Assembly: GCA_021805205.1 (NCBI GenBank)
Contig: JAJZFV010000043.1
Span: 124,001 to 188,000, forward strand
Reading direction: 5' to 3'
DNA from: Actinomycetes bacterium
Lineage (GTDB): Bacteria; Actinomycetota; Acidimicrobiia; Acidimicrobiales; Acidimicrobiaceae
DNA length: 64,000 nt
A program made the position numbers and the translations under genes. Positions 1 through 64,000 of the stretch are shown here, in pieces. Position 1 is the stretch's first letter; every line of letters starts with the position of its first letter. The notes below the pieces were generated by a model that ran no database searches, had not been told where the DNA came from, and saw only the letters and a list, made by a program, of their open reading frames with translations.

Positions 1-192
1 CTTTTGCACAGGGTTGAAGAAGTTCAGGCAAAACAACTGATTAATTCATTCTCTCCGGTCTCTACTCTCCCCGACAAACAAAGGGAATTGACCATCGAAA
101 AAGCCCTTACGATTCTCCGAGACGCCCACCCCGGTTCCGCGTACTTTGAAATCCCCTACACAACAAACTATTTTTTTTCGAAAGCGAAATAA
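1..192 (+). CDS. C-terminal fragment of a probable class I SAM-dependent methyltransferase
   Basis: The frame is open to the first base of the window, so this is the 3' end of a gene that starts outside; the TTG at base 4 is only the first start-like codon. The last 63 residues contain a pattern I associate with the tail of class I SAM-dependent methyltransferases: an 'LPDKQRELTIEKALTIL' helix, then 'HP', then 'IPYTTNYFFSKAK' at the terminus, resembling the usual 'LPYRT' ending. The SAM-binding motifs would lie upstream and cannot be checked. The stop codon is followed by AT-rich DNA holding the hut promoter, so it is probably not part of the hut operon. Family call is an inference from the tail alone. 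Confidence 0.5.
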   Translation, partial: LLHRVEEVQAKQLINSFSPVSTLPDKQRELTIEKALTILRDAHPGSAYFEIPYTTNYFFSKAK

Positions 193-211
193 TTCACATA
201 AAATATAAAAA

Positions 212-256
212 CTGTCTATACAACTTGTTATAATTCAATTTAAGTTGTATAGACAG
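212..256 (+). promoter_or_regulatory. hut operon promoter with HutC-type operator pair
   Basis: A perfect 15-base inverted repeat, CTGTCTATACAACTT (212-226) and AAGTTGTATAGACAG (242-256), is separated by 15 bases. The core TGTATAGACA matches the half-site I recall for HutC repressors of the GntR family. The spacer carries TATAAT (229-234) preceded by TG one base upstream (TGTTATAAT), an extended -10 element, which fits the lack of a good -35. A third partial copy, TGTATAGATG, runs into the hutH start codon at 266. Repressor binding would therefore cover both sides of the -10. The sequence is seen directly; HutC binding is inferred from the hutC gene in the operon. Confidence 0.75.
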
Positions 257-265
257 GATGTATAG

Positions 266-1798
266 ATGATTGAGATTATTCCCGGTGAATTAGAACTTAC
301 CCACCTTCGATTAATCCATTCGGACCACGTCGAAGTATCTCTGGCGACTTCAGCTCGCGACCTGATCGATAAAAGCGCAGCTGCAGTGGCAGCAATTGCA
401 CGTAAAGGTGAAGCCGCCTACGGAATAAATACCGGCTTTGGTCGATTGGCGACCACTCATATCCCATTTGATCAGCTTGAACTTTTGCAGCAAAACCTGG
501 TTCTCTCACATGCGGTAGGTGTTGGTAATCCAATGACCAAAGAGGTGGTAAGGCTGATGATGGTGCTGAAGATAGGTTCCCTCAGCCAGGGCTACTCAGG
601 AATCCGATATGAAGTTATCGAGGCCCTGATAAGGCTATATAACGCCAACATTCTTCCTGTTATCCCCGAAAAAGGATCTGTCGGAGCTAGTGGCGACCTG
701 GCACCATTGGCACACTTGGCTGCAGTACTCCTCGGCGTCGGAGAGGTGTACCACAACGATCAGGTCATTTCAGCAACCGAAGGTCTGAAGTTGGCGGGAA
801 TGACTCCAATTAAATTTGCGCCAAAAGAAGGGCTGGCACTCCTCAATGGAACCCAAGCTTCAACTGCGTTGGCGCTACACGGCCTCTTCCAAGCTGAGAA
901 CCTCTTCGCTTCGGCCGTAGTATCTGGTTCGCTTTCAGTCGAAGCTGCAGCAGGATCGACGGTTCCTTTTGATGATCGCATTCACAAGATAAGGGGCCAT
1001 CGGGGACAGATTAAAGTCGCTGAGAAGTATCTGAAGATTCTGACTGGATCTGAGATCAACCTTTCGCATCAAGACTGCGAAAAGGTACAGGATCCATACA
1101 GTCTCCGTTGTCAACCGCAGGTAATGGGAGCAATCCTCGATCAGATCAACCATTGCGCCGCAACGCTAGCAACTGAAGCAAATGCGGTTTCCGATAATCC
1201 TCTAGTATTTTCTGAAACCCTCGAAGTGTTATCAGGCGGAAACTTTCACGCTGAACCAGTTGCATTCGCATCTGACATTCTTTCAATCGTTATCAGTGAG
1301 ATCGGCGCCTTGGCAGAGCGCCGAATCGCACTACTTATTGATTCTTCGCTTTCGGGACTACCTCCATTTCTTGTACGTGATGGCGGAGTCAACTCCGGCT
1401 TTATGATCGCCCACGTTACGGCAGCGGCACTGGCGTCAGAGAATAAAACCTTGGCACATCCGGCCTCAATCGATTCATTACCTACTTCCGCAAATCAAGA
1501 GGACCATGTATCAATGGCTACCTTTGCCGCACGCAAAATCACCGATATAGCTGACAACGTAGCAACCATTCTCGCAATTGAATCCCTCGCTGCCATTCAG
1601 GGGATCGAGCTAAGAGCCCCTTTATCGACGACACCCACTCTCTCAAAGGTAGTTGAGATGGTTCGCAAGCTGGTACCTCACTACGCAATCGATCATTACT
1701 TAGCTCCCGACATTGTGGCTGCCAAGGGTTTAGTGGTCAATGGAGATCTTGCTCGAAACTACCCGGGTTGGACTCTGCAGAGTGGTCTCGATGGATAA
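266..1798 (+). CDS. hutH: Histidine ammonia-lyase
   Basis: HutH removes ammonia from L-histidine to give urocanate, the first step of histidine degradation in the cytoplasm. At 510 residues it has the usual family length. The signature GSVGASGDLAPLAH near residues 138-151 contains the Ala-Ser-Gly triplet that cyclises to the MIO electrophile. 'YGINTGFG' near residue 51 is the family's N-terminal substrate-loop motif, and 'SADQED'-like 'TSANQEDHVSM' near residue 410 is also typical. It is the first gene of the hut operon, just after the HutC-type operator; its start has a weak AGGAT Shine-Dalgarno 8 bases upstream. Its last bases overlap hutC. The minus-strand ORFs inside it are shadows. Confidence 0.97.
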   Translation: MIEIIPGELELTHLRLIHSDHVEVSLATSARDLIDKSAAAVAAIARKGEAAYGINTGFGRLATTHIPFDQLELLQQNLVLSHAVGVGNPMTKEVVRLMMVLKIGSLSQGYSGIRYEVIEALIRLYNANILPVIPEKGSVGASGDLAPLAHLAAVLLGVGEVYHNDQVISATEGLKLAGMTPIKFAPKEGLALLNGTQASTALALHGLFQAENLFASAVVSGSLSVEAAAGSTVPFDDRIHKIRGHRGQIKVAEKYLKILTGSEINLSHQDCEKVQDPYSLRCQPQVMGAILDQINHCAATLATEANAVSDNPLVFSETLEVLSGGNFHAEPVAFASDILSIVISEIGALAERRIALLIDSSLSGLPPFLVRDGGVNSGFMIAHVTAAALASENKTLAHPASIDSLPTSANQEDHVSMATFAARKITDIADNVATILAIESLAAIQGIELRAPLSTTPTLSKVVEMVRKLVPHYAIDHYLAPDIVAAKGLVVNGDLARNYPGWTLQSGLDG

Positions 1799-2561
1799 AA
1801 GGGAAGAATCAAAGACCTTCTATTGTCAGATCAGAGAGTACATATCGAACTCAATCGATTCCGGCACATTTCAACCTGGCCAAAAGATCGACTCTGAGAC
1901 GACGATAGCAAAACAATTCGGCGTAGCTCGAATGACCGCAAACAAGGCAATCAACTCCCTCGTGAACGATGGCGTTTTAGAACGCATCAAAGGTTCGGGA
2001 ACCTACGTCAAGCGCAGGAACCACGACTATTCACTCCTGGAGATACATCCGATTGCAACGACAATCGCCGGCAGCGGAAAAGTACATCGGTCGGTGGTCT
2101 TATCCCTCCGATCTATATCCAAGGTTGAAGCAGAGCGCTCTGCCCCCGTGGCAGGGGTAGCAAACGACACTAGCAACGATCCATTTACGGAACTATTTCG
2201 CCGCTCAAATCTACCCGACCACTTATACCATGTCGAGATATTGCACTTCAGCGGGGATATCCCACTTCAATTTGAGAGTCGATTAGTAAATCCCGCAATT
2301 GCATTTGACTTTATCAAGCAGGACTTCAGAAAACTAACAACAACCGACTACCTCACCGAAGTTGCGCCAGTTGAAGCTGCAGCATTCAAGATTACTGCGC
2401 AAAGACCTACAACTCGCATAGCGCAATTGTTAGCGATAGAGGATGGCGGGTGGACCATGACGCTGCATCGAATAACTAACTCACAGGGTCAATTTGCATC
2501 TATCAGCGATATGTCCCACCCCGCCAAGTCATTCGCCTTCAGTGGCATCTACCAGATCTAA
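1791..2561 (+). CDS. hutC: GntR-family histidine utilisation repressor (HutC-like)
   Basis: This is a transcription factor with an N-terminal winged helix (residues ~5-75; 'QPGQKIDSETTIAKQFGVAR', then 'MTANKAINSLVNDGVLERIKGSGTYV') and a C-terminal UTRA ligand-binding domain (~90-255). That is the HutC subfamily of GntR. HutC proteins repress hut genes and release DNA when urocanate accumulates. The ORF track begins at 1740, but the ATG at 1791 gives the normal HutC N-terminus and overlaps the hutH stop by 8 bases, so I use 1791. Being second in the operon it controls, it should autoregulate. Function is inferred from family and context; binding to the 212-256 palindrome is predicted. Confidence 0.9.
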   Translation: MDKREESKTFYCQIREYISNSIDSGTFQPGQKIDSETTIAKQFGVARMTANKAINSLVNDGVLERIKGSGTYVKRRNHDYSLLEIHPIATTIAGSGKVHRSVVLSLRSISKVEAERSAPVAGVANDTSNDPFTELFRRSNLPDHLYHVEILHFSGDIPLQFESRLVNPAIAFDFIKQDFRKLTTTDYLTEVAPVEAAAFKITAQRPTTRIAQLLAIEDGGWTMTLHRITNSQGQFASISDMSHPAKSFAFSGIYQI

Positions 2562-2588
2562 ACCCACCACCGTCATAAAAGGAGTATC

Positions 2589-4256
2589 ATGAAAAACGAT
2601 CGTCTTGACCCTTCAAGAACCATTCGATCACCAAGAGGTATAGAGCTTCACTGTAAGAATTGGCAGATAGAAGCGCCTTTTCGAATGATTCAAAACAACC
2701 TCGACCCTGAGGTGGCTGAACACCCCGAATCACTAATCGTATATGGAGGAATTGGAAGGGCCGCACGCAATTGGCCAGCATTTGATGCAATACTGAATTC
2801 GTTAGTGGAACTAAATGAAGATGAGACCCTTTTGATCCAAAGTGGAAAACCGGTCGCAGTATTCAAGACACACAGCGCTGCACCCAGGGTCTTAATTGCG
2901 AATTCAAACATCGTTGGCCACTGGGCAACTTGGGAAAAATTTCACGAACTTGACCAAAAGGGTTTGATGATGTACGGCCAAATGACCGCCGGTTCTTGGA
3001 TCTACATCGGAAGCCAAGGCATCGTACAAGGAACCTACGAAACCTTCTACGCGATAGCGAACAAGCACTTCAATGGGGACCCTGCTGGAAGATGGATCCT
3101 CACCGCCGGCCTTGGAGGAATGGGTGGGGCACAACCTTTGGCTGCAACTATGGCTAGATTCTCAATGATAGCCGTCGAATGCGACGAGAGTCGAATCGAC
3201 ATGAGGATCAAATCTCGTTATCTTGACAAAAAAGCACTATCTCTCGACGAGGCGGTAGTAATGATTAAGCAAGCAAAACTCGATGGTGTCGCGATCTCGG
3301 TAGGACTATTGGGAAATGCCGCTGACATCTTCGAGGAGATAGTCAACTCAGACTTTTTACCAGACGTCGTTACCGATCAAACGAGCGCACACGATCCCAT
3401 AAATGGATACCTACCAAGCAATTGGAGTGTTGAAGAATGGAGGCGGGCCGCCAACGAGGATCCCAATGCGGTAGAGAAGGCTGCAAGAGCGACAATCGCC
3501 CGTCACGTGAAGGCGATGCTACGCTTTGCCGACATGGAGATACCCACGGTCGACTACGGCAACAATATCCGACAAATAGCATTTGAAGAAGGTATAAAAA
3601 GGGCCTTCGATTTCCCCGGATTTGTCCCCGCCTACATTCGACCATTATTCTGTGAGGGCTACGGCCCCTTCAGGTGGGTGGCACTTTCGGGCGACCCAGA
3701 GGATATTTACAAGACCGACCAAAAGGTCAAAGAACTCATTCCAGACGATTCTCATCTCCACAATTGGCTAGATATGGCTCGTGAACGCATAAGTTTTCAG
3801 GGTCTCCCGGCTCGAATCTGCTGGATAGGGGTGAAGGATCGATACCGAGTTGCAATGGCCTTCAACGATATGGTAGCAGACGGAACCCTCAAGGCACCGA
3901 TAGTAATAGGCAGGGACCATCTTGACACCGGATCGGTGGCCAGCCCCAATCGCGAGACCGAGGCGATGCTTGACGGCAGCGACGCTATTGCCGATTGGCC
4001 GCTTCTAAATGCCATGACCGCAGTTGCCGGAGGAGCCACCTGGGTTTCGATGCACCACGGGGGAGGAGTTGGCATTGGCTTCTCACAACACTCTGGTGTT
4101 GTAATCGTCGCCGACGGAACCGATGAGGCTAAGGTGCGCCTAGAAAGGGTCCTATTTAACGATCCGGCGATTGGCGTAGTTCGCCACGCCGACGCCGGAT
4201 ACGAATTGGCAATCAAAACAATTGATTCGTCCGGGATCAAAGTACCACGCATTTGA
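2589..4256 (+). CDS. hutU: Urocanate hydratase
   Basis: HutU adds water to urocanate, giving 4-imidazolone-5-propionate with tightly bound NAD as electrophile. The 555 residues are the standard length. '[16 protein letters not shown]' near residue 177 is the NAD-binding glycine-rich motif. '[14 protein letters not shown]' near residue 262 and the C-terminal '[17 protein letters not shown]' are urocanase landmarks. The ATG has a good Shine-Dalgarno (AAAAGGAGTATC). It follows hutC after a short gap and overlaps the TTG proposed by the ORF track for hutI. The complete, undamaged sequence supports a working pathway. Confidence 0.97.
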
Positions 4257-4279
4257 TAGCGGAAGGATTACCGAACCCT

Positions 4280-5479
4280 ATGGAATCGATATCATCTCTA
4301 GTCAACTGTACAATCGCAGATTGCGACGCCAACGGAAATTATCGAGTTCGTCACAATGCATCGGTGACGATCCGCGATGGTTTGATTAGTGCAATTGAAG
4401 GGAAGAAGCCCAGCCGCACAGTGAACACGATCGACCTAGGGGGTCGTCTCGTTACACCGGGATTAATCGACGCACATACCCACTTAATCTACGGAGGTGA
4501 CCGCTCCAATGAATTCGCGCAACGGCTAAGGGGCGCCTCATACGAAGAAATATCTAAGGCAGGAGGTGGAATCACTTCAACCGTGAGTAGCACGTGCAAC
4601 CTCGATGACGACTCACTGCTGGAAACAACCAAAGGACGCCTCTTGAAGATGGCAGGTGGCGGTACAACCACCATTGAAGTTAAGTCAGGCTATGGCCTTA
4701 CCTATCCCGATGAACTTCGTCTTCTACAGTTGATCAAAAAATTGAAGGAATGGTCTCCTATCACAGTGACCTCTACATTCTTAGCTGCACATGCACTACC
4801 TGCCCAGTACGAGGGAACCACGAGCCACTATGTCGAAGAGGTGATAAACGAGCGACTGCCAGAACTCCATCGCCTTGGCCTCTTCGACAAGGTCGATCTC
4901 TTCTGCGACGAGATCGCCTTTACCCTCGAGGACAGCCTAAAGATCATCGATTGGTGCAAAGGTAGAGGCGTCAACTTTAGCGTCCACGGGGAACAGCTAA
5001 CCCATACTGGGATCGCTAGAGAGGCCTCATTGAGGGGAGCCTTGTCTGTCGACCACCTCGAGAGAGCCACAGTGGACGACATTGAGACGATTTCTTCCAC
5101 TCAAACCGTCTCAATCCTACTTCCAGGAGCGTACTACTTCCTTCGCGAAACAGTGGCACCCCCGGTAAAAGCAATGATCGAGGCTGGATGCAAAATCGCG
5201 ATTGCCACGGACCATAATCCGGGAACTTCGCCACTCTATAGCCTTCCATTAGCGATGAACCTAGCAGCCACGCTATTTCGCATCCCTCCCAATATCGCCT
5301 TGGCCGCTGTAACTCGTTGGGCCGCCCAAGCTCTCGGATATTTCGACAGAGGTTCGATCGAAGTCGGGAAACGGGCAGATCTTGCAGTATGGAATCTAGA
5401 TCACCCAGATCAACTTTGCTATCGGATCGGATCCAACGATCTGGAATATATCTTTAGTGGCGGAAAAAGGGCACTTTAG
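4280..5479 (+). CDS. hutI: Imidazolonepropionase
   Basis: HutI is an amidohydrolase-superfamily metalloenzyme that hydrolyses 4-imidazolone-5-propionate to N-formimino-L-glutamate. The first metal site is 'DAHTHLIYGGDRS' near residue 66; further superfamily ligands appear in 'SVHGEQL', 'VDHLE' and 'ATDHNPGTS'. The ORF track uses a TTG at 4253 overlapping the hutU stop. I prefer the ATG at 4280 because it follows a GGAAGG element (13 bases upstream, slightly far) and gives the normal N-terminus, but the start is not certain. The gene ends one base before the hutG ATG, so the two are very tightly linked. Confidence 0.94.
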   Translation: MESISSLVNCTIADCDANGNYRVRHNASVTIRDGLISAIEGKKPSRTVNTIDLGGRLVTPGLIDAHTHLIYGGDRSNEFAQRLRGASYEEISKAGGGITSTVSSTCNLDDDSLLETTKGRLLKMAGGGTTTIEVKSGYGLTYPDELRLLQLIKKLKEWSPITVTSTFLAAHALPAQYEGTTSHYVEEVINERLPELHRLGLFDKVDLFCDEIAFTLEDSLKIIDWCKGRGVNFSVHGEQLTHTGIAREASLRGALSVDHLERATVDDIETISSTQTVSILLPGAYYFLRETVAPPVKAMIEAGCKIAIATDHNPGTSPLYSLPLAMNLAATLFRIPPNIALAAVTRWAAQALGYFDRGSIEVGKRADLAVWNLDHPDQLCYRIGSNDLEYIFSGGKRAL

Positions 5480-5480
5480 T

Positions 5481-6485
5481 ATGGGTATAAACTTTGAGAA
5501 ATATGCAAAACGAGGAACTGACTATAGCCATCGAAGGCTTCGACTATTCGACTTCGTAGATGATAAAAGCATCACAGAGACTGCCGCTTATCTGGGGCAA
5601 CCAGGCATCATAGGCTACCCCTTCGATCTTGGTGTAGCGAGGAATAATGGTCGAGTTGGCGCAAAAGACGGGCCAAACGAAATAAGAAGAGCAATCACGA
5701 ATTTAGCTTGGCATAGTACAAGCGGACTTGCGGATCTTGGAGATATAGGTGACAATGCCACTTCTCTCAACAAAACACCAAGCTACTTTGATACAAGTGA
5801 TCCAGTCGGATCAAGCCAATGCTCTCTTTACTTAGCTACTCATTCTGCGATTGAAGCTGGCTACTTCCCAATCGTATTGGGTGGTGGCCATGACCTCGCG
5901 GCCGCTACGACGTTAGCGGCAAATCTCTCCTGCGCTAATACAGGAAAAAGATGCGCCATCATCAACTTTGATGCGCACTTCGACCTTCGCAGAGCACCCC
6001 AACCCAATTCAGGAACAGGCTTTGCGCAGGCAGCCGGAAACTCCAAGGACTTAGGCGTACCCTACAGTTACTTCGCCCTAGGAATCTCTGAATCCTCTAA
6101 TAGCGATCTACTTTTCGAAGTCGCAGCGGAGATTGAAGCAAAATACCTTTTGGATTTCGAAGTGGAACTTCAAGGGGATAAGTTCATCCAAGATATCATC
6201 GACTCTTACGATCACATCTATTTGAGCGTCGACCTCGACGGAATCGAATCCTCCTCAATGAAGGCAGTCTCAGCACCAGCTCCATTTGGGATATCGGTTA
6301 GTACCGTAGAGAGGCTCTTATTGAAGCTAGTTGCCAGCAAAAAGGTAGTAGGTGTTGACTTCGCCGAGTTCAATCCAAAATTTGACTCTGATACCATCTC
6401 CTCTAGAGTTATCGCCCGCCTATTTCATAGCGTCGCCAACCAGCAGGTTAGAAATTGTGGAGCTAGTACCGGGCTGTTCACTTAA
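5481..6485 (+). CDS. hutG: Formimidoylglutamase
   Basis: This belongs to the arginase/agmatinase (ureohydrolase) family. Within a hut operon it is expected to convert N-formimino-L-glutamate to glutamate and formamide (the one-step HutG route). Binuclear manganese ligands are visible: 'GGGHDLA' (~134), 'NFDAHFDLR' (~160) and 'SVDLDGIESS' (~249). The ORF track starts at a GTG inside hutI (5457). The ATG at 5481, with AAAAAGG 10 bases upstream and one base after the hutI stop, is better. The 3' end overlaps the convergent glnD gene by four bases, so no terminator separates them. No hutF is present, which fits direct hydrolysis. Confidence 0.92.
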   Translation: MGINFEKYAKRGTDYSHRRLRLFDFVDDKSITETAAYLGQPGIIGYPFDLGVARNNGRVGAKDGPNEIRRAITNLAWHSTSGLADLGDIGDNATSLNKTPSYFDTSDPVGSSQCSLYLATHSAIEAGYFPIVLGGGHDLAAATTLAANLSCANTGKRCAIINFDAHFDLRRAPQPNSGTGFAQAAGNSKDLGVPYSYFALGISESSNSDLLFEVAAEIEAKYLLDFEVELQGDKFIQDIIDSYDHIYLSVDLDGIESSSMKAVSAPAPFGISVSTVERLLLKLVASKKVVGVDFAEFNPKFDSDTISSRVIARLFHSVANQQVRNCGASTGLFT

Positions 6486-8821
6486 AGGGATCGCATCGTC
6501 GGCGTGAGCTCAGTAGTTACAACCGCCAAGAGCGAACTCCTTAACAGGGCCTTGGTTTGGCCATCTTCAATCGATGAACCACTTTTATCGACGATATAGA
6601 AGGTATCAACTACATCGTCACCGATGGTGAGTGCCTTGGCGTGTGCAATATCTAGGTCCATGGAAGCAATTACGGCAGTTAGGCGATACAGAGTTCCTAC
6701 TTCGTCCGGTCCGCATACCTCTACCACAGTCGCTCGATCAGAAGCATCGTCGTAGATTGTTACCCTCGGCGGAATCTTTGCCGACTCTGCCACACTTCGC
6801 CTCTTCCGAGAGTTAGAACTCGTCTTTTCCGCGATCCTTCGCTCGAGATAGGAACGATCGTCGATCGCCTTTCGAAGATCTACCTCGAAACGTGTCCAGT
6901 TTGTCTCTCGATTGAATGGCGAGACTACTTTTATTTTTTCTACCGCAATATCGCCACTGGAGTAGACGTCGGCGCTAACTATATTCAAGTTGTGGAGTGC
7001 TAGAGTTCCGGCGACTGTAGAAAAAAGACCCAAATGATCACAATCGGCGATATAAAGATAGTCGCCATCGTGACGTACGATGAGTGAATCGTTGAAGTTT
7101 TCTATGAGCTCAGCCTCGGCAGAACTCACTTCGCTTCCGGGCAAACTGAGAGAGCCATCTTTTAAATACCCCCGAGTTGACTGGCACAACTTTGAGATCA
7201 ACTCCTCCTTCCAAGATGACCACGCTGCTGGGCCCGTCGCCCTAGAGTCCGCTTCAGTCAAAACCTCTAAGAGGTCCAACGTCGTAATGTCAACCAGTGC
7301 TTCAGCTACATCTTCAATCGTCTTTGGGTCGGAGATATCGCGCCGGGTAGCGGTATCGGCCAAGAGTAAATGGTGTACGACGAGCCGCTCGATGATGTCA
7401 ACGTCAGAACCTACCAATCCCATTCGCTCCGCGATGGACCGAGCCACCTTGGCCCCCACTAGAGAGTGGTCACCATCCATCCCTTTTCCGATATCGTGCA
7501 ACAGGGCCGCGATTATAAGAAGATCTGGACGCTTGACCCGCCTCCTGAGCTTTCCAGCTCCAACCGCTGCCTCAATCAGGTGGCGGTCCACTGTATAAGT
7601 GTGGTAAGCATTGCGCTGAGGCCGGTACCTAACGTGACCCCACTCAGGGATAATCTTGTCAAGAAGTCCATAATGGTCGAGTCTTTCCATAACTGCAATA
7701 CCAGGCGCACCGGCTGAGAGGATAGCGATGAGAGAAGTCAGGGTCTGTTGATCCCAGGTCTGCGCAATGGGCTCGAGGCGCTCAGAACACATCTCCAAGG
7801 CATCAACGCAGATACCAAGGCCAAGCGCAAGCGAAGTAGCAGATATCCTCAAAATCACCTTTGCGTCATAGTCGGCCAAGGCTATGGGATCAATGCAAAT
7901 CTCATTACCGTGGGAAAAGACACCTTTAGGGATAGATCCCCAGGCATCACCAATTGCCTTATGACTAATCTTTCGACTTTCGGCAACTCTAAATTTCTCC
8001 TCAAGCGACCTAGATATGAATCTTCCTGCCTCCGAGATCTGCTTCATCAACTCATCCGAGTCTCCAATTCCCAAGCTTTGAGCGATGTTATCTTGGTCCT
8101 GGAGGTTCAACCTATTTGAGGCCCTATCGGTACGAACTTGGAGAAGGTTCCTGACCCTAAGAAGGAGCTGAGCAGCCTCGTTCAATCGCGCATTCGCCTG
8201 TTCACCATTTGGATCTACCGAAAGAAGCTGTCTAAGAAGGACCACATCGCGAAGGCCACCGTGTGACTCTTTTACATCCGGTTCAAGCAGGAAAGCAAGC
8301 TCTCCCGAGTCCCTCTTACGCGACTCACTATTTTGACGCATAATGACGCGATATCGATCTAGGCGACTGGCAAAACGCTCCTGAATCTTTGAGACAAGAG
8401 TTGCGAACAAGAATTCATCACCGTAAACCAAGCGAGCATCTAGCATTCCGAAAAGGGCACGTGGATCAGCCTCTGCCACCCGCATAGCCTGGGCAATTGT
8501 TCTCACCGAGTAGTCAAGGCCAACCCTCGAATCCCAGATGGTGTACCATAACGATTCGGTGAAGTGCTCCACTGCGAGCCTTGGCTTGTGCAAAAGGAGC
8601 AGATCTAAGTCGGAGTGTGGCCCCAACTCTTTACGTCCGTAGCCACCAACCGCTATGACCGCAATTCCTTGAAAGCCCTGACAAAGACCACGAATAAAGT
8701 CATCCGAGGCATCAGTAAGTTCGGTCATCGTCGATACCTCTGACCAATCCGATTCAATTGCCATTCTTCGACGATCAAGAAACTGCGCTAAGAGTTCAGA
8801 TCGCCTCGCTGGACCTACCAT
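6482..8821 (-). CDS. glnD: [Protein-PII] uridylyltransferase / uridylyl-removing enzyme
   Basis: GlnD senses glutamine and modifies the PII protein. In actinobacteria the modification is often adenylylation, so nucleotide choice cannot be read here. The 779 residues contain an N-terminal nucleotidyltransferase domain with 'GGYGRKELGPHSDLDLLLLH' (~60-79), a GlnD-type helical linker, an HD domain with 'LLHDIGKGMDGDHS' (~440-455), and two C-terminal ACT domains (~600-680 and ~705-779) for glutamine sensing. Key residues of both catalytic domains are present. The ATG has an upstream GAGGAAG. It is last in the amtB-glnK-glnD set, 108 bases after glnK. Confidence 0.95.
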   Translation of the reverse strand: MVGPARRSELLAQFLDRRRMAIESDWSEVSTMTELTDASDDFIRGLCQGFQGIAVIAVGGYGRKELGPHSDLDLLLLHKPRLAVEHFTESLWYTIWDSRVGLDYSVRTIAQAMRVAEADPRALFGMLDARLVYGDEFLFATLVSKIQERFASRLDRYRVIMRQNSESRKRDSGELAFLLEPDVKESHGGLRDVVLLRQLLSVDPNGEQANARLNEAAQLLLRVRNLLQVRTDRASNRLNLQDQDNIAQSLGIGDSDELMKQISEAGRFISRSLEEKFRVAESRKISHKAIGDAWGSIPKGVFSHGNEICIDPIALADYDAKVILRISATSLALGLGICVDALEMCSERLEPIAQTWDQQTLTSLIAILSAGAPGIAVMERLDHYGLLDKIIPEWGHVRYRPQRNAYHTYTVDRHLIEAAVGAGKLRRRVKRPDLLIIAALLHDIGKGMDGDHSLVGAKVARSIAERMGLVGSDVDIIERLVVHHLLLADTATRRDISDPKTIEDVAEALVDITTLDLLEVLTEADSRATGPAAWSSWKEELISKLCQSTRGYLKDGSLSLPGSEVSSAEAELIENFNDSLIVRHDGDYLYIADCDHLGLFSTVAGTLALHNLNIVSADVYSSGDIAVEKIKVVSPFNRETNWTRFEVDLRKAIDDRSYLERRIAEKTSSNSRKRRSVAESAKIPPRVTIYDDASDRATVVEVCGPDEVGTLYRLTAVIASMDLDIAHAKALTIGDDVVDTFYIVDKSGSSIEDGQTKALLRSSLLAVVTTELTPTMRSL

Positions 8822-8929
8822 CTTCGCTTCCTCTCAAAGAGAACTTATCGACTCTAATTAAATAACTCGAGAGGGACCAAGGATTTAACCTCGACCCCTC
8901 TCTTTGATGCCAACTGAGTTGAAACTTCG

Positions 8930-10617
<1,688 letters not shown>

Positions 10618-10685
10618 TTCCCTCCTTATTCCCAACAAAGACGCTCGTCGGCAGCACGCCATTGTGACCCGAAAAGCGAATGCCT

Positions 10686-10705
10686 ACACGCTATTTAGAG
10701 CGTGT
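10686..10705 (-). repeat. Inverted repeat in the amtB upstream region
   Basis: ACACGCT and AGCGTGT flank a six-base spacer. The 7-base arms lie between the GlnR-like box and the amtB start and could be a leader hairpin or an operator. No homologous element is known to me, and no T-run follows, so it is not a terminator. Confidence 0.4.
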
Positions 10706-10725
10706 TTCAAGAACAATTCGATTTT

Positions 10726-10741
10726 GTTACTTCTCTGTTAC
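10726..10741 (-). promoter_or_regulatory. Candidate GlnR box upstream of amtB
   Basis: On the minus strand the sequence reads GTAAC-AGAGAA-GTAAC, two GTAAC elements with exactly six bases between them. This matches the form of the actinobacterial GlnR site (gTnAC-n6-GaAAC). A further GAATT follows after another six bases as a weak third element. It lies about 110 bases upstream of amtB, in the position expected for nitrogen-limitation activation. The identification rests on pattern and context only. Confidence 0.55.
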
Positions 10742-10827
10742 GTGAATTGAGATTTAAAATTTATCCTTTGGACAATTTGTGACGAAGCAAAGGAGAGTCC
10801 TCGATTACAGAAGTGGGTGACAGAAAT

Positions 10828-11028
10828 ATGACAACAATAGAGCTCGAATCCAAGGTCTTTCGAATTGGGAGATGCCACGCTACAGTATCCCTAGTGAACG
10901 GCAACTCAATCGACGACGTTGAGGTCGTATCGATCTGTGGCGGGGCCGCCCCAACCCTCTGGCTCTCCAAGGGAGACGATGATATCTTCGTTCCGGTAGT
11001 TCAAGTTACAGAAATCTCCTCCATCTAG
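10828..11028 (+). CDS. Small hypothetical protein
   Basis: A 66-residue ORF (71 if the in-frame GTG at 10813 is used). It reads as a compact beta-rich protein ('VFRIGRCHATVSLVNGN', 'DDIFVPVVQVTEIS') with no signal peptide or membrane helix and no motif that I recognise. GGAG at about 10791 sits 16 bases before the GTG and is too far from the ATG, so the start is unsettled. It diverges from amtB. The antisense 69-residue ORF (10761-10970) looks like its shadow. Coding status is likely but unproven. Confidence 0.5.
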   Translation: MTTIELESKVFRIGRCHATVSLVNGNSIDDVEVVSICGGAAPTLWLSKGDDDIFVPVVQVTEISSI

Positions 11029-11153
11029 GAGATCTTCGGCACCATTGATAAGACCTAATAAAGCTGAAGGCTCCTCTCAATAAATTCACAACTTTGCATC
11101 ACAGAATTGAAATACGAAAGCAAAGACGACGGAGAGTTTCGAAGGGAGTCAAG

Positions 11154-11459
11154 ATGTGGTATGACGGATTCACTATGGGTGGGCCAAACCCATTTAGTAT
11201 CATAGCGACATTCCTCCTTATGGTAGGGGTGTTCGGTGGAGGCGCCTACCTCATCGCAAAGTCAGTAACAGGCGACAAATTGCACTTCGGTTCATCACAC
11301 CAATCGCAACCAAATCGACTCGATGATTCAGATCCCAAAGTAATTCTCGACCGCCGCTTCGCTAACGGAGAGATCAGTGTGGACCAATACAAGGAAGCGC
11401 TCGATCTTCTTGGCTATGGAAGCTTTGGAGCTCACAGTCCAAGCAGCGAAAGTATTTAG
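11154..11459 (+). CDS. Small membrane protein with SHOCT domain
   Basis: The 101-residue protein has one membrane helix near the N-terminus ('FSIIATFLLMVGVFGGGAYLIA', ~10-31) and a C-terminal SHOCT motif ('DPKVILDRRFANGEISVDQY', then 'KEALDLL'), a short domain typical of small membrane or oligomeric proteins of unclear function. The ORF track starts at 11094, but ATG 11154 follows GGGAG by five bases and gives the usual short N-terminus. A strong terminator follows. Function cannot be assigned beyond the domain. Confidence 0.8.
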   Translation: MWYDGFTMGGPNPFSIIATFLLMVGVFGGGAYLIAKSVTGDKLHFGSSHQSQPNRLDDSDPKVILDRRFANGEISVDQYKEALDLLGYGSFGAHSPSSESI

Positions 11460-11526
11460 GATTTAGGACGAACCAGCCGTCCAATAAGTTCCCCCAAGGA
11501 AAACCAAAAACCCCAACCCAAAACCG

Positions 11527-11566
11527 AAGGCCGTACGTTCACCCCTACGTACGGCCTTCTTCTTTT
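11527..11566 (+). terminator. Intrinsic terminator after the SHOCT gene
   Basis: A perfect 12-bp stem, AAGGCCGTACGT / ACGTACGGCCTT, with an eight-base loop is followed by CTTCTTTT. It ends plus-strand transcription. It is symmetric enough to act also on the convergent minus-strand FAH-family gene. Confidence 0.9.
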
Positions 11567-11634
11567 GATAGGTTATCAAACTTGTGGACAGCCTTTACTT
11601 CGCTCCAACGAGTAATAAGGCTTTTAGTCATCGA

Positions 11635-12498
11635 TCAAACAAACTTATTTACAACCGCACCCAAGCCGTCAATTGAAACTTCGACCACATCTCCCGACGT
11701 TAAAAATCGAGGGGGAGTAAAGCCTGCGCCAACCCCCGAAGAAGTTCCGGTGAAGATCAGGTCGCCCGGTCGTAGTGTTACAATCTGCGAAAGATAGCTA
11801 ACTATATGATCGACCGAGAAGATATGGTTTTCGGTGTTCGAGATCTGTCTGACCTCGCCATTTACGACAGTCTTGATGCCCAGCCCTGACTTGTAGTCGA
11901 CCTTCGAGGTGGGAACTATACCCGGGCCGAATGGGGTAGATGCGTCAAAAATCTTCCCTTGTAAAAACTGGCTTGTCCGTCGCTGAAAATCGCGCATCGA
12001 AGTATCGTTTCCTACGCAAAATCCACCAATAACTCCTCGGGCACCTTCAATAGGGACGTTCCTAGCCAACTTTCCGATTACTACAACCAACTCACCTTCG
12101 TAATCAGTTGAATTGCTCACGCTGGGAAGTGTGATCTGACCAAATGGTGATGTCAGCGAATCGCAAAACTTGGCAAAGAGAGTGGGGTACGTAGGTATCT
12201 CATGGCCCATCTCGAGGATATGATCTCGAAAGTTCAAACCTATGCATGCAACCTTTGAAGGTCTAGCAATCGGTGCTTCGATCGAATAGTCGCTCAAACT
12301 CCGACGTTCTAACTCTGCAGACTCATCTACTAAAGTGCCAAGGTCGTAGCCCGAGTCCATTAGCCCGTCGAGGTCCGAATAGTCCGTGAGGGCGATCTCC
12401 CCATCTCCGTGGTAAACACCCACGTACTTTAGACCATCATCTCCCCGCAGTTGAAGTAGCGTTCCAGCAACGATGTAGTCGCCATAATTCTCAGTCAC
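11635..12498 (-). CDS. Fumarylacetoacetate hydrolase (FAH) family protein
   Basis: The C-terminal ~210 residues are the FAH fold: 'KVACIGLNFRDHILEMG' at its start, the metal-binding E-x-E/D set in 'DYEGELVVVIGK' and 'GNDTSMRDFQ', and 'PGDLIFTGTSSGVGAGF' near the end. The family includes 2-hydroxyhepta-2,4-diene-1,7-dioate isomerases, acylpyruvases and oxaloacetate decarboxylases; the substrate cannot be deduced here. The N-terminal ~75 residues are the variable lead domain. The start is GTG with AGGAG about nine bases upstream. No aromatic-catabolism genes flank it. Confidence 0.88.
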   Translation of the reverse strand: MTENYGDYIVAGTLLQLRGDDGLKYVGVYHGDGEIALTDYSDLDGLMDSGYDLGTLVDESAELERRSLSDYSIEAPIARPSKVACIGLNFRDHILEMGHEIPTYPTLFAKFCDSLTSPFGQITLPSVSNSTDYEGELVVVIGKLARNVPIEGARGVIGGFCVGNDTSMRDFQRRTSQFLQGKIFDASTPFGPGIVPTSKVDYKSGLGIKTVVNGEVRQISNTENHIFSVDHIVSYLSQIVTLRPGDLIFTGTSSGVGAGFTPPRFLTSGDVVEVSIDGLGAVVNKFV

Positions 12499-12631
12499 GA
12501 AGTAACTCTCCTAATTAGTTGTGCCACCAAGCTCTACAGACCCATAATAGGGTAGGAAGTGAAAAGAACTTAAATCAAAAGAGCTTAAGGTGAGAGCTGC
12601 TCCTCACCTCGATACCAACCAGGGAGCAAAA

Positions 12632-13261
12632 TTGAATTTCGAAGGCAAGATCAACTTCTTCTTTGATCCAACCTGTCCTTGGACATTTGTGGCATCACAA
12701 TGGATTCGGCAGGTCTCTAACCAAACGCAACTACCAATCACCTACCGTCCATTTTCGCTTGCACTTAAAAACAAGGAAAATGACGTCCCTGAACCCTACC
12801 GATCGAGCCAAATGAGTGGGCTTTCTATATTGCGAATGGTTGTGAAGGTGCAAGCCTTAGAGGGCGCCCAGAGTAATTTAATCGGTGAACTTTATCGCCA
12901 ATTTGCCAAGGAGTACCACCTGGGCGGAGACAAAGCAGTCGATCCCAAAGTTATCGCGAAGCGAGTTGGACTTTCAGAAGATGTCATCGAAGCAATATCA
13001 GATACTGCATTAGACTCGGCTATCGAAGACGAGATGAAGTTCGCCCTCTCCTTTACCGGCAACGATGTTGGAGTTCCGATAGTCGTGGTAGAAGTCAATG
13101 GAGACACCTTCGGCTTTTTTGGGCCAATTCTCCACCGTTTGCCAGACGTAGAACATTCGGTAAAGTTGTTCAACGCCTTAGTAGAACTAGCAGAGATCGA
13201 ATGTTTTTCAGAGCTTAAGCGATCGAGAGCCCAGGTTGACGTAGGGTCCCACTTGGTATGA
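12632..13261 (+). CDS. DsbA-family protein, Rv2466c (mycothiol-dependent reductase)-like
   Basis: A DsbA-like thioredoxin-fold protein of about 210 residues. 'FFFDPTCPWTFVASQW' near the N-terminus resembles the 'FDPxCPW' site of the mycothiol-dependent nitroreductase Rv2466c, but the second cysteine is replaced by threonine (CPWT), suggesting a monothiol mechanism. 'GNDVGVPIVVV' carries the usual cis-proline region. I use TTG 12632, which has AGGGAG five bases upstream; the ORF track's GTG at 12590 is possible. No signal peptide, so cytoplasmic. The mycothiol link is an inference from similarity. Confidence 0.75.
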   Translation: MNFEGKINFFFDPTCPWTFVASQWIRQVSNQTQLPITYRPFSLALKNKENDVPEPYRSSQMSGLSILRMVVKVQALEGAQSNLIGELYRQFAKEYHLGGDKAVDPKVIAKRVGLSEDVIEAISDTALDSAIEDEMKFALSFTGNDVGVPIVVVEVNGDTFGFFGPILHRLPDVEHSVKLFNALVELAEIECFSELKRSRAQVDVGSHLV

Positions 13262-13273
13262 AGTAGTAATCGA

Positions 13274-13633
13274 TTAGCTAACTCTTTTGGCGTCGCTCCA
13301 GAGACGCTCTAGATTGAAGAAGTCACGAGTCTCTTGGTCAAAGATGTGGACTACGAAGTCGCCGTAGTCCATCAAAACCCATTGAGCTTGAGCTAGACCT
13401 TCAATACTGAGTGGGCCGACGCCGAACTTCTCTTTTACGGCTCGTTCGACCTCTTCACTCAATGTTCGAATTTGACGGGAGTTGCTCCCAGTCGCTATCA
13501 AGAAGTAGTCTGCAACGGGAGTTATCTCCGAGATATCAAGCAATATCAGGTCTTCACCCTTCTTGTCGTCGATGGCTCCTCTTGCGGTTTGAACCGCCGA
13601 CAGAGTCTCGTATTGCGACATCGCTACCGTCAA
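13274..13633 (-). CDS. rsfS: Ribosome silencing factor
   Basis: A 119-residue Iojap/DUF143 protein, which binds ribosomal protein L14 and blocks subunit joining under starvation. The features are 'GEDLILLDISEITPVADYFLIATGSN' in the core and the C-terminal 'QWVLMDYGDFVVHIFDQETRDFFNLERLW', both highly typical of the family. TTG 13633 follows a strong GGAGG closely; an ATG four codons in (13621) is an alternative. It lies downstream of nadD, the common actinobacterial order nadD-rsfS. Confidence 0.95.
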   Translation of the reverse strand: MTVAMSQYETLSAVQTARGAIDDKKGEDLILLDISEITPVADYFLIATGSNSRQIRTLSEEVERAVKEKFGVGPLSIEGLAQAQWVLMDYGDFVVHIFDQETRDFFNLERLWSDAKRVS

Positions 13634-13721
13634 ATCTCCTCCAAGGGAATCAAATTATCTTTCATAACCAGCCTAGCCTCTCACAGAAGCAACTGAAGTA
13701 AGGTCGTTCACCCGATCAAGA

Positions 13722-14318
13722 TTAGCTGTAGAGTCGATGGCTAGCTATGAACTCTATTGTATGACGAGATACCAAAAAATCAAGGGGTCGACCATCAACC
13801 ACCCTCTTTCTTATTTCAGTGGACGATACCGCGAGTGACGGTACTTCAACGAAAGTAACATTCCAATCCGACAACGCCTCTGGTTCAACGATTGCACCGG
13901 GCCTATTAACGACGACTAGTTCAACGCACTTCGCCAGCTCTTCAAACCGATGCCAAGTTGATAGGCCTGCGGCGGCGTCAGCTCCAACCACGAGCACGAT
14001 GTCTGACTTCGGATCGAGACCCGCTAGCTCGTTAACGGTATCGACGGTGTAAGAACTACCGCCCCGACGGATTTCGATATCCGATGCCCGTAGGCCGTCG
14101 ACACCTCTAACCGCATCTTCTACCAACCTAAATCGCATCTCCGCCGGAGTTATCGCCCTACTTCCCTCTTTTTGCCAAGGTGAATTAGAGACAACCAGAA
14201 GCAGCTCATCCAAGTCCGCCGCGACACGAGCGTTTACAGCCGCCACCAAATGGCCCACGTGAATTGGGTCAAAAGTTCCACCAAATATTCCAATTCGCCG
14301 TCTCCTACCAGCAATCAC
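13722..14318 (-). CDS. nadD: Nicotinate-nucleotide adenylyltransferase
   Basis: NadD transfers AMP from ATP to nicotinate mononucleotide in NAD synthesis. The 198 residues show the nucleotidyltransferase signature 'GIFGGTFDPIHVGHL' (~9-23), 'VSNSPWQKE' in the NaMN-binding region, 'VGADAAAGLSTWHRFEEL', and the C-terminal 'VSSTEIRKRV' (ISSTxIR) motif. The start is GTG, overlapping the stop of the upstream LLM gene as GTGA, which implies coupled translation. rsfS follows 88 bases downstream. Confidence 0.96.
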   Translation of the reverse strand: MIAGRRRRIGIFGGTFDPIHVGHLVAAVNARVAADLDELLLVVSNSPWQKEGSRAITPAEMRFRLVEDAVRGVDGLRASDIEIRRGGSSYTVDTVNELAGLDPKSDIVLVVGADAAAGLSTWHRFEELAKCVELVVVNRPGAIVEPEALSDWNVTFVEVPSLAVSSTEIRKRVVDGRPLDFLVSRHTIEFIASHRLYS

Positions 14319-15247
14319 TTTCCGCTAAGCGCCTCTACGATCGGAGCAAATTCATCGACTTCGTTATCGTGGATAACGAAATAGTTGAAGCCAAACCGCT
14401 CTCGACGCTCAAGAAGATCTTCAATAACCTGCTCTTTAGGTCCAGTTACAACGATTGGCACACTTCTTGCGACATCTCCCGTCACTCCAAATATTGGCGC
14501 CATCTCATCGACGAACTTGTTGGCATCATCGCCTATTTTGACGATGAATGTGAGGGCTTGAATATCAACCTCTCCAAAACGATCACCGAGCTCAGCTTGG
14601 ACTATTTCGATCCTTCTATCAAATGCATCAGGGCCCACTTCTGCGACTAACTCTGGCCCCACCGATCCAGCCGATAGATTTGCATTCACGCCTATTACGT
14701 CGCCAAACTGGCAGGCCAAGCGAAGCATCTTCGGGCCCCCTCCACCCACTAGAATCTGAGGACGTTCGACGCCAGCCTCTTTGGGAACCGATGCACCGTC
14801 AATTCGAAAGTGATCGCCATGGAAGGTCACAGCTTCCTCTTCAAAAGCCTTGCGCAAAATCTGCAATGTCTCGCCTAACCTTGCAATTCGAATTGAAGCC
14901 TTCTCCTTAGAAATACCACTCACCAGGTAGTCAGAGTCCTTCCAGCCAGCGCCTATACCTACTTCAACCCGACCGCCACTAATTATGTTCAAAGTTGCAA
15001 TCTCTTGGGCTAATACCAGAGGGTGACGAAAGTCATTACAAAACACAAATGACCCAAGAGTTATAGATTTCGTCACCATAGCCATTGCCGTTAGTCCGGC
15101 GATAGGTGAGTATTGATCGCCTCCCAAGTGGTCGGGAATTCCTACCGAATAAAAACCAAGGTCCTCTGCCTTGCGACCGATCTCGCAAAATGCGGCCACA
15201 GACTCTGGCTTTTGTGAGATCTGGACGCCAAACTTGAAGCTTCTCAT
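14315..15247 (-). CDS. LLM-class (F420-dependent-type) oxidoreductase
   Basis: A bacterial-luciferase-like TIM-barrel protein of 310 residues. 'SVGIPDHLGGDQYSPIAGLTAMAM', 'GGRVEVGIGAGW' and 'PQILVGGGGPKMLRLA' are typical of the actinobacterial TIGR03621-type F420-dependent LLM oxidoreductases. The substrate is unknown. It heads a small minus-strand operon (LLM-nadD-rsfS) and overlaps nadD by four bases. The ATG follows AAGGG closely. F420 use is a family inference. Confidence 0.88.
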   Translation of the reverse strand: MRSFKFGVQISQKPESVAAFCEIGRKAEDLGFYSVGIPDHLGGDQYSPIAGLTAMAMVTKSITLGSFVFCNDFRHPLVLAQEIATLNIISGGRVEVGIGAGWKDSDYLVSGISKEKASIRIARLGETLQILRKAFEEEAVTFHGDHFRIDGASVPKEAGVERPQILVGGGGPKMLRLACQFGDVIGVNANLSAGSVGPELVAEVGPDAFDRRIEIVQAELGDRFGEVDIQALTFIVKIGDDANKFVDEMAPIFGVTGDVARSVPIVVTGPKEQVIEDLLERRERFGFNYFVIHDNEVDEFAPIVEALSGK

Positions 15248-15411
15248 ACCAACCCTTAAATAGATACATGGCCTATCCTATAAGGGGTACGGATTACGAA
15301 ATAGTCGGTATATGAAAAGATACTGACGCCAATGGCTTCGAAGTAAATTCCGAGCCTGGCAATTTCGAGTCATGGGAATCCGAATGTATTTTGGCGAGGT
15401 GTGGTAGCTAG

Positions 15412-16761
15412 ATGGAAGAACGAAGTTGGACACCAGAGTCGTGGAGAACGTTACCAATCTCCCAGCAGCCTGAGTGGGAAGATCTAAACGCTCTTTCGCT
15501 GGTAGAAAAAGAGCTTCAGTCCCTTCCTCCGCTGGTCTATCCCTCGGAGATAAAAGAATTACAGCTGCAAATGGCAAAGGTCGCAAAAGGAAAGGCTTTC
15601 GTTCTCCAAGCCGGAGACTGTGCCGAGTCTATGGTCGACTTTAGTGCCAACGTCGTAAAGAACAAACTACGTGTCATCCTTCAGATGGCCGTTGTTCTAA
15701 TGTACTCCTCGGGGGTTCCAATCATAAAGCTGGGTCGGATAGCTGGCCAGTTTGCAAAGCCGCGTTCATCCCCCTTTGAGGTAGTCAACGGAGAGGAGCT
15801 TCCCGTATTTCGTGGCCACAACGTAAATGGGGACGAGGCAACATTAGCTGCTAGACGCCCAGATCCAAGCAGACTTCTATCCGCATATCGACAATCTTCT
15901 GCGACATTGAATCTATTGAGATCGCTCACAAAAGGTGGCTTCTCCGATCTAAGCCAAGTTCACAATTGGAATCAAAAATTTGTCGCAGAATCCGACGAAG
16001 GACAACGCTACGACGTCATTGCTAAAGAGATTGAGCGAGCCCTAAAGTTCATGGCCGCGTGCGGAATCGACCTGAATCGAGAAGAGAGCCTACGCAGTGT
16101 CAACTTCTGGACCAGCCATGAGGCCCTTCTGCTTGGTTACGAAGAGGCGTTGACAAGATTCGATCGCGCAAGTGGCACATACCTCGATCTTTCGGCTCAC
16201 TCGGTTTGGATTGGCGAGCGAACCCGAGAACTTGACCACGCTCACATCGAGTTCTTCAGGGGAATAGGTAATCCGATAGCCTGCAAAGTAGGGCCCAAAG
16301 CGGACCCCAAAGAAGTTATACAGATATGCGAAACCTTAAATCCAAATAGGGTTCCCGGTCGCCTAACTCTGGTGTCGCGGATGGGTGCAGAGAACGTAGA
16401 ATTCAAATTGCCGGCAATAATCAAGGCAGTCACGGAGGCAGGGCATCCAGTAATTTGGTCCTGTGACCCGATGCACGGCAACACTTTCGTCTCTGAGAAT
16501 GGCTTCAAGACACGAAACTTCGAGCAAGTAATGTCCGAAGTTGCCGGCTTTTTCAAGGTTCATCGCAAACTCGGTACTTGGCCCGGTGGATTGCACGTGG
16601 AACTTACTGGAGAAGACGTCACCGAATGCCTCGGAGGCTCACTAACTATCAGTGAAGAGGATCTTGATACCGCTTACAATACGATATGTGATCCTCGCCT
16701 AAATGCACGTCAAAGCCTAGATTTAGCCTATAGAGTTGCTGAGCTGTTAATTTCAAAGTAG
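15412..16761 (+). CDS. Class II 3-deoxy-7-phosphoheptulonate synthase (DAHP synthase)
   Basis: It condenses phosphoenolpyruvate and erythrose 4-phosphate to DAHP, the first step of the shikimate pathway. The 449 residues match class II (plant/mycobacterial AroG type): 'QAGDCAESM' (~69), 'GRIAGQFAKPRSSPFE' (~110), 'FRGHNVNGDEAT', 'WIGERTRELDHAHIEF', 'CKVGPKADP' and 'WSCDPMHGNT', with the metal-site residues C, H, E and D in place. ATG 15412 is preceded by GAGGTG. It stands alone, divergent from the LLM gene; no other aro gene is in the window. Confidence 0.95.
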   Translation: MEERSWTPESWRTLPISQQPEWEDLNALSLVEKELQSLPPLVYPSEIKELQLQMAKVAKGKAFVLQAGDCAESMVDFSANVVKNKLRVILQMAVVLMYSSGVPIIKLGRIAGQFAKPRSSPFEVVNGEELPVFRGHNVNGDEATLAARRPDPSRLLSAYRQSSATLNLLRSLTKGGFSDLSQVHNWNQKFVAESDEGQRYDVIAKEIERALKFMAACGIDLNREESLRSVNFWTSHEALLLGYEEALTRFDRASGTYLDLSAHSVWIGERTRELDHAHIEFFRGIGNPIACKVGPKADPKEVIQICETLNPNRVPGRLTLVSRMGAENVEFKLPAIIKAVTEAGHPVIWSCDPMHGNTFVSENGFKTRNFEQVMSEVAGFFKVHRKLGTWPGGLHVELTGEDVTECLGGSLTISEEDLDTAYNTICDPRLNARQSLDLAYRVAELLISK

Positions 16762-16919
16762 TACCAAATTTAATCTTATGTATATATTTTCATAAACTGT
16801 TCCTAGATTCCTTTGTTCAGATACCGGCAATTAGTGCCGATAATAGCTTTATCGCGCAATTACCACTAGCGACTATTTCGCAAGCTTACAGACATAAGTT
16901 ATGAGCGAGGAATTTAGGG

Positions 16920-18539
16920 ATGAAGAGGTCTAAGAGAAAACTTGCGTACGCGCTTGGAGCGAATTTTGTCGCCGCAACTGCATTGGTGACGATAGTGCCG
17001 TCAACTTCGGCGCATCTTGCGTACATCGCACCGCTACCATCGTCCGCACTCACCGCCGCTGCTCAAACCAGTGGCTACAGAATCGTAACTTCAAATGGAA
17101 CGGTATACGCACACGGAAGCAGCCGCCTATTCGGCGATGCACATAGCCTTTCGCTATCACGACCTATCGTTGGTTCAGCTTCCACACCCGACGGCCTCGG
17201 GTATTGGCTGGTTGCATCTGACGGCGGGATATTCGCATACGGCGACGCTCAATTCTACGGTTCGACCGGATCCATTAAACTAAACAAGCCAATCGTTGGA
17301 ATGGCGTCGACACCCGACGGCAAAGGATACTGGCTCGTTGCATCTGACGGCGGGATCTTCGCATACGGCGACGCTCAATTCTACGGTTCGACCGGATCGA
17401 TGGCTCTCAACAAGCCAATCGTTGGAATGGCGTCGACACCCGACGGCAAAGGATACTGGCTCGTTGCATCTGACGGCGGGATCTTTTCCTTCGGCGACGC
17501 TCAATTCTACGGTTCGACCGGATCCATTAAACTAAACAAGCCAATCGTTGGAATGGCGTCGACACCCGACGGCAAAGGATACTGGCTCGTTGCATCTGAC
17601 GGCGGGATCTTCGCATACGGCGACGCTCAATTCTACGGTTCAACAGGCGCCATGACCTTAAACCAACCAATAGTTGGCATCTCGGCAACGGCAAGTGGCG
17701 CAGGATACTATCTGCTTGCAGCAGATGGAGGAATATTTAACTTTGGCGACGCGCCCTTCCTTGGATCGCAGGGCGGTTCCCCGCTTCCAGCACCCGCAAT
17801 TTCAATAAACTCCACTGTTGCTTCGGTAGCAACGGCATCTGGGTCGGTAGGTTTTGACGTCTCGAACTACCAGTGTGGATATACCGCCTCCCCTTCGGTC
17901 GGTAGTTTTGACATCATAGAGACGAGTGGATGGCCATTCGGGGCTGCCAACCCTTGCATACTCAAAGAGGCATCTTGGGCTAACAATAACTACGAACTGT
18001 ATATGTTCATGGCACTTCCAATTGACTCCACCGGCAACTGGCAAAGCGGTACCCCCACTACCGAATACCAAAGCGGGCCCCAGACTCCAACCACTATCGC
18101 GAATCAAGCTTACGACTACGGCTGGAATGCAGCGCAATATGCATTTACGGTTGCCGGAAGTCAAGGGGCGTCATCTACCATTTGGTGGATTGACGTGGAA
18201 GGCGCTGGAAGTTACTGGAGCAATTTTCCAGCGTTGAACACCGCTGCAATTCAGGGGGCAGTTGACTTCTACAACAGTAAGGGACTCCTAGCCGGAATCT
18301 ATAGTGGCCACGCTACAACGTATGCGTCAATCACGACAGGCTCCACATCAGGTGCCGGAGCAACAATCACCAATTCAGGCGGGTCTCCGGTTCCACTCTG
18401 GTTCTACTCAAGCTTCGGCGCCACCGCCTGCACTAACCTCTATAACTCTGACGGCTCACGTAATGCATTCGCCGGAGGCGTTCCATGGTATATCCAGTCG
18501 TATCCAAACAACTCCATCGATATCGATTACGCTTGCTGA
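16920..18539 (+). CDS. Secreted protein with six 42-residue repeats and a C-terminal GH25-like domain
   Basis: A signal peptide ('MKRSKRKLAYALGANFVAAT', cleavage near 'STSA') is followed by six copies of a 42-residue repeat, consensus 'GYWLVASDGGIFAYGDA', 'FYGSTG', 'NKPIVGMASTPDGK' (~55-300). This repeat is common in Acidimicrobiia exported proteins and probably folds as a beta-propeller. The C-terminal ~220 residues ('VGFDVSNYQCGY', 'WWIDVEGAGSYW', 'GIYSGHATTY', 'WYIQSYPNNSIDIDYAC') resemble DUF1906/GH25-type lysozyme-like domains with Asp and Asp-x-Glu in likely catalytic places. The role is probably cell-wall binding or turnover, or surface attachment. The ORF and its signal peptide are complete. 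Confidence 0.85.
   Translation: MKRSKRKLAYALGANFVAATALVTIVPSTSAHLAYIAPLPSSALTAAAQTSGYRIVTSNGTVYAHGSSRLFGDAHSLSLSRPIVGSASTPDGLGYWLVASDGGIFAYGDAQFYGSTGSIKLNKPIVGMASTPDGKGYWLVASDGGIFAYGDAQFYGSTGSMALNKPIVGMASTPDGKGYWLVASDGGIFSFGDAQFYGSTGSIKLNKPIVGMASTPDGKGYWLVASDGGIFAYGDAQFYGSTGAMTLNQPIVGISATASGAGYYLLAADGGIFNFGDAPFLGSQGGSPLPAPAISINSTVASVATASGSVGFDVSNYQCGYTASPSVGSFDIIETSGWPFGAANPCILKEASWANNNYELYMFMALPIDSTGNWQSGTPTTEYQSGPQTPTTIANQAYDYGWNAAQYAFTVAGSQGASSTIWWIDVEGAGSYWSNFPALNTAAIQGAVDFYNSKGLLAGIYSGHATTYASITTGSTSGAGATITNSGGSPVPLWFYSSFGATACTNLYNSDGSRNAFAGGVPWYIQSYPNNSIDIDYAC
17166..17795 (+). repeat. Tandem 126-bp repeats encoding the 42-residue propeller-like unit
   Basis: The phrase ATCGTTGGAATGGCGTCGAC recurs at 17292, 17418 and 17544, exactly 126 bases apart, within near-identical copies. 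The outer copies are diverged. Near-identity at the DNA level suggests recent duplication or gene conversion. The frame is kept throughout. It is not a CRISPR array since there are no unique spacers. Confidence 0.95.
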
Positions 18540-18545
18540 AAACCG

Positions 18546-18576
18546 AACCTTGCATAACTCAAAGTTATGCAAGGTT
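18546..18576 (+). terminator. Strong hairpin between convergent genes, probable bidirectional terminator
   Basis: AACCTTGCATAACT and AGTTATGCAAGGTT form a perfect 14-bp stem with a three-base loop, seven bases after the stop of the secreted repeat protein and before the end of the convergent EthD-like gene. No T-run follows on the plus strand, so efficiency is uncertain. Confidence 0.7.
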
Positions 18577-18610
18577 CCGCCACAACCAAACTTGATCAAA
18601 AGCAGGGCGC

Positions 18611-18898
18611 TTAACCTACAATTTCGCTTACCTGAATAACCGGACTTATGTTTGTGTAATTTGGGATATCTGCGAGCACTGCTCGTGTTTCTTCACTTCC
18701 CATTGCGGACTTGTAGGCGTCGACTGAGGGGAATTCAAAGTGAACCGCGGCAACATACGGCCCCTCGATCCCACGCTCTATCTGCCATCGTTCCAATCCC
18801 CACGACGAAGCCGCCAATGGAACGTGACGATCCTTGTAGTAACTGTGGTCGAAGGTTGCTCCCTCGCCATCCGGGTAAAATACGCTAACTTTAATCAT
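18611..18898 (-). CDS. EthD-family protein
   Basis: A 95-residue dimeric alpha/beta-barrel (EthD/DUF1330-like) protein: 'MIKVSVFYPDGEGATFDHSY' then 'YKDRHVPLA', typical of the family, with 'PYVAAVHFEFPSVDAYKSAM' in the middle. EthD proteins are small stand-alone proteins of uncertain role, first found beside ether-degrading P450s; none is here. The ATG lies inside a perfect 12-bp inverted repeat and has no visible Shine-Dalgarno. In-frame upstream codons hit a stop quickly, so this start is forced. Confidence 0.85.
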   Translation of the reverse strand: MIKVSVFYPDGEGATFDHSYYKDRHVPLAASSWGLERWQIERGIEGPYVAAVHFEFPSVDAYKSAMGSEETRAVLADIPNYTNISPVIQVSEIVG

Positions 18899-18925
18899 GA
18901 CCAGATGTTATCGCATCTGGTCATG
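18896..18925. repeat. Perfect inverted repeat enclosing the EthD-like start codon
   Basis: CATGACCAGATG and CATCTGGTCATG are separated by six bases. On the minus strand the start ATG of the EthD-like gene is in the 3' arm. It could be a repressor operator at a leaderless promoter, or an mRNA hairpin that hides the start. No T-run supports a terminator role. Confidence 0.7.
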
Positions 18926-18989
18926 CCACGGTGAAAACACAGATAAGTTTCGTAGATTACATAGGTGAAAGTTTCGGAGCCACAAGAGC

Positions 18990-20396
18990 CTACGTGAGTG
19001 AGTCTATGAAAACTTCCAACTGTCGTAAATTGCGACACTCAACAACTCGATCTGCATACTTCTGATAGTCGCGAACAATTGAATCGCCACTGTTCCAGTA
19101 GTTGGCAGGCTCCGGATTCAAAAAATACAAACCGCGGCTACGTCTTCGCATCTCAGCCATAAGTTCCGCTCTGGAGGCGTGGTAGTTATTACGTGCATCG
19201 CCAAGAATTAAGATCGTCGACTTCTTTGTCAGATCATCTAGATACCTTGATGAAAATTGTTCCAGCGCATGACCATAATCGGTATGTCCATCGAGATGTA
19301 CTACCTTAGCTTCGGTGTTGATTAGGCGAATCGCCTCTTCGATCGAAGAGCTTTGGGAGAAAAAGTCGGTCACCTCATCGATGGCATCGATAAAGACGAA
19401 TGCACGCACCTTTGAGAAGTTCTCCGAAAGCGCGTATACCAATTGCAGAGCAAACCGCGCAAAAGATGCCACTGACCCTGAAATGTCGGCTATCACAAAA
19501 ATCTCCGGCTTGGACGGCCTCCTCTTACGAAGGTGCATCTCAATCGGAACACCACCGTACCTCAATGACTCCCTAAAAGTCTTTCTGAAGTCAAGCTGAC
19601 TTCTCTTCGCTCGCCTAGCGCGCCCCGAAATTCGAGCTCGAAGTTTCGATGCAAGTGGCCCAATTGCATGACGGATCTTTTCTATTTCATCACGAGACGC
19701 CGAAATGAAATCTAGATCCTGAGGTAGAGTCGGCTTGATCGTCTTGGCTACCGCCGTCGCCCCCCTATCTTCAACCAAAATCCTTCTAATTTCGTCTTCG
19801 AGAGAGTCCTTTAGGGACGAGACGAGATCCTCAACCTTGTCGTTAGCTATTACTTTTGCAACAGAACTCAACTGAACACCTTCTTCAGGTCGAAGTGCCG
19901 CGTATATAGCATCAAGGTTGAGCTGTTTCAGTGTTCTGTAACTGTAGTAAACTCCCGATACGCTTCTACCTCGTTCAATTCCAGCGTATCGCGCTACTGC
20001 AATTCTTACCAGGCGTGCAAGTTGTTGGGCGTCGCCACCCTTTAGGGCCTCGATCATCATCTCGCGGAGACCATCAAGATCTACTTGGTCCCCAAAACTC
20101 ATTCCCTCTCCACTTTCGGATTGATCACGATCAGGGGAGTCGTCCGCTTCGAAAAAATTGCTGCGTCGCGAAAAGAAGATATCGAAGACTGTATTAAATA
20201 CTTTTCGGTGCGACTCATTCTTTACCATCGTTGAAAAGAGGGCCACGCGAAGTTGCTCTCTGTCTACTGGAGAGATAGCTTCAATTGCAAGTGTGGCATC
20301 TACCAATTCCGTCATCGAAACTGGTACCCTAACATCCCTAAGGAGACGAGAGAACTCCACCACTGCATCGTAGAAATCGTCGAACGTTTCGCTCAC
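18990..20396 (-). CDS. VWA-domain protein, CoxE-like
   Basis: The 468-residue protein has an N-terminal helical region like CoxE-family proteins ('LRDVRVPVSMTELVDATLAIE') and a C-terminal von Willebrand A domain from ~300 with the MIDAS motif 'IADISGSV' and 'LGDARNNY'. CoxE/MoxR partners act together as ATPase chaperones in metal-cofactor insertion (e.g. CO dehydrogenase) or other complex maturation. The start is GTG and overlaps the moxR stop as GTGA. A target enzyme is not visible nearby, so the client is unknown. Confidence 0.88.
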   Translation of the reverse strand: MSETFDDFYDAVVEFSRLLRDVRVPVSMTELVDATLAIEAISPVDREQLRVALFSTMVKNESHRKVFNTVFDIFFSRRSNFFEADDSPDRDQSESGEGMSFGDQVDLDGLREMMIEALKGGDAQQLARLVRIAVARYAGIERGRSVSGVYYSYRTLKQLNLDAIYAALRPEEGVQLSSVAKVIANDKVEDLVSSLKDSLEDEIRRILVEDRGATAVAKTIKPTLPQDLDFISASRDEIEKIRHAIGPLASKLRARISGRARRAKRSQLDFRKTFRESLRYGGVPIEMHLRKRRPSKPEIFVIADISGSVASFARFALQLVYALSENFSKVRAFVFIDAIDEVTDFFSQSSSIEEAIRLINTEAKVVHLDGHTDYGHALEQFSSRYLDDLTKKSTILILGDARNNYHASRAELMAEMRRRSRGLYFLNPEPANYWNSGDSIVRDYQKYADRVVECRNLRQLEVFIDSLT

Positions 20397-21292
20397 GCTA
20401 GCTTCGCGATCGCCTTGTCAATATCACCTTGGTACTTGAGCAAGACGTTGATGGTTGAACGTACGACGTCATTATCCAAGGTTGGTGCTCCAAGTGAGAT
20501 CAGGGTAAGTGCCCAATCTATCGATTCTGAGACCGAGGGGGACTTCTTTAGGTCAATGCCACGCAAAAAGGCTACGTAATCCGAGATCTCCTTGGCGAGC
20601 GATTCGGTCAATCCCGGAACTTTCATCGTCAAAATGTCTTTTTCTCGCTCCCGGCTCGGGTAACCGAGGTACAAAAATAGGCACCGCCGCTTTAGTGCCT
20701 CTGATAGCTCTCTGGTATTGTTGGACGTCAAAATAACCAATGGCATAGAAGCCGCTTTAATCGTCCCAAATTCAGGAATTGTCACCTGAAAGTCACTTAG
20801 GACCTCCAGAAAGAGTGCCTCGGTTTCAACTTCAACTCGATCAACTTCGTCAACGAGCAAAACCTTTGGATCAGCTCCCGAGATCGCATGAAGCAATGGG
20901 CGCTCAAGCAGAAATTCGGCTGTGAAAATATCTCCCCGAACGCCGCTCCAAGACAGGTCATCGTCGCCATTTTTAGCGCTTTGTATTCGCAGCAACTGTT
21001 TGGAGTAGTTCCACTCATAGATCGCCTTGGCATCGTCAAGGCCCTCGTAACACTGAAGACGAACTAGTTCACGCGATAGTAGTCGCGAAATTGCCTTTGC
21101 TAATTCAGTCTTGCCAGTTCCGGCGGGACCTTCCACCAGAATAGGTTTTGCGAGGCGATTTGCCAGAAAAACCGTGGTGGCAATCTCTCGACTTGGAAGG
21201 TAGTCAACTCCACGCAAACCCTCTTCAACCGCGTCAATCGTGGCCAGGTAGCTACTATCGCTAATCGACAAAATCTCTGTCCTCACATTCAA
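20393..21292 (-). CDS. MoxR-family AAA+ ATPase, CoxD-like
   Basis: A 299-residue AAA+ protein with Walker A 'GPAGTGKTELAKAI' (~58-71), Walker B 'VLLVDEVDRVE', and sensor region 'PLVILTSNNTRELSEAL'. 'REIATTVFLANRLAKPILVEGP' is characteristic of the CoxD-like MoxR branch. Its partner VWA gene overlaps by four bases. The start is unsure: TTG 21292 begins the ORF, with in-frame GTG and TTG codons just after; none has a clear Shine-Dalgarno. It follows proA after only seven bases, so it may be read from the same transcript. Confidence 0.9.
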   Translation of the reverse strand: MNVRTEILSISDSSYLATIDAVEEGLRGVDYLPSREIATTVFLANRLAKPILVEGPAGTGKTELAKAISRLLSRELVRLQCYEGLDDAKAIYEWNYSKQLLRIQSAKNGDDDLSWSGVRGDIFTAEFLLERPLLHAISGADPKVLLVDEVDRVEVETEALFLEVLSDFQVTIPEFGTIKAASMPLVILTSNNTRELSEALKRRCLFLYLGYPSREREKDILTMKVPGLTESLAKEISDYVAFLRGIDLKKSPSVSESIDWALTLISLGAPTLDNDVVRSTINVLLKYQGDIDKAIAKLA

Positions 21293-21299
21293 ACGGGTG

Positions 21300-22547
21300 C
21301 TAGCGAATCTGCCCGCACCCTAAAATCACATACTTCTCTGTAGTTAACTCACGCAACCCCAAAGGACCTCTAGCGTGCAGTTTTTGGGTGCTAATTCCTA
21401 TCTCTGCACCAAGGCCAAGCTCGTTACCGTCGACAAACCTCGTTGACGCATTAACCAAAGTTGCAGCAGCATCAACATCTTCCACGAATCGCTGCGCGTT
21501 GGAGAATTCATTAGTTACAATGGCCTCACTATGACCAGTTCCGTATCGCTCGATATGGAGAATTGCCTCATCAATCGATGGTACTACTCGTACTGCTAGA
21601 ACAAGATCTAAAAACTCATTCGCCCAATCTTCTTCCGCTGCAACCTTGGCATCCGGTAAATAGCTAAGGACAGTTTCGTCCCCACGGATCTCCACGCCTT
21701 GAAGGCTTGAAGCACTTCGATCAAGAAACTCTTTTGCTATCGACTCATGAAGAAGTAGTGTCTCGGCCGCATTGCAAACTCCAGGTCGAGACATCTTTGC
21801 ATTTTTGACGATAGATATCGCCATTTCGATATCAGCACTTGCATCCACATAAATATGACAATTACCATCACCATCGATTACATATGGAACAGTTGCATTC
21901 TCTTTGATCGACTGGATTAAGGATTTGCCGCCGCGTGGTACCAGTAAGTCAATCAAACCATCTTGACGCATAAACTCAATTGCGCTTTTACGATCGGTAA
22001 ATGGAATAAGGGTGATTGCATGGCGATTAATTCCAACCTCCTCCAACGAATCTTGAAGTAGCGATGTGATGTAACTGTTGGAATGAATCGCAGTTGACGA
22101 GCCTCTAAGCAAGGCGACGTTACCTGACTTGATGCACAACCCCGCGGCATCCGAGGTTACGTTTGGTCTATTTTCATAGATAACTGCCACTACGCCTAGG
22201 GGAACTCTGACTTTGCTTACTTTTAAACCATTTGGTCGTCGATAGCCCCGAGAAATTTCACCAACTGGATCTTCTAAGAGTGCAATCTCGGTAAGTTGCG
22301 ACGCCATCGAGTGTACCCTTTTCTCATCCAATCGCAGGCGATCCAGGGCAGTGGCGCCCATTCCAGCTTCGGTAGCTAGCTTGAGGTCAAGTCGGTTCGA
22401 TTCAATTATCGATTCGATGTTCTCAATTAGACGATTCGCCATCGATAGAAGTGCAGCATTTTTCATCTCTGAAGTCGCCGACCTAAGAGATGTGCGCGCA
22501 CCTCTGGCAAGCAAACAATAATCTCTAACTCCAGCCATAGACTCCAT
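21300..22547 (-). CDS. proA: Gamma-glutamyl phosphate reductase
   Basis: ProA reduces gamma-glutamyl phosphate to glutamate semialdehyde with NADPH, second step of proline synthesis. About 415 residues in the aldehyde-dehydrogenase fold: 'VPLGVVAVIYENRPNVTSDAA', 'GNVALLRGSS', the catalytic-cysteine loop 'KMSRPGVCNAAETLL', and 'TRFVDGNELGLGAEIGIST' near the end. The ORF track's TTG at 22562 overlaps the proB stop (TTGA), but ATG 22547 has AGGGAGA six bases upstream and is preferred. Confidence 0.96.
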   Translation of the reverse strand: MESMAGVRDYCLLARGARTSLRSATSEMKNAALLSMANRLIENIESIIESNRLDLKLATEAGMGATALDRLRLDEKRVHSMASQLTEIALLEDPVGEISRGYRRPNGLKVSKVRVPLGVVAVIYENRPNVTSDAAGLCIKSGNVALLRGSSTAIHSNSYITSLLQDSLEEVGINRHAITLIPFTDRKSAIEFMRQDGLIDLLVPRGGKSLIQSIKENATVPYVIDGDGNCHIYVDASADIEMAISIVKNAKMSRPGVCNAAETLLLHESIAKEFLDRSASSLQGVEIRGDETVLSYLPDAKVAAEEDWANEFLDLVLAVRVVPSIDEAILHIERYGTGHSEAIVTNEFSNAQRFVEDVDAAATLVNASTRFVDGNELGLGAEIGISTQKLHARGPLGLRELTTEKYVILGCGQIR

Positions 22548-22558
22548 CCAACTCTCCC

Positions 22559-23644
22559 TCAAGCCAAAATTACCATCTCATCGCGGTGCAAAAATAGTGG
22601 AGAGGCATCAACTTCTACACCACGGCGAGCTTCGATCACTATAGATAGTTCCTTGGACGAAAGCCGTGCCTCACCCTTTGCGACCACAACATTTGAGAGG
22701 TCTCGTACCTCAACCACTGCCCCACCGTCGAAGTCGCCTTCAAAAGATGCTATCCCAACCGAAAGCAGGGATGAATTTCTCTCCACTATCGCCCTCCGGG
22801 CACCTTCGTCGACGTAGACAACTCCTTCAGTTGGACGGGCAAATGCAATCCACAACTTCCGAGCAGAGAGGCGCCGTCTTGATTTCGACACCCAAGTCCC
22901 AGAACCACTGCGACGTTCCAAACCATCGCCAATAGATCGAGGATTAGCCGAAGAGGTGATAAGAGTCTCAACGGAAGACCAGGCTGCAATTCGAGCCGCC
23001 ATTAGCTTGGTAGCCATGCCGCCGCTACCTCGATTGGATCCTGAGCCTCCAGCTACTTCGGCTAATTCTCGAGAAACCTCTTCAACTTGTTCAATGAGGG
23101 TCGCATCTTCACTGAATCTAGGGTCCGCCGAGTACAGTCCATCCTGATCGGTCAGGAGAATGAGACGCTCCGCCCCCACGAGCCCTGCCACAAGGGCAGC
23201 TATACGATCGTTATCACCTAGCCGGATTTCGTCATCGGCAATTGCGTCATTTTCATTCACAATTGGCAAAACCCCAAGCTCTAGCATCTTAGTGAGGGTC
23301 GCTTTAGCTGAAAGGTACTGACGTCTTTCCATGAAGTCAGATGCAGACAGTAGGATTTGCCCAACCAAAATCTTGTACTTCGAAAACTCACGCGCGTAAT
23401 ACGAAAAAAGTTCACCTTGCCCTACCGACGAGGCGACTTGAAGAGTTTCGATGTCGCTCGGTCGCGACAACCTTCCCATCTTTCCAAGACCAAGAGCAAT
23501 AGCACCTGAGGTTACAAGAACGACCTTATGACCGCCTGCAATAGCGGAGTAGACCTGTCGAATTAGGTCGTCCATCACGAGGTGGTTTACCCCAAAATCA
23601 TCGTTAGTGACGGAAGAAGATCCAACCTTGACAACTAAAAGCAC
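22559..23644 (-). CDS. proB: Glutamate 5-kinase
   Basis: ProB phosphorylates glutamate at the gamma-carboxyl, the committed and normally proline-inhibited step. The 361 residues show an amino-acid-kinase domain ('VVKVGSSSVT', 'VTSGAIALG', 'PIVNENDAIADDEIRLGDND', 'GSGGMATKLMAA') and a C-terminal PUA domain from ~275. The start is GTG with AGAGGTGA upstream. It precedes proA directly and follows obgE, the usual actinobacterial order. Confidence 0.96.
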   Translation of the reverse strand: MLLVVKVGSSSVTNDDFGVNHLVMDDLIRQVYSAIAGGHKVVLVTSGAIALGLGKMGRLSRPSDIETLQVASSVGQGELFSYYAREFSKYKILVGQILLSASDFMERRQYLSAKATLTKMLELGVLPIVNENDAIADDEIRLGDNDRIAALVAGLVGAERLILLTDQDGLYSADPRFSEDATLIEQVEEVSRELAEVAGGSGSNRGSGGMATKLMAARIAAWSSVETLITSSANPRSIGDGLERRSGSGTWVSKSRRRLSARKLWIAFARPTEGVVYVDEGARRAIVERNSSLLSVGIASFEGDFDGGAVVEVRDLSNVVVAKGEARLSSKELSIVIEARRGVEVDASPLFLHRDEMVILA

Positions 23645-23690
23645 ATCTTCACCTCTTCAAAAACCCCTCCACTACCGCAACCATAAAGCG

Positions 23691-24971
23691 TCAGTCTCGA
23701 TAGTAGTCAAAAACAAAGTTGGCGATTCTAACCTCGTCACCATCGGTAGCTCCTGCTCGATTCAACTCTCGGTACACACCAAGATGGAATAGTCGAGTCT
23801 GAATGTACTCTAGGGCATCAGGGGTGGTTACGTCAGAGAGCGCCACCGCTCTCTCAGCCACGCGACCAACGACCCTAAACTGTCCGTCACCCTCTTTAAC
23901 CACCTTAAAACCATCCGCAGAAAGAGAGATAACAATCTCTTCTTCATAGAGCGAGACGGGGGTGGACTTTCGCGCATCAGATACCAAGTTGGCCATCTTC
24001 GAGATGAGTGGAGCCACGTTTGTTTTATCGATTGCGGAGATCACAAAGTCGACTTCGAGGCCAAAGTAGGTGGAGGTATCGGCAATGATGTCCCCATCAA
24101 GAAGATCGGCCTTCGAAATTACTACTAAGGAAGGACGCTCAAGCAGGTTAGGCATATAGTTTCCAAGTTCGTCACGAAGAATTTGGTACTGCCGCGCCAC
24201 CTCAATTCCTCCTTGCTCACCTCCGTCTAGGAGGAAGAGCAAGACCCTTGATCTCTCGATATGGCGCAAGAATTCAAAGCCCAAGCCCTTGCCTTCTGAG
24301 GCTCCCTCTATGAGGCCTGGAATATCCGCAACGACAAACTCAATAAAGTCGCCGGTTCCACCATATCGGACAACACCTAGGTTTGGTTTCAATGTGGTAA
24401 ATGGATAGTCGGCGATCTTAGGCTGAGCCCGAGAGATGACCGAGATCAAAGTCGACTTTCCAGCGTTTGGAAATCCCACCAGTGCGACGTCAGCTTTAAG
24501 TTTAAGCTCAAGATTGAGCCAGAACTCCTCGCCGGACTCTCCTTGCTCGGCGAAGGAGGGTGCACGGCGCTTATTCGCCAAAAAGCGAGCATTTCCTCTT
24601 CCGCCCTCACCACCCTTCGCGGCACGAAATCTCATGCCCGCCGTATGCAGGTCACAGACTATGTCACCATCCATGTCACGGACGACTGTGCCGGTTGGCA
24701 TCTTAACTACAATCGTCTTTCCACGATGGCCGTGCCGAGCCTTGCCCATGCCGTGAGAACCACTATCGGCTTTGCGATAAGGCTGGTCCAAAAAGCTAAG
24801 GAGGGACACCATCTCGTCCGTTGCTTCAAGGATCACATCGCCTCCGTCGCCGCCGTCGCCTCCGTCTGGGCCACCCTTGTCAACGTGTGCCTCGCGTCTA
24901 AACGAAACCGAACCGGCTCCGCCGTCGCCAGCTTTGACGTGCAACTGAGCTCTATCAACAAATCCGGACAT
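23691..24971 (-). CDS. obgE: GTPase Obg/CgtA
   Basis: A ribosome-associated GTPase for 50S assembly and stress control. The 426 residues include the glycine-rich Obg domain (1-~158; 'KAGDGGAGSVSFRREAHVDK', 'GGDGGDGGDVI'), a G domain with 'GFPNAGKSTLIS' (G1), 'DIPGLIEGASEGKGLG' (G3) and 'SKADL' (G4), and the C-terminal OCT domain (~350-426). ATG start. It lies after rpmA, separated by a hairpin with a short T-rich run that may reduce read-through. Confidence 0.97.
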   Translation of the reverse strand: MSGFVDRAQLHVKAGDGGAGSVSFRREAHVDKGGPDGGDGGDGGDVILEATDEMVSLLSFLDQPYRKADSGSHGMGKARHGHRGKTIVVKMPTGTVVRDMDGDIVCDLHTAGMRFRAAKGGEGGRGNARFLANKRRAPSFAEQGESGEEFWLNLELKLKADVALVGFPNAGKSTLISVISRAQPKIADYPFTTLKPNLGVVRYGGTGDFIEFVVADIPGLIEGASEGKGLGFEFLRHIERSRVLLFLLDGGEQGGIEVARQYQILRDELGNYMPNLLERPSLVVISKADLLDGDIIADTSTYFGLEVDFVISAIDKTNVAPLISKMANLVSDARKSTPVSLYEEEIVISLSADGFKVVKEGDGQFRVVGRVAERAVALSDVTTPDALEYIQTRLFHLGVYRELNRAGATDGDEVRIANFVFDYYRD

Positions 24972-24983
24972 AAATTATCCCTA

Positions 24984-25018
24984 AAACAAGTAGAACTCCG
25001 CACAAAGCGGAGTTCTAC
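24984..25018 (-). terminator. Intrinsic terminator or attenuator between rpmA and obgE
   Basis: On the minus strand GTAGAACTCCGC and GCGGAGTTCTAC make a perfect 12-bp stem with a five-base loop, followed by TTGTTTTA. It lies 27 bases after the rpmA stop and 18 bases before obgE, so it probably ends most ribosomal-protein transcripts while some continue. Confidence 0.8.
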
Positions 25019-25044
25019 ACTGACAAACCAAACAAAAGTAGGAC

Positions 25045-25290
25045 CTACAGGACGTCCACTAGACGACGACCCTTTCGTTCTCCAAACTTGACGGTACCAG
25101 GAGCCGTTGCAAACAGAGTGTCATCGCTGCCGATTCCGACGTTAACTCCAGGATGAAACTTCGTGCCCCTCTGGCGAACCAAGATCGAACCCGCAGTTAC
25201 ATTCATTCCGTCAAACACCTTGGCGCCTAGACGTTGCGCTTGTGAGTCACGACCATTACGGGTAGACCCACCACCTTTAGTTTTCGACAT
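25045..25290 (-). CDS. rpmA: 50S ribosomal protein L27
   Basis: The 81 residues include the L27 signature '[21 protein letters not shown]' early in the chain and '[19 protein letters not shown]'. The N-terminus 'MSKTKGGG' lacks the cleaved extension found in Firmicutes, so the tail reaching the peptidyl-transferase centre is made directly. ATG with AAGGAG upstream. It follows rplU by 80 bases. Confidence 0.97.
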
Positions 25291-25370
25291 AACCTACTCC
25301 TTAGAAGATGAAGCTAATATCCCGAGTAAGACTTTCCAACTAGAGAATCTCACTCGAAAAAATCTTTGTA

Positions 25371-25673
25371 CTACTTGACGATCTCTAAGACCTTGACAAG
25401 GATGTACTTTTGACGATGGCCAAAGCGACGACGGTTGTTGGACTTATTCTTATAGACAAAGCCGTCAACCTTTGGCCCCTTTGCGAAGCCAATGATCTCG
25501 CCCTTCACCTTTGCGGACTCGGAAGGATTAGTGTCTACACTTCCCTCATCCACAACGAGAATTGGGTCAAATTCAACCGAGTCACCAATTAGGCCGTCAA
25601 GCAGTTCGAGGCGAACTGAATCACCGACTGCTACTTTTTCTTGCTTTCCGCCAGACTTGATAACTGCATACAT
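25371..25673 (-). CDS. rplU: 50S ribosomal protein L21
   Basis: A 100-residue L21: 'MYAVIKSGGKQEKVAVGDSV' at the start and the C-terminal 'NNRRRFGHRQKYILVKVLEI' pattern. L21 binds 23S rRNA in the large subunit. It is located 23 bases after the rng stop and before rpmA, the conserved rng-rplU-rpmA-obgE order. Confidence 0.97.
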   Translation of the reverse strand: MYAVIKSGGKQEKVAVGDSVRLELLDGLIGDSVEFDPILVVDEGSVDTNPSESAKVKGEIIGFAKGPKVDGFVYKNKSNNRRRFGHRQKYILVKVLEIVK

Positions 25674-25696
25674 AGGGATAACATCATAGCAGCTAG

Positions 25697-27640
25697 TTAA
25701 TTGTCTTCTACATCTTTATACAACAATCCGCGACCTTTACACACTGGGCAGGTCTCCGATAGCGCCTCGACCATACCTTCACTGATACGCTGACGGGTCA
25801 TCTCCACCAATCCTAAGGACGAAATGTCATATACCTGAGTCTTAGTCTTATCTCGCGCGAGAGCACTCTTCAGAGCCCTTAGAACGTCTTCCTTGTTGGC
25901 CTCGATCGTCATATCTATGAAGTCGATGATGATAATTCCGCCAATGTCCCTAAGTCGTAATTGCCTTGCGATCTCATCTGCGGCTTCCACGTTTGTCTGG
26001 TGAATCGTCTCCTCGAGTGAAACCGTCCCCACATTGCGCCCAGTATTGACATCGATTACAGTAAGGGCTTCTGCTCTATCGATTATTAGATAACCCCCCG
26101 AAGGCAGCCACACTTTTCGCTCTAACGCCTTGTGTAGCTGTTCGTGAACCATATGAGCTTCAAAGATGGGCATGCCCTTAGCTTCAGTGTCGTAGTATTC
26201 AACACGATCCGCCAGTTCAGGCGTAATACTCGAAACATAGGAGTAAACCTCTTCGAAGATTTCACGATCATCGATAACAACGCCTCGGTAGTTGCGATTG
26301 AACTCCTCACGGATAACCCTTACTGCAACATCTGGTTCAGAGTAAAGGAGAGTCGGAGCGTGGGAGCTCTTTGCTTTCGCCTCGATAGCCTTCCACATCT
26401 CAACCAACTGAGTTATATCCCGCTCAAGCTCATCGGCTGAAGCGCCTTCAGCGGCCGTACGAACAATTACACCAAATCCCTCTGGCTTCAACTCACCTAG
26501 AATTCGACGGAGCCTCTTTCTCTCATCGTCGGGCAGGCGCTTCGAGATGCCGTAGCTATCTGCATTTGGTACAAGAACAACAAAACGGCCCGGTAAAGAT
26601 ACCTCTTGGGTTAGGCGAGCTCCTTTAGTTCCAATCGGATTCTTGGTGACTTGGCACATCACCACTTGACGCGGTCTAAGTAGATTTTCAATGCGAATAT
26701 CCCGCATCGAGGATTCACTCAAATCCTCGCGGTCAAATCTGACGTCTCCTCGGTACAGCACGGCATTCTTGGATGTGCCAATATCTACAAACGCGGCTTC
26801 CATTCCCGCCAATACATTAGTTACTCTCCCGAGGTAGATATTTCCGTCGATCTCATTGGGATCAGCCCCGACCCGAGAGACGTACATCTCCATCAAGGTC
26901 CGACCTTCGCTAACTGCGATCTGTACGGTCTTTTCGGTCTTATGGACGCTCATAAGATAACGTCCAAGCGGTCGGCCATTACGCGTACGGCCTATCCGCT
27001 GATTCGCGCGTCGATTTTGTCGGGAATCGGTTCTTGTCTCATTTGCCAGTTTGGTTTCGACGCTTAACCGAATTGGGTCAACTTCTCCCTCAGTTCGTAC
27101 TCGCCCTGGACGACGTCTCCTTGGCGAAACCGCACCGGGAGTTCTCTGGCTCTCATCGCTTCCTGCAACTGAGAAATCCACCTCGACTCTTGATACTTCT
27201 CCACCGTCAACTACCGAAGCACCTCCTCCGCGGCGACGATTTCTCGATTGACTGTTTCGTTGATTCGGCTGAATAGGAGATCCGGGCAAACGATCTTCAG
27301 ATACAATGCCTAGACTCAAATCTTCACTAGGGGTCTTCTTCGCCTCTACAGGGTCGGTAGAGTTTGCCGGAGAGTTCGGCCTCCGCCTATTGCGTTGTCG
27401 GCTATTCGATTGGCGTTGCGGTCTACCACCGGTTGCGCCTTCCTCAGTAGTTGCCTCATCAGATCCACTTTTGGCAGAGGGCTTTGGCGAAACTTTTGTA
27501 GGTTCAAACGAAAACGGTATTACCTCAACTTTTGGACGATCATCACCGCTCTTACCCCCATTTACGCCACCATCTGCCCCCACGCCGTCGGACCGGTTCG
27601 CGGCCGAGCGCGAACCATTATTTTCTTCACCATTAACCAT
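25697..27640 (-). CDS. rng: Ribonuclease E/G family protein
   Basis: An endoribonuclease for mRNA decay and rRNA processing. About 225 N-terminal residues are low-complexity, rich in Asn, Ser and Arg ('RQSNSRQRNRRRPNS'), and probably disordered. Then come the S1-containing domain ('GNIYLGRVTNVLAGMEAAFVDIG'), the catalytic domain with the two metal aspartates in 'VIDVNTGRNVG' and 'GGIIIIDFIDM', and a Zn-link 'CPVCKGRGLL' at the end. The catalytic core is at the C-terminus, the reverse of E. coli RNase E, as in many actinobacteria. The exact start inside the disordered leader is uncertain. Confidence 0.93.
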   Translation of the reverse strand: MVNGEENNGSRSAANRSDGVGADGGVNGGKSGDDRPKVEVIPFSFEPTKVSPKPSAKSGSDEATTEEGATGGRPQRQSNSRQRNRRRPNSPANSTDPVEAKKTPSEDLSLGIVSEDRLPGSPIQPNQRNSQSRNRRRGGGASVVDGGEVSRVEVDFSVAGSDESQRTPGAVSPRRRRPGRVRTEGEVDPIRLSVETKLANETRTDSRQNRRANQRIGRTRNGRPLGRYLMSVHKTEKTVQIAVSEGRTLMEMYVSRVGADPNEIDGNIYLGRVTNVLAGMEAAFVDIGTSKNAVLYRGDVRFDREDLSESSMRDIRIENLLRPRQVVMCQVTKNPIGTKGARLTQEVSLPGRFVVLVPNADSYGISKRLPDDERKRLRRILGELKPEGFGVIVRTAAEGASADELERDITQLVEMWKAIEAKAKSSHAPTLLYSEPDVAVRVIREEFNRNYRGVVIDDREIFEEVYSYVSSITPELADRVEYYDTEAKGMPIFEAHMVHEQLHKALERKVWLPSGGYLIIDRAEALTVIDVNTGRNVGTVSLEETIHQTNVEAADEIARQLRLRDIGGIIIIDFIDMTIEANKEDVLRALKSALARDKTKTQVYDISSLGLVEMTRQRISEGMVEALSETCPVCKGRGLLYKDVEDN

Positions 27641-27959
27641 CGGTCAAAACTTCTTTCGAATGCAACGCCGTCTTTCTTCGCTATAACTAACGGCGAGAGG
27701 ACGACTGAATCACTTTTACTTGAATCACTCACTAACACGAACCCGCGGTCATAACCACAATCGTTAGGAGAACTAGCTATTGACTCCGATGGGGAGGGGG
27801 CGCCACATGGTTCCAACTTAAGAATCATCCGATTCAAAAACCAAAAAACCGCAACTATTAAAGGAGTGAGAGCTACCGCTCCCTGCAACAAAGTCATTAA
27901 CTCTGAGTTTAGTGGACCCAGCGCCGCCTAGACAATGAAAATTTGGGGACTGATTTGCT
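27641..27959. other. Gap between rng and the PBP2 gene; possible small membrane ORF
   Basis: This 319-base stretch has no confident gene. A minus-strand ORF (27562-27897, 111 residues) starts 63 bases after the PBP2 stop and has one hydrophobic helix ('ALTPLIVAVFWFLNRMIL'), but it has no clear Shine-Dalgarno, no recognised domain and runs 79 bases into rng. rodA, often next to PBP2, is absent. I see no clear terminator. Confidence 0.4.
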
Positions 27960-30011
27960 TTATCCTGCGGTAGTGGAGCTGGTTGAGGATTTTGCAGTAG
28001 TCGTCGAGGTTGTAGTCGAAGACGAGACGCCGTACCTCGCATACGTTGTTGCGCCTGCAGGGATATGCGGAGTTGAGAAGACCGGAGGTGAAATCGGGTG
28101 AGCCATTAGATACTCGAACATGCGCCTTGCCACCGGTGCAGCTGCAGAGGCACCAAATCCACCATGGTCGATTACTACCGATACCACGTACTTGGGGGCG
28201 GTCGTTGGTCCGAATGCAACAAACCACGCATTTGGCTCAAAGCCATTTACCGATGCAGTACCTGTCTTGCCCGCAAGTGGATATTTCGATAGGGGAAATC
28301 CCTGGAATGCACCATAGGCTGTTCCGCTCGGATTCGATATTACGCCCTCTAGCCCAGCCATTATTGTACTGCGATCCAGCGGAGACAATTTAACGGTCGT
28401 GGCAACTTGGGGTTTGACCCTCCTCACCAGGTGGCCATCTTGATTTACTATCCCCGCGACCATCTGTGGAACATACCTAGTTCCACCATTCGCAAAGGTA
28501 GCATAAGCATTTGCCATTTGGAGAGGAGTAACGACTGTTTCACCCTGACCGAACGCCATTTCAATCTGATCTGCCGTGTACCAAGTATCGTACGGGTAAG
28601 CCTGCGGATATTTATTGTGAAGTGCAATTCTCAAACTTTGGGAGTCCACCAATCCGGCAGCCTCTCCTGGAAGATCTACGCCAGTTACCTTACCAAAACC
28701 ATAACGATTAGCCATATTCTGGATTGGGGTCTGTCCGTACTTATTCATATTGGAGTAGAACATGTAACCAAGGTTGTAAAAAAACACGTCATCCGATGCC
28801 GTAAGGGCAGTGGTGATGTTAATCGTTCCCAAGCGCTCACCACCGGAGTTATGGAAGCTACAGAGGCCAGCGCCACTCTTGCAATTAGGTATATTGAAGA
28901 TACCGGTGTCGTTATAGTAAAAGTAGGGTGAAATAAGACCTGAGTTCAGTGCAGCACTCGAAGTGGCCAGCTTGAAGGTGGATCCTGGGGTGTACAAGCC
29001 GTCGATTGCCCTATTCAAAGTCGGGATACCGGAGGCGGGAGAGGTAATAGAGTTATACGTGGATTGCGAGATATTGCCGACCCACACAGATGGGTTGTAG
29101 GTCGGGTAAGAGGCCATTGCTAGGACGGCGCCGGTGTTTACATCTTCGACTACCACCGCACCTGAGAGATTTGTGAAGTACCTTCGCCGAGTCGGATCAT
29201 AGGTATGCGAAAGCGTCGAGATCTCATTAGCAAGAGACGATTCAGCATATTTTTGAAGCCCCAAATCCATATTTAGAACAACATTGTTGCCCGGTTGAGG
29301 GGGCTGATTCGAAAGTGTTGCCACCACCTTATTGGCGTAATTTACCTCGAGCGTTTTCTTGCCGGGGACTCCACGCAGATCTTTCTGGTAACTTGCCTCT
29401 ATGCCCGCTTGTCCTACCTGATCCCCGGCTTGATAGCCCTGAGATGCGTACTGCGCCAACTGTGACGACGATATCTGGCGAACATAGCCAAGTACTTGTG
29501 AGGCCGTAGATCCCTCTGGATATACCGGCTGAGTACCCAGTGAAGAGGCGACACCAGGGAACAGTTCAGGATGTTCCCTGATGTAGATGATTTTGGCCTT
29601 TGAGACGTTATAGGCGATTGGAATTGGCGCATACGGAGAAGTCTGAGGATTATTGTATGCCGCCTGGATTTGGCTCAATGGGGTATTGAGAAGAGTCGAG
29701 AGGTTCGAAAGTACCTTGGGGTCCTTCTGCACGGCAGACTGCTGAACCGTAATTGACTCAATTACTTGATTGCCAACGAGAAGATTTTCATTTCGATCGA
29801 CGATTAGTCCCCGCGGGGGCTCCGTAATGACGACACGCGTCCTATTTTGGTTGGCCAAAGAGGTGAAGGTAGAGGACTGAAGGACCTGAAGGGTATAAAG
29901 GCGAGCTATCAGTGCGATAAAGAGAGCGAATACGGCAAAGCCCACCGCTCGTATCCGGCGACGGTCACTTAGTGAGGTAGACGATGGTTCGTCACTATCG
30001 AAAAACGTCAT
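27960..30011 (-). CDS. mrdA: Penicillin-binding protein 2 (elongation transpeptidase)
   Basis: A class B penicillin-binding protein of 683 residues that cross-links peptidoglycan during side-wall growth. One N-terminal membrane anchor (~22-45, 'AVGFAVFALFIALIARLYTL'), a dimerisation domain with 'PPRGLIVDRNENLL', and a transpeptidase domain with 'PGSTFK' (SxxK, ~345), 'SDDVFFYNLG' (SxD/N position) and 'KTGTAS' (~575). A Ser/Thr-rich tail ends the protein. It sits at the end of mreB-mreC-mreD, typical of the rod-shape operon. ATG start. Confidence 0.94.
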   Translation of the reverse strand: MTFFDSDEPSSTSLSDRRRIRAVGFAVFALFIALIARLYTLQVLQSSTFTSLANQNRTRVVITEPPRGLIVDRNENLLVGNQVIESITVQQSAVQKDPKVLSNLSTLLNTPLSQIQAAYNNPQTSPYAPIPIAYNVSKAKIIYIREHPELFPGVASSLGTQPVYPEGSTASQVLGYVRQISSSQLAQYASQGYQAGDQVGQAGIEASYQKDLRGVPGKKTLEVNYANKVVATLSNQPPQPGNNVVLNMDLGLQKYAESSLANEISTLSHTYDPTRRRYFTNLSGAVVVEDVNTGAVLAMASYPTYNPSVWVGNISQSTYNSITSPASGIPTLNRAIDGLYTPGSTFKLATSSAALNSGLISPYFYYNDTGIFNIPNCKSGAGLCSFHNSGGERLGTINITTALTASDDVFFYNLGYMFYSNMNKYGQTPIQNMANRYGFGKVTGVDLPGEAAGLVDSQSLRIALHNKYPQAYPYDTWYTADQIEMAFGQGETVVTPLQMANAYATFANGGTRYVPQMVAGIVNQDGHLVRRVKPQVATTVKLSPLDRSTIMAGLEGVISNPSGTAYGAFQGFPLSKYPLAGKTGTASVNGFEPNAWFVAFGPTTAPKYVVSVVIDHGGFGASAAAPVARRMFEYLMAHPISPPVFSTPHIPAGATTYARYGVSSSTTTSTTTAKSSTSSTTAG

Positions 30012-30040
30012 TAGTAGTCCTCGTCAAATTTGAATGCGAG

Positions 30041-30568
30041 CTAAATTCCCGCGCTACGCCTCGATGGCGGCCTTTCACCTTCTCCAATGTTCATCAGGAA
30101 ACGAAGAATTGGAGCTATGACTAATGTAAAGATACCACTAGTTAACGAAGTTACGGTAACAGCCACTACAAGGTTGTTAGACAGAACTGTAGTAATACCG
30201 AGAATCTTAAGAATCCCGTCGAGGAAGGCAACGCCAACTGCTCCTCCAATAAGGGAGACGACAAGATCAGCGAACTTAGACTCCGGCATTGACGTTACTT
30301 CAATGAGACCTGCACCATAACCAACCGCCAGATAGACAAGTGAGGAGACTCCAAAGGGAGTTTGAGCAAACGAGTCGGCGACGATACCCAAGACGAATCC
30401 AACCACCGCTCCGACCTCACGCCCCTCCAACAGTCCAAATGAAATCGAGGCAGCCAAAAGAATATCAGGATGAATTCCTTGAATTGTGAGCGTACCCAAC
30501 TGTGACCGTTCCAGAGCCGAGATAGCGAGCAAAATAAGTGGAAGTTTAAGGTAGCGGAGGCGTGTCAT
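30041..30568 (-). CDS. mreD: Rod-shape-determining membrane protein MreD
   Basis: The 175-residue protein has about five hydrophobic helices; 'GIHPDILLAASISFGLLEG' and 'GAVVGFVLGIVADSFAQTPFG' are typical MreD segments. It is an integral membrane partner of MreC in the elongasome. The start overlaps the mreC stop by four bases. The assignment rests on both motif and position. Confidence 0.92.
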   Translation of the reverse strand: MTRLRYLKLPLILLAISALERSQLGTLTIQGIHPDILLAASISFGLLEGREVGAVVGFVLGIVADSFAQTPFGVSSLVYLAVGYGAGLIEVTSMPESKFADLVVSLIGGAVGVAFLDGILKILGITTVLSNNLVVAVTVTSLTSGIFTLVIAPILRFLMNIGEGERPPSRRSAGI

Positions 30569-31398
30569 GGTTTAGGAGGGAGCCACTTCAGTACGTCAAC
30601 AAATTGAAGATTTCCAACAGGGGCAAGAGGTTTCAATGTGACCTGTTCTTGTAATCCGCCAGGAGGAGTGTAAGCAGCTACAACCTTGCCAACGGGTATT
30701 CCCGCTGGATAGATTTCCCCTGAAAGCCCTGAGGTGTAGACGACCTCTCCCTTCGATAACACAGTTCCAGGATCCACCAACTGCACATTCAGGGGATTGG
30801 AATTCCCCTCCCCAACCGCTAAGCCGACGCCAGAAGCCTTCGTAAAGCGAACACCTGCCGCAAAGTTCGGGTCAGTGATTAGTAGTACCGTTGAAGAGAA
30901 GTTGGCAACCTGAATTACGCGACCAACTAGCCCAAGGCCTGTTACTACCGGATTGCCCACTTGGACTCCACTTGACTTACCCTTATCAACTTCGATACTG
31001 ACCTGTAAGTTGCTTGGAGTATAAGAAATTACTTGCGCCGTCGTCGTAGCAATACCTTTAAGGTACGTGATATGTAGTTCTTTCGATAGCGTCGCTAGCT
31101 CCGATTGAGCGTAAGCATTTGAGAGCGCCCCGCCTTTGAGCGCCGCTATTTCTTGCTCCAACTTTAGATTTTGGCTCTTCAAGTTAGAGTAGTTGAAAGC
31201 TCCTGAGACGACGTTATAGACCGGATTGAAGACCGCAGTCACACCTTGCCGTATAGGGGTAACCAGATCTCTGACATAACCTCGTGCACTATTTACAAAC
31301 GGAGGAACCCTCTTGTAAGTCACCGAGATCATAGATACCGAAACTAATATGAGCAAAACTAAGGTTATTCGAGGACGCCTAAAAATTGAACCACTCAC
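30565..31398 (-). CDS. mreC: Rod-shape-determining protein MreC
   Basis: The 277-residue protein has one N-terminal membrane helix ('RITLVLLILVSVSMISVTY'), a coiled coil (~75-110, 'NYSNLKSQNLKLEQEIAAL') and the beta-rich extracytoplasmic MreC domain with 'VTGLGLVGRVIQVANFSSTVLLITDPNF' hallmarks. It links MreB to PBP2 and MreD. It follows mreB by 17 bases and overlaps mreD. Confidence 0.95.
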   Translation of the reverse strand: MSGSIFRRPRITLVLLILVSVSMISVTYKRVPPFVNSARGYVRDLVTPIRQGVTAVFNPVYNVVSGAFNYSNLKSQNLKLEQEIAALKGGALSNAYAQSELATLSKELHITYLKGIATTTAQVISYTPSNLQVSIEVDKGKSSGVQVGNPVVTGLGLVGRVIQVANFSSTVLLITDPNFAAGVRFTKASGVGLAVGEGNSNPLNVQLVDPGTVLSKGEVVYTSGLSGEIYPAGIPVGKVVAAYTPPGGLQEQVTLKPLAPVGNLQFVDVLKWLPPKP

Positions 31399-31415
31399 TA
31401 TCGGGCGATAGCTCC

Positions 31416-32444
31416 CTATCTACTGCTAGCGGAGATCAAAACCTGCTTTAGCGCCTCAAACTCTTCAAGACACTGTCCTGAGCCCAACGCCACGCATTGG
31501 AGAGGATTATTCGCTACGACAATTGGCATCCCAGTCTCGTTGTGAATACGCTTATCCAATCCGGTCAATAGCGCACCCCCACCGGTTAAGACAATTCCTT
31601 GCTCCATAATATCTGCAGCAAGTTCAGGAGGGGTGTTGTCGAGTGTTACCTTCACCGCATCGACGATAGCAGCGATGGGCTCTTCGATTGCTTTGCGAAT
31701 CTCTCGCGTGGAAACAAGTATCGTCTTCGGAAGGCCGGTTATAAGATCACGACCCCTGATCTCAGCTTCGAACTCTTCGTCTAGCTCTGTAGCCGATCCG
31801 AGAGCCATCTTCATCTCTTCCGCGGTCCTTTCACCTAGGGCGAGAGAGTGCTCTTTTTTGATGTAGGAGATGATCGCTTCGTCGAGTTCATCACCACCGA
31901 TTCTTATCGATTTGCTGGTGACTATCCCGCCGAGCGAAATAACTGCGACTTCAGTCGTTCCGCCTCCGATATCTACGACCATATTTCCAGTTGGTTCATG
32001 AATGGGAAGACCAGCACCGATAGCTGCAGCCATTGGCTCTTCAATTATGTAAGCCGGCTTTCGTGCTCCGGCATACTCGGCTGCTTCCTGAACCGCACGT
32101 TGCTCGACACCGGTAATTCCAGAAGGAACGCAGATAACCATGCGCGGCTTTCCAAACTTTCGGTTATGAACTTTATGGATGAAGTAGCGGAGCATCTTCT
32201 CACAGATCTCAAAGTCAGCTATTACCCCATCCTTCAGCGGACGAATTGCTTGGATATTGCTCGGAGTACGACCAATCATCCTCTTAGCTTCCACGCCCAC
32301 TGCCAGCGGTCGACCATCTTTTGTATTTATGGCAACTACCGATGGTTCATTCAGAACAATTCCCTTACCCCGAACGTACACAAGAGTGTTTGCCGTTCCT
32401 AGATCGACCGCCATATCACGACCGAATGCAATTCCAAATGCCAT
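31416..32444 (-). CDS. mreB: Rod-shape-determining protein MreB
   Basis: A bacterial actin that guides cell-wall elongation. '[11 protein letters not shown]' (phosphate 1), '[13 protein letters not shown]' (phosphate 2) and '[15 protein letters not shown]' (adenosine motif) are intact. I choose ATG 32444, with a strong GGAGG seven bases upstream, over the ORF track's TTG at 32483, which would add an odd 13-residue lead. The protein is then 342 residues, the normal length. First of the mreB-mreC-mreD-PBP2 set. Confidence 0.97.
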
Positions 32445-32594
32445 TGATTCCTCCGAATGAGGTTTGGAGTCAGACTTTGACAAGACTCATTGAAAAACTT
32501 AGCGCTGGACGAGAAAATCAACAATAGTGACTTCGCCTCTTACTAAGATCAACAGTCTAGTAGGGTGCTCACTAAAGCCACTACTTCACCGCAA

Positions 32595-33002
32595 CTACCT
32601 CGATGGGAAGAAGTTCGCTAGCTCGCGTGCAGCTGATTCTGCGCTGTCCGATCCGTGTACCAGATTTTCAGCAATTGAGTTGGCCAAGTCTCCGCGAATG
32701 GTTCCAGGGGCTGCGGATGCGGGGTTTGTTGAACCCATAATCTTCCGTACAATCTCCCAAGTATTCTCAGGACCGGCTACCTCGCATACCACCACTGGCG
32801 AACGAGTGATGAACTCAATTAGTTCTCCGAAAAATGGCTTGCCATCGTGTTCTGCATAGTGAGCTTTGGCCGTAGCTTCATCAACAAGCCTCATCTCGAT
32901 TCGAGAGAACTTCAGACCGGTCGCCTCTATTCGACGAATAATTTCACCGACGAGACCACGCTCGACCGCATCGGGCTTACACATAAAAAAAGTTGAATTC
33001 AT
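32595..33002 (-). CDS. ndk: Nucleoside diphosphate kinase
   Basis: Ndk balances NTP pools through a phosphohistidine. 'FFMCKPDAVERGLVGEIIRR' opens the domain, 'GSTNPASAAPGTIRGD' and the catalytic 'ENLVHGSDSAESAARE' follow; the histidine is present. The ORF track starts at a TTG (33026); ATG 33002 fits the family's N-terminus (~135 residues). Its AGGGG ribosome site lies in the 3' arm of a small hairpin (33003-33023). It follows folC. Confidence 0.96.
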   Translation of the reverse strand: MNSTFFMCKPDAVERGLVGEIIRRIEATGLKFSRIEMRLVDEATAKAHYAEHDGKPFFGELIEFITRSPVVVCEVAGPENTWEIVRKIMGSTNPASAAPGTIRGDLANSIAENLVHGSDSAESAARELANFFPSR

Positions 33003-33023
33003 AGCCCCTTTATCATAGGGGCT
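33003..33023 (-). promoter_or_regulatory. Hairpin covering the ndk ribosome-binding site
   Basis: On the minus strand AGCCCC (5' arm) and GGGGCT (3' arm) flank nine bases; the 3' arm includes the only ribosome-binding-like GGGG, directly before the ndk ATG. It could limit initiation. The six-base stem is short, so chance cannot be excluded. Confidence 0.4.
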
Positions 33024-33058
33024 CAAGTCAAATTCGAGATTAAACGATTATCAGGATT

Positions 33059-34345
33059 TTAATTTTCCAGATAAAACCGAGCGTCCGACAGGCCTCGAAA
33101 TGATCCCGTTACGACTACCAATCCATTATTTCCCGAAACCGCAATAGCATCTTCAAGGGCCGCGGGGATGTTTTCCGCAGTGCCAAAACGATATCCAGAG
33201 AACCGTGAGATCTCAACTAAGGTGTCAACCGAGGTCGACGCCTCTAAGTTTGTCGTGGTCAAAATAAAGTAGTCAAAGGCCTCGGACAACACCTCTAGGA
33301 TTTGGGCACTCTGCTTCTGCTCCAACGTCGAAATAACTGCAACATACTTCTCAAATCCGCCAAAATCCTCGCGGATTACGTCCGTAAGTGCCTCAACCGC
33401 TTCCTTATTGTGAGCTCCATCCAAAATGACAACAGGTTCCTTCGATACAACTTCAATACGCCCAGGCATATAAAACGTTGCACACGCCTCAGCCACTACG
33501 GCAGGATTTACTGATTTTCTCTCGAGCTCTTCAACCGCCGCCAATGCAGTTATGGCATTGATGGCTTGGTGCAATCCGTACGCAGAAAGGAAAACGTCGC
33601 TGAAGTAGGAGCGTCGTGTCTTGAATTCGATCACCTGTCCACCCAGAGCCGCTACCCTATCAAGAAGGGTAAAGTCAGCACCGAAACGAGCGATCGAAGC
33701 GGCTTCCCGATTTGAAATCACCTCAAAGATGGAATCATCAACCAATCCAACTATGCCAGCCGAATTTGGTTTTATGATTCCTGATTTATCGCGAGCTACG
33801 TCGTATAGGGTCGGACCCAGTAGTTCAAGGTGATCGTGGCCAACGTTAGTTATTACAGATACTTCGGCGTCGAAGACATTAGTGGCGTCGAACGTCCCTC
33901 CGATTCCCACTTCAACGACCGCAACATCAACACCTTCAGCAAAAAACGCGGAGTAACCTATCGCTGTCAAAGCTTCGAACCACGTCAACTTCAATCCCAG
34001 ATGTTCCGCCATCTCCTTGACAAGAAGCGTCTCTGAAGCAAATACTTCCTCATCTATTGGAACTTCATCGATAGTTACGCGTTCACTAAAAGCATTAACA
34101 TGTGGGGACTTAAATATCCCAACTCTTCGACCCAAAAGAGTCAATACCTTAGCTGCAAGCGTTGCCACTGAACCTTTACCATTGGTACCGGTGATGTGGA
34201 TCATCTCGAATGTCGATTTGTCGACACCTAAGCCTTTTAGAAGTTCGCCAACCTGCCAATTAGTGGGTTCCGTTTCGAAACGTCTCGATTTCTCAAAGTT
34301 ATTTAGTGAATTAAGCCAACCAATCGCGTCTTCATAGGTCCACAC
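33059..34345 (-). CDS. folC: Folylpolyglutamate synthase / dihydrofolate synthase
   Basis: A Mur-ligase-family enzyme that adds glutamate to dihydropteroate and to folates. 'HITGTNGKGSVATLAAKVL' (P-loop, ~50-68), 'VEVGIGGTFDATNVFD' and 'ILDGAHNKEAVEAL' are the family landmarks. The start is GTG with AGGAG six bases upstream. The gene lies between clpX and ndk. In other actinobacteria valS usually sits between clpX and folC; it is missing here. Confidence 0.95.
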   Translation of the reverse strand: MWTYEDAIGWLNSLNNFEKSRRFETEPTNWQVGELLKGLGVDKSTFEMIHITGTNGKGSVATLAAKVLTLLGRRVGIFKSPHVNAFSERVTIDEVPIDEEVFASETLLVKEMAEHLGLKLTWFEALTAIGYSAFFAEGVDVAVVEVGIGGTFDATNVFDAEVSVITNVGHDHLELLGPTLYDVARDKSGIIKPNSAGIVGLVDDSIFEVISNREAASIARFGADFTLLDRVAALGGQVIEFKTRRSYFSDVFLSAYGLHQAINAITALAAVEELERKSVNPAVVAEACATFYMPGRIEVVSKEPVVILDGAHNKEAVEALTDVIREDFGGFEKYVAVISTLEQKQSAQILEVLSEAFDYFILTTTNLEASTSVDTLVEISRFSGYRFGTAENIPAALEDAIAVSGNNGLVVVTGSFRGLSDARFYLEN

Positions 34346-34366
34346 ATAATCTCCTGAAACTCTTAA

Positions 34367-35638
34367 CTACGAGGCCCTTCGACTCCGAGGCGGCTTCTCG
34401 TCGGATTCACTCTTCGGTATCAATGTCGGAGCGGCCTTGTTTGCGACAACCGCCGCGTCCACCACGCACCTAAGAACGTCCTTCCGAGAGGGGATCTCAT
34501 ACATCACGTCAAGCAGAACCTCTTCTAGGATCGCACGAAGTCCTCGAGCTCCGGTACCCCTAAGGAGAGCCAAGTCTGCGATCGCATGAAGTCCATCTTC
34601 TGTAACTTCGAGCTCTACACCATCCAGTTCAAAGGTTCGCTTGTACTGCTTCACTAGGGCATTCTTAGGCTCTACCAAAATCTCAACCAAAGACTTGCGA
34701 TCTAAATTCGATACGGCTCCAATGATTGGAAGGCGACCAATAAACTCGGGTATCAGCCCAAACTTGAGCAAGTCCTCTGGCAGGGCTCTTTGAAATATCT
34801 CCGATGAATCAGTTACGTGGTCGTCAGCCTCCGCTCTAAAACCAATAGTCTTTTTGCCAATCCGCGATTCGATTATTCTCTCAATACCAGCGAAGGCACC
34901 CCCAACTATGAAGAGAATGTTTGTAGTGTCAATTTGAATAAACTCTTGATGAGGATGCTTTCTGCCTCCCTGTGGAGGAACAGAAGCCACCGTTCCTTCT
35001 AAAATCTTTAGCAAGGCTTGCTGAACACCCTCACCCGAAACGTCACGAGTGATAGATGGATTCTCTGCTTTTCGCGCGATCTTATCTATCTCATCGATAT
35101 AGATAATCCCGGTCTGCGCCTTCTTCACGTCGAAGTCGGCTGCTTGAATCAACTTCAAAAGAATATTCTCGACATCTTCGCCCACGTATCCGGCTTCGGT
35201 CAATGCTGTTGCATCAGCAATTGCGAACGGAACGTTCAATAACCTTGCCAGTGTCTGAGCAAGTAAAGTTTTACCGCATCCAGTCGGACCTAGAAGCAAG
35301 ATATTAGACTTGGAAAGCTCAACTTCCTTATCGAGAGTTGTGCCTTGTTGCACGCGCTTGTAGTGGTTGTAAACCGCTACCGAAAGGATCTTTTTCGCCC
35401 TCTCCTGTCCCACTACGTACTCGTCCAAAAACGCAGTTATCTGCTGGGGAGTTGGGAGTTTATCCAGCTCGAACTCTTCGCGTTCTCCGTCGTCTTCACT
35501 GATGATATCGGTACAGAGACGGATGCATTCATCGCAGATGTAGACGTTCGGGCCGGCAATTAGCTTCCGAACCTGCTTTTGCGACATGCCACAGAAACTG
35601 CACTTCACAATTTCCTGACCTTCTCCGTACCTTGTCAC
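34367..35638 (-). CDS. clpX: ATP-dependent Clp protease ATP-binding subunit ClpX
   Basis: The AAA+ unfoldase that feeds ClpP. The 423 residues include the N-terminal zinc domain with four cysteines ('CSFCGM' and 'CDECIRLC'), Walker A '[15 protein letters not shown]', pore-loop region '[13 protein letters not shown]', Walker B '[13 protein letters not shown]', and the C-terminal small domain. The start is GTG with AAGGAGAG upstream. It follows clpP by about 70 bases. Confidence 0.98.
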
Positions 35639-35709
35639 TTACTCTCCTTCATCCGTACGCTTAAACTATCGTCTCGCTCACACAAATTTGTAAGCAACAA
35701 CGATCAAGG

Positions 35710-36336
35710 TTACGGATTTACGATAGACCTTTGCTCAATGAAACTTCTGGACGAAAGTACTTCGTCGATAATTCCGTACTCAAGAGCACCTTGAGAATCG
35801 AGAATGTAATCTCTGTCCGTGTCAGTGGCGATACGAGCTACCTCTTGGCCAGTGTCGGCAGAGAGCATCTCGTTCAGGAGATCGCGCATCCTCAATATCT
35901 CTTTGGCTTGAAGTTCAATGTCCGTTGCTTGTCCACCTACACCACCGTAAGGTTGGTGCAGTAGAACGCGCGCGTGTGGAAGGGCGTAGCGCTTCCCTTT
36001 TGTACCCGCAGCCAATAGAACTGCTGCTGCCGAGGCTGCTTGACCGAAGCAAAACGTTGAAACGTCAGGCCTAATGAACTTGATCGTATCGTAGATTGCG
36101 AACAGTCCCGTTATGTCTCCACCGGGAGAGTTGATATAGAGATTTATATCCCTCTCTTGATCTTCATATTCGAGGAAGAGCAACTGAGCGCAGATCAAAT
36201 TTGCAACAGCATCATCGATCGGCGTTCCGAGGATAATGATTCTTTCGCGAAGCAACCGAGAATACAGGTCGTACGCTCGCTCACCCCTACTGGATGATTC
36301 GACGACCGTCGGTACTAGGTAGTTAAACGCCTGCAA
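35710..36336 (-). CDS. clpP: ATP-dependent Clp protease proteolytic subunit
   Basis: A ClpP serine protease of 208 residues. The catalytic Ser is in '[20 protein letters not shown]', His in '[11 protein letters not shown]' and Asp in the 'DTDRDY' region. The start codon is TTG, but a strong GAGGAGG five bases upstream makes it convincing. Many actinobacteria carry two adjacent clpP genes; only one is found here, so a second subunit would have to be elsewhere. Confidence 0.96.
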
Positions 36337-36395
36337 AGCGCCTCCTCGTTAATTCAGTATTTCGTTCTCTTATGCTAACGCTTAAAGCGGCAATA

Positions 36396-37787
36396 CTATT
36401 CTTCGGACGCTTCAGCATCGACTGCGGCTACTTCTTCAACCTCAACGACATCGCCGGCCTCAACCGAATCCTCGACTTCATCTGTCACAACTTCTCCGGT
36501 TATTTCGCTTCTGGTAAGCGGGGTACCCTTAGAGTCGACAAAGGAAGCATTTTCAAAGAGCCAGTCGATGGCATTTCTCTTTCCCAAGTTAGCTTTAACT
36601 GTCACGAGTTGTCCCGAAGACTTCAGCCTTTCGAGAGCTTCGTCGGTTCCAACTCTCCAAGATGCAGCTACCGCTTCAACCTCCTTATCGATCTGCTCTT
36701 GAGTGGCTTCGAGGTCTTCAGCTACGACTAGAGCTCTCAGAACTAGGTCAAGTCGGCTTTCCAGGATCGCTTCGTTGGCGATTTGGGTAGAAAGCTGTTC
36801 GATTGTGGTCTGTGTTAGCTCAAGGTACTTATTTAGAGAAAGACCGGTCGATTCAATTCGATGGCTCAGGTTGTGCGAGATATTCTCGTACTCCATTTGT
36901 ACCAAACCTTCAGGAAGGACGGTCAACTCGGCTACCTCAGCCAACTTATTCGCGACAATCGACCGCCATCCGTTCCGAAGATTGCTCAAATGAAACGACT
37001 CTAGATTGTCGCGGATATCCTTTCGCAACTCCTCGAGAGTTTCAAATTCTGAGACATCGCTCGCAAAATCGTCGTTCAGCTCAGCCTTAACAAGTGCTTG
37101 GTGACCTTTTATGGCTCCCTTTACCTGTGACTTCTCATCGCCATCACCATCGACCTCGAAGTCGAATGAATCGCCAACTTTCTTGCCAACGACTGCGTCT
37201 TTGAGTCCCACGAAGGGCTCCGAAGCGCCTACTCGATAGACGTAATCGGTATAGTCACCTTCAGACGCTCCATTAACTACGAAATCTAGAGTGACTACTG
37301 AGCCCTCTGAGACTTCGTCCTCAGACTCTTCTAGAGTTCCAAGAGCCTCTCGCAGACGCTCAATCTGAGCGTCGACATCTTCATCACTTGGAACGGAGGA
37401 TGGGAACTCAAATGTCAGATCCCCGTATGCCTCTATACGCACTTCGGGCCTTACGGTCACAGTGACCTCAATCTCGAGATCGCCCTCTTCCTCGCCCTTT
37501 AGAACCTTCAATGCTGGTGTTGCAATCGGCTCGACTTCGTTCTCGACGATAGCAAGGTCGCCCCACTTTGGAGCATTATCATTGATGGCCTCTAGTCGAG
37601 CAAATCCTGCTCCAAGCTTTGACTCCAGTACTCGACGTGGAGCCTTACCTGGACGAAATCCTGGAATTCGTGCTTGCCGCGCTACTTTGACATAAGCACG
37701 CTCAATATCGGCGGCCAGCTCCTCTTCAGCGACTTCCACTAGGAGCTTTATCTGTCCATTTTCAATTTGATCGATTTTTGATTGCAT
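36396..37787 (-). CDS. tig: Trigger factor
   Basis: The ribosome-bound chaperone and peptidyl-prolyl isomerase. The N-terminal domain contains the ribosome-docking signature 'IPGFRPGKAPRRVLE' (~41-55), a central FKBP-like domain (~150-235) with 'DFVVNGASEGDYTDY', and a C-terminal helical domain. The last ~45 residues are strongly acidic ('EAGDVVEVEEVAAVDAEASEE'), a frequent but variable extension. First gene of the tig-clpP-clpX block, divergent from the rhodanese gene. Confidence 0.95.
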   Translation of the reverse strand: MQSKIDQIENGQIKLLVEVAEEELAADIERAYVKVARQARIPGFRPGKAPRRVLESKLGAGFARLEAINDNAPKWGDLAIVENEVEPIATPALKVLKGEEEGDLEIEVTVTVRPEVRIEAYGDLTFEFPSSVPSDEDVDAQIERLREALGTLEESEDEVSEGSVVTLDFVVNGASEGDYTDYVYRVGASEPFVGLKDAVVGKKVGDSFDFEVDGDGDEKSQVKGAIKGHQALVKAELNDDFASDVSEFETLEELRKDIRDNLESFHLSNLRNGWRSIVANKLAEVAELTVLPEGLVQMEYENISHNLSHRIESTGLSLNKYLELTQTTIEQLSTQIANEAILESRLDLVLRALVVAEDLEATQEQIDKEVEAVAASWRVGTDEALERLKSSGQLVTVKANLGKRNAIDWLFENASFVDSKGTPLTRSEITGEVVTDEVEDSVEAGDVVEVEEVAAVDAEASEE

Positions 37788-37916
37788 ACCCTATCCAAAC
37801 TAGTAGCTTGAAGGAACCACGCGCCGCATCAATTTCCCTCCAACTTCATCATCCGAAATTTACGTTCGACTTGGAGTTGCATTGTTTCATGAATTCAATG
37901 GATACTCAAGAATCGT

Positions 37917-37934
37917 TATAATATGTCATGACAT
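37917..37934 (+). promoter_or_regulatory. Promoter -10 with adjacent palindrome upstream of the rhodanese gene
   Basis: TATAAT (37917-37922) is followed at once by the perfect 12-base palindrome ATGTCATGACAT (37923-37934), where the transcription start would fall. A -35-like TTCAAT lies 17 bases upstream but is weak. The palindrome has the size of a dimeric repressor site. The regulator is unknown. Confidence 0.5.
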
Positions 37935-37980
37935 TTCAAAAAGAAGCTGAAAACCCCACTACAACACCGGAGAGGACGCA

Positions 37981-38325
37981 ATGAACACCCCTTTAGTTCA
38001 GGAAGTCACCGCAGTTCAGGCGTACGAGGCAAAATCTTCGGGCGCCACGATAGTGGACGTTCGCGAAGAGGAAGAATTCGTGGCCGGGCACATAGCCGGG
38101 GCGGTATCGTTACCTCTCTCCAGAGTCGTAGATGACTACAAGACGCTTCCATTGGAGAGCGAAATTATCGTCAACTGCAGGTCGGGTGCCCGATCAGCAA
38201 GAGCTGTCTCCTTCCTTAGGAGCATGGGGGTGGACGCCAAAAACTTATCGGGTGGAGTGATCGCTTGGAATGACGCAGGTTTGCCTTTAGTCACCGAATC
38301 AGGAATAGATCCAGTTATCGCCTAG
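37981..38325 (+). CDS. Rhodanese-like domain protein
   Basis: A single-domain rhodanese of 114 residues: 'ATIVDVREEEEFVAGHIAGAVSLPLSRV' (~24-51) and the active-site loop 'NCRSGARSARAVSFL' with the sulfur-accepting cysteine. It probably moves sulfane sulfur in the cytoplasm. ATG with GGAGAGGA upstream. It is a single-gene unit on the plus strand with its own promoter, next to a gap and facing the substrate-binding lipoprotein gene. Confidence 0.93.
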   Translation: MNTPLVQEVTAVQAYEAKSSGATIVDVREEEEFVAGHIAGAVSLPLSRVVDDYKTLPLESEIIVNCRSGARSARAVSFLRSMGVDAKNLSGGVIAWNDAGLPLVTESGIDPVIA

Positions 38326-38759
38326 CCCTAAAAAGCAACTTCTCCATCATTTATTTTTATTAATGGAGTGGGATTCGTCGCCAAAAGGCTCTTTCACACA
38401 TTGGCTCGGTATCGGCTCTCGCCGTTCAAAATGCAAGCGCGGTTTGAGATCGAGGGAGCCAATGATGCGTTTTCGTCTTCAACTACGTCTCAATTGAATC
38501 GGTGATCCATCTACCGAAAGACGTCCTCTATCTGCAAATCGAGCAATGAAGAAATATCCGAGGCCTGACATTTGCCCGCTTGCAGATCGGATGATCTTAG
38601 ACCGGAGGCATCGACCGCCGGCTCACATTTGTCCTCGTCCAGGCCCCAACTTGGATTCAACTAAAAATCGGGTATGTGCAACCACGAGATAGAGAGCACA
38701 AGATACTTCGAACAATCTGACAAAAACGCCGCATGCGGCGCCATGCCCCACGTAGTTTC
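38326..38759. other. Intergenic region of about 430 bases without a convincing gene
   Basis: The ORF track has nothing of 60 residues or more here. I see short open stretches: on the plus strand one ending at about 38500 ('AKRLFHTLARYRLSPFKMQA'), and on the minus strand one ('DEDKCEPAVDASGLRSSDLQ') of roughly 50 codons at 38516-38680. Neither has a Shine-Dalgarno or a recognised relative. The region may be decayed coding DNA or may hold a small RNA. A terminator for the next gene lies at its right end. Confidence 0.5.
38720..38740 (-). terminator. Intrinsic terminator of the substrate-binding protein gene
   Basis: On the minus strand CGCCGCATGCGGCG is followed directly by TTTTTG. The usable stem is five G-C pairs with a CATG loop, 20 bases beyond the stop codon of the gene at 38760. 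Confidence 0.75.
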
Positions 38760-39947
38760 TTAGCCCACGAGAGAACTTACTAAACCTAGAGAGCTAAAGG
38801 TGGAAGAGGAGGCCTCTGCTTGATACACGTAAATTCCTCCTCCCTTTAAATCTCCATTGGAAGAAAACTGTATCCTCTTGGTAATTCCAGTAAAAGTGTG
38901 ACTTGCCAAGTAGGAATTGATCCCATTCGAAGTCCTGTTTCCCGCCCTTATCGCGGAAAGAATCACATTTGCTGCGTCGTACCCCTCGGCGCTATAGGTG
39001 CCAGGAGCTGAACGAAACATCGTTTGGTAGGCGCTTGTAAATGCCCGACCTTGCACTGTTGTGGAAACGTCCCCGCAAGGACAAGTTGCATAGGTATTCG
39101 ATACTGCAGAATTTCCAGCGGTTGAAATCAACTTGGGATCGAGTGCACCGTCGTCTGAAATAAATTGACCCTTGAAGCCGGCGTTGCGAAGCTGCTTTAG
39201 CAAGCGACCCGCTGCATCGTAGTATCCCCCGAAAAAAACCGATGTAGCTCCCGAACTAATGATGGCGTTGACCGTTGAGAGGTAGTACGGAGCCGCAGGG
39301 TTTATGGATTGACTTGTCGGTACTGTCGCACTCAGAGTTAGAAGCGTCGACTTCACGGAATTAGCAATACTTTTGCCATACCAACTACCGTCATCAATCA
39401 CTGCTACCTTGGTAGAACCAAGTCTCTTCACGATAAATTGTGCCGCAGCAGGACCTTGTGCATTGTCGCTTCCAACGATTCGGTGCCAATACTTCCATCC
39501 CTCGGCGGCTAAAGCCGGGTTGGTAGCTGAGGGGGTAACGTTTACGATCTGACCTTGTTCGAGTATCGGGTCCGCGACAAAGGACTCACCAGAAAATGCT
39601 GGCCCTACAACAGCGACAAGCTTGTCCGATATCGCTTTTTGGGCGAGCTGCGATGCTTGATCAGGGTCACCCTGAGAGTCAAGATTTACAAGGGTAACTT
39701 TTATCTTTGCGCTTTGGTTGTATTGCGAAACCGCAAGTTCGACGCCGTTGTCAATGTTAATTCCCGACTGAGCATTCGGACCAGTCAAGGCACCGAAGAA
39801 ACCTATCGACAAGCCAACTGGAGCCACGGTAGCCACCAATGTCGGAGATGATGGGAGCGGAGTAGGCAAACCACATGCAGCTGTGGACAATCCGCTGGCA
39901 ATGATTAAGAACGGAAGAGTTACTTTTCTACTCTTGCCTTTGAACAC
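38760..39947 (-). CDS. ABC transporter substrate-binding lipoprotein, branched-chain amino-acid type
   Basis: A type I periplasmic-binding-fold protein (Peripla_BP_6/LivJ type) of 395 residues. A lipoprotein signal peptide with lipobox 'STAAC' (~24) anchors it outside the membrane. 'IGFFGALTGPNAQSGINIDNGVELAV', 'VVAVVGPAFSGES' and 'EGYDAANVILSAIRA' are typical. Ligands of this family include leucine, amides and aromatic acids; it cannot be specified. No permease or ATPase gene is adjacent, so the transporter must be elsewhere or the protein acts as a sensor. The start is GTG with a weak ribosome site. Confidence 0.9.
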   Translation of the reverse strand: MFKGKSRKVTLPFLIIASGLSTAACGLPTPLPSSPTLVATVAPVGLSIGFFGALTGPNAQSGINIDNGVELAVSQYNQSAKIKVTLVNLDSQGDPDQASQLAQKAISDKLVAVVGPAFSGESFVADPILEQGQIVNVTPSATNPALAAEGWKYWHRIVGSDNAQGPAAAQFIVKRLGSTKVAVIDDGSWYGKSIANSVKSTLLTLSATVPTSQSINPAAPYYLSTVNAIISSGATSVFFGGYYDAAGRLLKQLRNAGFKGQFISDDGALDPKLISTAGNSAVSNTYATCPCGDVSTTVQGRAFTSAYQTMFRSAPGTYSAEGYDAANVILSAIRAGNRTSNGINSYLASHTFTGITKRIQFSSNGDLKGGGIYVYQAEASSSTFSSLGLVSSLVG

Positions 39948-40101
39948 AAAGCACCACTTATTTAGCGACGATACCCAAACGATTCATAGACAATAGCAGT
40001 AGCAAACCCTTACCTTCGCTTCACTTTCTATGCAAAATTAAAGAAAACGCCCACCCGGTCGGGGTCGGCCGATCGACAATTGGATCGTGTCTCCGAAATG
40101 G

Positions 40102-40172
<71 letters not shown>

Positions 40173-40205
40173 ACTATCTAACCAACGGTAAAAACACTAC
40201 CGTGG

Positions 40206-40277
40206 TCGGGGAGGGGGGATTTGAACCCCCGACCCCCTGGTCCCAAACCAGGTGCGCTGCCGCTGCGCCACTCCCCG
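40206..40277 (-). tRNA. tRNA-Pro (anticodon TGG)
   Basis: On the minus strand CGGGGAG opens the acceptor stem, the anticodon arm CCTGGTTTGGGACCAGG exposes TGG, the T loop contains GGTTCAAATCC, and CTCCCCG closes the acceptor. The unusual C1-G72 pair is typical of bacterial tRNA-Pro. CCA is not encoded. It lies 33 bases upstream of tRNA-Gly, so the two are probably co-transcribed. Confidence 0.97.
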
Positions 40278-40314
40278 AAAGGCATAATGATCTTAGTCGC
40301 TCAAATTCAAATTC

Positions 40315-40923
40315 CTATTTATTTGAGCCACTAAATCTTCTAAGGAAGAACCTAATAATCAACACAACGATAACCAGAGCAATGACGTATCCCAAATACT
40401 TCACGTATTTTGACAACGTTACCCAGTTCGAACCAATTGCGTAGCCGATAGATGTCAAAACTAACGACCAAGGAAGAGCTCCCAAAAAGGTAAAGACACC
40501 AAAACGAACGGGCTCCATCTCGGCGACTCCAGCGGGGAGCGAAATGAAGGTTCTGACCACTGGAAGAAGTCTTCCAATCAATACCGCCGCTTCGCCCCTC
40601 TTTGCGAACCATCGCTCAGCTCTGTCAACGTCATCCTCGCGTATTCTAACGAAACGCCCAAAGCGAAGCACAAGTGCTCGGCCACCGGTTCGTCCAATAA
40701 CCCAAGCGATATAGCTTCCAACCACGTTTCCCAACGTTCCAGCCAGAATCGCAAGAACAAAGTTCATCTTGTGTGAAGCGGCAAGCGCACCAGCAAATGG
40801 CATAACCACTTCGGATGGTATCGGAATTAGCGCTGATTCGGCGGTCATCAGGAGAAATACGGCGATAATGCCACTCGTTGCGATGATATTCGTAAGCCCA
40901 GAGGTCGAAAGAAAATGAGTCAC
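40315..40923 (-). CDS. DedA-family membrane protein
   Basis: A 202-residue DedA/VTT-domain protein with about five hydrophobic segments. 'ESALIPIPSEVVMPFAGALA' (~28-47), 'GNVVGSYIAWVIGRTGGR' and 'RLLPVVRTFISLPAGVAEM' are the conserved DedA motifs. The family is linked to lipid-carrier recycling (undecaprenyl phosphate or phosphatidylethanolamine flipping) and membrane homeostasis. The start is GTG. It ends close to tRNA-Pro on the same strand. Confidence 0.92.
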   Translation of the reverse strand: MTHFLSTSGLTNIIATSGIIAVFLLMTAESALIPIPSEVVMPFAGALAASHKMNFVLAILAGTLGNVVGSYIAWVIGRTGGRALVLRFGRFVRIREDDVDRAERWFAKRGEAAVLIGRLLPVVRTFISLPAGVAEMEPVRFGVFTFLGALPWSLVLTSIGYAIGSNWVTLSKYVKYLGYVIALVIVVLIIRFFLRRFSGSNK

Positions 40924-41068
40924 CCAAAAGACGCTACCACCTCTACTGAAGAGTCGAATCGTAATAAGACACCGCCTACTAAGTAGCCCTTCAGAATTGA
41001 GAATATCCCACTACGCTTTTGTTAGCTAATTGCATCAAGAGAGTCGATGTAGCGAGGAAACACGTAAT

Positions 41069-41923
41069 TTGAGCGAGGAAATAAAAGGTTCATACTTTGA
41101 ATCCTTCAACGGTGCGAGCATAAAGTTATATGAATTTGGTGGACGTGGTCCCCTACTTCTAATTGCTCACGCGACGGGATTCAATAGCCGTGCGTATTAC
41201 GCCCTAGGGTCTTATCTTTCAAATGAATTTTCTGTAATCGGAATCGACGCCGAAGGGCACGGTGGATCTCAGAAAACCAGCGACGGTCAAAATTGGTCAA
41301 ATTACGCCAAGCACATCACTTTCTACCTCCAAAGCCATGGCATTAGCGAGATCTATGGCTTTGGCCACTCATTTGGTGGAGCCGCACTGCTACAAGTCGT
41401 CGCAAACGTACCAAGAGTATTTAGAGCGGTGATCGCATATGAGCCAGTCATATTCCCGGGTCCATCAGCAACCGAACCAAACTTCTCGAGCCCAATTGCT
41501 CAATTGACGTTAAAGCGTCAATTCACCTTCGACAGTAGGACGCGGGCGATCGAGAACTTTGAATCCAAACCTCCGATGAACAACTTTGCTCCTGGAGTAG
41601 TGGCGGACTACGTTGACGGCGGAACATTCATCAATGCCGAGGGCATGACCGAACTATCTTGCCATAGAGACTTCGAGGCAGCCATCTACGCCCATGCACA
41701 GATGGCTGGAGTAGACGAGGTACTTCCAAAAGTTGAATGCCCTGTAACGTACCTCTACGGAGAGGTGAGTCGAGACTTTTCACTCGAGTTTTATCAAGCC
41801 GTTGCAGCCAAAACTCCCCAAGCGAAGCTAATCAGCGTCGATTCCGTAGGCCATTTCGGTCCCTTTGAAGATCCTCGCCGAATTAGCGAATTGGTAATCA
41901 AAAGCTGTGTATTGGATCTATAG
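41069..41923 (+). CDS. Alpha/beta hydrolase
   Basis: An alpha/beta-hydrolase-fold enzyme of about 285 residues. 'LLLIAHATGFNSRAYYALG' carries the oxyanion region, 'GFGHSFGGAALL' the nucleophile elbow with serine, and 'VDSVGHFGPFEDP' the C-terminal histidine; an acidic residue ('YLYGEVSRDFS') may complete the triad. The substrate is unknown; esterase, lipase or C-C hydrolase are all possible. I prefer TTG 41069 with GAGG 11 bases upstream over the ORF track's TTG at 41030, which has no ribosome site. Confidence 0.85.
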   Translation: MSEEIKGSYFESFNGASIKLYEFGGRGPLLLIAHATGFNSRAYYALGSYLSNEFSVIGIDAEGHGGSQKTSDGQNWSNYAKHITFYLQSHGISEIYGFGHSFGGAALLQVVANVPRVFRAVIAYEPVIFPGPSATEPNFSSPIAQLTLKRQFTFDSRTRAIENFESKPPMNNFAPGVVADYVDGGTFINAEGMTELSCHRDFEAAIYAHAQMAGVDEVLPKVECPVTYLYGEVSRDFSLEFYQAVAAKTPQAKLISVDSVGHFGPFEDPRRISELVIKSCVLDL

Positions 41924-42112
41924 AAGCGAAAAACTACTTCTTTTCGAATTTTTACAACCAAAATGGCTCCATCATGCCGAATTCCTCACCTTATGGTCTA
42001 TTTTGTCGTTATGAATGTTGCCAAGTTGCGCGACTAGTTGCCGGCTAAGCCCAGTAACTACGTCACTCAAAAAAGCAACTTCGATCTCTAGAGAACGAAA
42101 CGAGAGGGTCAA

Positions 42113-43453
42113 GTGGATTCGGACTCCAATTCTTACCGCCGGGAATCTGTGGATGAGCAACTCTCACGAATGCGTATTGTGCGGAAGGGCTTCTCACCAG
42201 ATGAGGTCCGGTCGGCGCTTCAATCGCTATATGCAACCCAGATGCGAGCTAACGAGACCATAGCTGAGCTCAAATCCCAAGTCGCAGAATTATCGTCACG
42301 CCCACAAGCTGCTCCAGTCTCAGAACTTAACGAAGCGACTGTAGCCAAGTTATTGGGAGACCAAGCCGCATCCATTCTCTCAACGTCTGTCGCCGCAAGT
42401 CAGGCGATTAAAGAGAGAGCCGATCGCGAGAGCAAAGAGCTAATCGAAAACGCAAAAAAGATTCACGACGACGCAACCAATACGGCAAATGAGCTCATCC
42501 GATCGACTAACGAAAATGTCGCAGCGATCATCACCCGAGCTCAAAGCGACTCAAGAGCCATAATTGAAGCAGCAGAAGCCACAGCTGCAGAACGGCTTGC
42601 GGCTCAAGAGCAGACCGGCAAAGAGGTGATCGAGCGCGCCAACCTGTTTGCAACCGAAACAGTCTCGAACGCGCAACGCAACGCCGAGAAGATTCTCTTG
42701 GAGGCTCAGCGCGAGGCGACTTCAATGATCTCTTCGGCTCGTGAAACGCGCACAGAGATACTCGCCGACCTTCGGATGCGTGCGGACGAAGTAAGGGGCC
42801 ATATCGATACTTTGACCCGCACTCGCGGTTGGTTCTTGGAACTTTTGCAGGATGCGCAGCGCCGCGTCTCGAATGTAGAGTCAGCTTTAGCGGTTTCAAT
42901 TAACTCAAACCTCCACGCACTTGAAAGCTCGATGGAGGCGTTAAACCTTTCAACGATCGAGGCCCGAGGCGCAATGACATCTGAAACTGTTACGCCTCAT
43001 GAAATTGAAGCTTCGGATGAAACCAACTATCAAGACGGTGAAGTCGAGTCAGCTGAGAGCTCATCGGATTCGATTGAACAAGATACAAATGACGAACCCG
43101 ATGTGACCACAGCCGATCAGCAGTTAGACGAAGTCGATGCAGAGGTAGATGAGGAGACCGAAGCCTCATTGGCACCCCAAGAGGGTAACGGCAAACAGGA
43201 CGAGGCGGAGATAAAGATAACAGTCAACTCCTCAGATCAAACACCCGTCGTTGCCGAAGCATCTGAGGAAACGGAGTCATCGGAAGCCCCGGAGGCAAAA
43301 CCACGTACCCCGAGAAGTAGAACCAAAACGCCGCAAGATACCTCAAGCGAAGTGGCAAAACCCAAACCTGCTCGAACTGCCCCTTCTGCCACAACGTCGC
43401 GAAGAAGTCCGAGAACTACCCGCGCCCCTAAGGACGATACTTCAGAAGGTTAG
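42113..43453 (+). CDS. DivIVA-like coiled-coil protein with long charged tail
   Basis: The N-terminus carries a DivIVA-like motif ('RMRIVRKGFSPDEVRSALQS', ~20-39), followed by a long predicted coiled coil (~45-275), rich in Ala, Glu and Arg and related in style to DivIVA/Wag31 or cell-division initiation proteins. The remaining ~170 residues are disordered: first acidic ('ESSSDSIEQDTNDEPDV'), then basic and Pro/Thr-rich ('SRRSPRTTRAPK'). The start is GTG with GAGAGGG upstream. It probably marks curved membrane or the pole. A strong terminator follows. Confidence 0.75.
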   Translation: MDSDSNSYRRESVDEQLSRMRIVRKGFSPDEVRSALQSLYATQMRANETIAELKSQVAELSSRPQAAPVSELNEATVAKLLGDQAASILSTSVAASQAIKERADRESKELIENAKKIHDDATNTANELIRSTNENVAAIITRAQSDSRAIIEAAEATAAERLAAQEQTGKEVIERANLFATETVSNAQRNAEKILLEAQREATSMISSARETRTEILADLRMRADEVRGHIDTLTRTRGWFLELLQDAQRRVSNVESALAVSINSNLHALESSMEALNLSTIEARGAMTSETVTPHEIEASDETNYQDGEVESAESSSDSIEQDTNDEPDVTTADQQLDEVDAEVDEETEASLAPQEGNGKQDEAEIKITVNSSDQTPVVAEASEETESSEAPEAKPRTPRSRTKTPQDTSSEVAKPKPARTAPSATTSRRSPRTTRAPKDDTSEG

Positions 43454-43481
43454 AGCACATAGGAAGTCATATTCATGTGTG

Positions 43482-43520
43482 AAAATAGCGACCGAGAAAT
43501 CGGTCGCTATTTTGTTTCAT
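43482..43520 (+). terminator. Intrinsic terminator with GAAA tetraloop
   Basis: A 14-bp perfect stem centred on AGCGACCGA / TCGGTCGCT with a stable GAAA loop, followed by TTGTTTC. It lies 28 bases after the DivIVA-like gene. Confidence 0.9.
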
Positions 43521-43593
43521 TTACCCTCTGCGTAGACACAACACCCCGGATGAGCTGTACCCTTTAATAGAAAGTAAATTATGTATAAAGAGT

Positions 43594-44442
43594 ATGTTTG
43601 TTATGGGTTTGCAAGTACCAGGGTCAATTACAGCGTCAAAGGTCAATTCATTTAAGGAGTGCGGTTTAGCATTTCGTCTTTCAGTCATTGAAAAAATACC
43701 GCAACCCCCTACAGTTTGGACGATTCGGGGTACCCTAACCCACCTTGCTCTAGAACGCTTTTACTTCAATTACGAACCCCAAGATCGAACCAGGGAATTG
43801 GCAGTTGAAATCGTAGATCAAGTTTGGAATGAACTAGACGAAAAGCATGAGCTCGGTCGGCTACTCTTTTGCGAAGATCCGATATGTCAGCCAAAGGTCT
43901 TGCTTAACGAGACAAAGCAGCTTGTACTAGCCGACTTCGACGCAGAAGATACAACTTCAATAACCGCCATAGGCACCGAACTTCGTCTCGAAACCAAACT
44001 CGGGGACACGATTTTAAGGGGAGTCATCGATCGCCTCGATCTAAATAGCGATGGATCGCTTACGGTCACGGACTACAAAACTGGAAGGTTACCCGACCGA
44101 GCCCAAGAAAACGAAAGGCTCGCAGGAGTAATGTTTTACGCACTCTTGTGCGAAAAAGTCTTAGGAGTCCGCCCCAAGTCTGTTCAACTGGTATATCTTC
44201 GCGAAGCAACGTGCATTGTAACCGAACCTACTGACTCGATGATGAAAGGGCTGGAAAACCGCACCGAGGCAATATGGCGAGCTGTGTGCAATGCCTGTGC
44301 TAAAGAAGACTTTCGCCCAAGACCTTCTAAAATTTGCAAATTCTGCGCGTATCAGGAACTGTGTCCTGCCCAGGGAGGATCTCTAGATCATCTTGATGAA
44401 TTTCGAGAACTGCACGGAGTCCAACCAAAGCGATCCTGTTAG
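43594..44442 (+). CDS. RecB-family PD-(D/E)XK nuclease with Fe-S cysteines
   Basis: A 282-residue stand-alone nuclease of the RecB/Cas4/AddB type. 'SASKVNSFKECG'-like 'TASKVNSFKECGLAFRL' opens the domain with the first cysteine; 'RGTLTHLALERFY' and 'GSLTVTDYKTGRLP' carry nuclease residues (D-x-K), and 'KICKFCAYQELCPA' gives three further cysteines that probably bind a 4Fe-4S cluster. The role is likely DNA repair or recombination. No cas genes, helicase or repeat array lies nearby, so it should not be called Cas4. ATG 43594 or 43603. Confidence 0.88.
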   Translation: MFVMGLQVPGSITASKVNSFKECGLAFRLSVIEKIPQPPTVWTIRGTLTHLALERFYFNYEPQDRTRELAVEIVDQVWNELDEKHELGRLLFCEDPICQPKVLLNETKQLVLADFDAEDTTSITAIGTELRLETKLGDTILRGVIDRLDLNSDGSLTVTDYKTGRLPDRAQENERLAGVMFYALLCEKVLGVRPKSVQLVYLREATCIVTEPTDSMMKGLENRTEAIWRAVCNACAKEDFRPRPSKICKFCAYQELCPAQGGSLDHLDEFRELHGVQPKRSC

Positions 44443-44456
44443 TATCTTCGTTGACC

Positions 44457-44999
44457 ATGAAGATTCAAATTGACAAATACTTCGAACCTTTCGACGTCCA
44501 TTTCGATAAGTACTTCGAGCCATTTAGAGAAAATGCGGCGGCTAACTACGTCTTCTACGGTGCTTCAACTCTCGCCGACCACTCGATAATATGGTTTATA
44601 TTCGCTTCAATTCGAGGTTTAAAGCGCGGTGGGTCGCCCTATGCAACTCGGGCATCGCTTGCTTTGCTCGCCGAATCAGTCATCATCAACATCGGGGTAA
44701 AGTCGCTTTTTATGAGAACAAGGCCAACGTGGGATGGCGAACGTCCATTGGCGATCAGACAACCGCTCACCAGCTCTTTTCCTTCGGGTCACTCTTCTGC
44801 GGCAGCAACTGCATTTGTACTTCTAAGCGAAGACGACAAGCTATGGCCTCTCTACCTGGCAGTAGCCCTAATTGTGGCTCCGTCTCGCGTACACGTAAGA
44901 ATGCACCATGCATCAGATGTTGTCGCCGGGACAATAATCGGGACTCTATTTGGGCTAGCTGTAAAACGGATGTTTCCTATCAAAAACAAGACAAAGTAG
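44457..44999 (+). CDS. PAP2-family phosphatase
   Basis: A membrane phosphatase of about 180 residues. The three PAP2 motifs are visible: 'KSLFMRTRP' (KxxxxxxRP), 'PSGHSSAAA' (PSGH) and 'SRVHVRMHHASD' (SRxxxxxHxxxD). Hydrophobic helices lie between them. It probably removes phosphate from a lipid such as undecaprenyl pyrophosphate or phosphatidate. The ORF track starts at TTG 44451; ATG 44457 is two codons in. It begins 14 bases after the nuclease gene. Confidence 0.93.
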   Translation: MKIQIDKYFEPFDVHFDKYFEPFRENAAANYVFYGASTLADHSIIWFIFASIRGLKRGGSPYATRASLALLAESVIINIGVKSLFMRTRPTWDGERPLAIRQPLTSSFPSGHSSAAATAFVLLSEDDKLWPLYLAVALIVAPSRVHVRMHHASDVVAGTIIGTLFGLAVKRMFPIKNKTK

Positions 45000-45014
45000 G
45001 CAGGCGTAGTCGCA

Positions 45015-45443
45015 ATGACAGTCGAAATAACTGGTGGCGGAGCCATCTTCCAAGGCATCGGTAAAGATACCAAGGTATGCATAATCCATAGAGGCGCTTA
45101 TAACGATTGGACACTACCCAAGGGTCACATAGACCCAGGTGAGACGATCGAAGAGTGCGCATTACGAGAGGTTCTAGAGGAGACGGGGTTGGAATGTTCC
45201 ATAGTGGACCATTCTCCATTTATAACCGAACGACTACTCGCCTCAGGTTCAACGAAGATCACCCACTACTTCACAATGACCTTTCAAAAGGGGGGCTTCG
45301 TTCCAAATTCCGAGACTGACGCTATTGAGTGGTTACCGGTAGACCTCGCGATGAATCGCCTTACATATCAGAACGATAAAGACGTATTGGTCGCATTATT
45401 CAACAGTTATAGGAATATCACAGGCACCGAGAGCGATATCTAA
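45015..45443 (+). CDS. Nudix hydrolase
   Basis: A 142-residue MutT-like protein with a perfect Nudix box, 'GHIDPGETIEECALREVLEETGL' (GX5EX7REUXEEXGU, ~37-59). 'YNDWTLPKGHIDPGE' is like that of Ap4A or (d)NTP-cleaving actinobacterial Nudix enzymes. The substrate is unspecified. ATG 45015 lies 15 bases after the PAP2 stop; the next gene begins three bases after this one, so this is an operon. Confidence 0.94.
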   Translation: MTVEITGGGAIFQGIGKDTKVCIIHRGAYNDWTLPKGHIDPGETIEECALREVLEETGLECSIVDHSPFITERLLASGSTKITHYFTMTFQKGGFVPNSETDAIEWLPVDLAMNRLTYQNDKDVLVALFNSYRNITGTESDI

Positions 45444-45446
45444 GGC

Positions 45447-46052
45447 ATGGAAAAGAAGAAGAGTTTCTCTATAAATTTTGACTATCGCTGCCCCTTTGCT
45501 CGCAATCTCAACGAACACTTAGTTAGCGCCCTGAAAAGCGGTGCGGACTACGAGGTGGAATTCATCCCATTCAATCTTTCTCAAGTGCACGTAGAGGAAG
45601 GAGAGCGATCTATCTGGGACGATCCATCGAGGGAGGTAGACCTCATTGCCAATGAAGTTGGATATATCGTTTCAAAGCTCTATACCGAGAAGTTCCTCGA
45701 TGTTCACATAGGTCTGTTCTCACTTCGACATGAAAAAGGTAAAGGTCTTAAGCGATTCGAGGAGATGGAAGATCTCCTCGATGAAAACGGAATCGATGCG
45801 ACAAAGGTACGCGAAGTACTTGAGTCCAAGGTATACCGCGATGAAACCAGAGAGCTTCACCGCCATCAAGCTGAAGATCTTGATGTGTTTGGGGTACCTA
45901 CATTATTCGACGGGGAGAAGGCGGCATTCGTCAGAATCCTAGATAGGCCAACCGATACGACAGATTCAGTCGCGGTTCTAGATCGCATCGTTGATCACGT
46001 CTTTCTACACCCCGAATTAAACGAGATAAAGCACACTCGAGTCGCTCGATAG
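45447..46052 (+). CDS. DsbA-like thioredoxin-fold protein
   Basis: A 201-residue cytoplasmic protein of the DsbA/2-hydroxychromene-2-carboxylate isomerase superfamily. 'NFDYRCPFARNL' near residue 10 is the active-site region with a single cysteine and no second one; 'DLDVFGVPTLFDG' near 148 is the cis-proline loop. A helical insert lies between. Activity may be glutathione- or mycothiol-S-transferase-like. It is the second DsbA-type protein in the window with only one active-site cysteine. ATG start, three bases after the Nudix gene. Confidence 0.8.
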   Translation: MEKKKSFSINFDYRCPFARNLNEHLVSALKSGADYEVEFIPFNLSQVHVEEGERSIWDDPSREVDLIANEVGYIVSKLYTEKFLDVHIGLFSLRHEKGKGLKRFEEMEDLLDENGIDATKVREVLESKVYRDETRELHRHQAEDLDVFGVPTLFDGEKAAFVRILDRPTDTTDSVAVLDRIVDHVFLHPELNEIKHTRVAR

Positions 46053-46121
46053 AAATCAAGCTCTACAAATCATCAATTTTCCAGAAATATACCGAGATTA
46101 TGTCGGTAGAGTTGACTCACT

Positions 46122-46937
46122 ATGGAAATTGAGAACAAAAGAGTTTTGATTACTGGCGCGGCCTCGGGAATAGGGCGAGCACTCGCTATGAGTGTCGCAA
46201 TCCGAAGTCCTAAAGATATCGTACTTGTGGACAGAAATGAGTCTGGACTAAGAGAGACAGAAGCCGCCCTTGCAAAGGGCGGCTTCTCGGTTCATCTGGA
46301 AGTTTGCGATTTAGTAGATGGTACAGCAATTGCTAACTTGGCTACGAATGTCCTATCTAAAATCGACTGCATCGACCTCCTGTTTGCCAATGCAGGAATC
46401 TCTCGCACCGGGGATTTAACTACCTCCGAGGACGATTGGACCGACTCCTTCAATGTCAACGTCATGTCCCAAGTTCGGTTAGCTCGCCAATTTGTTCCAA
46501 AGATGATAGAGGCGGGCGGAGGTTACGTCGTAAACACCGCCTCTGCGGCTGGCTTACTAACTAGCCTTGGCGCCCTCTCTTATGCAGTCACAAAGCATGG
46601 ATCAGTTGCATTTTCAGAGTGGCTTGCGATAAATCACGCCCCTGACAATATTCGGGTTAGCGTACTTTGTCCGATGGGAGTTCGTACAAACATGCTCTTT
46701 CCTGCAGATAGTGCGACAAGTTCGATGGAAGAGAACCTTGCACATCGTTCGGTAGTGGAATCTGGAACCGTGAAAGAGGCAGATGAGGTCGCTGAGTTCG
46801 TCATGGAAAAGATAGGGGAGGAGGAGTTTTTAATACTCCCCCACCCTGAAGTAGCCGAATTTTATTCATTTCGCGCAAACGCCACTAGCAAGTGGATTAG
46901 ATCGATGGCAAAATATCAACAGTCTTTAATCAACTAA
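46122..46937 (+). CDS. Short-chain dehydrogenase/reductase
   Basis: A classical SDR of 271 residues. '[15 protein letters not shown]' is the cofactor glycine motif (~8-22), 'LFANAGIS' the NAG motif, and '[15 protein letters not shown]' gives the YxxxK catalytic pair with an upstream serine ('TASAAGL'). The substrate is unknown. Its acidic residue after strand 2 ('VLVDRNES') favours NAD(H). It ends 12 bases into the convergent chemoreceptor gene. Confidence 0.93.
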
Positions 46938-48653
46938 ATGCTTTTCATTTTCAACGCTAGAGCCGCTTCCTCGATCAGCCGCAAAGCGATCCCTGGCATT
47001 GGGTGCAGTCCTGGTTGACGTTCCGTAATCTGAAATGCTATTTGACTTGAATTGCGAAGTTACTCTGATCAGCATTTCAAGGACCGTCTCGAGTTCACTT
47101 GAAGCCGAAGCTGCCATTACTGCCCCTCTGGCAGTTTCGGCTGCTGCGCGCGAAACTTCCGGAACCGTTTCAGCGATCTCGCCTGAACCTCGCGCCGCTT
47201 CTTGTGCTATTCTACCGATTTCATTTGTTGTCGCACTCTGCTCCTCAACGGCACTTGCGATCGCTGCTTCGAGATCATTGATATGTGCAATTACAGACGA
47301 GATCTCTGATATAGCATCCACTGCTGCTCGAGTATCAGATTGAATCGCCTCGATCTTGAGAGAGATGTCTTCGGTCGCATTTGCCGTATCTTTGGCTAGC
47401 TCTTTAACTTCACTCGCCACGACTGCAAATCCCTTTCCCGCCTCACCCGCTCTGGCAGCTTCGATTGTTGCATTTAGAGCAAGCAAGTTCGTCTGTTCCG
47501 CAATTTGCGTAATTGTCTTGATGACTTCGCCAATTTCAAGCGAGGATTGGCCTAGTCTCTCTACCGTGGTGGAAGTTGACGAGGCGATCTTCACAGCACC
47601 AGCAGCTACCTCTGCAGCCTGAGAGGCATTGCGAGCAATCTCTTGGATCGAAACCCTCATCTCTTCAGTTGCAGCTGATACCGAGCCAACTGAGGCGGTT
47701 ACGTTTTCGGTGAGCGTGGTTACAATTCCAGACTGGACCGAAGTCTGTTCGGCGGACGCTCCAATTGCATTTGAAACGTCCTTCAAGGTAGTTACCTGGT
47801 CACCAATTGAAGATACAGACGTCGAAACATTAGAGACTATCGCTGTGATCTTGTCCCGAAAACGGTTGAAGTAACGAGCGATCTCACCGATCTCATCTTT
47901 GCGTGATTCGTCCAAAGATACAGATAGATCACCATCACCACTCGAAAGACCTCTCAAAGTTTCTGATAGCTCATGTAATGGCCTCATAATAATACTTCTG
48001 TATCCAAGATAGAGAAGACCCAACAGTACCGTCGAAATAAGGGCTTGCAGAAGAACCAACAAAACATTTAGCGACTGCTTAGAGGTCATAGATGCAATTG
48101 CAGCATCGGAAAGCTTGGTTGAAATCTGATCTGCAGAGACCATCGCTGGCATAATATCATTCGAGGGAGCGAGGTTTCCGATAGTTTGAATGTAAGCAGC
48201 CTTGCTATAGTTTCCAGCGAGCGTCTCGTGGTAGACCTGCTGTGCGAAGACGTTATAGCCATTTAGATCTCGCTGAATTCGATTCAGCTGCTTCGTCAAC
48301 GCTGGAGTCGTTGACAACGAAATTGCAATATGGAGCTCTGATGTAAGTAGATCCCGCGCAGCAAATGCTTGGCTAAAGGTCGTAGTCACTAAAGACGTAG
48401 TCCTATGAGCAGTAACCGCCACTAACGGCGCCATATTCATTTGATCGTCGTAGTTGTAAAAATCTCGCTGTAACGCCAAAACATTATGGTCCAACTTGTG
48501 GTTCATGCTTTTATACGCGCTGAGCGAGTGCGAGGTTGAAGTTGATTCAAATAGAACCAACAGCCCCGCAACAAGGCTAAAGGCTACTACAAAAATAAGC
48601 CCAGCCCTAACTTTTGAATCTATCGTCCCTGATAGTTTGTTTACAAATGACAT
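46926..48653 (-). CDS. Methyl-accepting chemotaxis protein
   Basis: A transmembrane chemoreceptor. First helix at ~17-36 ('[19 protein letters not shown]'), an extracytoplasmic helical sensor of ~160 residues (four-helix-bundle-like), second helix ~200-222, HAMP ('[20 protein letters not shown]'), and the signalling hairpin '[20 protein letters not shown]'. The ligand is unknown. No cheA, cheW, cheB or cheR gene is in the window. I use ATG 48653 (GGGG nearby) over TTG 48659. The gene is divergent from the ApbE locus. Confidence 0.93.
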
Positions 48654-48906
48654 CGCCAAACCCCGATTGTCCTTCTGCTAATATCCGATTCGAAAGAGCT
48701 GCCCCCGCAACGCTATCCCTTTCACCTTCGGCAATCATCGAAGGTCCCATAAGCGATTGTTAGAAAAAATGAAAAAAAGTGCGTCTTTATTAAGATCATA
48801 AAAGAAATCGGCCAATTAGAAAAGTCTCACGAACTCCTAACCATTATCACCCTGACCCCAACGATGATATTTAGCGAAAGCCGACACTTTTAATTCGGAG
48901 GCAAAA

Positions 48907-49404
48907 TTGAAGATTTCAAATCCCGTAAAGGCGCTTGTTGCAACCGGAGGAGGACTAGGGGCAATTCTCGCCTTACATCAAGTGCAAACATCATTCTCCA
49001 CCGTAAATACCTCCTCTAGCAAGGCGGAAAATCCAATAGTCGCTCAGCAAAAAGAGGTAACTGCGCTCCAGGGTGCCATAACATCTCTATCTGGTCAAGA
49101 GCGACAGATTCAAAGTCAACTTTCCCAAACCCAAAGTCAACTTGCTCAAAAACAGACTGAGCTACAGAATGCTACCCAAAGTGTTATCAACGAGCAGAAT
49201 CAGGCTCGTCAAGCCGCCGCTGCTGCCGCTGCGAATTCGCTGCAGCAGATATCATCAGCAACGTCTTCTGCATCTACGCCAGTTGCGTCCAACAGCGCAG
49301 TATCAATTCCTACAACGGCGGCTCCCACAGTCTCCGCAAGTACTACCCGCGCCTCTGTTTCACATTCTTCGGACGATGATTCCAGCGGGGGAGGCGACGA
49401 CTGA
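48907..49404 (+). CDS. Exported coiled-coil protein (unknown), first gene of ApbE locus
   Basis: I do not recognise the family. The 165 residues have an N-terminal hydrophobic segment ('ALVATGGGLGAILALHQV', ~9-26), a Gln/Ser-rich coiled coil with heptad-like 'QIQSQLSQTQSQLAQKQTEL' (~60-105), an Ala-rich linker, a Ser/Thr-rich stretch and an acidic Gly/Asp end ('SSDDDSSGGGDD'). It is probably membrane-anchored and faces outside. The start is TTG with a strong GGAGG six bases upstream. I see no D-x-x-S/T-G-A-T flavinylation motif. Confidence 0.75.
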   Translation: MKISNPVKALVATGGGLGAILALHQVQTSFSTVNTSSSKAENPIVAQQKEVTALQGAITSLSGQERQIQSQLSQTQSQLAQKQTELQNATQSVINEQNQARQAAAAAAANSLQQISSATSSASTPVASNSAVSIPTTAAPTVSASTTRASVSHSSDDDSSGGGDD

Positions 49405-49408
49405 GGTC

Positions 49409-49960
49409 GTGCGAGATAAGTTGGACGAAAAACTACGCAAGAAGAAGATCAGCAAGCTAAAGACTTCTGCAAGAAGAATTGCACCGGTGGCCATCCTTGT
49501 GCCAAGCGTTGGTGCACTCACAAACTATGCCGTAACCTACGTCTCTGCGCCAAGCCATCTCTACCCACTGCTCCAAACTGCAGACGCCAAGGCTAAAGCT
49601 AAGCAAAATCTACAGACCTCCAAAGAGATAAATCAGCTGGCACAATCGATCAACAAAAGCGCTGAGCAACTAGCGTCCATATCGAGTCAGGCCCAGTCCA
49701 ATCAAAACACCATCAACTCCATCTCTAACGGCATCAATGGGATCAAAAATACGCCGATTCCGACGCTTGGCCCATTAGCTACACCACCGTCTGGGACTGC
49801 AGCTGCGACCCAAAGCCGTCTACAGCCAAGTTCTAGCTACAGCAACAAACCAACGTCAGCACCAACAGCAGCCCAATCCCCACCACCGCGCCCGATAGTT
49901 TCAGCAGCTCCACCTATTCAGCTTCCAGCCGCAACTACACGCTCTAGCCAAATCGGATAA
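49409..49960 (+). CDS. Exported coiled-coil protein (unknown), second gene of ApbE locus
   Basis: About 183 residues from GTG 49409, just after the previous stop. A basic N-terminus ('KLRKKKISKLKTSARR') precedes a hydrophobic helix ('VAILVPSVGALTNYAVTYV'), then a coiled coil (~55-105, 'INQLAQSINKSAEQLASISS') and a Pro/Ser/Thr-rich tail. The layout copies that of the gene before, suggesting paired extracytoplasmic stalks. The ORF track extends to 49142 only because the other frame is open through the previous gene; an ATG at 49376 is an alternative start. Function unknown. Confidence 0.7.
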   Translation: MRDKLDEKLRKKKISKLKTSARRIAPVAILVPSVGALTNYAVTYVSAPSHLYPLLQTADAKAKAKQNLQTSKEINQLAQSINKSAEQLASISSQAQSNQNTINSISNGINGIKNTPIPTLGPLATPPSGTAAATQSRLQPSSSYSNKPTSAPTAAQSPPPRPIVSAAPPIQLPAATTRSSQIG

Positions 49961-49963
49961 TTT

Positions 49964-50980
49964 ATGGCCGCCCCAACCAAAACCTTTACCATCAAAAAAA
50001 TGGGAACCATATTTAATTTAAAAATTCAAAGCAGCAAATATAGTGAATCTTGGATTGAAGAGATAACGAGCCTTCTCGAAGAGTTGGAAGAATCTTGGAG
50101 CAGGTTTCGGGAGAGCTCAGAGCTATCGCGGTTGAATAGAGATCGCCATCTCGATTCACCAACCGAGATCTTCAAGTTGGCGCTAAAGGCTTCAATTAAC
50201 GCGAACGAAATGACCGGTGGGGTTTTTGAGCCGCGGATACTCAAAGCTCTGGAGAACATAGGCTACGACAGAACATTCAATACGATCAGCCCTACGTCAT
50301 TTGAGATTGAAACAAGTCGGCCCATCTCACTTCCACCAATTCGCGACGACATTTTAATCACGCCCAACCAGATCACTATAAGATCCGATGCTCGAATTGA
50401 CTTTGGAGGCATAGGAAAATGCCTCGCCATCCAAGAAGTTTCGAGCTGGATTACGCATCAGGATACTGATTCATCGTTCTTGATTGATGCCGGCGGAGAT
50501 ATCATCGCGAGATCTTCAAGCGGTCAACCATGCTGGTACATAGATATTGAAGATCCCAACAAAAGTCGCCCATTATCATTTTGGATTCGAATCGCAAATG
50601 GTGCTGTGGCCACTTCATCTCCATCGATCAGAAATTGGAAAAGCGGAGCAAAAGTCAAGCATCACTTGATCGATCCTAAAACCATGGATAGTTCTACGTC
50701 AGACCTTGCCTCAGTAACAGTTGTTGGGAAAGTTGCTTCAGAGTGCGAGGTTTGGTCCAAGTCTCTCTTTCTCATGGGGAAGGAGAAGGGAGCGGCTCTA
50801 GCTGAAATCAAAAAGATCGCAGCGATATTCATTGACCACAAGAGCAACGTTGAAGCGACGACCACATTCGATCGTTACATAGAAGTTCGAGGAGAGAGCG
50901 TAACTGCAGCTAATTGCGCAGAGCACACTGACTTCTCCTCCCCGCTTTCAAACTTCACCTACATACACCTCGTTCATTAG
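49964..50980 (+). CDS. apbE: FAD:protein FMN transferase
   Basis: ApbE family, 338 residues: covalently attaches FMN to Thr/Ser of redox proteins outside the cytoplasm. 'RFRESSELSRLNR' (~45), 'RIDFGGIGKCLAIQEV' (DxGGIxKG-type FAD loop, ~145), 'LIDAGGDIIARSS' and 'HHLIDPKTMD' (H-x-I-D-P, ~225) are present. No signal peptide or lipobox is obvious at the start, which is odd for an exported enzyme. It lies three bases after the previous gene and 13 before a ferric-reductase-like gene. The acceptor protein is not apparent. Confidence 0.9.
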   Translation: MAAPTKTFTIKKMGTIFNLKIQSSKYSESWIEEITSLLEELEESWSRFRESSELSRLNRDRHLDSPTEIFKLALKASINANEMTGGVFEPRILKALENIGYDRTFNTISPTSFEIETSRPISLPPIRDDILITPNQITIRSDARIDFGGIGKCLAIQEVSSWITHQDTDSSFLIDAGGDIIARSSSGQPCWYIDIEDPNKSRPLSFWIRIANGAVATSSPSIRNWKSGAKVKHHLIDPKTMDSSTSDLASVTVVGKVASECEVWSKSLFLMGKEKGAALAEIKKIAAIFIDHKSNVEATTTFDRYIEVRGESVTAANCAEHTDFSSPLSNFTYIHLVH

Positions 50981-50993
50981 CAACGGAAATAAG

Positions 50994-51737
50994 ATGACGA
51001 CAACCGATCGCAATAAATTCTCTGAAATCAAGGCAACCGATCTAAGTCCAAATGCGGAGGACACCCCGTCAGTCCTTTTTGCAATTGTTGTGGGATCGGC
51101 CTCAGTGATCGGTGGCTTTTACCTCGTCCGATGGCTCTCAAAGTCAAGCAGACCCCAAATAGCTCCGTGGGTTATATCGCGAGGAACCGGCTTAGCACTT
51201 GTAATTGTCTCATCGTTACTTGTGATAATCGGACTTTGGATGGTTCATCCGAAGCGCAACAAAAAGAAGTCATTTCCACACATAGTGACGCTAAACAGTG
51301 CACACAAGACACTTGCTGCGATCGGAGTGGTCCTTCTCTTTCTCCATGTTTCCTCAATCGTCGTTGACTCCTTTGCAAACGTGGGGCTTCTTGGTGCCCT
51401 AGTCCCTTTCATGAGCAAATTTAAGGCTGTGCCAGTGGCACTTGGAACAATATCCCTCTATTCGATGGTAGTCATCGGTTTTACAGCTTGGTTGAAAGTT
51501 AGATTCGAGCGCTTCAACTGGAAGACGATCCATCGTTTTGCGCTATTTGCCTACTTGGTCGTAATGGTCCACGGGATTACATCTGGATCGGACACCGTCT
51601 TTTTAGGCGCGCTATACATAGTGTCACTCCTTCTAGTGGCGATACTTGCCGTTACCCGCTATATATTCGATCATCCACGCAAAAAGACAGAGTCAGACGC
51701 TAACCGCGGAGGAACGAAGCCGTCTCTTCAGGTGTGA
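50994..51737 (+). CDS. Ferric-reductase-like transmembrane protein, predicted di-heme
   Basis: A 247-residue protein with six predicted helices and no FAD or NAD domain. Helix 3 has H-x13-H ('NSAHKTLAAIGVVLLFLH') and helix 5 has H-x12-H ('HRFALFAYLVVMVH'), the spacing of the two bis-histidine b-hemes in NOX/FRE-type ferric reductases. It should pass electrons across the membrane. With ApbE beside it, an external flavoprotein partner is likely. Its 3' end overlaps the convergent GalT-like gene by 38 bases. Confidence 0.82.
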   Translation: MTTTDRNKFSEIKATDLSPNAEDTPSVLFAIVVGSASVIGGFYLVRWLSKSSRPQIAPWVISRGTGLALVIVSSLLVIIGLWMVHPKRNKKKSFPHIVTLNSAHKTLAAIGVVLLFLHVSSIVVDSFANVGLLGALVPFMSKFKAVPVALGTISLYSMVVIGFTAWLKVRFERFNWKTIHRFALFAYLVVMVHGITSGSDTVFLGALYIVSLLLVAILAVTRYIFDHPRKKTESDANRGGTKPSLQV

Positions 51738-52761
51738 CGTCGATCATCGACTCGTTGTACAAACGTTCAAAGTAAGTGACGTCGGAACGATACGTCGCGG
51801 TTGGATTTGATCGTGCAACAATTCTCAATAGTACGTTCCCGTCAACTACCTCAGCGTCACCGGAACCAGTCATTGCGAAGTTGAAACTTTGGAGATTAAG
51901 TTTGACGTAACCGTCAATCACAAAAGCCAAGGCCCGAGCAAAGTCACCCACCTGCGCTTCAGTGAGATCGACGATGTCACCTTTCATCTTCGATACAATC
52001 CAAACCTCCCTAAACCCTACCGGTGCAAATGGTGTAAGAATCGAGACCGCTCCCCAATCGCCAACGTAACGAACCCTGAGGTCCCTTTCGGCCTCAATTA
52101 GAGCCTCCAGCAATCCACGCCCGGTCTCGGCTTTAAATTGCGCCATTTCATCGATCAATTTTCCCTGAGAGGAAAGGGGCAGGTAGTCATGCGAAGATTG
52201 AATGTGCGGATGGACTAGTGAACTGCCCGACGGAGGTAAGTAATTTGCATTGATCGACGAGTACTTGGCATCAGGATCGTACTCTCTAACCGCCTTGGCA
52301 TGGTCAACCATGCCAGTCAAGAGATCTCCAATCAAATTGGAGTCCATCTCCTTCATGTCAACGAAGTGTTTTGTACGGTCGTATACGCCAACCGCGGAAT
52401 AGGTCGAATAGCTCAAAATATTGGGGACCACTATCGACTTTCCCCGAGTGATCTTTCCTTCATTCACCATTTCAGTTGGGAAAGGATAGGTAACTGCGTC
52501 GATCTTGTCGGGACAAAATGGGCAAAATCCGGGAGCATTTACTATTGGAGTAAGATCCGTAACCTCTTCAGGTTGCAACTTCGACCCTAAGACGAAGCGT
52601 GTTTGGCCGCCAAATATTGGATCTCTTCTAAGAACTAGGGGGACGTCGTGAAATCTTCCGCCGTCAGAAAGATTCGGAACTTTACCTACGGTTTGAGCTT
52701 CAAAAAATCCGATTCCACTTCTAGAAAATTCAGAGACCAAGACCTTGTCCTCAACGCTCAA
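51700..52761 (-). CDS. Galactose-1-phosphate uridylyltransferase-like protein
   Basis: HIT-superfamily nucleotidyltransferase related to GalT. 'FCPFCPDKID' (~85) is the N-terminal zinc-binding pair and 'SGSSLVHPHIQSSHD' (~175) is the catalytic HPH motif with the nucleophilic histidine. The protein is 353 residues, typical for GalT. Without galK or galE nearby, the true substrate may be another sugar phosphate. The ORF track's TTG at 52770 abuts the GGAG; TTG 52761 is nine bases after it and is preferred. Confidence 0.83.
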   Translation of the reverse strand: MSVEDKVLVSEFSRSGIGFFEAQTVGKVPNLSDGGRFHDVPLVLRRDPIFGGQTRFVLGSKLQPEEVTDLTPIVNAPGFCPFCPDKIDAVTYPFPTEMVNEGKITRGKSIVVPNILSYSTYSAVGVYDRTKHFVDMKEMDSNLIGDLLTGMVDHAKAVREYDPDAKYSSINANYLPPSGSSLVHPHIQSSHDYLPLSSQGKLIDEMAQFKAETGRGLLEALIEAERDLRVRYVGDWGAVSILTPFAPVGFREVWIVSKMKGDIVDLTEAQVGDFARALAFVIDGYVKLNLQSFNFAMTGSGDAEVVDGNVLLRIVARSNPTATYRSDVTYFERLYNESMIDVTPEETASFLRG

Positions 52762-52917
52762 CGCAAACAACTCCTACTTTGAAACCAATTCTCCCACTTG
52801 CAACCTAATCGTAATTGGGATTTTGAGTGACAAACGAAACTCCACCTTAGATTTAACTTTTTACAAATTCAACAAAACAGTAAGTCATAGTCACTAAACC
52901 GAAATAAATTTAATGAT

Positions 52918-54057
52918 ATGCCATTAGGCCAAATTAAAGATGCATCAAAACTAAGAAGGCTTGTTGACGCTGTTCTTGTAGTTGAGCGAGACCTATCCCT
53001 TCGCGTCGTCCTCGAAACGATTGTCAAAGAGGCGGCCACCTTAGTTAACGCTCGCTACGGCGCATTAGGAGTCATCGATCCAAGTGGCACATATTTGGTA
53101 GACTTCATAGTTACCGGTCTCTCAGCCGATGAAATAGCCAAAATAGGTGAACTACCCAAGGGACATGGCCTCCTTGGAACCCTGATTTCAAACTCAGAGC
53201 CCCTAATCATCGATTCAATTGAAAAAAGTTCCCTAAAGTTTGGCTTTCCAGCTAACCACCCTCAGATGTCAACCTTCCTTGGAGTGCCTATTACCGTGGG
53301 TGAAAGGGTATTTGGAAATCTTTACCTAACCGACAAATTGTCAGGTGAAACATTTGACCATGAAGACCAAATCCTCGTTGATTATCTCGCGCGAGCAGCC
53401 GGAATTGCGATCGAAAATGCTCGTCTCCACGCAACAGTGGCCGAATTTGCTCTAAAGGCAGACCGAGAGCGAATTGCAAGGGAGCTCCACGATGAGATCA
53501 TCCAACGCCTCTTTGCAATTGGCCTTTCACTTCAAGCTACGATGCGCTCGATCGAAGAGGACTCGGTGTTTGCGAGCGTCCAAAATGCTATCGACGATAT
53601 AGATGAGGCTATAAAAAAAATTAGGGCAACTATCTTCGCTTTAGAGACCTCAAAGAGTCGAATGCCGAGTTCATTTAGGTCATCGGTGATGGCGCTCTTG
53701 AAGGAACTTCATCCAGTGCTTGGATTTGAACCTTCGGTCTCCTTCACTGGGCCTATCGACACCCTCGTTGGCAACAAGATCGCGACAAATGGTCTCTCAG
53801 TAATTCGAGAAGCCATCTCAAATGTAGCAAAGCACGCAAGAGCCTCGAAAGTAGATATATCAATCGAGGCAGGAAGTGCGCTCACGATAACCGTCGACGA
53901 CAATGGGGTGGGGTACCATCCGAGTACTAGCGACTCATCCAAGGGAGTGAAGAACCTTTCGCAACGAGCCAAAGACCTTGGCGGCTCAGTTGAAATCGGA
54001 ATGTCCACAAAGTTGCGTGGCACCAGACTTGAATTCAGTGTTCCGCTGAGCAGATAA
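52918..54057 (+). CDS. GAF-domain sensor histidine kinase (NarL-type, DevS-like)
   Basis: A cytoplasmic sensor kinase of 379 residues. A GAF domain (~10-170; 'LVNARYGALGVIDPSG', 'PKGHGLLGTLISNSEPLII', 'FLGVPITVGERVFGNLYL') resembles those of mycobacterial DevS/DosT. A HisKA_3 helix carries the phosphorylated His in 'RERIARELHDEIIQRLFAIG', and a HATPase domain ('ISNVAKHARASKV', 'DDNGVGYHP') follows. No response regulator is next to it. The ATG follows an AT-rich stretch without a ribosome site, so a leaderless transcript is possible. Confidence 0.9.
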   Translation: MPLGQIKDASKLRRLVDAVLVVERDLSLRVVLETIVKEAATLVNARYGALGVIDPSGTYLVDFIVTGLSADEIAKIGELPKGHGLLGTLISNSEPLIIDSIEKSSLKFGFPANHPQMSTFLGVPITVGERVFGNLYLTDKLSGETFDHEDQILVDYLARAAGIAIENARLHATVAEFALKADRERIARELHDEIIQRLFAIGLSLQATMRSIEEDSVFASVQNAIDDIDEAIKKIRATIFALETSKSRMPSSFRSSVMALLKELHPVLGFEPSVSFTGPIDTLVGNKIATNGLSVIREAISNVAKHARASKVDISIEAGSALTITVDDNGVGYHPSTSDSSKGVKNLSQRAKDLGGSVEIGMSTKLRGTRLEFSVPLSR

Positions 54058-54127
54058 TTCACACAAGTAACAAGCGAGCAAAGATAGGCTCTACTGAGAA
54101 ATATCGCAAGACCGATAAGGCGAACAT

Positions 54128-55174
54128 TTGAACAATATCTCATCCTTGCGCGATCGCGATACATCCTTTGACGTAAGCGCTGGACTAGAACTTCTGCGTC
54201 TTCCTCAGCGCTTCAAAGGTACCTCGTTCGAGAGCTACCACCCTAATGCAAACTACCCCTCCCAGGAAACTGCTCTTAATAAGTCGATTGACTTCGCCGA
54301 TTCAATCGAGAGAGTCGCATCCCAGTCGTCGATTAGAAGACTTTTAGGAGGCGACCGACGAAACAAGAGTCGAGGCATCTATCTCGACGGTGGCTTTGGG
54401 GTCGGAAAGAGTCATCTTCTTAGTTCTATCTATGAAAGAGCACCTGAGCCAAAGGCTTTCGCTAGCTTCATCGACCTCGTTAACGTGGTTGGTGCATTCG
54501 GGTTCGAACGAGCATACGAAACCATTAGAGGTTTGAACATCATATGTATCGACGAATTTGAACTGGACGATCCAGCTGAGACAGTTCTTATTGCAAATTT
54601 GCTCAACAGAGCTAGGGGCGACGGCCTTTTTATGGCGGCAACATCGAATACCCTTCCAGAAAAGTTGGGTGATGGTCGATTCGCTGCACAAGACTTTCTA
54701 CGAGAGATCCAGAGCCTCAGAGACGCCTTCGAAGTAATTACCATCGATGGCCCCGACTACCGCGCCACCAACTTTTCAACACAGAACGATTCGATCGACT
54801 CTGGTAGCCTTGTCCAAAAGATCTCCAAAAGTGGCCATCTATCGGTCACGATGGACCCACTGGAAAAATTGATTGAACACCTGTCGCGAGCCCATCCGAT
54901 TATGTTCAAGCGCATGATAGAACCTTTTGACGCCGTGATCGCTGGCGGAGGAGAAACGATCGAATCAATAAATAATGGCCTGCGCCTCGTCGTATTTGTC
55001 GATAGGTGCTATGAAAGTATGACGCCATTCGTTATCGGTGAAATAAACCTCGAAACACTTTTCAGTGAACAGTTAATGGCTAGTGGCTACCGTAAGAAGT
55101 TTGGGAGAGCGATTTCACGCCTCATCCAAATGCGCTACGAAATTGAATCCTTGGTCGACAACTATGGAAACTAA
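54128..55174 (+). CDS. zapE: ZapE/AFG1-like ATPase
   Basis: An AAA+ ATPase of 348 residues: 'GIYLDGGFGVGKSHLLSSIY' (Walker A, ~80-95), 'IICIDEFELDDPAETVLIANLL' (Walker B and neighbours, ~137), 'FMAATSNTLPEKLGDGRFA'. The family covers bacterial ZapE, a Z-ring-associated protein under stress, and mitochondrial AFG1/LACE1. The start is TTG with AAGG eight bases upstream. The stop overlaps the next gene by 11 bases. Confidence 0.9.
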   Translation: MNNISSLRDRDTSFDVSAGLELLRLPQRFKGTSFESYHPNANYPSQETALNKSIDFADSIERVASQSSIRRLLGGDRRNKSRGIYLDGGFGVGKSHLLSSIYERAPEPKAFASFIDLVNVVGAFGFERAYETIRGLNIICIDEFELDDPAETVLIANLLNRARGDGLFMAATSNTLPEKLGDGRFAAQDFLREIQSLRDAFEVITIDGPDYRATNFSTQNDSIDSGSLVQKISKSGHLSVTMDPLEKLIEHLSRAHPIMFKRMIEPFDAVIAGGGETIESINNGLRLVVFVDRCYESMTPFVIGEINLETLFSEQLMASGYRKKFGRAISRLIQMRYEIESLVDNYGN

Positions 55175-55883
55175 CCCTACCGACGAAACCTTATCACTGC
55201 TATTCGAATTCTATAAAACTCCTCAGAACTCGATCTGGCGAACCAATATGGTCACTGCACTAAACGGCGCCGTAAGCTTTCAAGGCAAATCGGCACCGAT
55301 CTCCAATCAAGTCGATCGCTTGGCGTTTCGGGTGTTAAGATCGTTAGCAACAGCGATCGTAGTAGGCGCCAAAAATGTCTTGGCGGAGGGCTACTTCTCG
55401 CCCCTTATAAGACCTAATCCGATAGACGAAAACGGAGCACTTTTAAATCGCTACCCCCAACTTGTGGTAGTTACCAACGGTCAAACGCAATTAAGCGACT
55501 CAAGGTTGACATCTGAGTCAACTCAAAACTTTACAATCGTTACTTCCTCTGAGGGCTACCGGCGCATCAAGGCCGATCTTAAGAATATTAAGGTCGAGTT
55601 GGAGATTATCTGCTGCGGGGATAAAAGTGTTGATCTACAAAAGGCCCGAAGCAAAATAGACGAAATGTACCCTGGGTTGAAGGTGGCAGAAGGCGGCCCA
55701 TCCCTTCTAACCAATATGCTTCGAGATCAGACCATCGACCAAATTGCATTGACGGTCACTCCCATGATAGCCCCAGCAACTGGTCCTTTTATAGCCGATA
55801 AAGAAACATCTTTACTTGACCTACGGTTATACAAACATCTGGTAATCAACGAAACTCTGCTACTTCTTTACAATCTGCACTAG
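55164..55883 (+). CDS. RibD C-terminal-domain (dihydrofolate-reductase-like) reductase
   Basis: A 239-residue protein with the reductase fold of RibD ('SIWRTNMVTALNGAVSFQGKS', 'AIVVGAKNVLAEGYFSP', 'KVAEGGPSLLTNML'). It lacks the deaminase half, so it is a stand-alone member, as in many actinobacteria. It may reduce a pterin- or riboflavin-precursor-like compound; the substrate is unknown. The ORF track begins at 55083 inside zapE; ATG 55164 overlaps zapE by 11 bases and gives a full domain. Confidence 0.85.
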   Translation: METNPTDETLSLLFEFYKTPQNSIWRTNMVTALNGAVSFQGKSAPISNQVDRLAFRVLRSLATAIVVGAKNVLAEGYFSPLIRPNPIDENGALLNRYPQLVVVTNGQTQLSDSRLTSESTQNFTIVTSSEGYRRIKADLKNIKVELEIICCGDKSVDLQKARSKIDEMYPGLKVAEGGPSLLTNMLRDQTIDQIALTVTPMIAPATGPFIADKETSLLDLRLYKHLVINETLLLLYNLH

Positions 55884-55895
55884 GAACTAGAACAC

Positions 55896-56423
55896 ATGGC
55901 AATAATAAAACTCTCACGACGCAAGAGAACTGCTCCACGAGAAGAAGTGATCGACAAAATATCGGAATTTGTAAAGTCTCAAAAAAATTCCTTTTCGTTT
56001 TCAAAGGAGAAGATGACTCTTAGTTGGATTGATGGGCCTAGCCTCGAGGAGCTATATGACGCAGCTCTAGCAGGCAGCTATTGGGAGATAAAGGCTATCG
56101 TTGACCTAGATTCAACAACCGTTGAAGAAGGCGTAATATACGCAAACAGGTCTCTGTCAACCATCGCTCGGGCAATTGCAGTAGTACGCTTTGCAGGAGC
56201 TAAATCTCGACCTCTAAACGTCACCGACCCCAAAGACCAAGAATTCTTCACCGAGCTACTGCGAGAAAGCGTCTACGACGGCAAGTGGCAGATGGCAGAG
56301 CTAATGGCCAAGTACTTAGTTGAGCTCACCGAAAACCCTAAAACCGACGAATTGCTTGCGCAAAAGTTCATCGAAGTAGGTTACGAAAAACTGTGGAACC
56401 GCGCCTTTAGTGAGATGTCCTAG
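55896..56423 (+). CDS. Hypothetical protein
   Basis: I do not recognise this 175-residue protein. It has a basic N-terminus ('KLSRRKRTAPREEV'), is otherwise helical and acidic ('PSLEELYDAALAGSYWEIKA', 'ELMAKYLVELTENPKTDELL'), and has no signal peptide, membrane helix or cysteine cluster. It follows the RibD-C-like gene by 12 bases and probably shares its mRNA. No ribosome site is stronger than AGGAACT. Confidence 0.75.
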   Translation: MAIIKLSRRKRTAPREEVIDKISEFVKSQKNSFSFSKEKMTLSWIDGPSLEELYDAALAGSYWEIKAIVDLDSTTVEEGVIYANRSLSTIARAIAVVRFAGAKSRPLNVTDPKDQEFFTELLRESVYDGKWQMAELMAKYLVELTENPKTDELLAQKFIEVGYEKLWNRAFSEMS

Positions 56424-56440
56424 CACCATTACCAAAATAG

Positions 56441-57400
56441 CTACAGAATAAAGTTGCCCAGCTTTACCGCCTCTGAAAGGGGGTCAATGCCAAATGGAAG
56501 TATGGCTAGGGCCGCAACATTTACGCCATTTTCTTGATACCTTTCGATGTGCCGTCTGCACTCCTCTGTAGTGCCGCCAACGATGAGCTCATCTACGACC
56601 TCTTCAGGTATCGCAGCCGTAGCCCCTTTGCGGTCGCCCTTGGCCCAGCAATCCCACATCTGCTCCAACTTATCGCTTCGGCCAAGCCAAATGTGAAAGT
56701 CTCGATAGACCCCCACATTTAGGTAAGACGCGATAAGACGCCTACCAGCATCGAGAAACTTTTCGCGCTCGACATTTGGAGCCACGAAGATCCTCGCAAC
56801 GATCTCCTTGCCCTCTCCAACTATTGGAACTACGCGCGAAACATCGTCGGCCGAAAGCCAATTTAAAATCGCCCCATCCCCTTCGGTTCCAGCAAGCTTA
56901 AGCATCCTCTCACGCAACGCAGCAAGCAGAATCTTGGGAGGGGTCTCGGGAGGCGAAACCAATCTAAATCCATTGATAGAAAAGGTATCGAAACTTCTAT
57001 CAACCTTTTGTCCGTCTAGGGCCTCTCGCAAAAAACGCAAAACATCACGACTGCGCGAAAAGGGCTTTTCAAACTCAACAGCATTCCATTTGGAAACTAT
57101 CACATCGCTACTTGAGCCAATTCCAATTGAGAATCGGCCAGGAGCTAGGGAGGAGAGTGCCGCAACCGACATAGCCAAGGTAGCGGGGCCACGCGTAAAC
57201 GCGGGCACAATAGCAGTCCCTAAATTGAGCGAGGGTTCCCACTCGTTGGCGAGAATGAGCGGGGTAAATGCATCGTATTGAGCAACTTCGCTACTCCAAA
57301 CGTCGCTATAGCCGCTCTCCACCAAAGCCTTTATCAAGCTCTTTTGATCACCCAATCCGACTGTATCGAAGGGTATTGTCATTCCTAAACGTCGTTCCAC
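56441..57400 (-). CDS. LLM-class F420-dependent-type oxidoreductase
   Basis: A 319-residue luciferase-like TIM barrel. 'LGTAIVPAFTRGPATLAMSVAALSSLAPGRFSIGIGSS' is the LLM core, followed by 'PPKILLAALRERMLKLAGTEGDGAILNWLS', characteristic of actinobacterial F420-dependent (TIGR03559/TIGR03617-type) members. The substrate is unknown. The start is GTG 57400 without a clear ribosome site; ATG 57382 is possible. It converges with the hypothetical gene. Confidence 0.86.
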   Translation of the reverse strand: MERRLGMTIPFDTVGLGDQKSLIKALVESGYSDVWSSEVAQYDAFTPLILANEWEPSLNLGTAIVPAFTRGPATLAMSVAALSSLAPGRFSIGIGSSSDVIVSKWNAVEFEKPFSRSRDVLRFLREALDGQKVDRSFDTFSINGFRLVSPPETPPKILLAALRERMLKLAGTEGDGAILNWLSADDVSRVVPIVGEGKEIVARIFVAPNVEREKFLDAGRRLIASYLNVGVYRDFHIWLGRSDKLEQMWDCWAKGDRKGATAAIPEEVVDELIVGGTTEECRRHIERYQENGVNVAALAILPFGIDPLSEAVKLGNFIL

Positions 57401-57451
57401 GCCACTGATGTTACTTGGTCGAAAGACGAAAATTCGTTCTAAATCGAACTT

Positions 57452-58915
57452 CTAGTCAAGCGCAATCGACGGCAAAGGTATCATCGAGCCATCGGACTGG
57501 ATATAGGCTAAGGCTACAACCGCTGGCGAAGAAGAGTGAAGTTCGAATAAATTTGGGAAACCGGCCGAATTATCCGTCGGTAGAACTGAGAAAGAGTTAC
57601 TGCCGGATCCTAAGGTTACTCCAGCAACTGAATCGATACCAGTATCAGTCGACAATGGGTTATGACCATCGACAAATAGCTTCGACAGTAGCGCGGTCGA
57701 TCTTCGAGAATTTGGCTGGTAGCTTACTGCAATCTGCTTAAAGGTCGACGCGAATGGTGGAGCTGTAAGCACGGATACCCACCGGGACCAATAGGTACCA
57801 ACTCCGTTCATCATCGAGAAACCGATGAGCGGTCCAAGCGTCGAACCGATCAACTCAACGGAAGATGCCACTTGGGCCGTCGACTTAATGGAGAGCGAGA
57901 AGAAGGAGCCAACCGGAACGCCCGGAGCTACCTTTAACGGCACGGAAATAGTACTGTAAGCAGGAATCTGTTCCTGAAAAAAAGTTGAAGGACGACGCGA
58001 TGCCTTACTTGATGAATTCAAGTCTGTAACTTTGACCGAAACCGATGAGTTGGCGTTAGTTACATTTATCAAATGAAGAATTGCACTCTGATTAGCCGTT
58101 TGAGTCAGAAGCGGAAAGAGCGTCTGTGAAAAGGTCTCAGGCGATGCAAGAATAAAGCTGGTTCCCGTCGAATGAGAGTCGCTCCTCACCTCCACGCCGG
58201 CGCTTAGAACTCTTCCAATTCGCGTTGAAACAGTTGCGCCAATTGAACTAGTTCCCTGAAACCAGTCGGAGACCTTAACGGATAGTGTCCGGTGAGCCGC
58301 AAGTACTACCGCTTGAAGCGGCCCAGGGGCAGTTGGACCCCCTGGAGTCATAAATGTGACGTCTACGATCGCGTCGGAGTTAAAGGGATTGAAGACTTCG
58401 AGGTACCCATCAGAATTTCCTTGAGTTGAAAAACCTTGAAGAATCCAATTGGGACCGGGGCTAGGGTGGCAAAACGTCTCTGAGACTCCGAAGGATCCGG
58501 CGAGCCTAGCCATTACCAAATCTGCACCACCTGTAAAAAATGCGGTTACGCCAACCGAGGTCTTCGCAGAGAGCTTCTCGGCGATAGAACGACTGGACGC
58601 ACTTGCTAGAACTAAATTTGAAGTGGTTTGATTGCCATTGCTGCGATAGGCATCCACAGTGACGCTTTGACGGAATTTAGATCCATTTATTAGGTAAATG
58701 TCAACCGTGTCGCCCTTTATAAGGTTGCTCGGAGGCAAAACGCAGTACCACGTCGAAGAGTCTGCCGCTATGGGCGAAACCGATAAAGATGGCACAAAGT
58801 TCGTCTTTAGAACTTGCCTGCCACTTACTACATTGAAGACCAAAGTTGTCACAGCGAGAAGTAGCACGACGACTGCGACTACGATCTCTGGCATACGTCG
58901 CTTAAGAAAACTCAA
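57452..58915 (-). CDS. DUF5719-family membrane-anchored protein
   Basis: An exported protein of about 487 residues with one N-terminal helix ('EIVVAVVVLLLAVTTLVFNVV') and a long beta-rich extracytoplasmic part ('WYCVLPPSNL', 'YLEVFNPFNSDAIVDVTFMTPGG', 'SVKVSDWFQG'), as in actinobacterial DUF5719 proteins found beside large GT2 enzymes. Function unknown; probably cell-envelope glycan assembly. The ORF track's start is TTG 58942; TTG 58915, seven bases after AGGAG, is better. It ends the minus-strand glycan cluster. Confidence 0.8.
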   Translation of the reverse strand: MSFLKRRMPEIVVAVVVLLLAVTTLVFNVVSGRQVLKTNFVPSLSVSPIAADSSTWYCVLPPSNLIKGDTVDIYLINGSKFRQSVTVDAYRSNGNQTTSNLVLASASSRSIAEKLSAKTSVGVTAFFTGGADLVMARLAGSFGVSETFCHPSPGPNWILQGFSTQGNSDGYLEVFNPFNSDAIVDVTFMTPGGPTAPGPLQAVVLAAHRTLSVKVSDWFQGTSSIGATVSTRIGRVLSAGVEVRSDSHSTGTSFILASPETFSQTLFPLLTQTANQSAILHLINVTNANSSVSVKVTDLNSSSKASRRPSTFFQEQIPAYSTISVPLKVAPGVPVGSFFSLSIKSTAQVASSVELIGSTLGPLIGFSMMNGVGTYWSRWVSVLTAPPFASTFKQIAVSYQPNSRRSTALLSKLFVDGHNPLSTDTGIDSVAGVTLGSGSNSFSVLPTDNSAGFPNLFELHSSSPAVVALAYIQSDGSMIPLPSIALD

Positions 58916-58960
58916 ATCAATGCTCCTGCACTGTAATCTCAAAAGATCGAACCGGCATCC

Positions 58961-61954
58961 CTAGCGCCTAACCTTCAATTTCTCCTGTTGGCTTCCGGCA
59001 ACTCCGTCACCACTACCAACCTTCTCTTCAAGTCTCTCGTCGCGCTGAACCATAAAGGAAACTCGGATACGGGTTACGAATCGAGAAACGATAAAGCCTC
59101 GAGCAACTACGAGATCAAAGAGCGCCAGCCACAATATGACCTCCGAAATTGCTAGAAGCAACGAAGGCAGTTGACTACCTGCACTGGGTAGTTGCGACTT
59201 AGCAACTAACCTACCGGTTACGGAGTACCCGTTGACGGTCGGATCCGTAAGGACTTGGGCAAGATCACGCTGTCGAGCAAGCGTCAGTGTGATCTTCTCT
59301 ACGGCTGAGTTAAAGCCGCTCTGAGGATAGATCAGATTTCCGATCCCAGCTTCGGCAAGATACGATCCAAGCCTCGTGGTTTCGTATAGCGATGCCCTCG
59401 AAATTCCGGAGGCAACATTGGAGTAGACGCCCTGAGATATGGGCGTATAGACGTTTTCGAACGAAAGAGTTGCCCCGTGGGTTACGGCAAAAGCGACATT
59501 GTTGTCAAACCACCAACTTCCAGTTGGAAGTGAATTTGGAGAGCCGATCCAAAGAAGGTTGGAAGAGTCAAACGATGTCTCGCTTATGAACGAGAGGGTG
59601 TTTGAGTAACTTGTCGCCGGCATACCAAGACGGCCAGATGAGATCGGTGCCCCTACTCCAAAAGAGGCAATGGCGAGGAAAATTACTGCGATTCCTCCAC
59701 TTATTTGGCGAATGCCAAATGTCTGCTGAGGTAGATCGCGATAGAGGCTATCCACAGAATTCGCGAGCGAGTACGAAACAAAAGCTGCAAGCATTGGCGA
59801 AACCAAAGCTAACGAAATCGGATCATTTCCAAGAGCTCCGCCGTTTGCTCCGAAGATGAATATTAGAAAGACCACAGTCGAGATCGTCGCGGCAATAGCC
59901 CGCTCAAAACGAATGTACCGCGTTGTTACGAGGCCCAATGGAACAGTCAGCAATAGGAGAGGTGCGAATGAGTTTATTACGCTTCCGCTTGAAACACCGA
60001 ATGAGAGTAGAAATAGCCCTGAGACTCCAGTTGGCGGAGTAGCTCCGAAGAGCGATGCGATCGTTGCCCCCTCGCTAATGTATCCAAGGAACCAAGTGAG
60101 ATTCAGCAGGAACGCCGCTATCAATATTGCGCCCAAGAAGTATGTAAGCCCACCTATCGCCTTGGCGCTGTGGTGGCGAGAGAAGGCTATGGCTATCAAT
60201 GATAAGAAGAATACTCCCGCCACCAGTATGAAGGCTGGAGCAATTGAAGTAGCCAAAGAGCATACCAAAGCACCTCTAAACAACTCTTTAGCTCGAAGCT
60301 TCTCTACTTTTCTTAGCTGCTCCAAGGCATCAAAGGCGATGCCTACGAGAAATGGGGCGAAGGCATAGGCAACTAATCCAAATAAGGATCCGCTTGAAGC
60401 TACAGAGACCAATACTCCTGAGGCGAAGTATGCGACCAAAGCTATCGTCGACGAAAGTGGATTTTTAAACTTCGCGCCAAGTCTATACGAGCCAAAGAGA
60501 CCAAGGACTACCAATCCGAACAGAAAGAAGTGGTAGTAAAGAGAGGTTCCGCTGAAGAAGAGAGAGCCAATTGCCCCTATCCAGAGGTAGCCCGAAGGCA
60601 CCGACGTAGGCGTAGTCGTCACCCCCGAGAGGTTCCCGGCGAAGAAGTCCGAGAGGAGAGAAGTGCCATGTGGGAACGTATTAAATTGTCCAAAGTACGG
60701 AATTGTTGAAAAGATAAGATGCCGTGCCGCAATAAATAAGAAGACAGCTATGGCGAACTGAATGGCGCGAGCTAAGCGTCGCTGTACATATCTAGTGGCT
60801 AACGAAGTTGGATCTTGCTCTTCATTCTCTAAAGCGGCCTTATCTAAGAGGGCCATACCTTCAGCGCGCTTGGACCTCTCTACCTCGTATCGCAGTTGGG
60901 CTCTGGTATTTCTCTGATGAGCAAAGAACGCTGCGACACGAGAAGAACCTCGCGAAAATTTAGTCTTTAGATCGCGGTACTCTAATATCCGGGTTTGACT
61001 ACCACTTTCCCATCGATTGTTATGGGAGTTGCGGCTGAAAAGACCATCAACGAGGGCTCGTAAGATCGCACGTGTGGTTCGTAATCTTCCTGTTACAGCA
61101 AAGAAGGCTGCCTCCAAGATAGCGATAACCGCCAACTGCAACTTCGACATGCGGCGAGGCCAACCCGAAAAGTTAGCGTTGATTGCTCGAAGTTGGTTAA
61201 CACGAACGTAGTAGGAACGCTCAGCCCTCCTAAGCCTACGTCGAATCGGTCGATATTTTGAGTGAACATACTCGGGATCTACGCCGTTAGCGAGGACTCC
61301 CATATGTTTTACTCGCGCATAAGAAGAGGCAACGATTCGAGCACCAGCCAACTGGGCCCTTAGTGATATCTCAACATCTTCGCCGAATAGGAACATATCG
61401 CCATCAAGTCCGTCGAGGGCTCGGAAGAGGTCGAAGCGGATCATCATTGCCGCACCAGGTGCCGCGAAAACTTCGTCGACGATCGCAAACTGGTCTTGAT
61501 CAACATCTCCCACATCAATTCGACTTCGAATCGCTGCGGTTCGATCGATATCGATTCCGAGAGAAATTACGCGATCTGGATAGCGCCACGAAACAATCTT
61601 GGGAGTAACAATTCCAGCATTGGTGCGAAGCGCATCTTCGACCATTACCGATACTGCATCGGTAGCAAACTCAACGTCATCATGGCAGGGAAGGATGAAA
61701 TCAGCGGTAGCTATAGATGCAATGGCGCCGTTGATGGCCCCACCGAAACCCAAATTCTTATCGTTTCTTACAAGCAGTGCGTTTGGAGACACTTCGGAGA
61801 CTCTCGGTGAAAGAGATACCTTAGAGCCGTTGTCAACGATCATCAGAGAAAGGTTGGGGTAGTCAGATGACAAAACCGACTTCACCGACTCTTCAAACCA
61901 ATCGCCCGGGTCGTTGGCAACTAGAACTACTACTACTAATGGTGCAATCGCCAT
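58961..61954 (-). CDS. Large GT2-family glycosyltransferase with multi-pass membrane domain
   Basis: A 997-residue protein. Residues ~1-240 are a GT-A glycosyltransferase 2 domain ('VVLVANDPGDWFEESVKSVL', 'IVDNGS', 'NLGFGGAIN', 'PCHDDVEF' as DxD-like site, 'LFGEDVEISLR'). A charged linker follows, then at least ten hydrophobic helices (~400-960). Such fusions in actinobacteria are thought to make or export envelope polysaccharide. Linked to DUF5719 downstream. ATG start. Confidence 0.88.
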   Translation of the reverse strand: MAIAPLVVVVLVANDPGDWFEESVKSVLSSDYPNLSLMIVDNGSKVSLSPRVSEVSPNALLVRNDKNLGFGGAINGAIASIATADFILPCHDDVEFATDAVSVMVEDALRTNAGIVTPKIVSWRYPDRVISLGIDIDRTAAIRSRIDVGDVDQDQFAIVDEVFAAPGAAMMIRFDLFRALDGLDGDMFLFGEDVEISLRAQLAGARIVASSYARVKHMGVLANGVDPEYVHSKYRPIRRRLRRAERSYYVRVNQLRAINANFSGWPRRMSKLQLAVIAILEAAFFAVTGRLRTTRAILRALVDGLFSRNSHNNRWESGSQTRILEYRDLKTKFSRGSSRVAAFFAHQRNTRAQLRYEVERSKRAEGMALLDKAALENEEQDPTSLATRYVQRRLARAIQFAIAVFLFIAARHLIFSTIPYFGQFNTFPHGTSLLSDFFAGNLSGVTTTPTSVPSGYLWIGAIGSLFFSGTSLYYHFFLFGLVVLGLFGSYRLGAKFKNPLSSTIALVAYFASGVLVSVASSGSLFGLVAYAFAPFLVGIAFDALEQLRKVEKLRAKELFRGALVCSLATSIAPAFILVAGVFFLSLIAIAFSRHHSAKAIGGLTYFLGAILIAAFLLNLTWFLGYISEGATIASLFGATPPTGVSGLFLLSFGVSSGSVINSFAPLLLLTVPLGLVTTRYIRFERAIAATISTVVFLIFIFGANGGALGNDPISLALVSPMLAAFVSYSLANSVDSLYRDLPQQTFGIRQISGGIAVIFLAIASFGVGAPISSGRLGMPATSYSNTLSFISETSFDSSNLLWIGSPNSLPTGSWWFDNNVAFAVTHGATLSFENVYTPISQGVYSNVASGISRASLYETTRLGSYLAEAGIGNLIYPQSGFNSAVEKITLTLARQRDLAQVLTDPTVNGYSVTGRLVAKSQLPSAGSQLPSLLLAISEVILWLALFDLVVARGFIVSRFVTRIRVSFMVQRDERLEEKVGSGDGVAGSQQEKLKVRR

Positions 61955-62103
61955 ATCGAAGTAATAAGGCTAGCCCGATTTGGCGTCGAACCATCTAGTG
62001 AACACTCAAAGTGGCATGCACTAGTACCATATGGCCCTGAGGTGTTGTAGTCTAGAAACGGAGTTGAATCTACCCATTCACCAAAGAGGGGCATACCGGT
62101 AAG

Positions 62104-62253
62104 ATGGCAAAGAATGCTGCTGATGAGTTGAAAGACCTGATCTACACAGGTGTCGGCTTTGCCTTACTCAGCTTCCAAAAAGCAATGGTTGCGCGAAATG
62201 ACATAGAAAAAGAGGCTAGGAAGCTCCTAGGTCTTCTCTCCAATAGGAGATAA
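62104..62253 (+). CDS. 49-residue small protein (not in ORF track)
   Basis: An ORF below the ORF-track cut-off: 'MAKNAADELKDLIYTGVGFA', 'LLSFQKAMVARNDIEKE', 'ARKLLG'. It reads as an amphipathic hydrophobic segment followed by a charged helix, a form that I associate with short conserved actinobacterial phasin-like proteins. The stop overlaps the 3' end of the convergent epimerase by 38 bases. GAGGGG lies 12 bases upstream of ATG. Amino-acid pattern is protein-like, but expression is unproven. Confidence 0.6.
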   Translation: MAKNAADELKDLIYTGVGFALLSFQKAMVARNDIEKEARKLLGLLSNRR

Positions 62254-63130
62254 CCTCGCGGAGCGTCTCTTCAATACTGAACTTAGGTTCAAAACCCAAC
62301 TCATTGGAGATGCGAGAGGAGTCCCCTACAATTCTCATTACTTCCACCGGGCGCAAAAGCTCAGGTGATACCGAGGCCTTAACTCGGTCGCCATCGATGG
62401 CTATTAACATTTGGACAACCTCCTCTATCTTTCTTCCGACTCCCGAGGAGATGTTGTAGGTATCGAAAGAGGTATCAGAGACCGCCAAAAGTCGATACGC
62501 TCGGACAACATCTCGGACGTCCAAAAAGTCTCGTGTAGCGCCCAAATTTCCAACCGCGATTTCGCTCTCTCCCGAAATTCGCGCATCACAAATCCTTTTA
62601 GCTATCGCTGAAACCAGGAAGTTGGACGATTGATTGGGGCCTATATGGTTGAAAGGTCGAGCTACAACTGTTTTTATTCCGAAGGCTCGTCCGTACTGCA
62701 AAACGTAGGTTTCAGCAGCCGCCTTTGAAGACGCATATGGTGAAAGTGGTCGAAGAGGAGTCGCTTCATCAATGGCATCGAGATGCGACTGGTTTCCGTA
62801 GACCTCCGAAGACGAGACGTAGACCAACTTAACGTTAGGATCAGTCGCCTCGATAGCACGAAGTAGGTTCAGAGTACCCCCAACGTTGACGTTGAGATAC
62901 GACATTGGATCCTTCCAACTAGCACCAACGTGGCTCAGCGCAGCGAGATGGAAGATTACCTTTGACTCAGAAGTACCATCCGCAAATTCACTCACAGCCG
63001 ATAGCAGCTGGTCGAAACTTGAGACGTCAACTGTCGGATCTATAGTCGTAGCCGAGACTCCATTCTCAACTAGTTCTTTGAGCAAATAAGGCCCCACGAA
63101 GCCCGACGCACCGGTCACTAATGCTCGCAT
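62216..63130 (-). CDS. NAD-dependent epimerase/dehydratase, GDP-sugar reductase-like
   Basis: An extended SDR of 304 residues: 'ALVTGASGFVGPYLLKEL' (~3-20), 'VIFHLAALSHVGASWKDP', 'VYVSSSEVYGN', catalytic 'YASSK' (YxxxK), and 'ARPFNHIGPNQSSNFLVSAI'. The last is typical of the GMD/RMD group, which makes GDP-4-keto-6-deoxymannose or reduces it to GDP-rhamnose. No GDP-mannose dehydratase is seen beside it. It is followed upstream by a glycosyltransferase gene nine bases away, so sugar supply and transfer are linked. Confidence 0.87.
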   Translation of the reverse strand: MRALVTGASGFVGPYLLKELVENGVSATTIDPTVDVSSFDQLLSAVSEFADGTSESKVIFHLAALSHVGASWKDPMSYLNVNVGGTLNLLRAIEATDPNVKLVYVSSSEVYGNQSHLDAIDEATPLRPLSPYASSKAAAETYVLQYGRAFGIKTVVARPFNHIGPNQSSNFLVSAIAKRICDARISGESEIAVGNLGATRDFLDVRDVVRAYRLLAVSDTSFDTYNISSGVGRKIEEVVQMLIAIDGDRVKASVSPELLRPVEVMRIVGDSSRISNELGFEPKFSIEETLREVISYWREDLGAS

Positions 63131-63138
63131 ACCTCAAC

Positions 63139-64000
63139 CTAACTCTCTAAAATCCGTCTATAAAAATCTAGGTGAGCCAACCCGCTATTCTCCCAGTTGT
63201 ATGCGAGTGAACGCTCTCTCCCCAACTTTGACAGCCTTAGCCTCTCCATTTTTTCATCGCTGACGCCAGCAATTGCATCAGCAATTTCATCGACACTATT
63301 TGGATCAACCAACTTGACGCCGTCGAATGCGTACTCGGCCATAGCTGAGTCTTTTGAGGTGATCAAAGGAGAGCCATAAGCGAGGGCTTCGAGCCCAGGT
63401 AGGCCAAACCCTTCTTCAAGAGAGGGGTACAGAGTACAAAATGCATGTTGGTAGAGAGAGGCGAGTGTAGCATCGTCGACGAAGCCGAGAACTTTGATTC
63501 GTTCGCTATTCACGGCAGAGGAGATCAGGTTCGCGAAATTATCCATGTTCCAACCTTTGAGGCCAACCAAAACTAGATAGCGCTGTGATCTGGCTTTAAC
63601 GTAAGCCTCGACTATTCGCTCAAGGTTTTTGCGAGGCTCGATTGTCCCACAGAAGAGAAGGTATCCTGCCTCAGCAGCCTCCTTCCCTACGACAGAGGCG
63701 ATATCAAAACCGTCGGGAGGAGTCACGGTCCTTACACCATGAGGTATCACTTGATGAGGCTGGCTTTGTCCAAAAAGAGCCCTAAATCTCTCGGCCACGA
63801 AGTGAGACGGAAAAATTATCCCGTCGGCAAACTTTGCGGCATGAGCGATCTCCCTTGAGAAGAAGGCCACTTTAGACCTCTCGTGCCATTCCGGGTGGTC
63901 GATCAAAGTTGTGTCGTGGACGGTGACGACGATCTTTCCAGAGAACCCCCTTGGCATGGTGTAGTGAATACCATGATGCAGCTTGAATCGGCTCCGACTC
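63139..64000 (-). CDS. GT4-type glycosyltransferase (5' end outside the window)
   Basis: A GT-B glycosyltransferase 1/4 family protein. The ORF track starts at ATG 63957, but the frame stays open to base 64000 and the upstream codons read 'HHGIHYT', which continues naturally into 'MPRGFSGKIVVTVHDTTL'. So the true start lies outside and this is a partial gene. 'YLLFCGTIEPRKNLERIVEAY', 'LVGLKGWNM', 'LGFVDDATLASLY' and 'PSLEEGFGLPGLEALAYG' are typical donor-site motifs. It adds a sugar in surface-glycan synthesis. Confidence 0.9.
   Translation of the reverse strand, partial: SRSRFKLHHGIHYTMPRGFSGKIVVTVHDTTLIDHPEWHERSKVAFFSREIAHAAKFADGIIFPSHFVAERFRALFGQSQPHQVIPHGVRTVTPPDGFDIASVVGKEAAEAGYLLFCGTIEPRKNLERIVEAYVKARSQRYLVLVGLKGWNMDNFANLISSAVNSERIKVLGFVDDATLASLYQHAFCTLYPSLEEGFGLPGLEALAYGSPLITSKDSAMAEYAFDGVKLVDPNSVDEIADAIAGVSDEKMERLRLSKLGRERSLAYNWENSGLAHLDFYRRILES

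Follow-up and report, generated by a model that had tools for sequence, protein, structure and literature searches.

A compact operon of four genes, w1-w2-apbE-fr, in the 64,000-nucleotide stretch of actinobacterial DNA that we analyzed (the window) probably encodes a membrane electron-export unit. In this unit, the small proteins w1 and w2 would serve as FMN acceptors that carry the flavin at a short tag on a tail and have no folded flavin domain. We hold this reading with moderate confidence. Flavinylation of the tags, the site of the modification, the direction of electron flow, and the end acceptor are all what we infer for the operon.

The operon and its occurrence

The earlier note on this DNA had described four closely packed genes, and both their coordinates and their order proved correct. 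All four lie on the + strand between positions 48907 and 51737 (Table 1), with intergenic gaps of 4 (w1/w2), 3 (w2/apbE), and 13 (apbE/fr) bases, and the operon is flanked on the opposite strand by a chemotaxis receptor gene upstream and a GalT-like gene downstream. The source genome (2.6 Mb in 55 contigs) falls within the genus of Acidithrix ferrooxidans, whose strain PY-F3 carries its own copy of the operon (L035/L055). The operon is kept in all 12 same-genus genomes compared, and w1-w2-apbE-fr is also present in other genera, with w1 and w2 diverged. The same operon type was seen in metagenome-assembled genomes (MAGs) labelled Clostridia and Dormibacterota (L070 and L074), where transfer or mis-binning is possible.

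The source genome has a second operon with apbE, a ferric-reductase-like gene, and a NuoF-like gene (G000:C42, L052:4072-7920). The tail protein encoded in this paralogous operon has 119 amino acids and the C-terminal end ATATGGS. A NuoF-like gene is found as well in sister operons of the window type (L048 and L049).

Architecture of w1 and w2

w1 has a membrane helix at the N terminus, a long helix spanning residues 43 to 119 (pLDDT above 90 over much of its length in the AlphaFold model), and a disordered S/T-rich tail, the C-terminal part of which holds the tag and then an acidic end. w2 has a basic N terminus, a single membrane helix, and a disordered S/T/P/A-rich tail with the tag at its end. 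Pfam gave no match to the FMN_bind domain in either protein. Matches of w1 to GrpE, SMC, myosin, and similar families were rejected as coiled-coil composition, not homology.

Homologues of w1 and w2 were seen only with the operon and in the same genus, except for one weak w2 match (E = 4.7e-4) from a different family in the order. The earlier note had tied the two proteins to apbE, and this association held: no copy of either was found away from apbE, and both sit at the same locus in 12 of 12 Acidithrix-genus genomes, allowing for broken contigs.

The acidic C terminus of w1 is a possible metal-binding tail. w1-like partners elsewhere have longer D/E/H-rich tails at the end. At several loci (L081, L105, L119, L122, L123, L130, L135, and L144), the gene preceding that of the tail protein or preceding apbE encodes a membrane-anchored protein with a D/E/H-rich C terminus, and these C termini possibly bind metal, too.

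Table 1. Genes and C-terminal features of the operon (window positions)
Feature	Position	Strand	Remarks
w1	48907..49404	+	TTG start, GGAGG before start; proposed FMN acceptor
w1 tag T146-T147-R148-A149-S150	49342..49356	+	Proposed FMN on S150
w1 acidic C terminus DDDSSGGGDD	49372..49401	+	D/S/G-rich; G162, G163, and D164 invariant in genus
w2	49409..49960	+	GTG start; proposed FMN acceptor
w2 tag T176-T177-R178-S179-S180	49934..49948	+	Three residues before C terminus; proposed FMN on S180
apbE	49964..50980	+	FAD:protein FMN transferase family; Pfam ApbE E = 4.5e-45
fr	50994..51737	+	Six-helix MsrQ-like/ferric-reductase-like protein, predicted di-heme

A conserved C-terminal tag

In alignments with relatives, most of the tail of w1 and w2 is variable and a short tag is kept. 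The w1 tag has the pattern TT-x-A-S, about 15 residues before the end, and is followed by the acidic D/S/G tail; w2 of the window and its closest relatives ends in the pattern TT-x-x-S-x-x-G. In 10 Acidithrix-genus copies, the T, T, A, and S of the w1 tag are invariant and are written with 4, 4, 3, and 4 different codons, and the T, T, and S of the w2 tag are invariant with 4, 4, and 2 codons. Since each invariant residue is written by up to four codons, selection acts on the protein rather than on the DNA. Both proteins have a conserved Ser/Thr acceptor candidate in a tag context that is selected at the protein level.

The known ApbE motif, D-x-x-[ST]-G-A-[ST], is seven residues long and works best at protein termini; replacement of its Asp by Ala has a minor effect, and serine is accepted as the acceptor (PMC12052999). 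The window tags, ASTTRAS in w1 and AATTRSS in w2, do not have this full motif. They are degenerate, with Arg for Gly and no Asp, and w2 also has Ser in place of Ala, a position at which two close relatives have Pro. The forms seen in other genera, SATTGAS, HATTGAS, HGSTGAS, and TSGAS, match the core of the known motif. There, the w1 tag becomes TTGAS, and the counterparts of the w2 tag in relatives are ATTRAS, HATTGASGLG, or HGSTGAS. Some relatives have an exact terminal TGAS or SGAS, and the paralogous operon class encodes a single short tail protein with the exact end TGAS, TGGS, or SGGS. The tag pattern recurs in order- and phylum-level relatives. The earlier note had seen no evident flavinylation motif in w1 and w2. 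This looks wrong, because comparison with relatives reveals a conserved C-terminal tag in each of the two proteins, which grades into the canonical [ST]GA[ST] across the relatives.

The complete motif was found as DGATGAS in one acidic apbE neighbor from another order, a protein with no Pfam domain. At that locus (L145:7095-8032), two adjoining acidic-tail proteins are encoded beside apbE, one of them with DGATGAS, and the 12 kb examined there contained no ferric-reductase-like gene.

We examined 87 ApbE loci, 64 of which have a small membrane-anchored S/T/P/A-rich protein encoded directly upstream of an apbE without FMN_bind. The strict motif [ST]GA[ST] was present within the last 10 residues of 18 of these 64 proteins, versus none of the 507 other open reading frames (ORFs) in the same loci. 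Shuffling of the last 60 residues gave 0.57 proteins with the strict motif on average and 4 at most. Counted by sequence cluster, the motif occurred in 6 of 22, versus 0.14 expected (maximum, 2). A looser pattern, which was picked after seeing the data, covered 49 of the 64 proteins and 16 of the 22 clusters. The window w2 matches neither the strict nor the looser pattern and is assigned by homology to the tagged relatives.

The tag might instead be recognized by another process, such as O-glycosylation or cell-wall attachment, with apbE nearby by coincidence. Glycosylation would be plausible in any case, given the S/T/P-rich tails on two proteins that appear to be exported. However, the restriction of the strict motif to the apbE-upstream proteins argues against this explanation, as does the apparent lack of sortase-like and glycosyltransferase genes in the operons, and we regard it as quite improbable.

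Several distant ApbE loci have no recognizable tag. The genus labelled g8 (four genomes; L085, L098, L099, and L110) has the gene order apbE-fr-nuoF, in which a tail protein was not found, and it stays an exception to the tail-protein pattern. The fr protein of this genus has a short C terminus.

The ApbE of the operon

The third gene encodes an ApbE, in agreement with the earlier assignment (Table 1), and aligns with ApbEs in the PDB with E values down to 1.7e-18. No N-terminal signal was found in the window protein; cytosolic ApbEs are known (PMC12052999). The catalytic Ser and His are kept, as T217-S218 and H234 align with the Ser and His of a solved ApbE. The canonical catalytic/metal-site Asp and a nearby Thr are not present, and the window protein has E262 and K266 at these positions; the change from Asp to Glu is conservative, while that from Thr to Lys is not. 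E262/K266 is shared by the window ApbE and its relatives (class A), and a second class (class B) has Asn. Judged from the alignment, a change in metal use is possible in both classes. A co-loss of the tail protein and the usual ApbE residues in genus g8 was considered and dropped, since tagged class B ApbEs proved to have similar residues in a wider alignment.

These substitutions, together with the degenerate window tag, are what one might expect if the ApbE were not a protein FMN transferase, and instead bound or hydrolyzed FAD or passed electrons, with the tag as a docking peptide for ApbE or the di-heme protein. An FAD-hydrolyzing ApbE homologue is described in a previous report (PMC4767422). 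However, the core Ser and His of the enzyme are conserved, and the tag of the relatives fits the acceptor motif down to the terminal Ser/Thr, the residue to which FMN is attached. We consider this alternative unlikely, although clearly less so than glycosylation or cell-wall attachment.

Pairing of ApbE subtypes with FMN_bind

The source genome has FMN_bind proteins at two other loci, each beside its own short ApbE. These loci (L050:3941-6850 and L051:5007-7868) are canonical modules of a flavo-ferric-reductase-like protein, an FMN_bind protein, and a short ApbE without signal peptide, with the FMN_bind motifs TGATYTS and SGASYTT. The window ApbE is of a long subtype that is never paired with FMN_bind in the relatives: among 60 relatives, FMN_bind adjoins 30 of 30 short ApbEs and 0 of 62 long, window-type ApbEs. 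Moreover, FMN_bind genes are entirely missing from 24 of the 42 genomes that encode a long ApbE; some of these 24 are incomplete, and several are 94 to 97% complete.

The two FMN_bind proteins of the source genome would allow the window ApbE to flavinylate an acceptor encoded elsewhere, with w1 and w2 as structural partners. The pairing of every FMN_bind gene with a short ApbE, the lack of such pairing for the long ones, and the long-ApbE genomes without an FMN_bind protein make this very improbable, and we rejected an unlinked FMN_bind protein as the acceptor on the basis of the short-ApbE pairing. There was no co-variation of an FMN_bind acceptor elsewhere with the window apbE, a possibility that the earlier note had raised against itself. 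The search for alternative acceptors covered NqrB/RnfD and DUF2271, none of which occurred in the 11 genomes tested.

These results support the description of a compact ApbE and di-heme electron-transfer locus without an FMN_bind acceptor. The acceptor had been suggested to be either missing or of a new type; the second was a good guess, and w1 and w2 themselves are probably the acceptors.

The predicted di-heme membrane protein

fr is the counterpart of the proteins that Meheust et al. 2021 (PMC8238504) called "MsrQ-like." Its match to Pfam Ferric_reduct (E = 2.7e-5) is below the family cutoff, and its counterparts in sister operons are over the cutoff. The His pairs noticed before, H104-x13-H118 and H180-x12-H193, show no variation among 12 homologues, and these four conserved histidines predict two heme sites. 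An invariant loop, H193 ... G198-x-D200, begins with the last of them. The AlphaFold model predicts six helices, the third and fifth of which carry the pairs. Its top fold matches were NOX5, SpNOX, and STEAP, with a TM score of about 0.44 and a best E value of about 0.01; a profile search of the PDB returned nothing, and the relation to NOX and STEAP comes from fold comparison only. The fold match is supportive rather than conclusive. fr shares with NOX, STEAP, and bacterial SpNOX the six-helix core and the four conserved histidines but differs from them in having no FAD/NAD domain.

Proposed electron pathway

In the reading that we favor, ApbE would transfer FMN from FAD to the final Ser of each tag, S150 of w1 and S180 of w2, forming a phosphoester bond. 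The acceptors would consist of an N-terminal membrane anchor and a flexible S/T/P-rich tail, to which w1 would add a long helical stalk, and the FMN would be a tethered swinging arm instead of part of a folded FMN_bind domain. As the window ApbE has no signal, flavinylation is assumed to occur in the cytosol before export. Electrons would enter fr from the inner side, from quinol or from NADH via a NuoF-like partner as in the sister operons, and would pass from the outward heme to the tethered flavins of w1 and w2 and then to an outside acceptor, for which Fe(III) is plausible in these acidophiles. We propose this direction because of the redox potentials, which overall favor transfer from NADH or quinol through flavin to Fe(III) but not the opposite.

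Some observations speak against this explanation. A hydrophilic flavin on the tail would need to cross the membrane if ApbE is cytosolic, and the degenerate window tags, the Glu/Lys site of ApbE, the absence of a tail protein from g8, and the tagless distant loci are weak points.

A. ferrooxidans reduces Fe(III) (PMC4417699, PMC8790237). This physiology and the acidic tails on w1-like partners suggest a role of the operon in iron metabolism; neither is proof, and it is from them that we infer such a role. If the tags do carry flavin, it is quite possible, at somewhat less than an even chance, that the electrons go to quinone, oxygen, or disulfide or methionine-sulfoxide targets outside the membrane, and not to iron. 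MsrQ serves periplasmic methionine sulfoxide reduction (PMC8238504), and no iron transporter was identified in the operon. However, no MsrP-like or other reductase gene adjoins the operon in the window, and the Fe(III) reduction by these organisms also argues for iron.

Relation to known systems and meaning

MsrQ-like proteins adjoin apbE mainly in Actinobacteria, usually with FMN_bind and sometimes with a NuoF-like, NADH-oxidizing protein, and some of these flavinylation clusters are linked to iron (PMC8238504). The window and its relatives share with these systems a PF01794-type di-heme membrane protein beside apbE. FMN_bind is typical of them but not universal (PMC8238504), and the window has instead two small tail-tag proteins without a recognized flavinylation domain. 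The Flavin-tag method (Tong et al. 2021, as described in PMC12052999) likewise shows that a terminal seven-residue ApbE motif suffices for covalent attachment of FMN; that tag is engineered and has the full motif, whereas the window tag is apparently natural, Ser-ending, and degenerate. In FMN_red proteins with a C-terminal extension (Huang et al. 2024, PMC11334425), FMN is also on a serine in an unstructured extension, but the flavin docks back into a folded flavin-binding domain, which w1 and w2 do not have.

No report of tail acceptors of the w1/w2 type was found in the open-access literature, to which the search was confined. The chances seem to us evenly balanced that such proteins form a widespread, apparently undescribed class of ApbE acceptors in Actinobacteriota and possibly Dormibacterota. 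Members of this class would be disordered tails, anchored in the membrane and ending in a natural flavin tag, that serve MsrQ-like di-heme proteins as swinging-arm FMN carriers. Often they would lie next to a partner whose tail is acidic and may bind metal, and the enzyme that modifies them would be a separate long subtype of ApbE, unpaired with FMN_bind.

If this is true, a natural carrier of covalent flavin can do without a folded flavin domain and needs no more than seven residues on a flexible tail. Flavinylation surveys that rely on domains would then overlook part of the electron export of Actinobacteria, and the orphan ApbEs in genomes without FMN_bind would be explained. The operon would also be a specific candidate for the transfer of electrons outside the cytoplasm in acidophilic actinobacteria that cycle iron.
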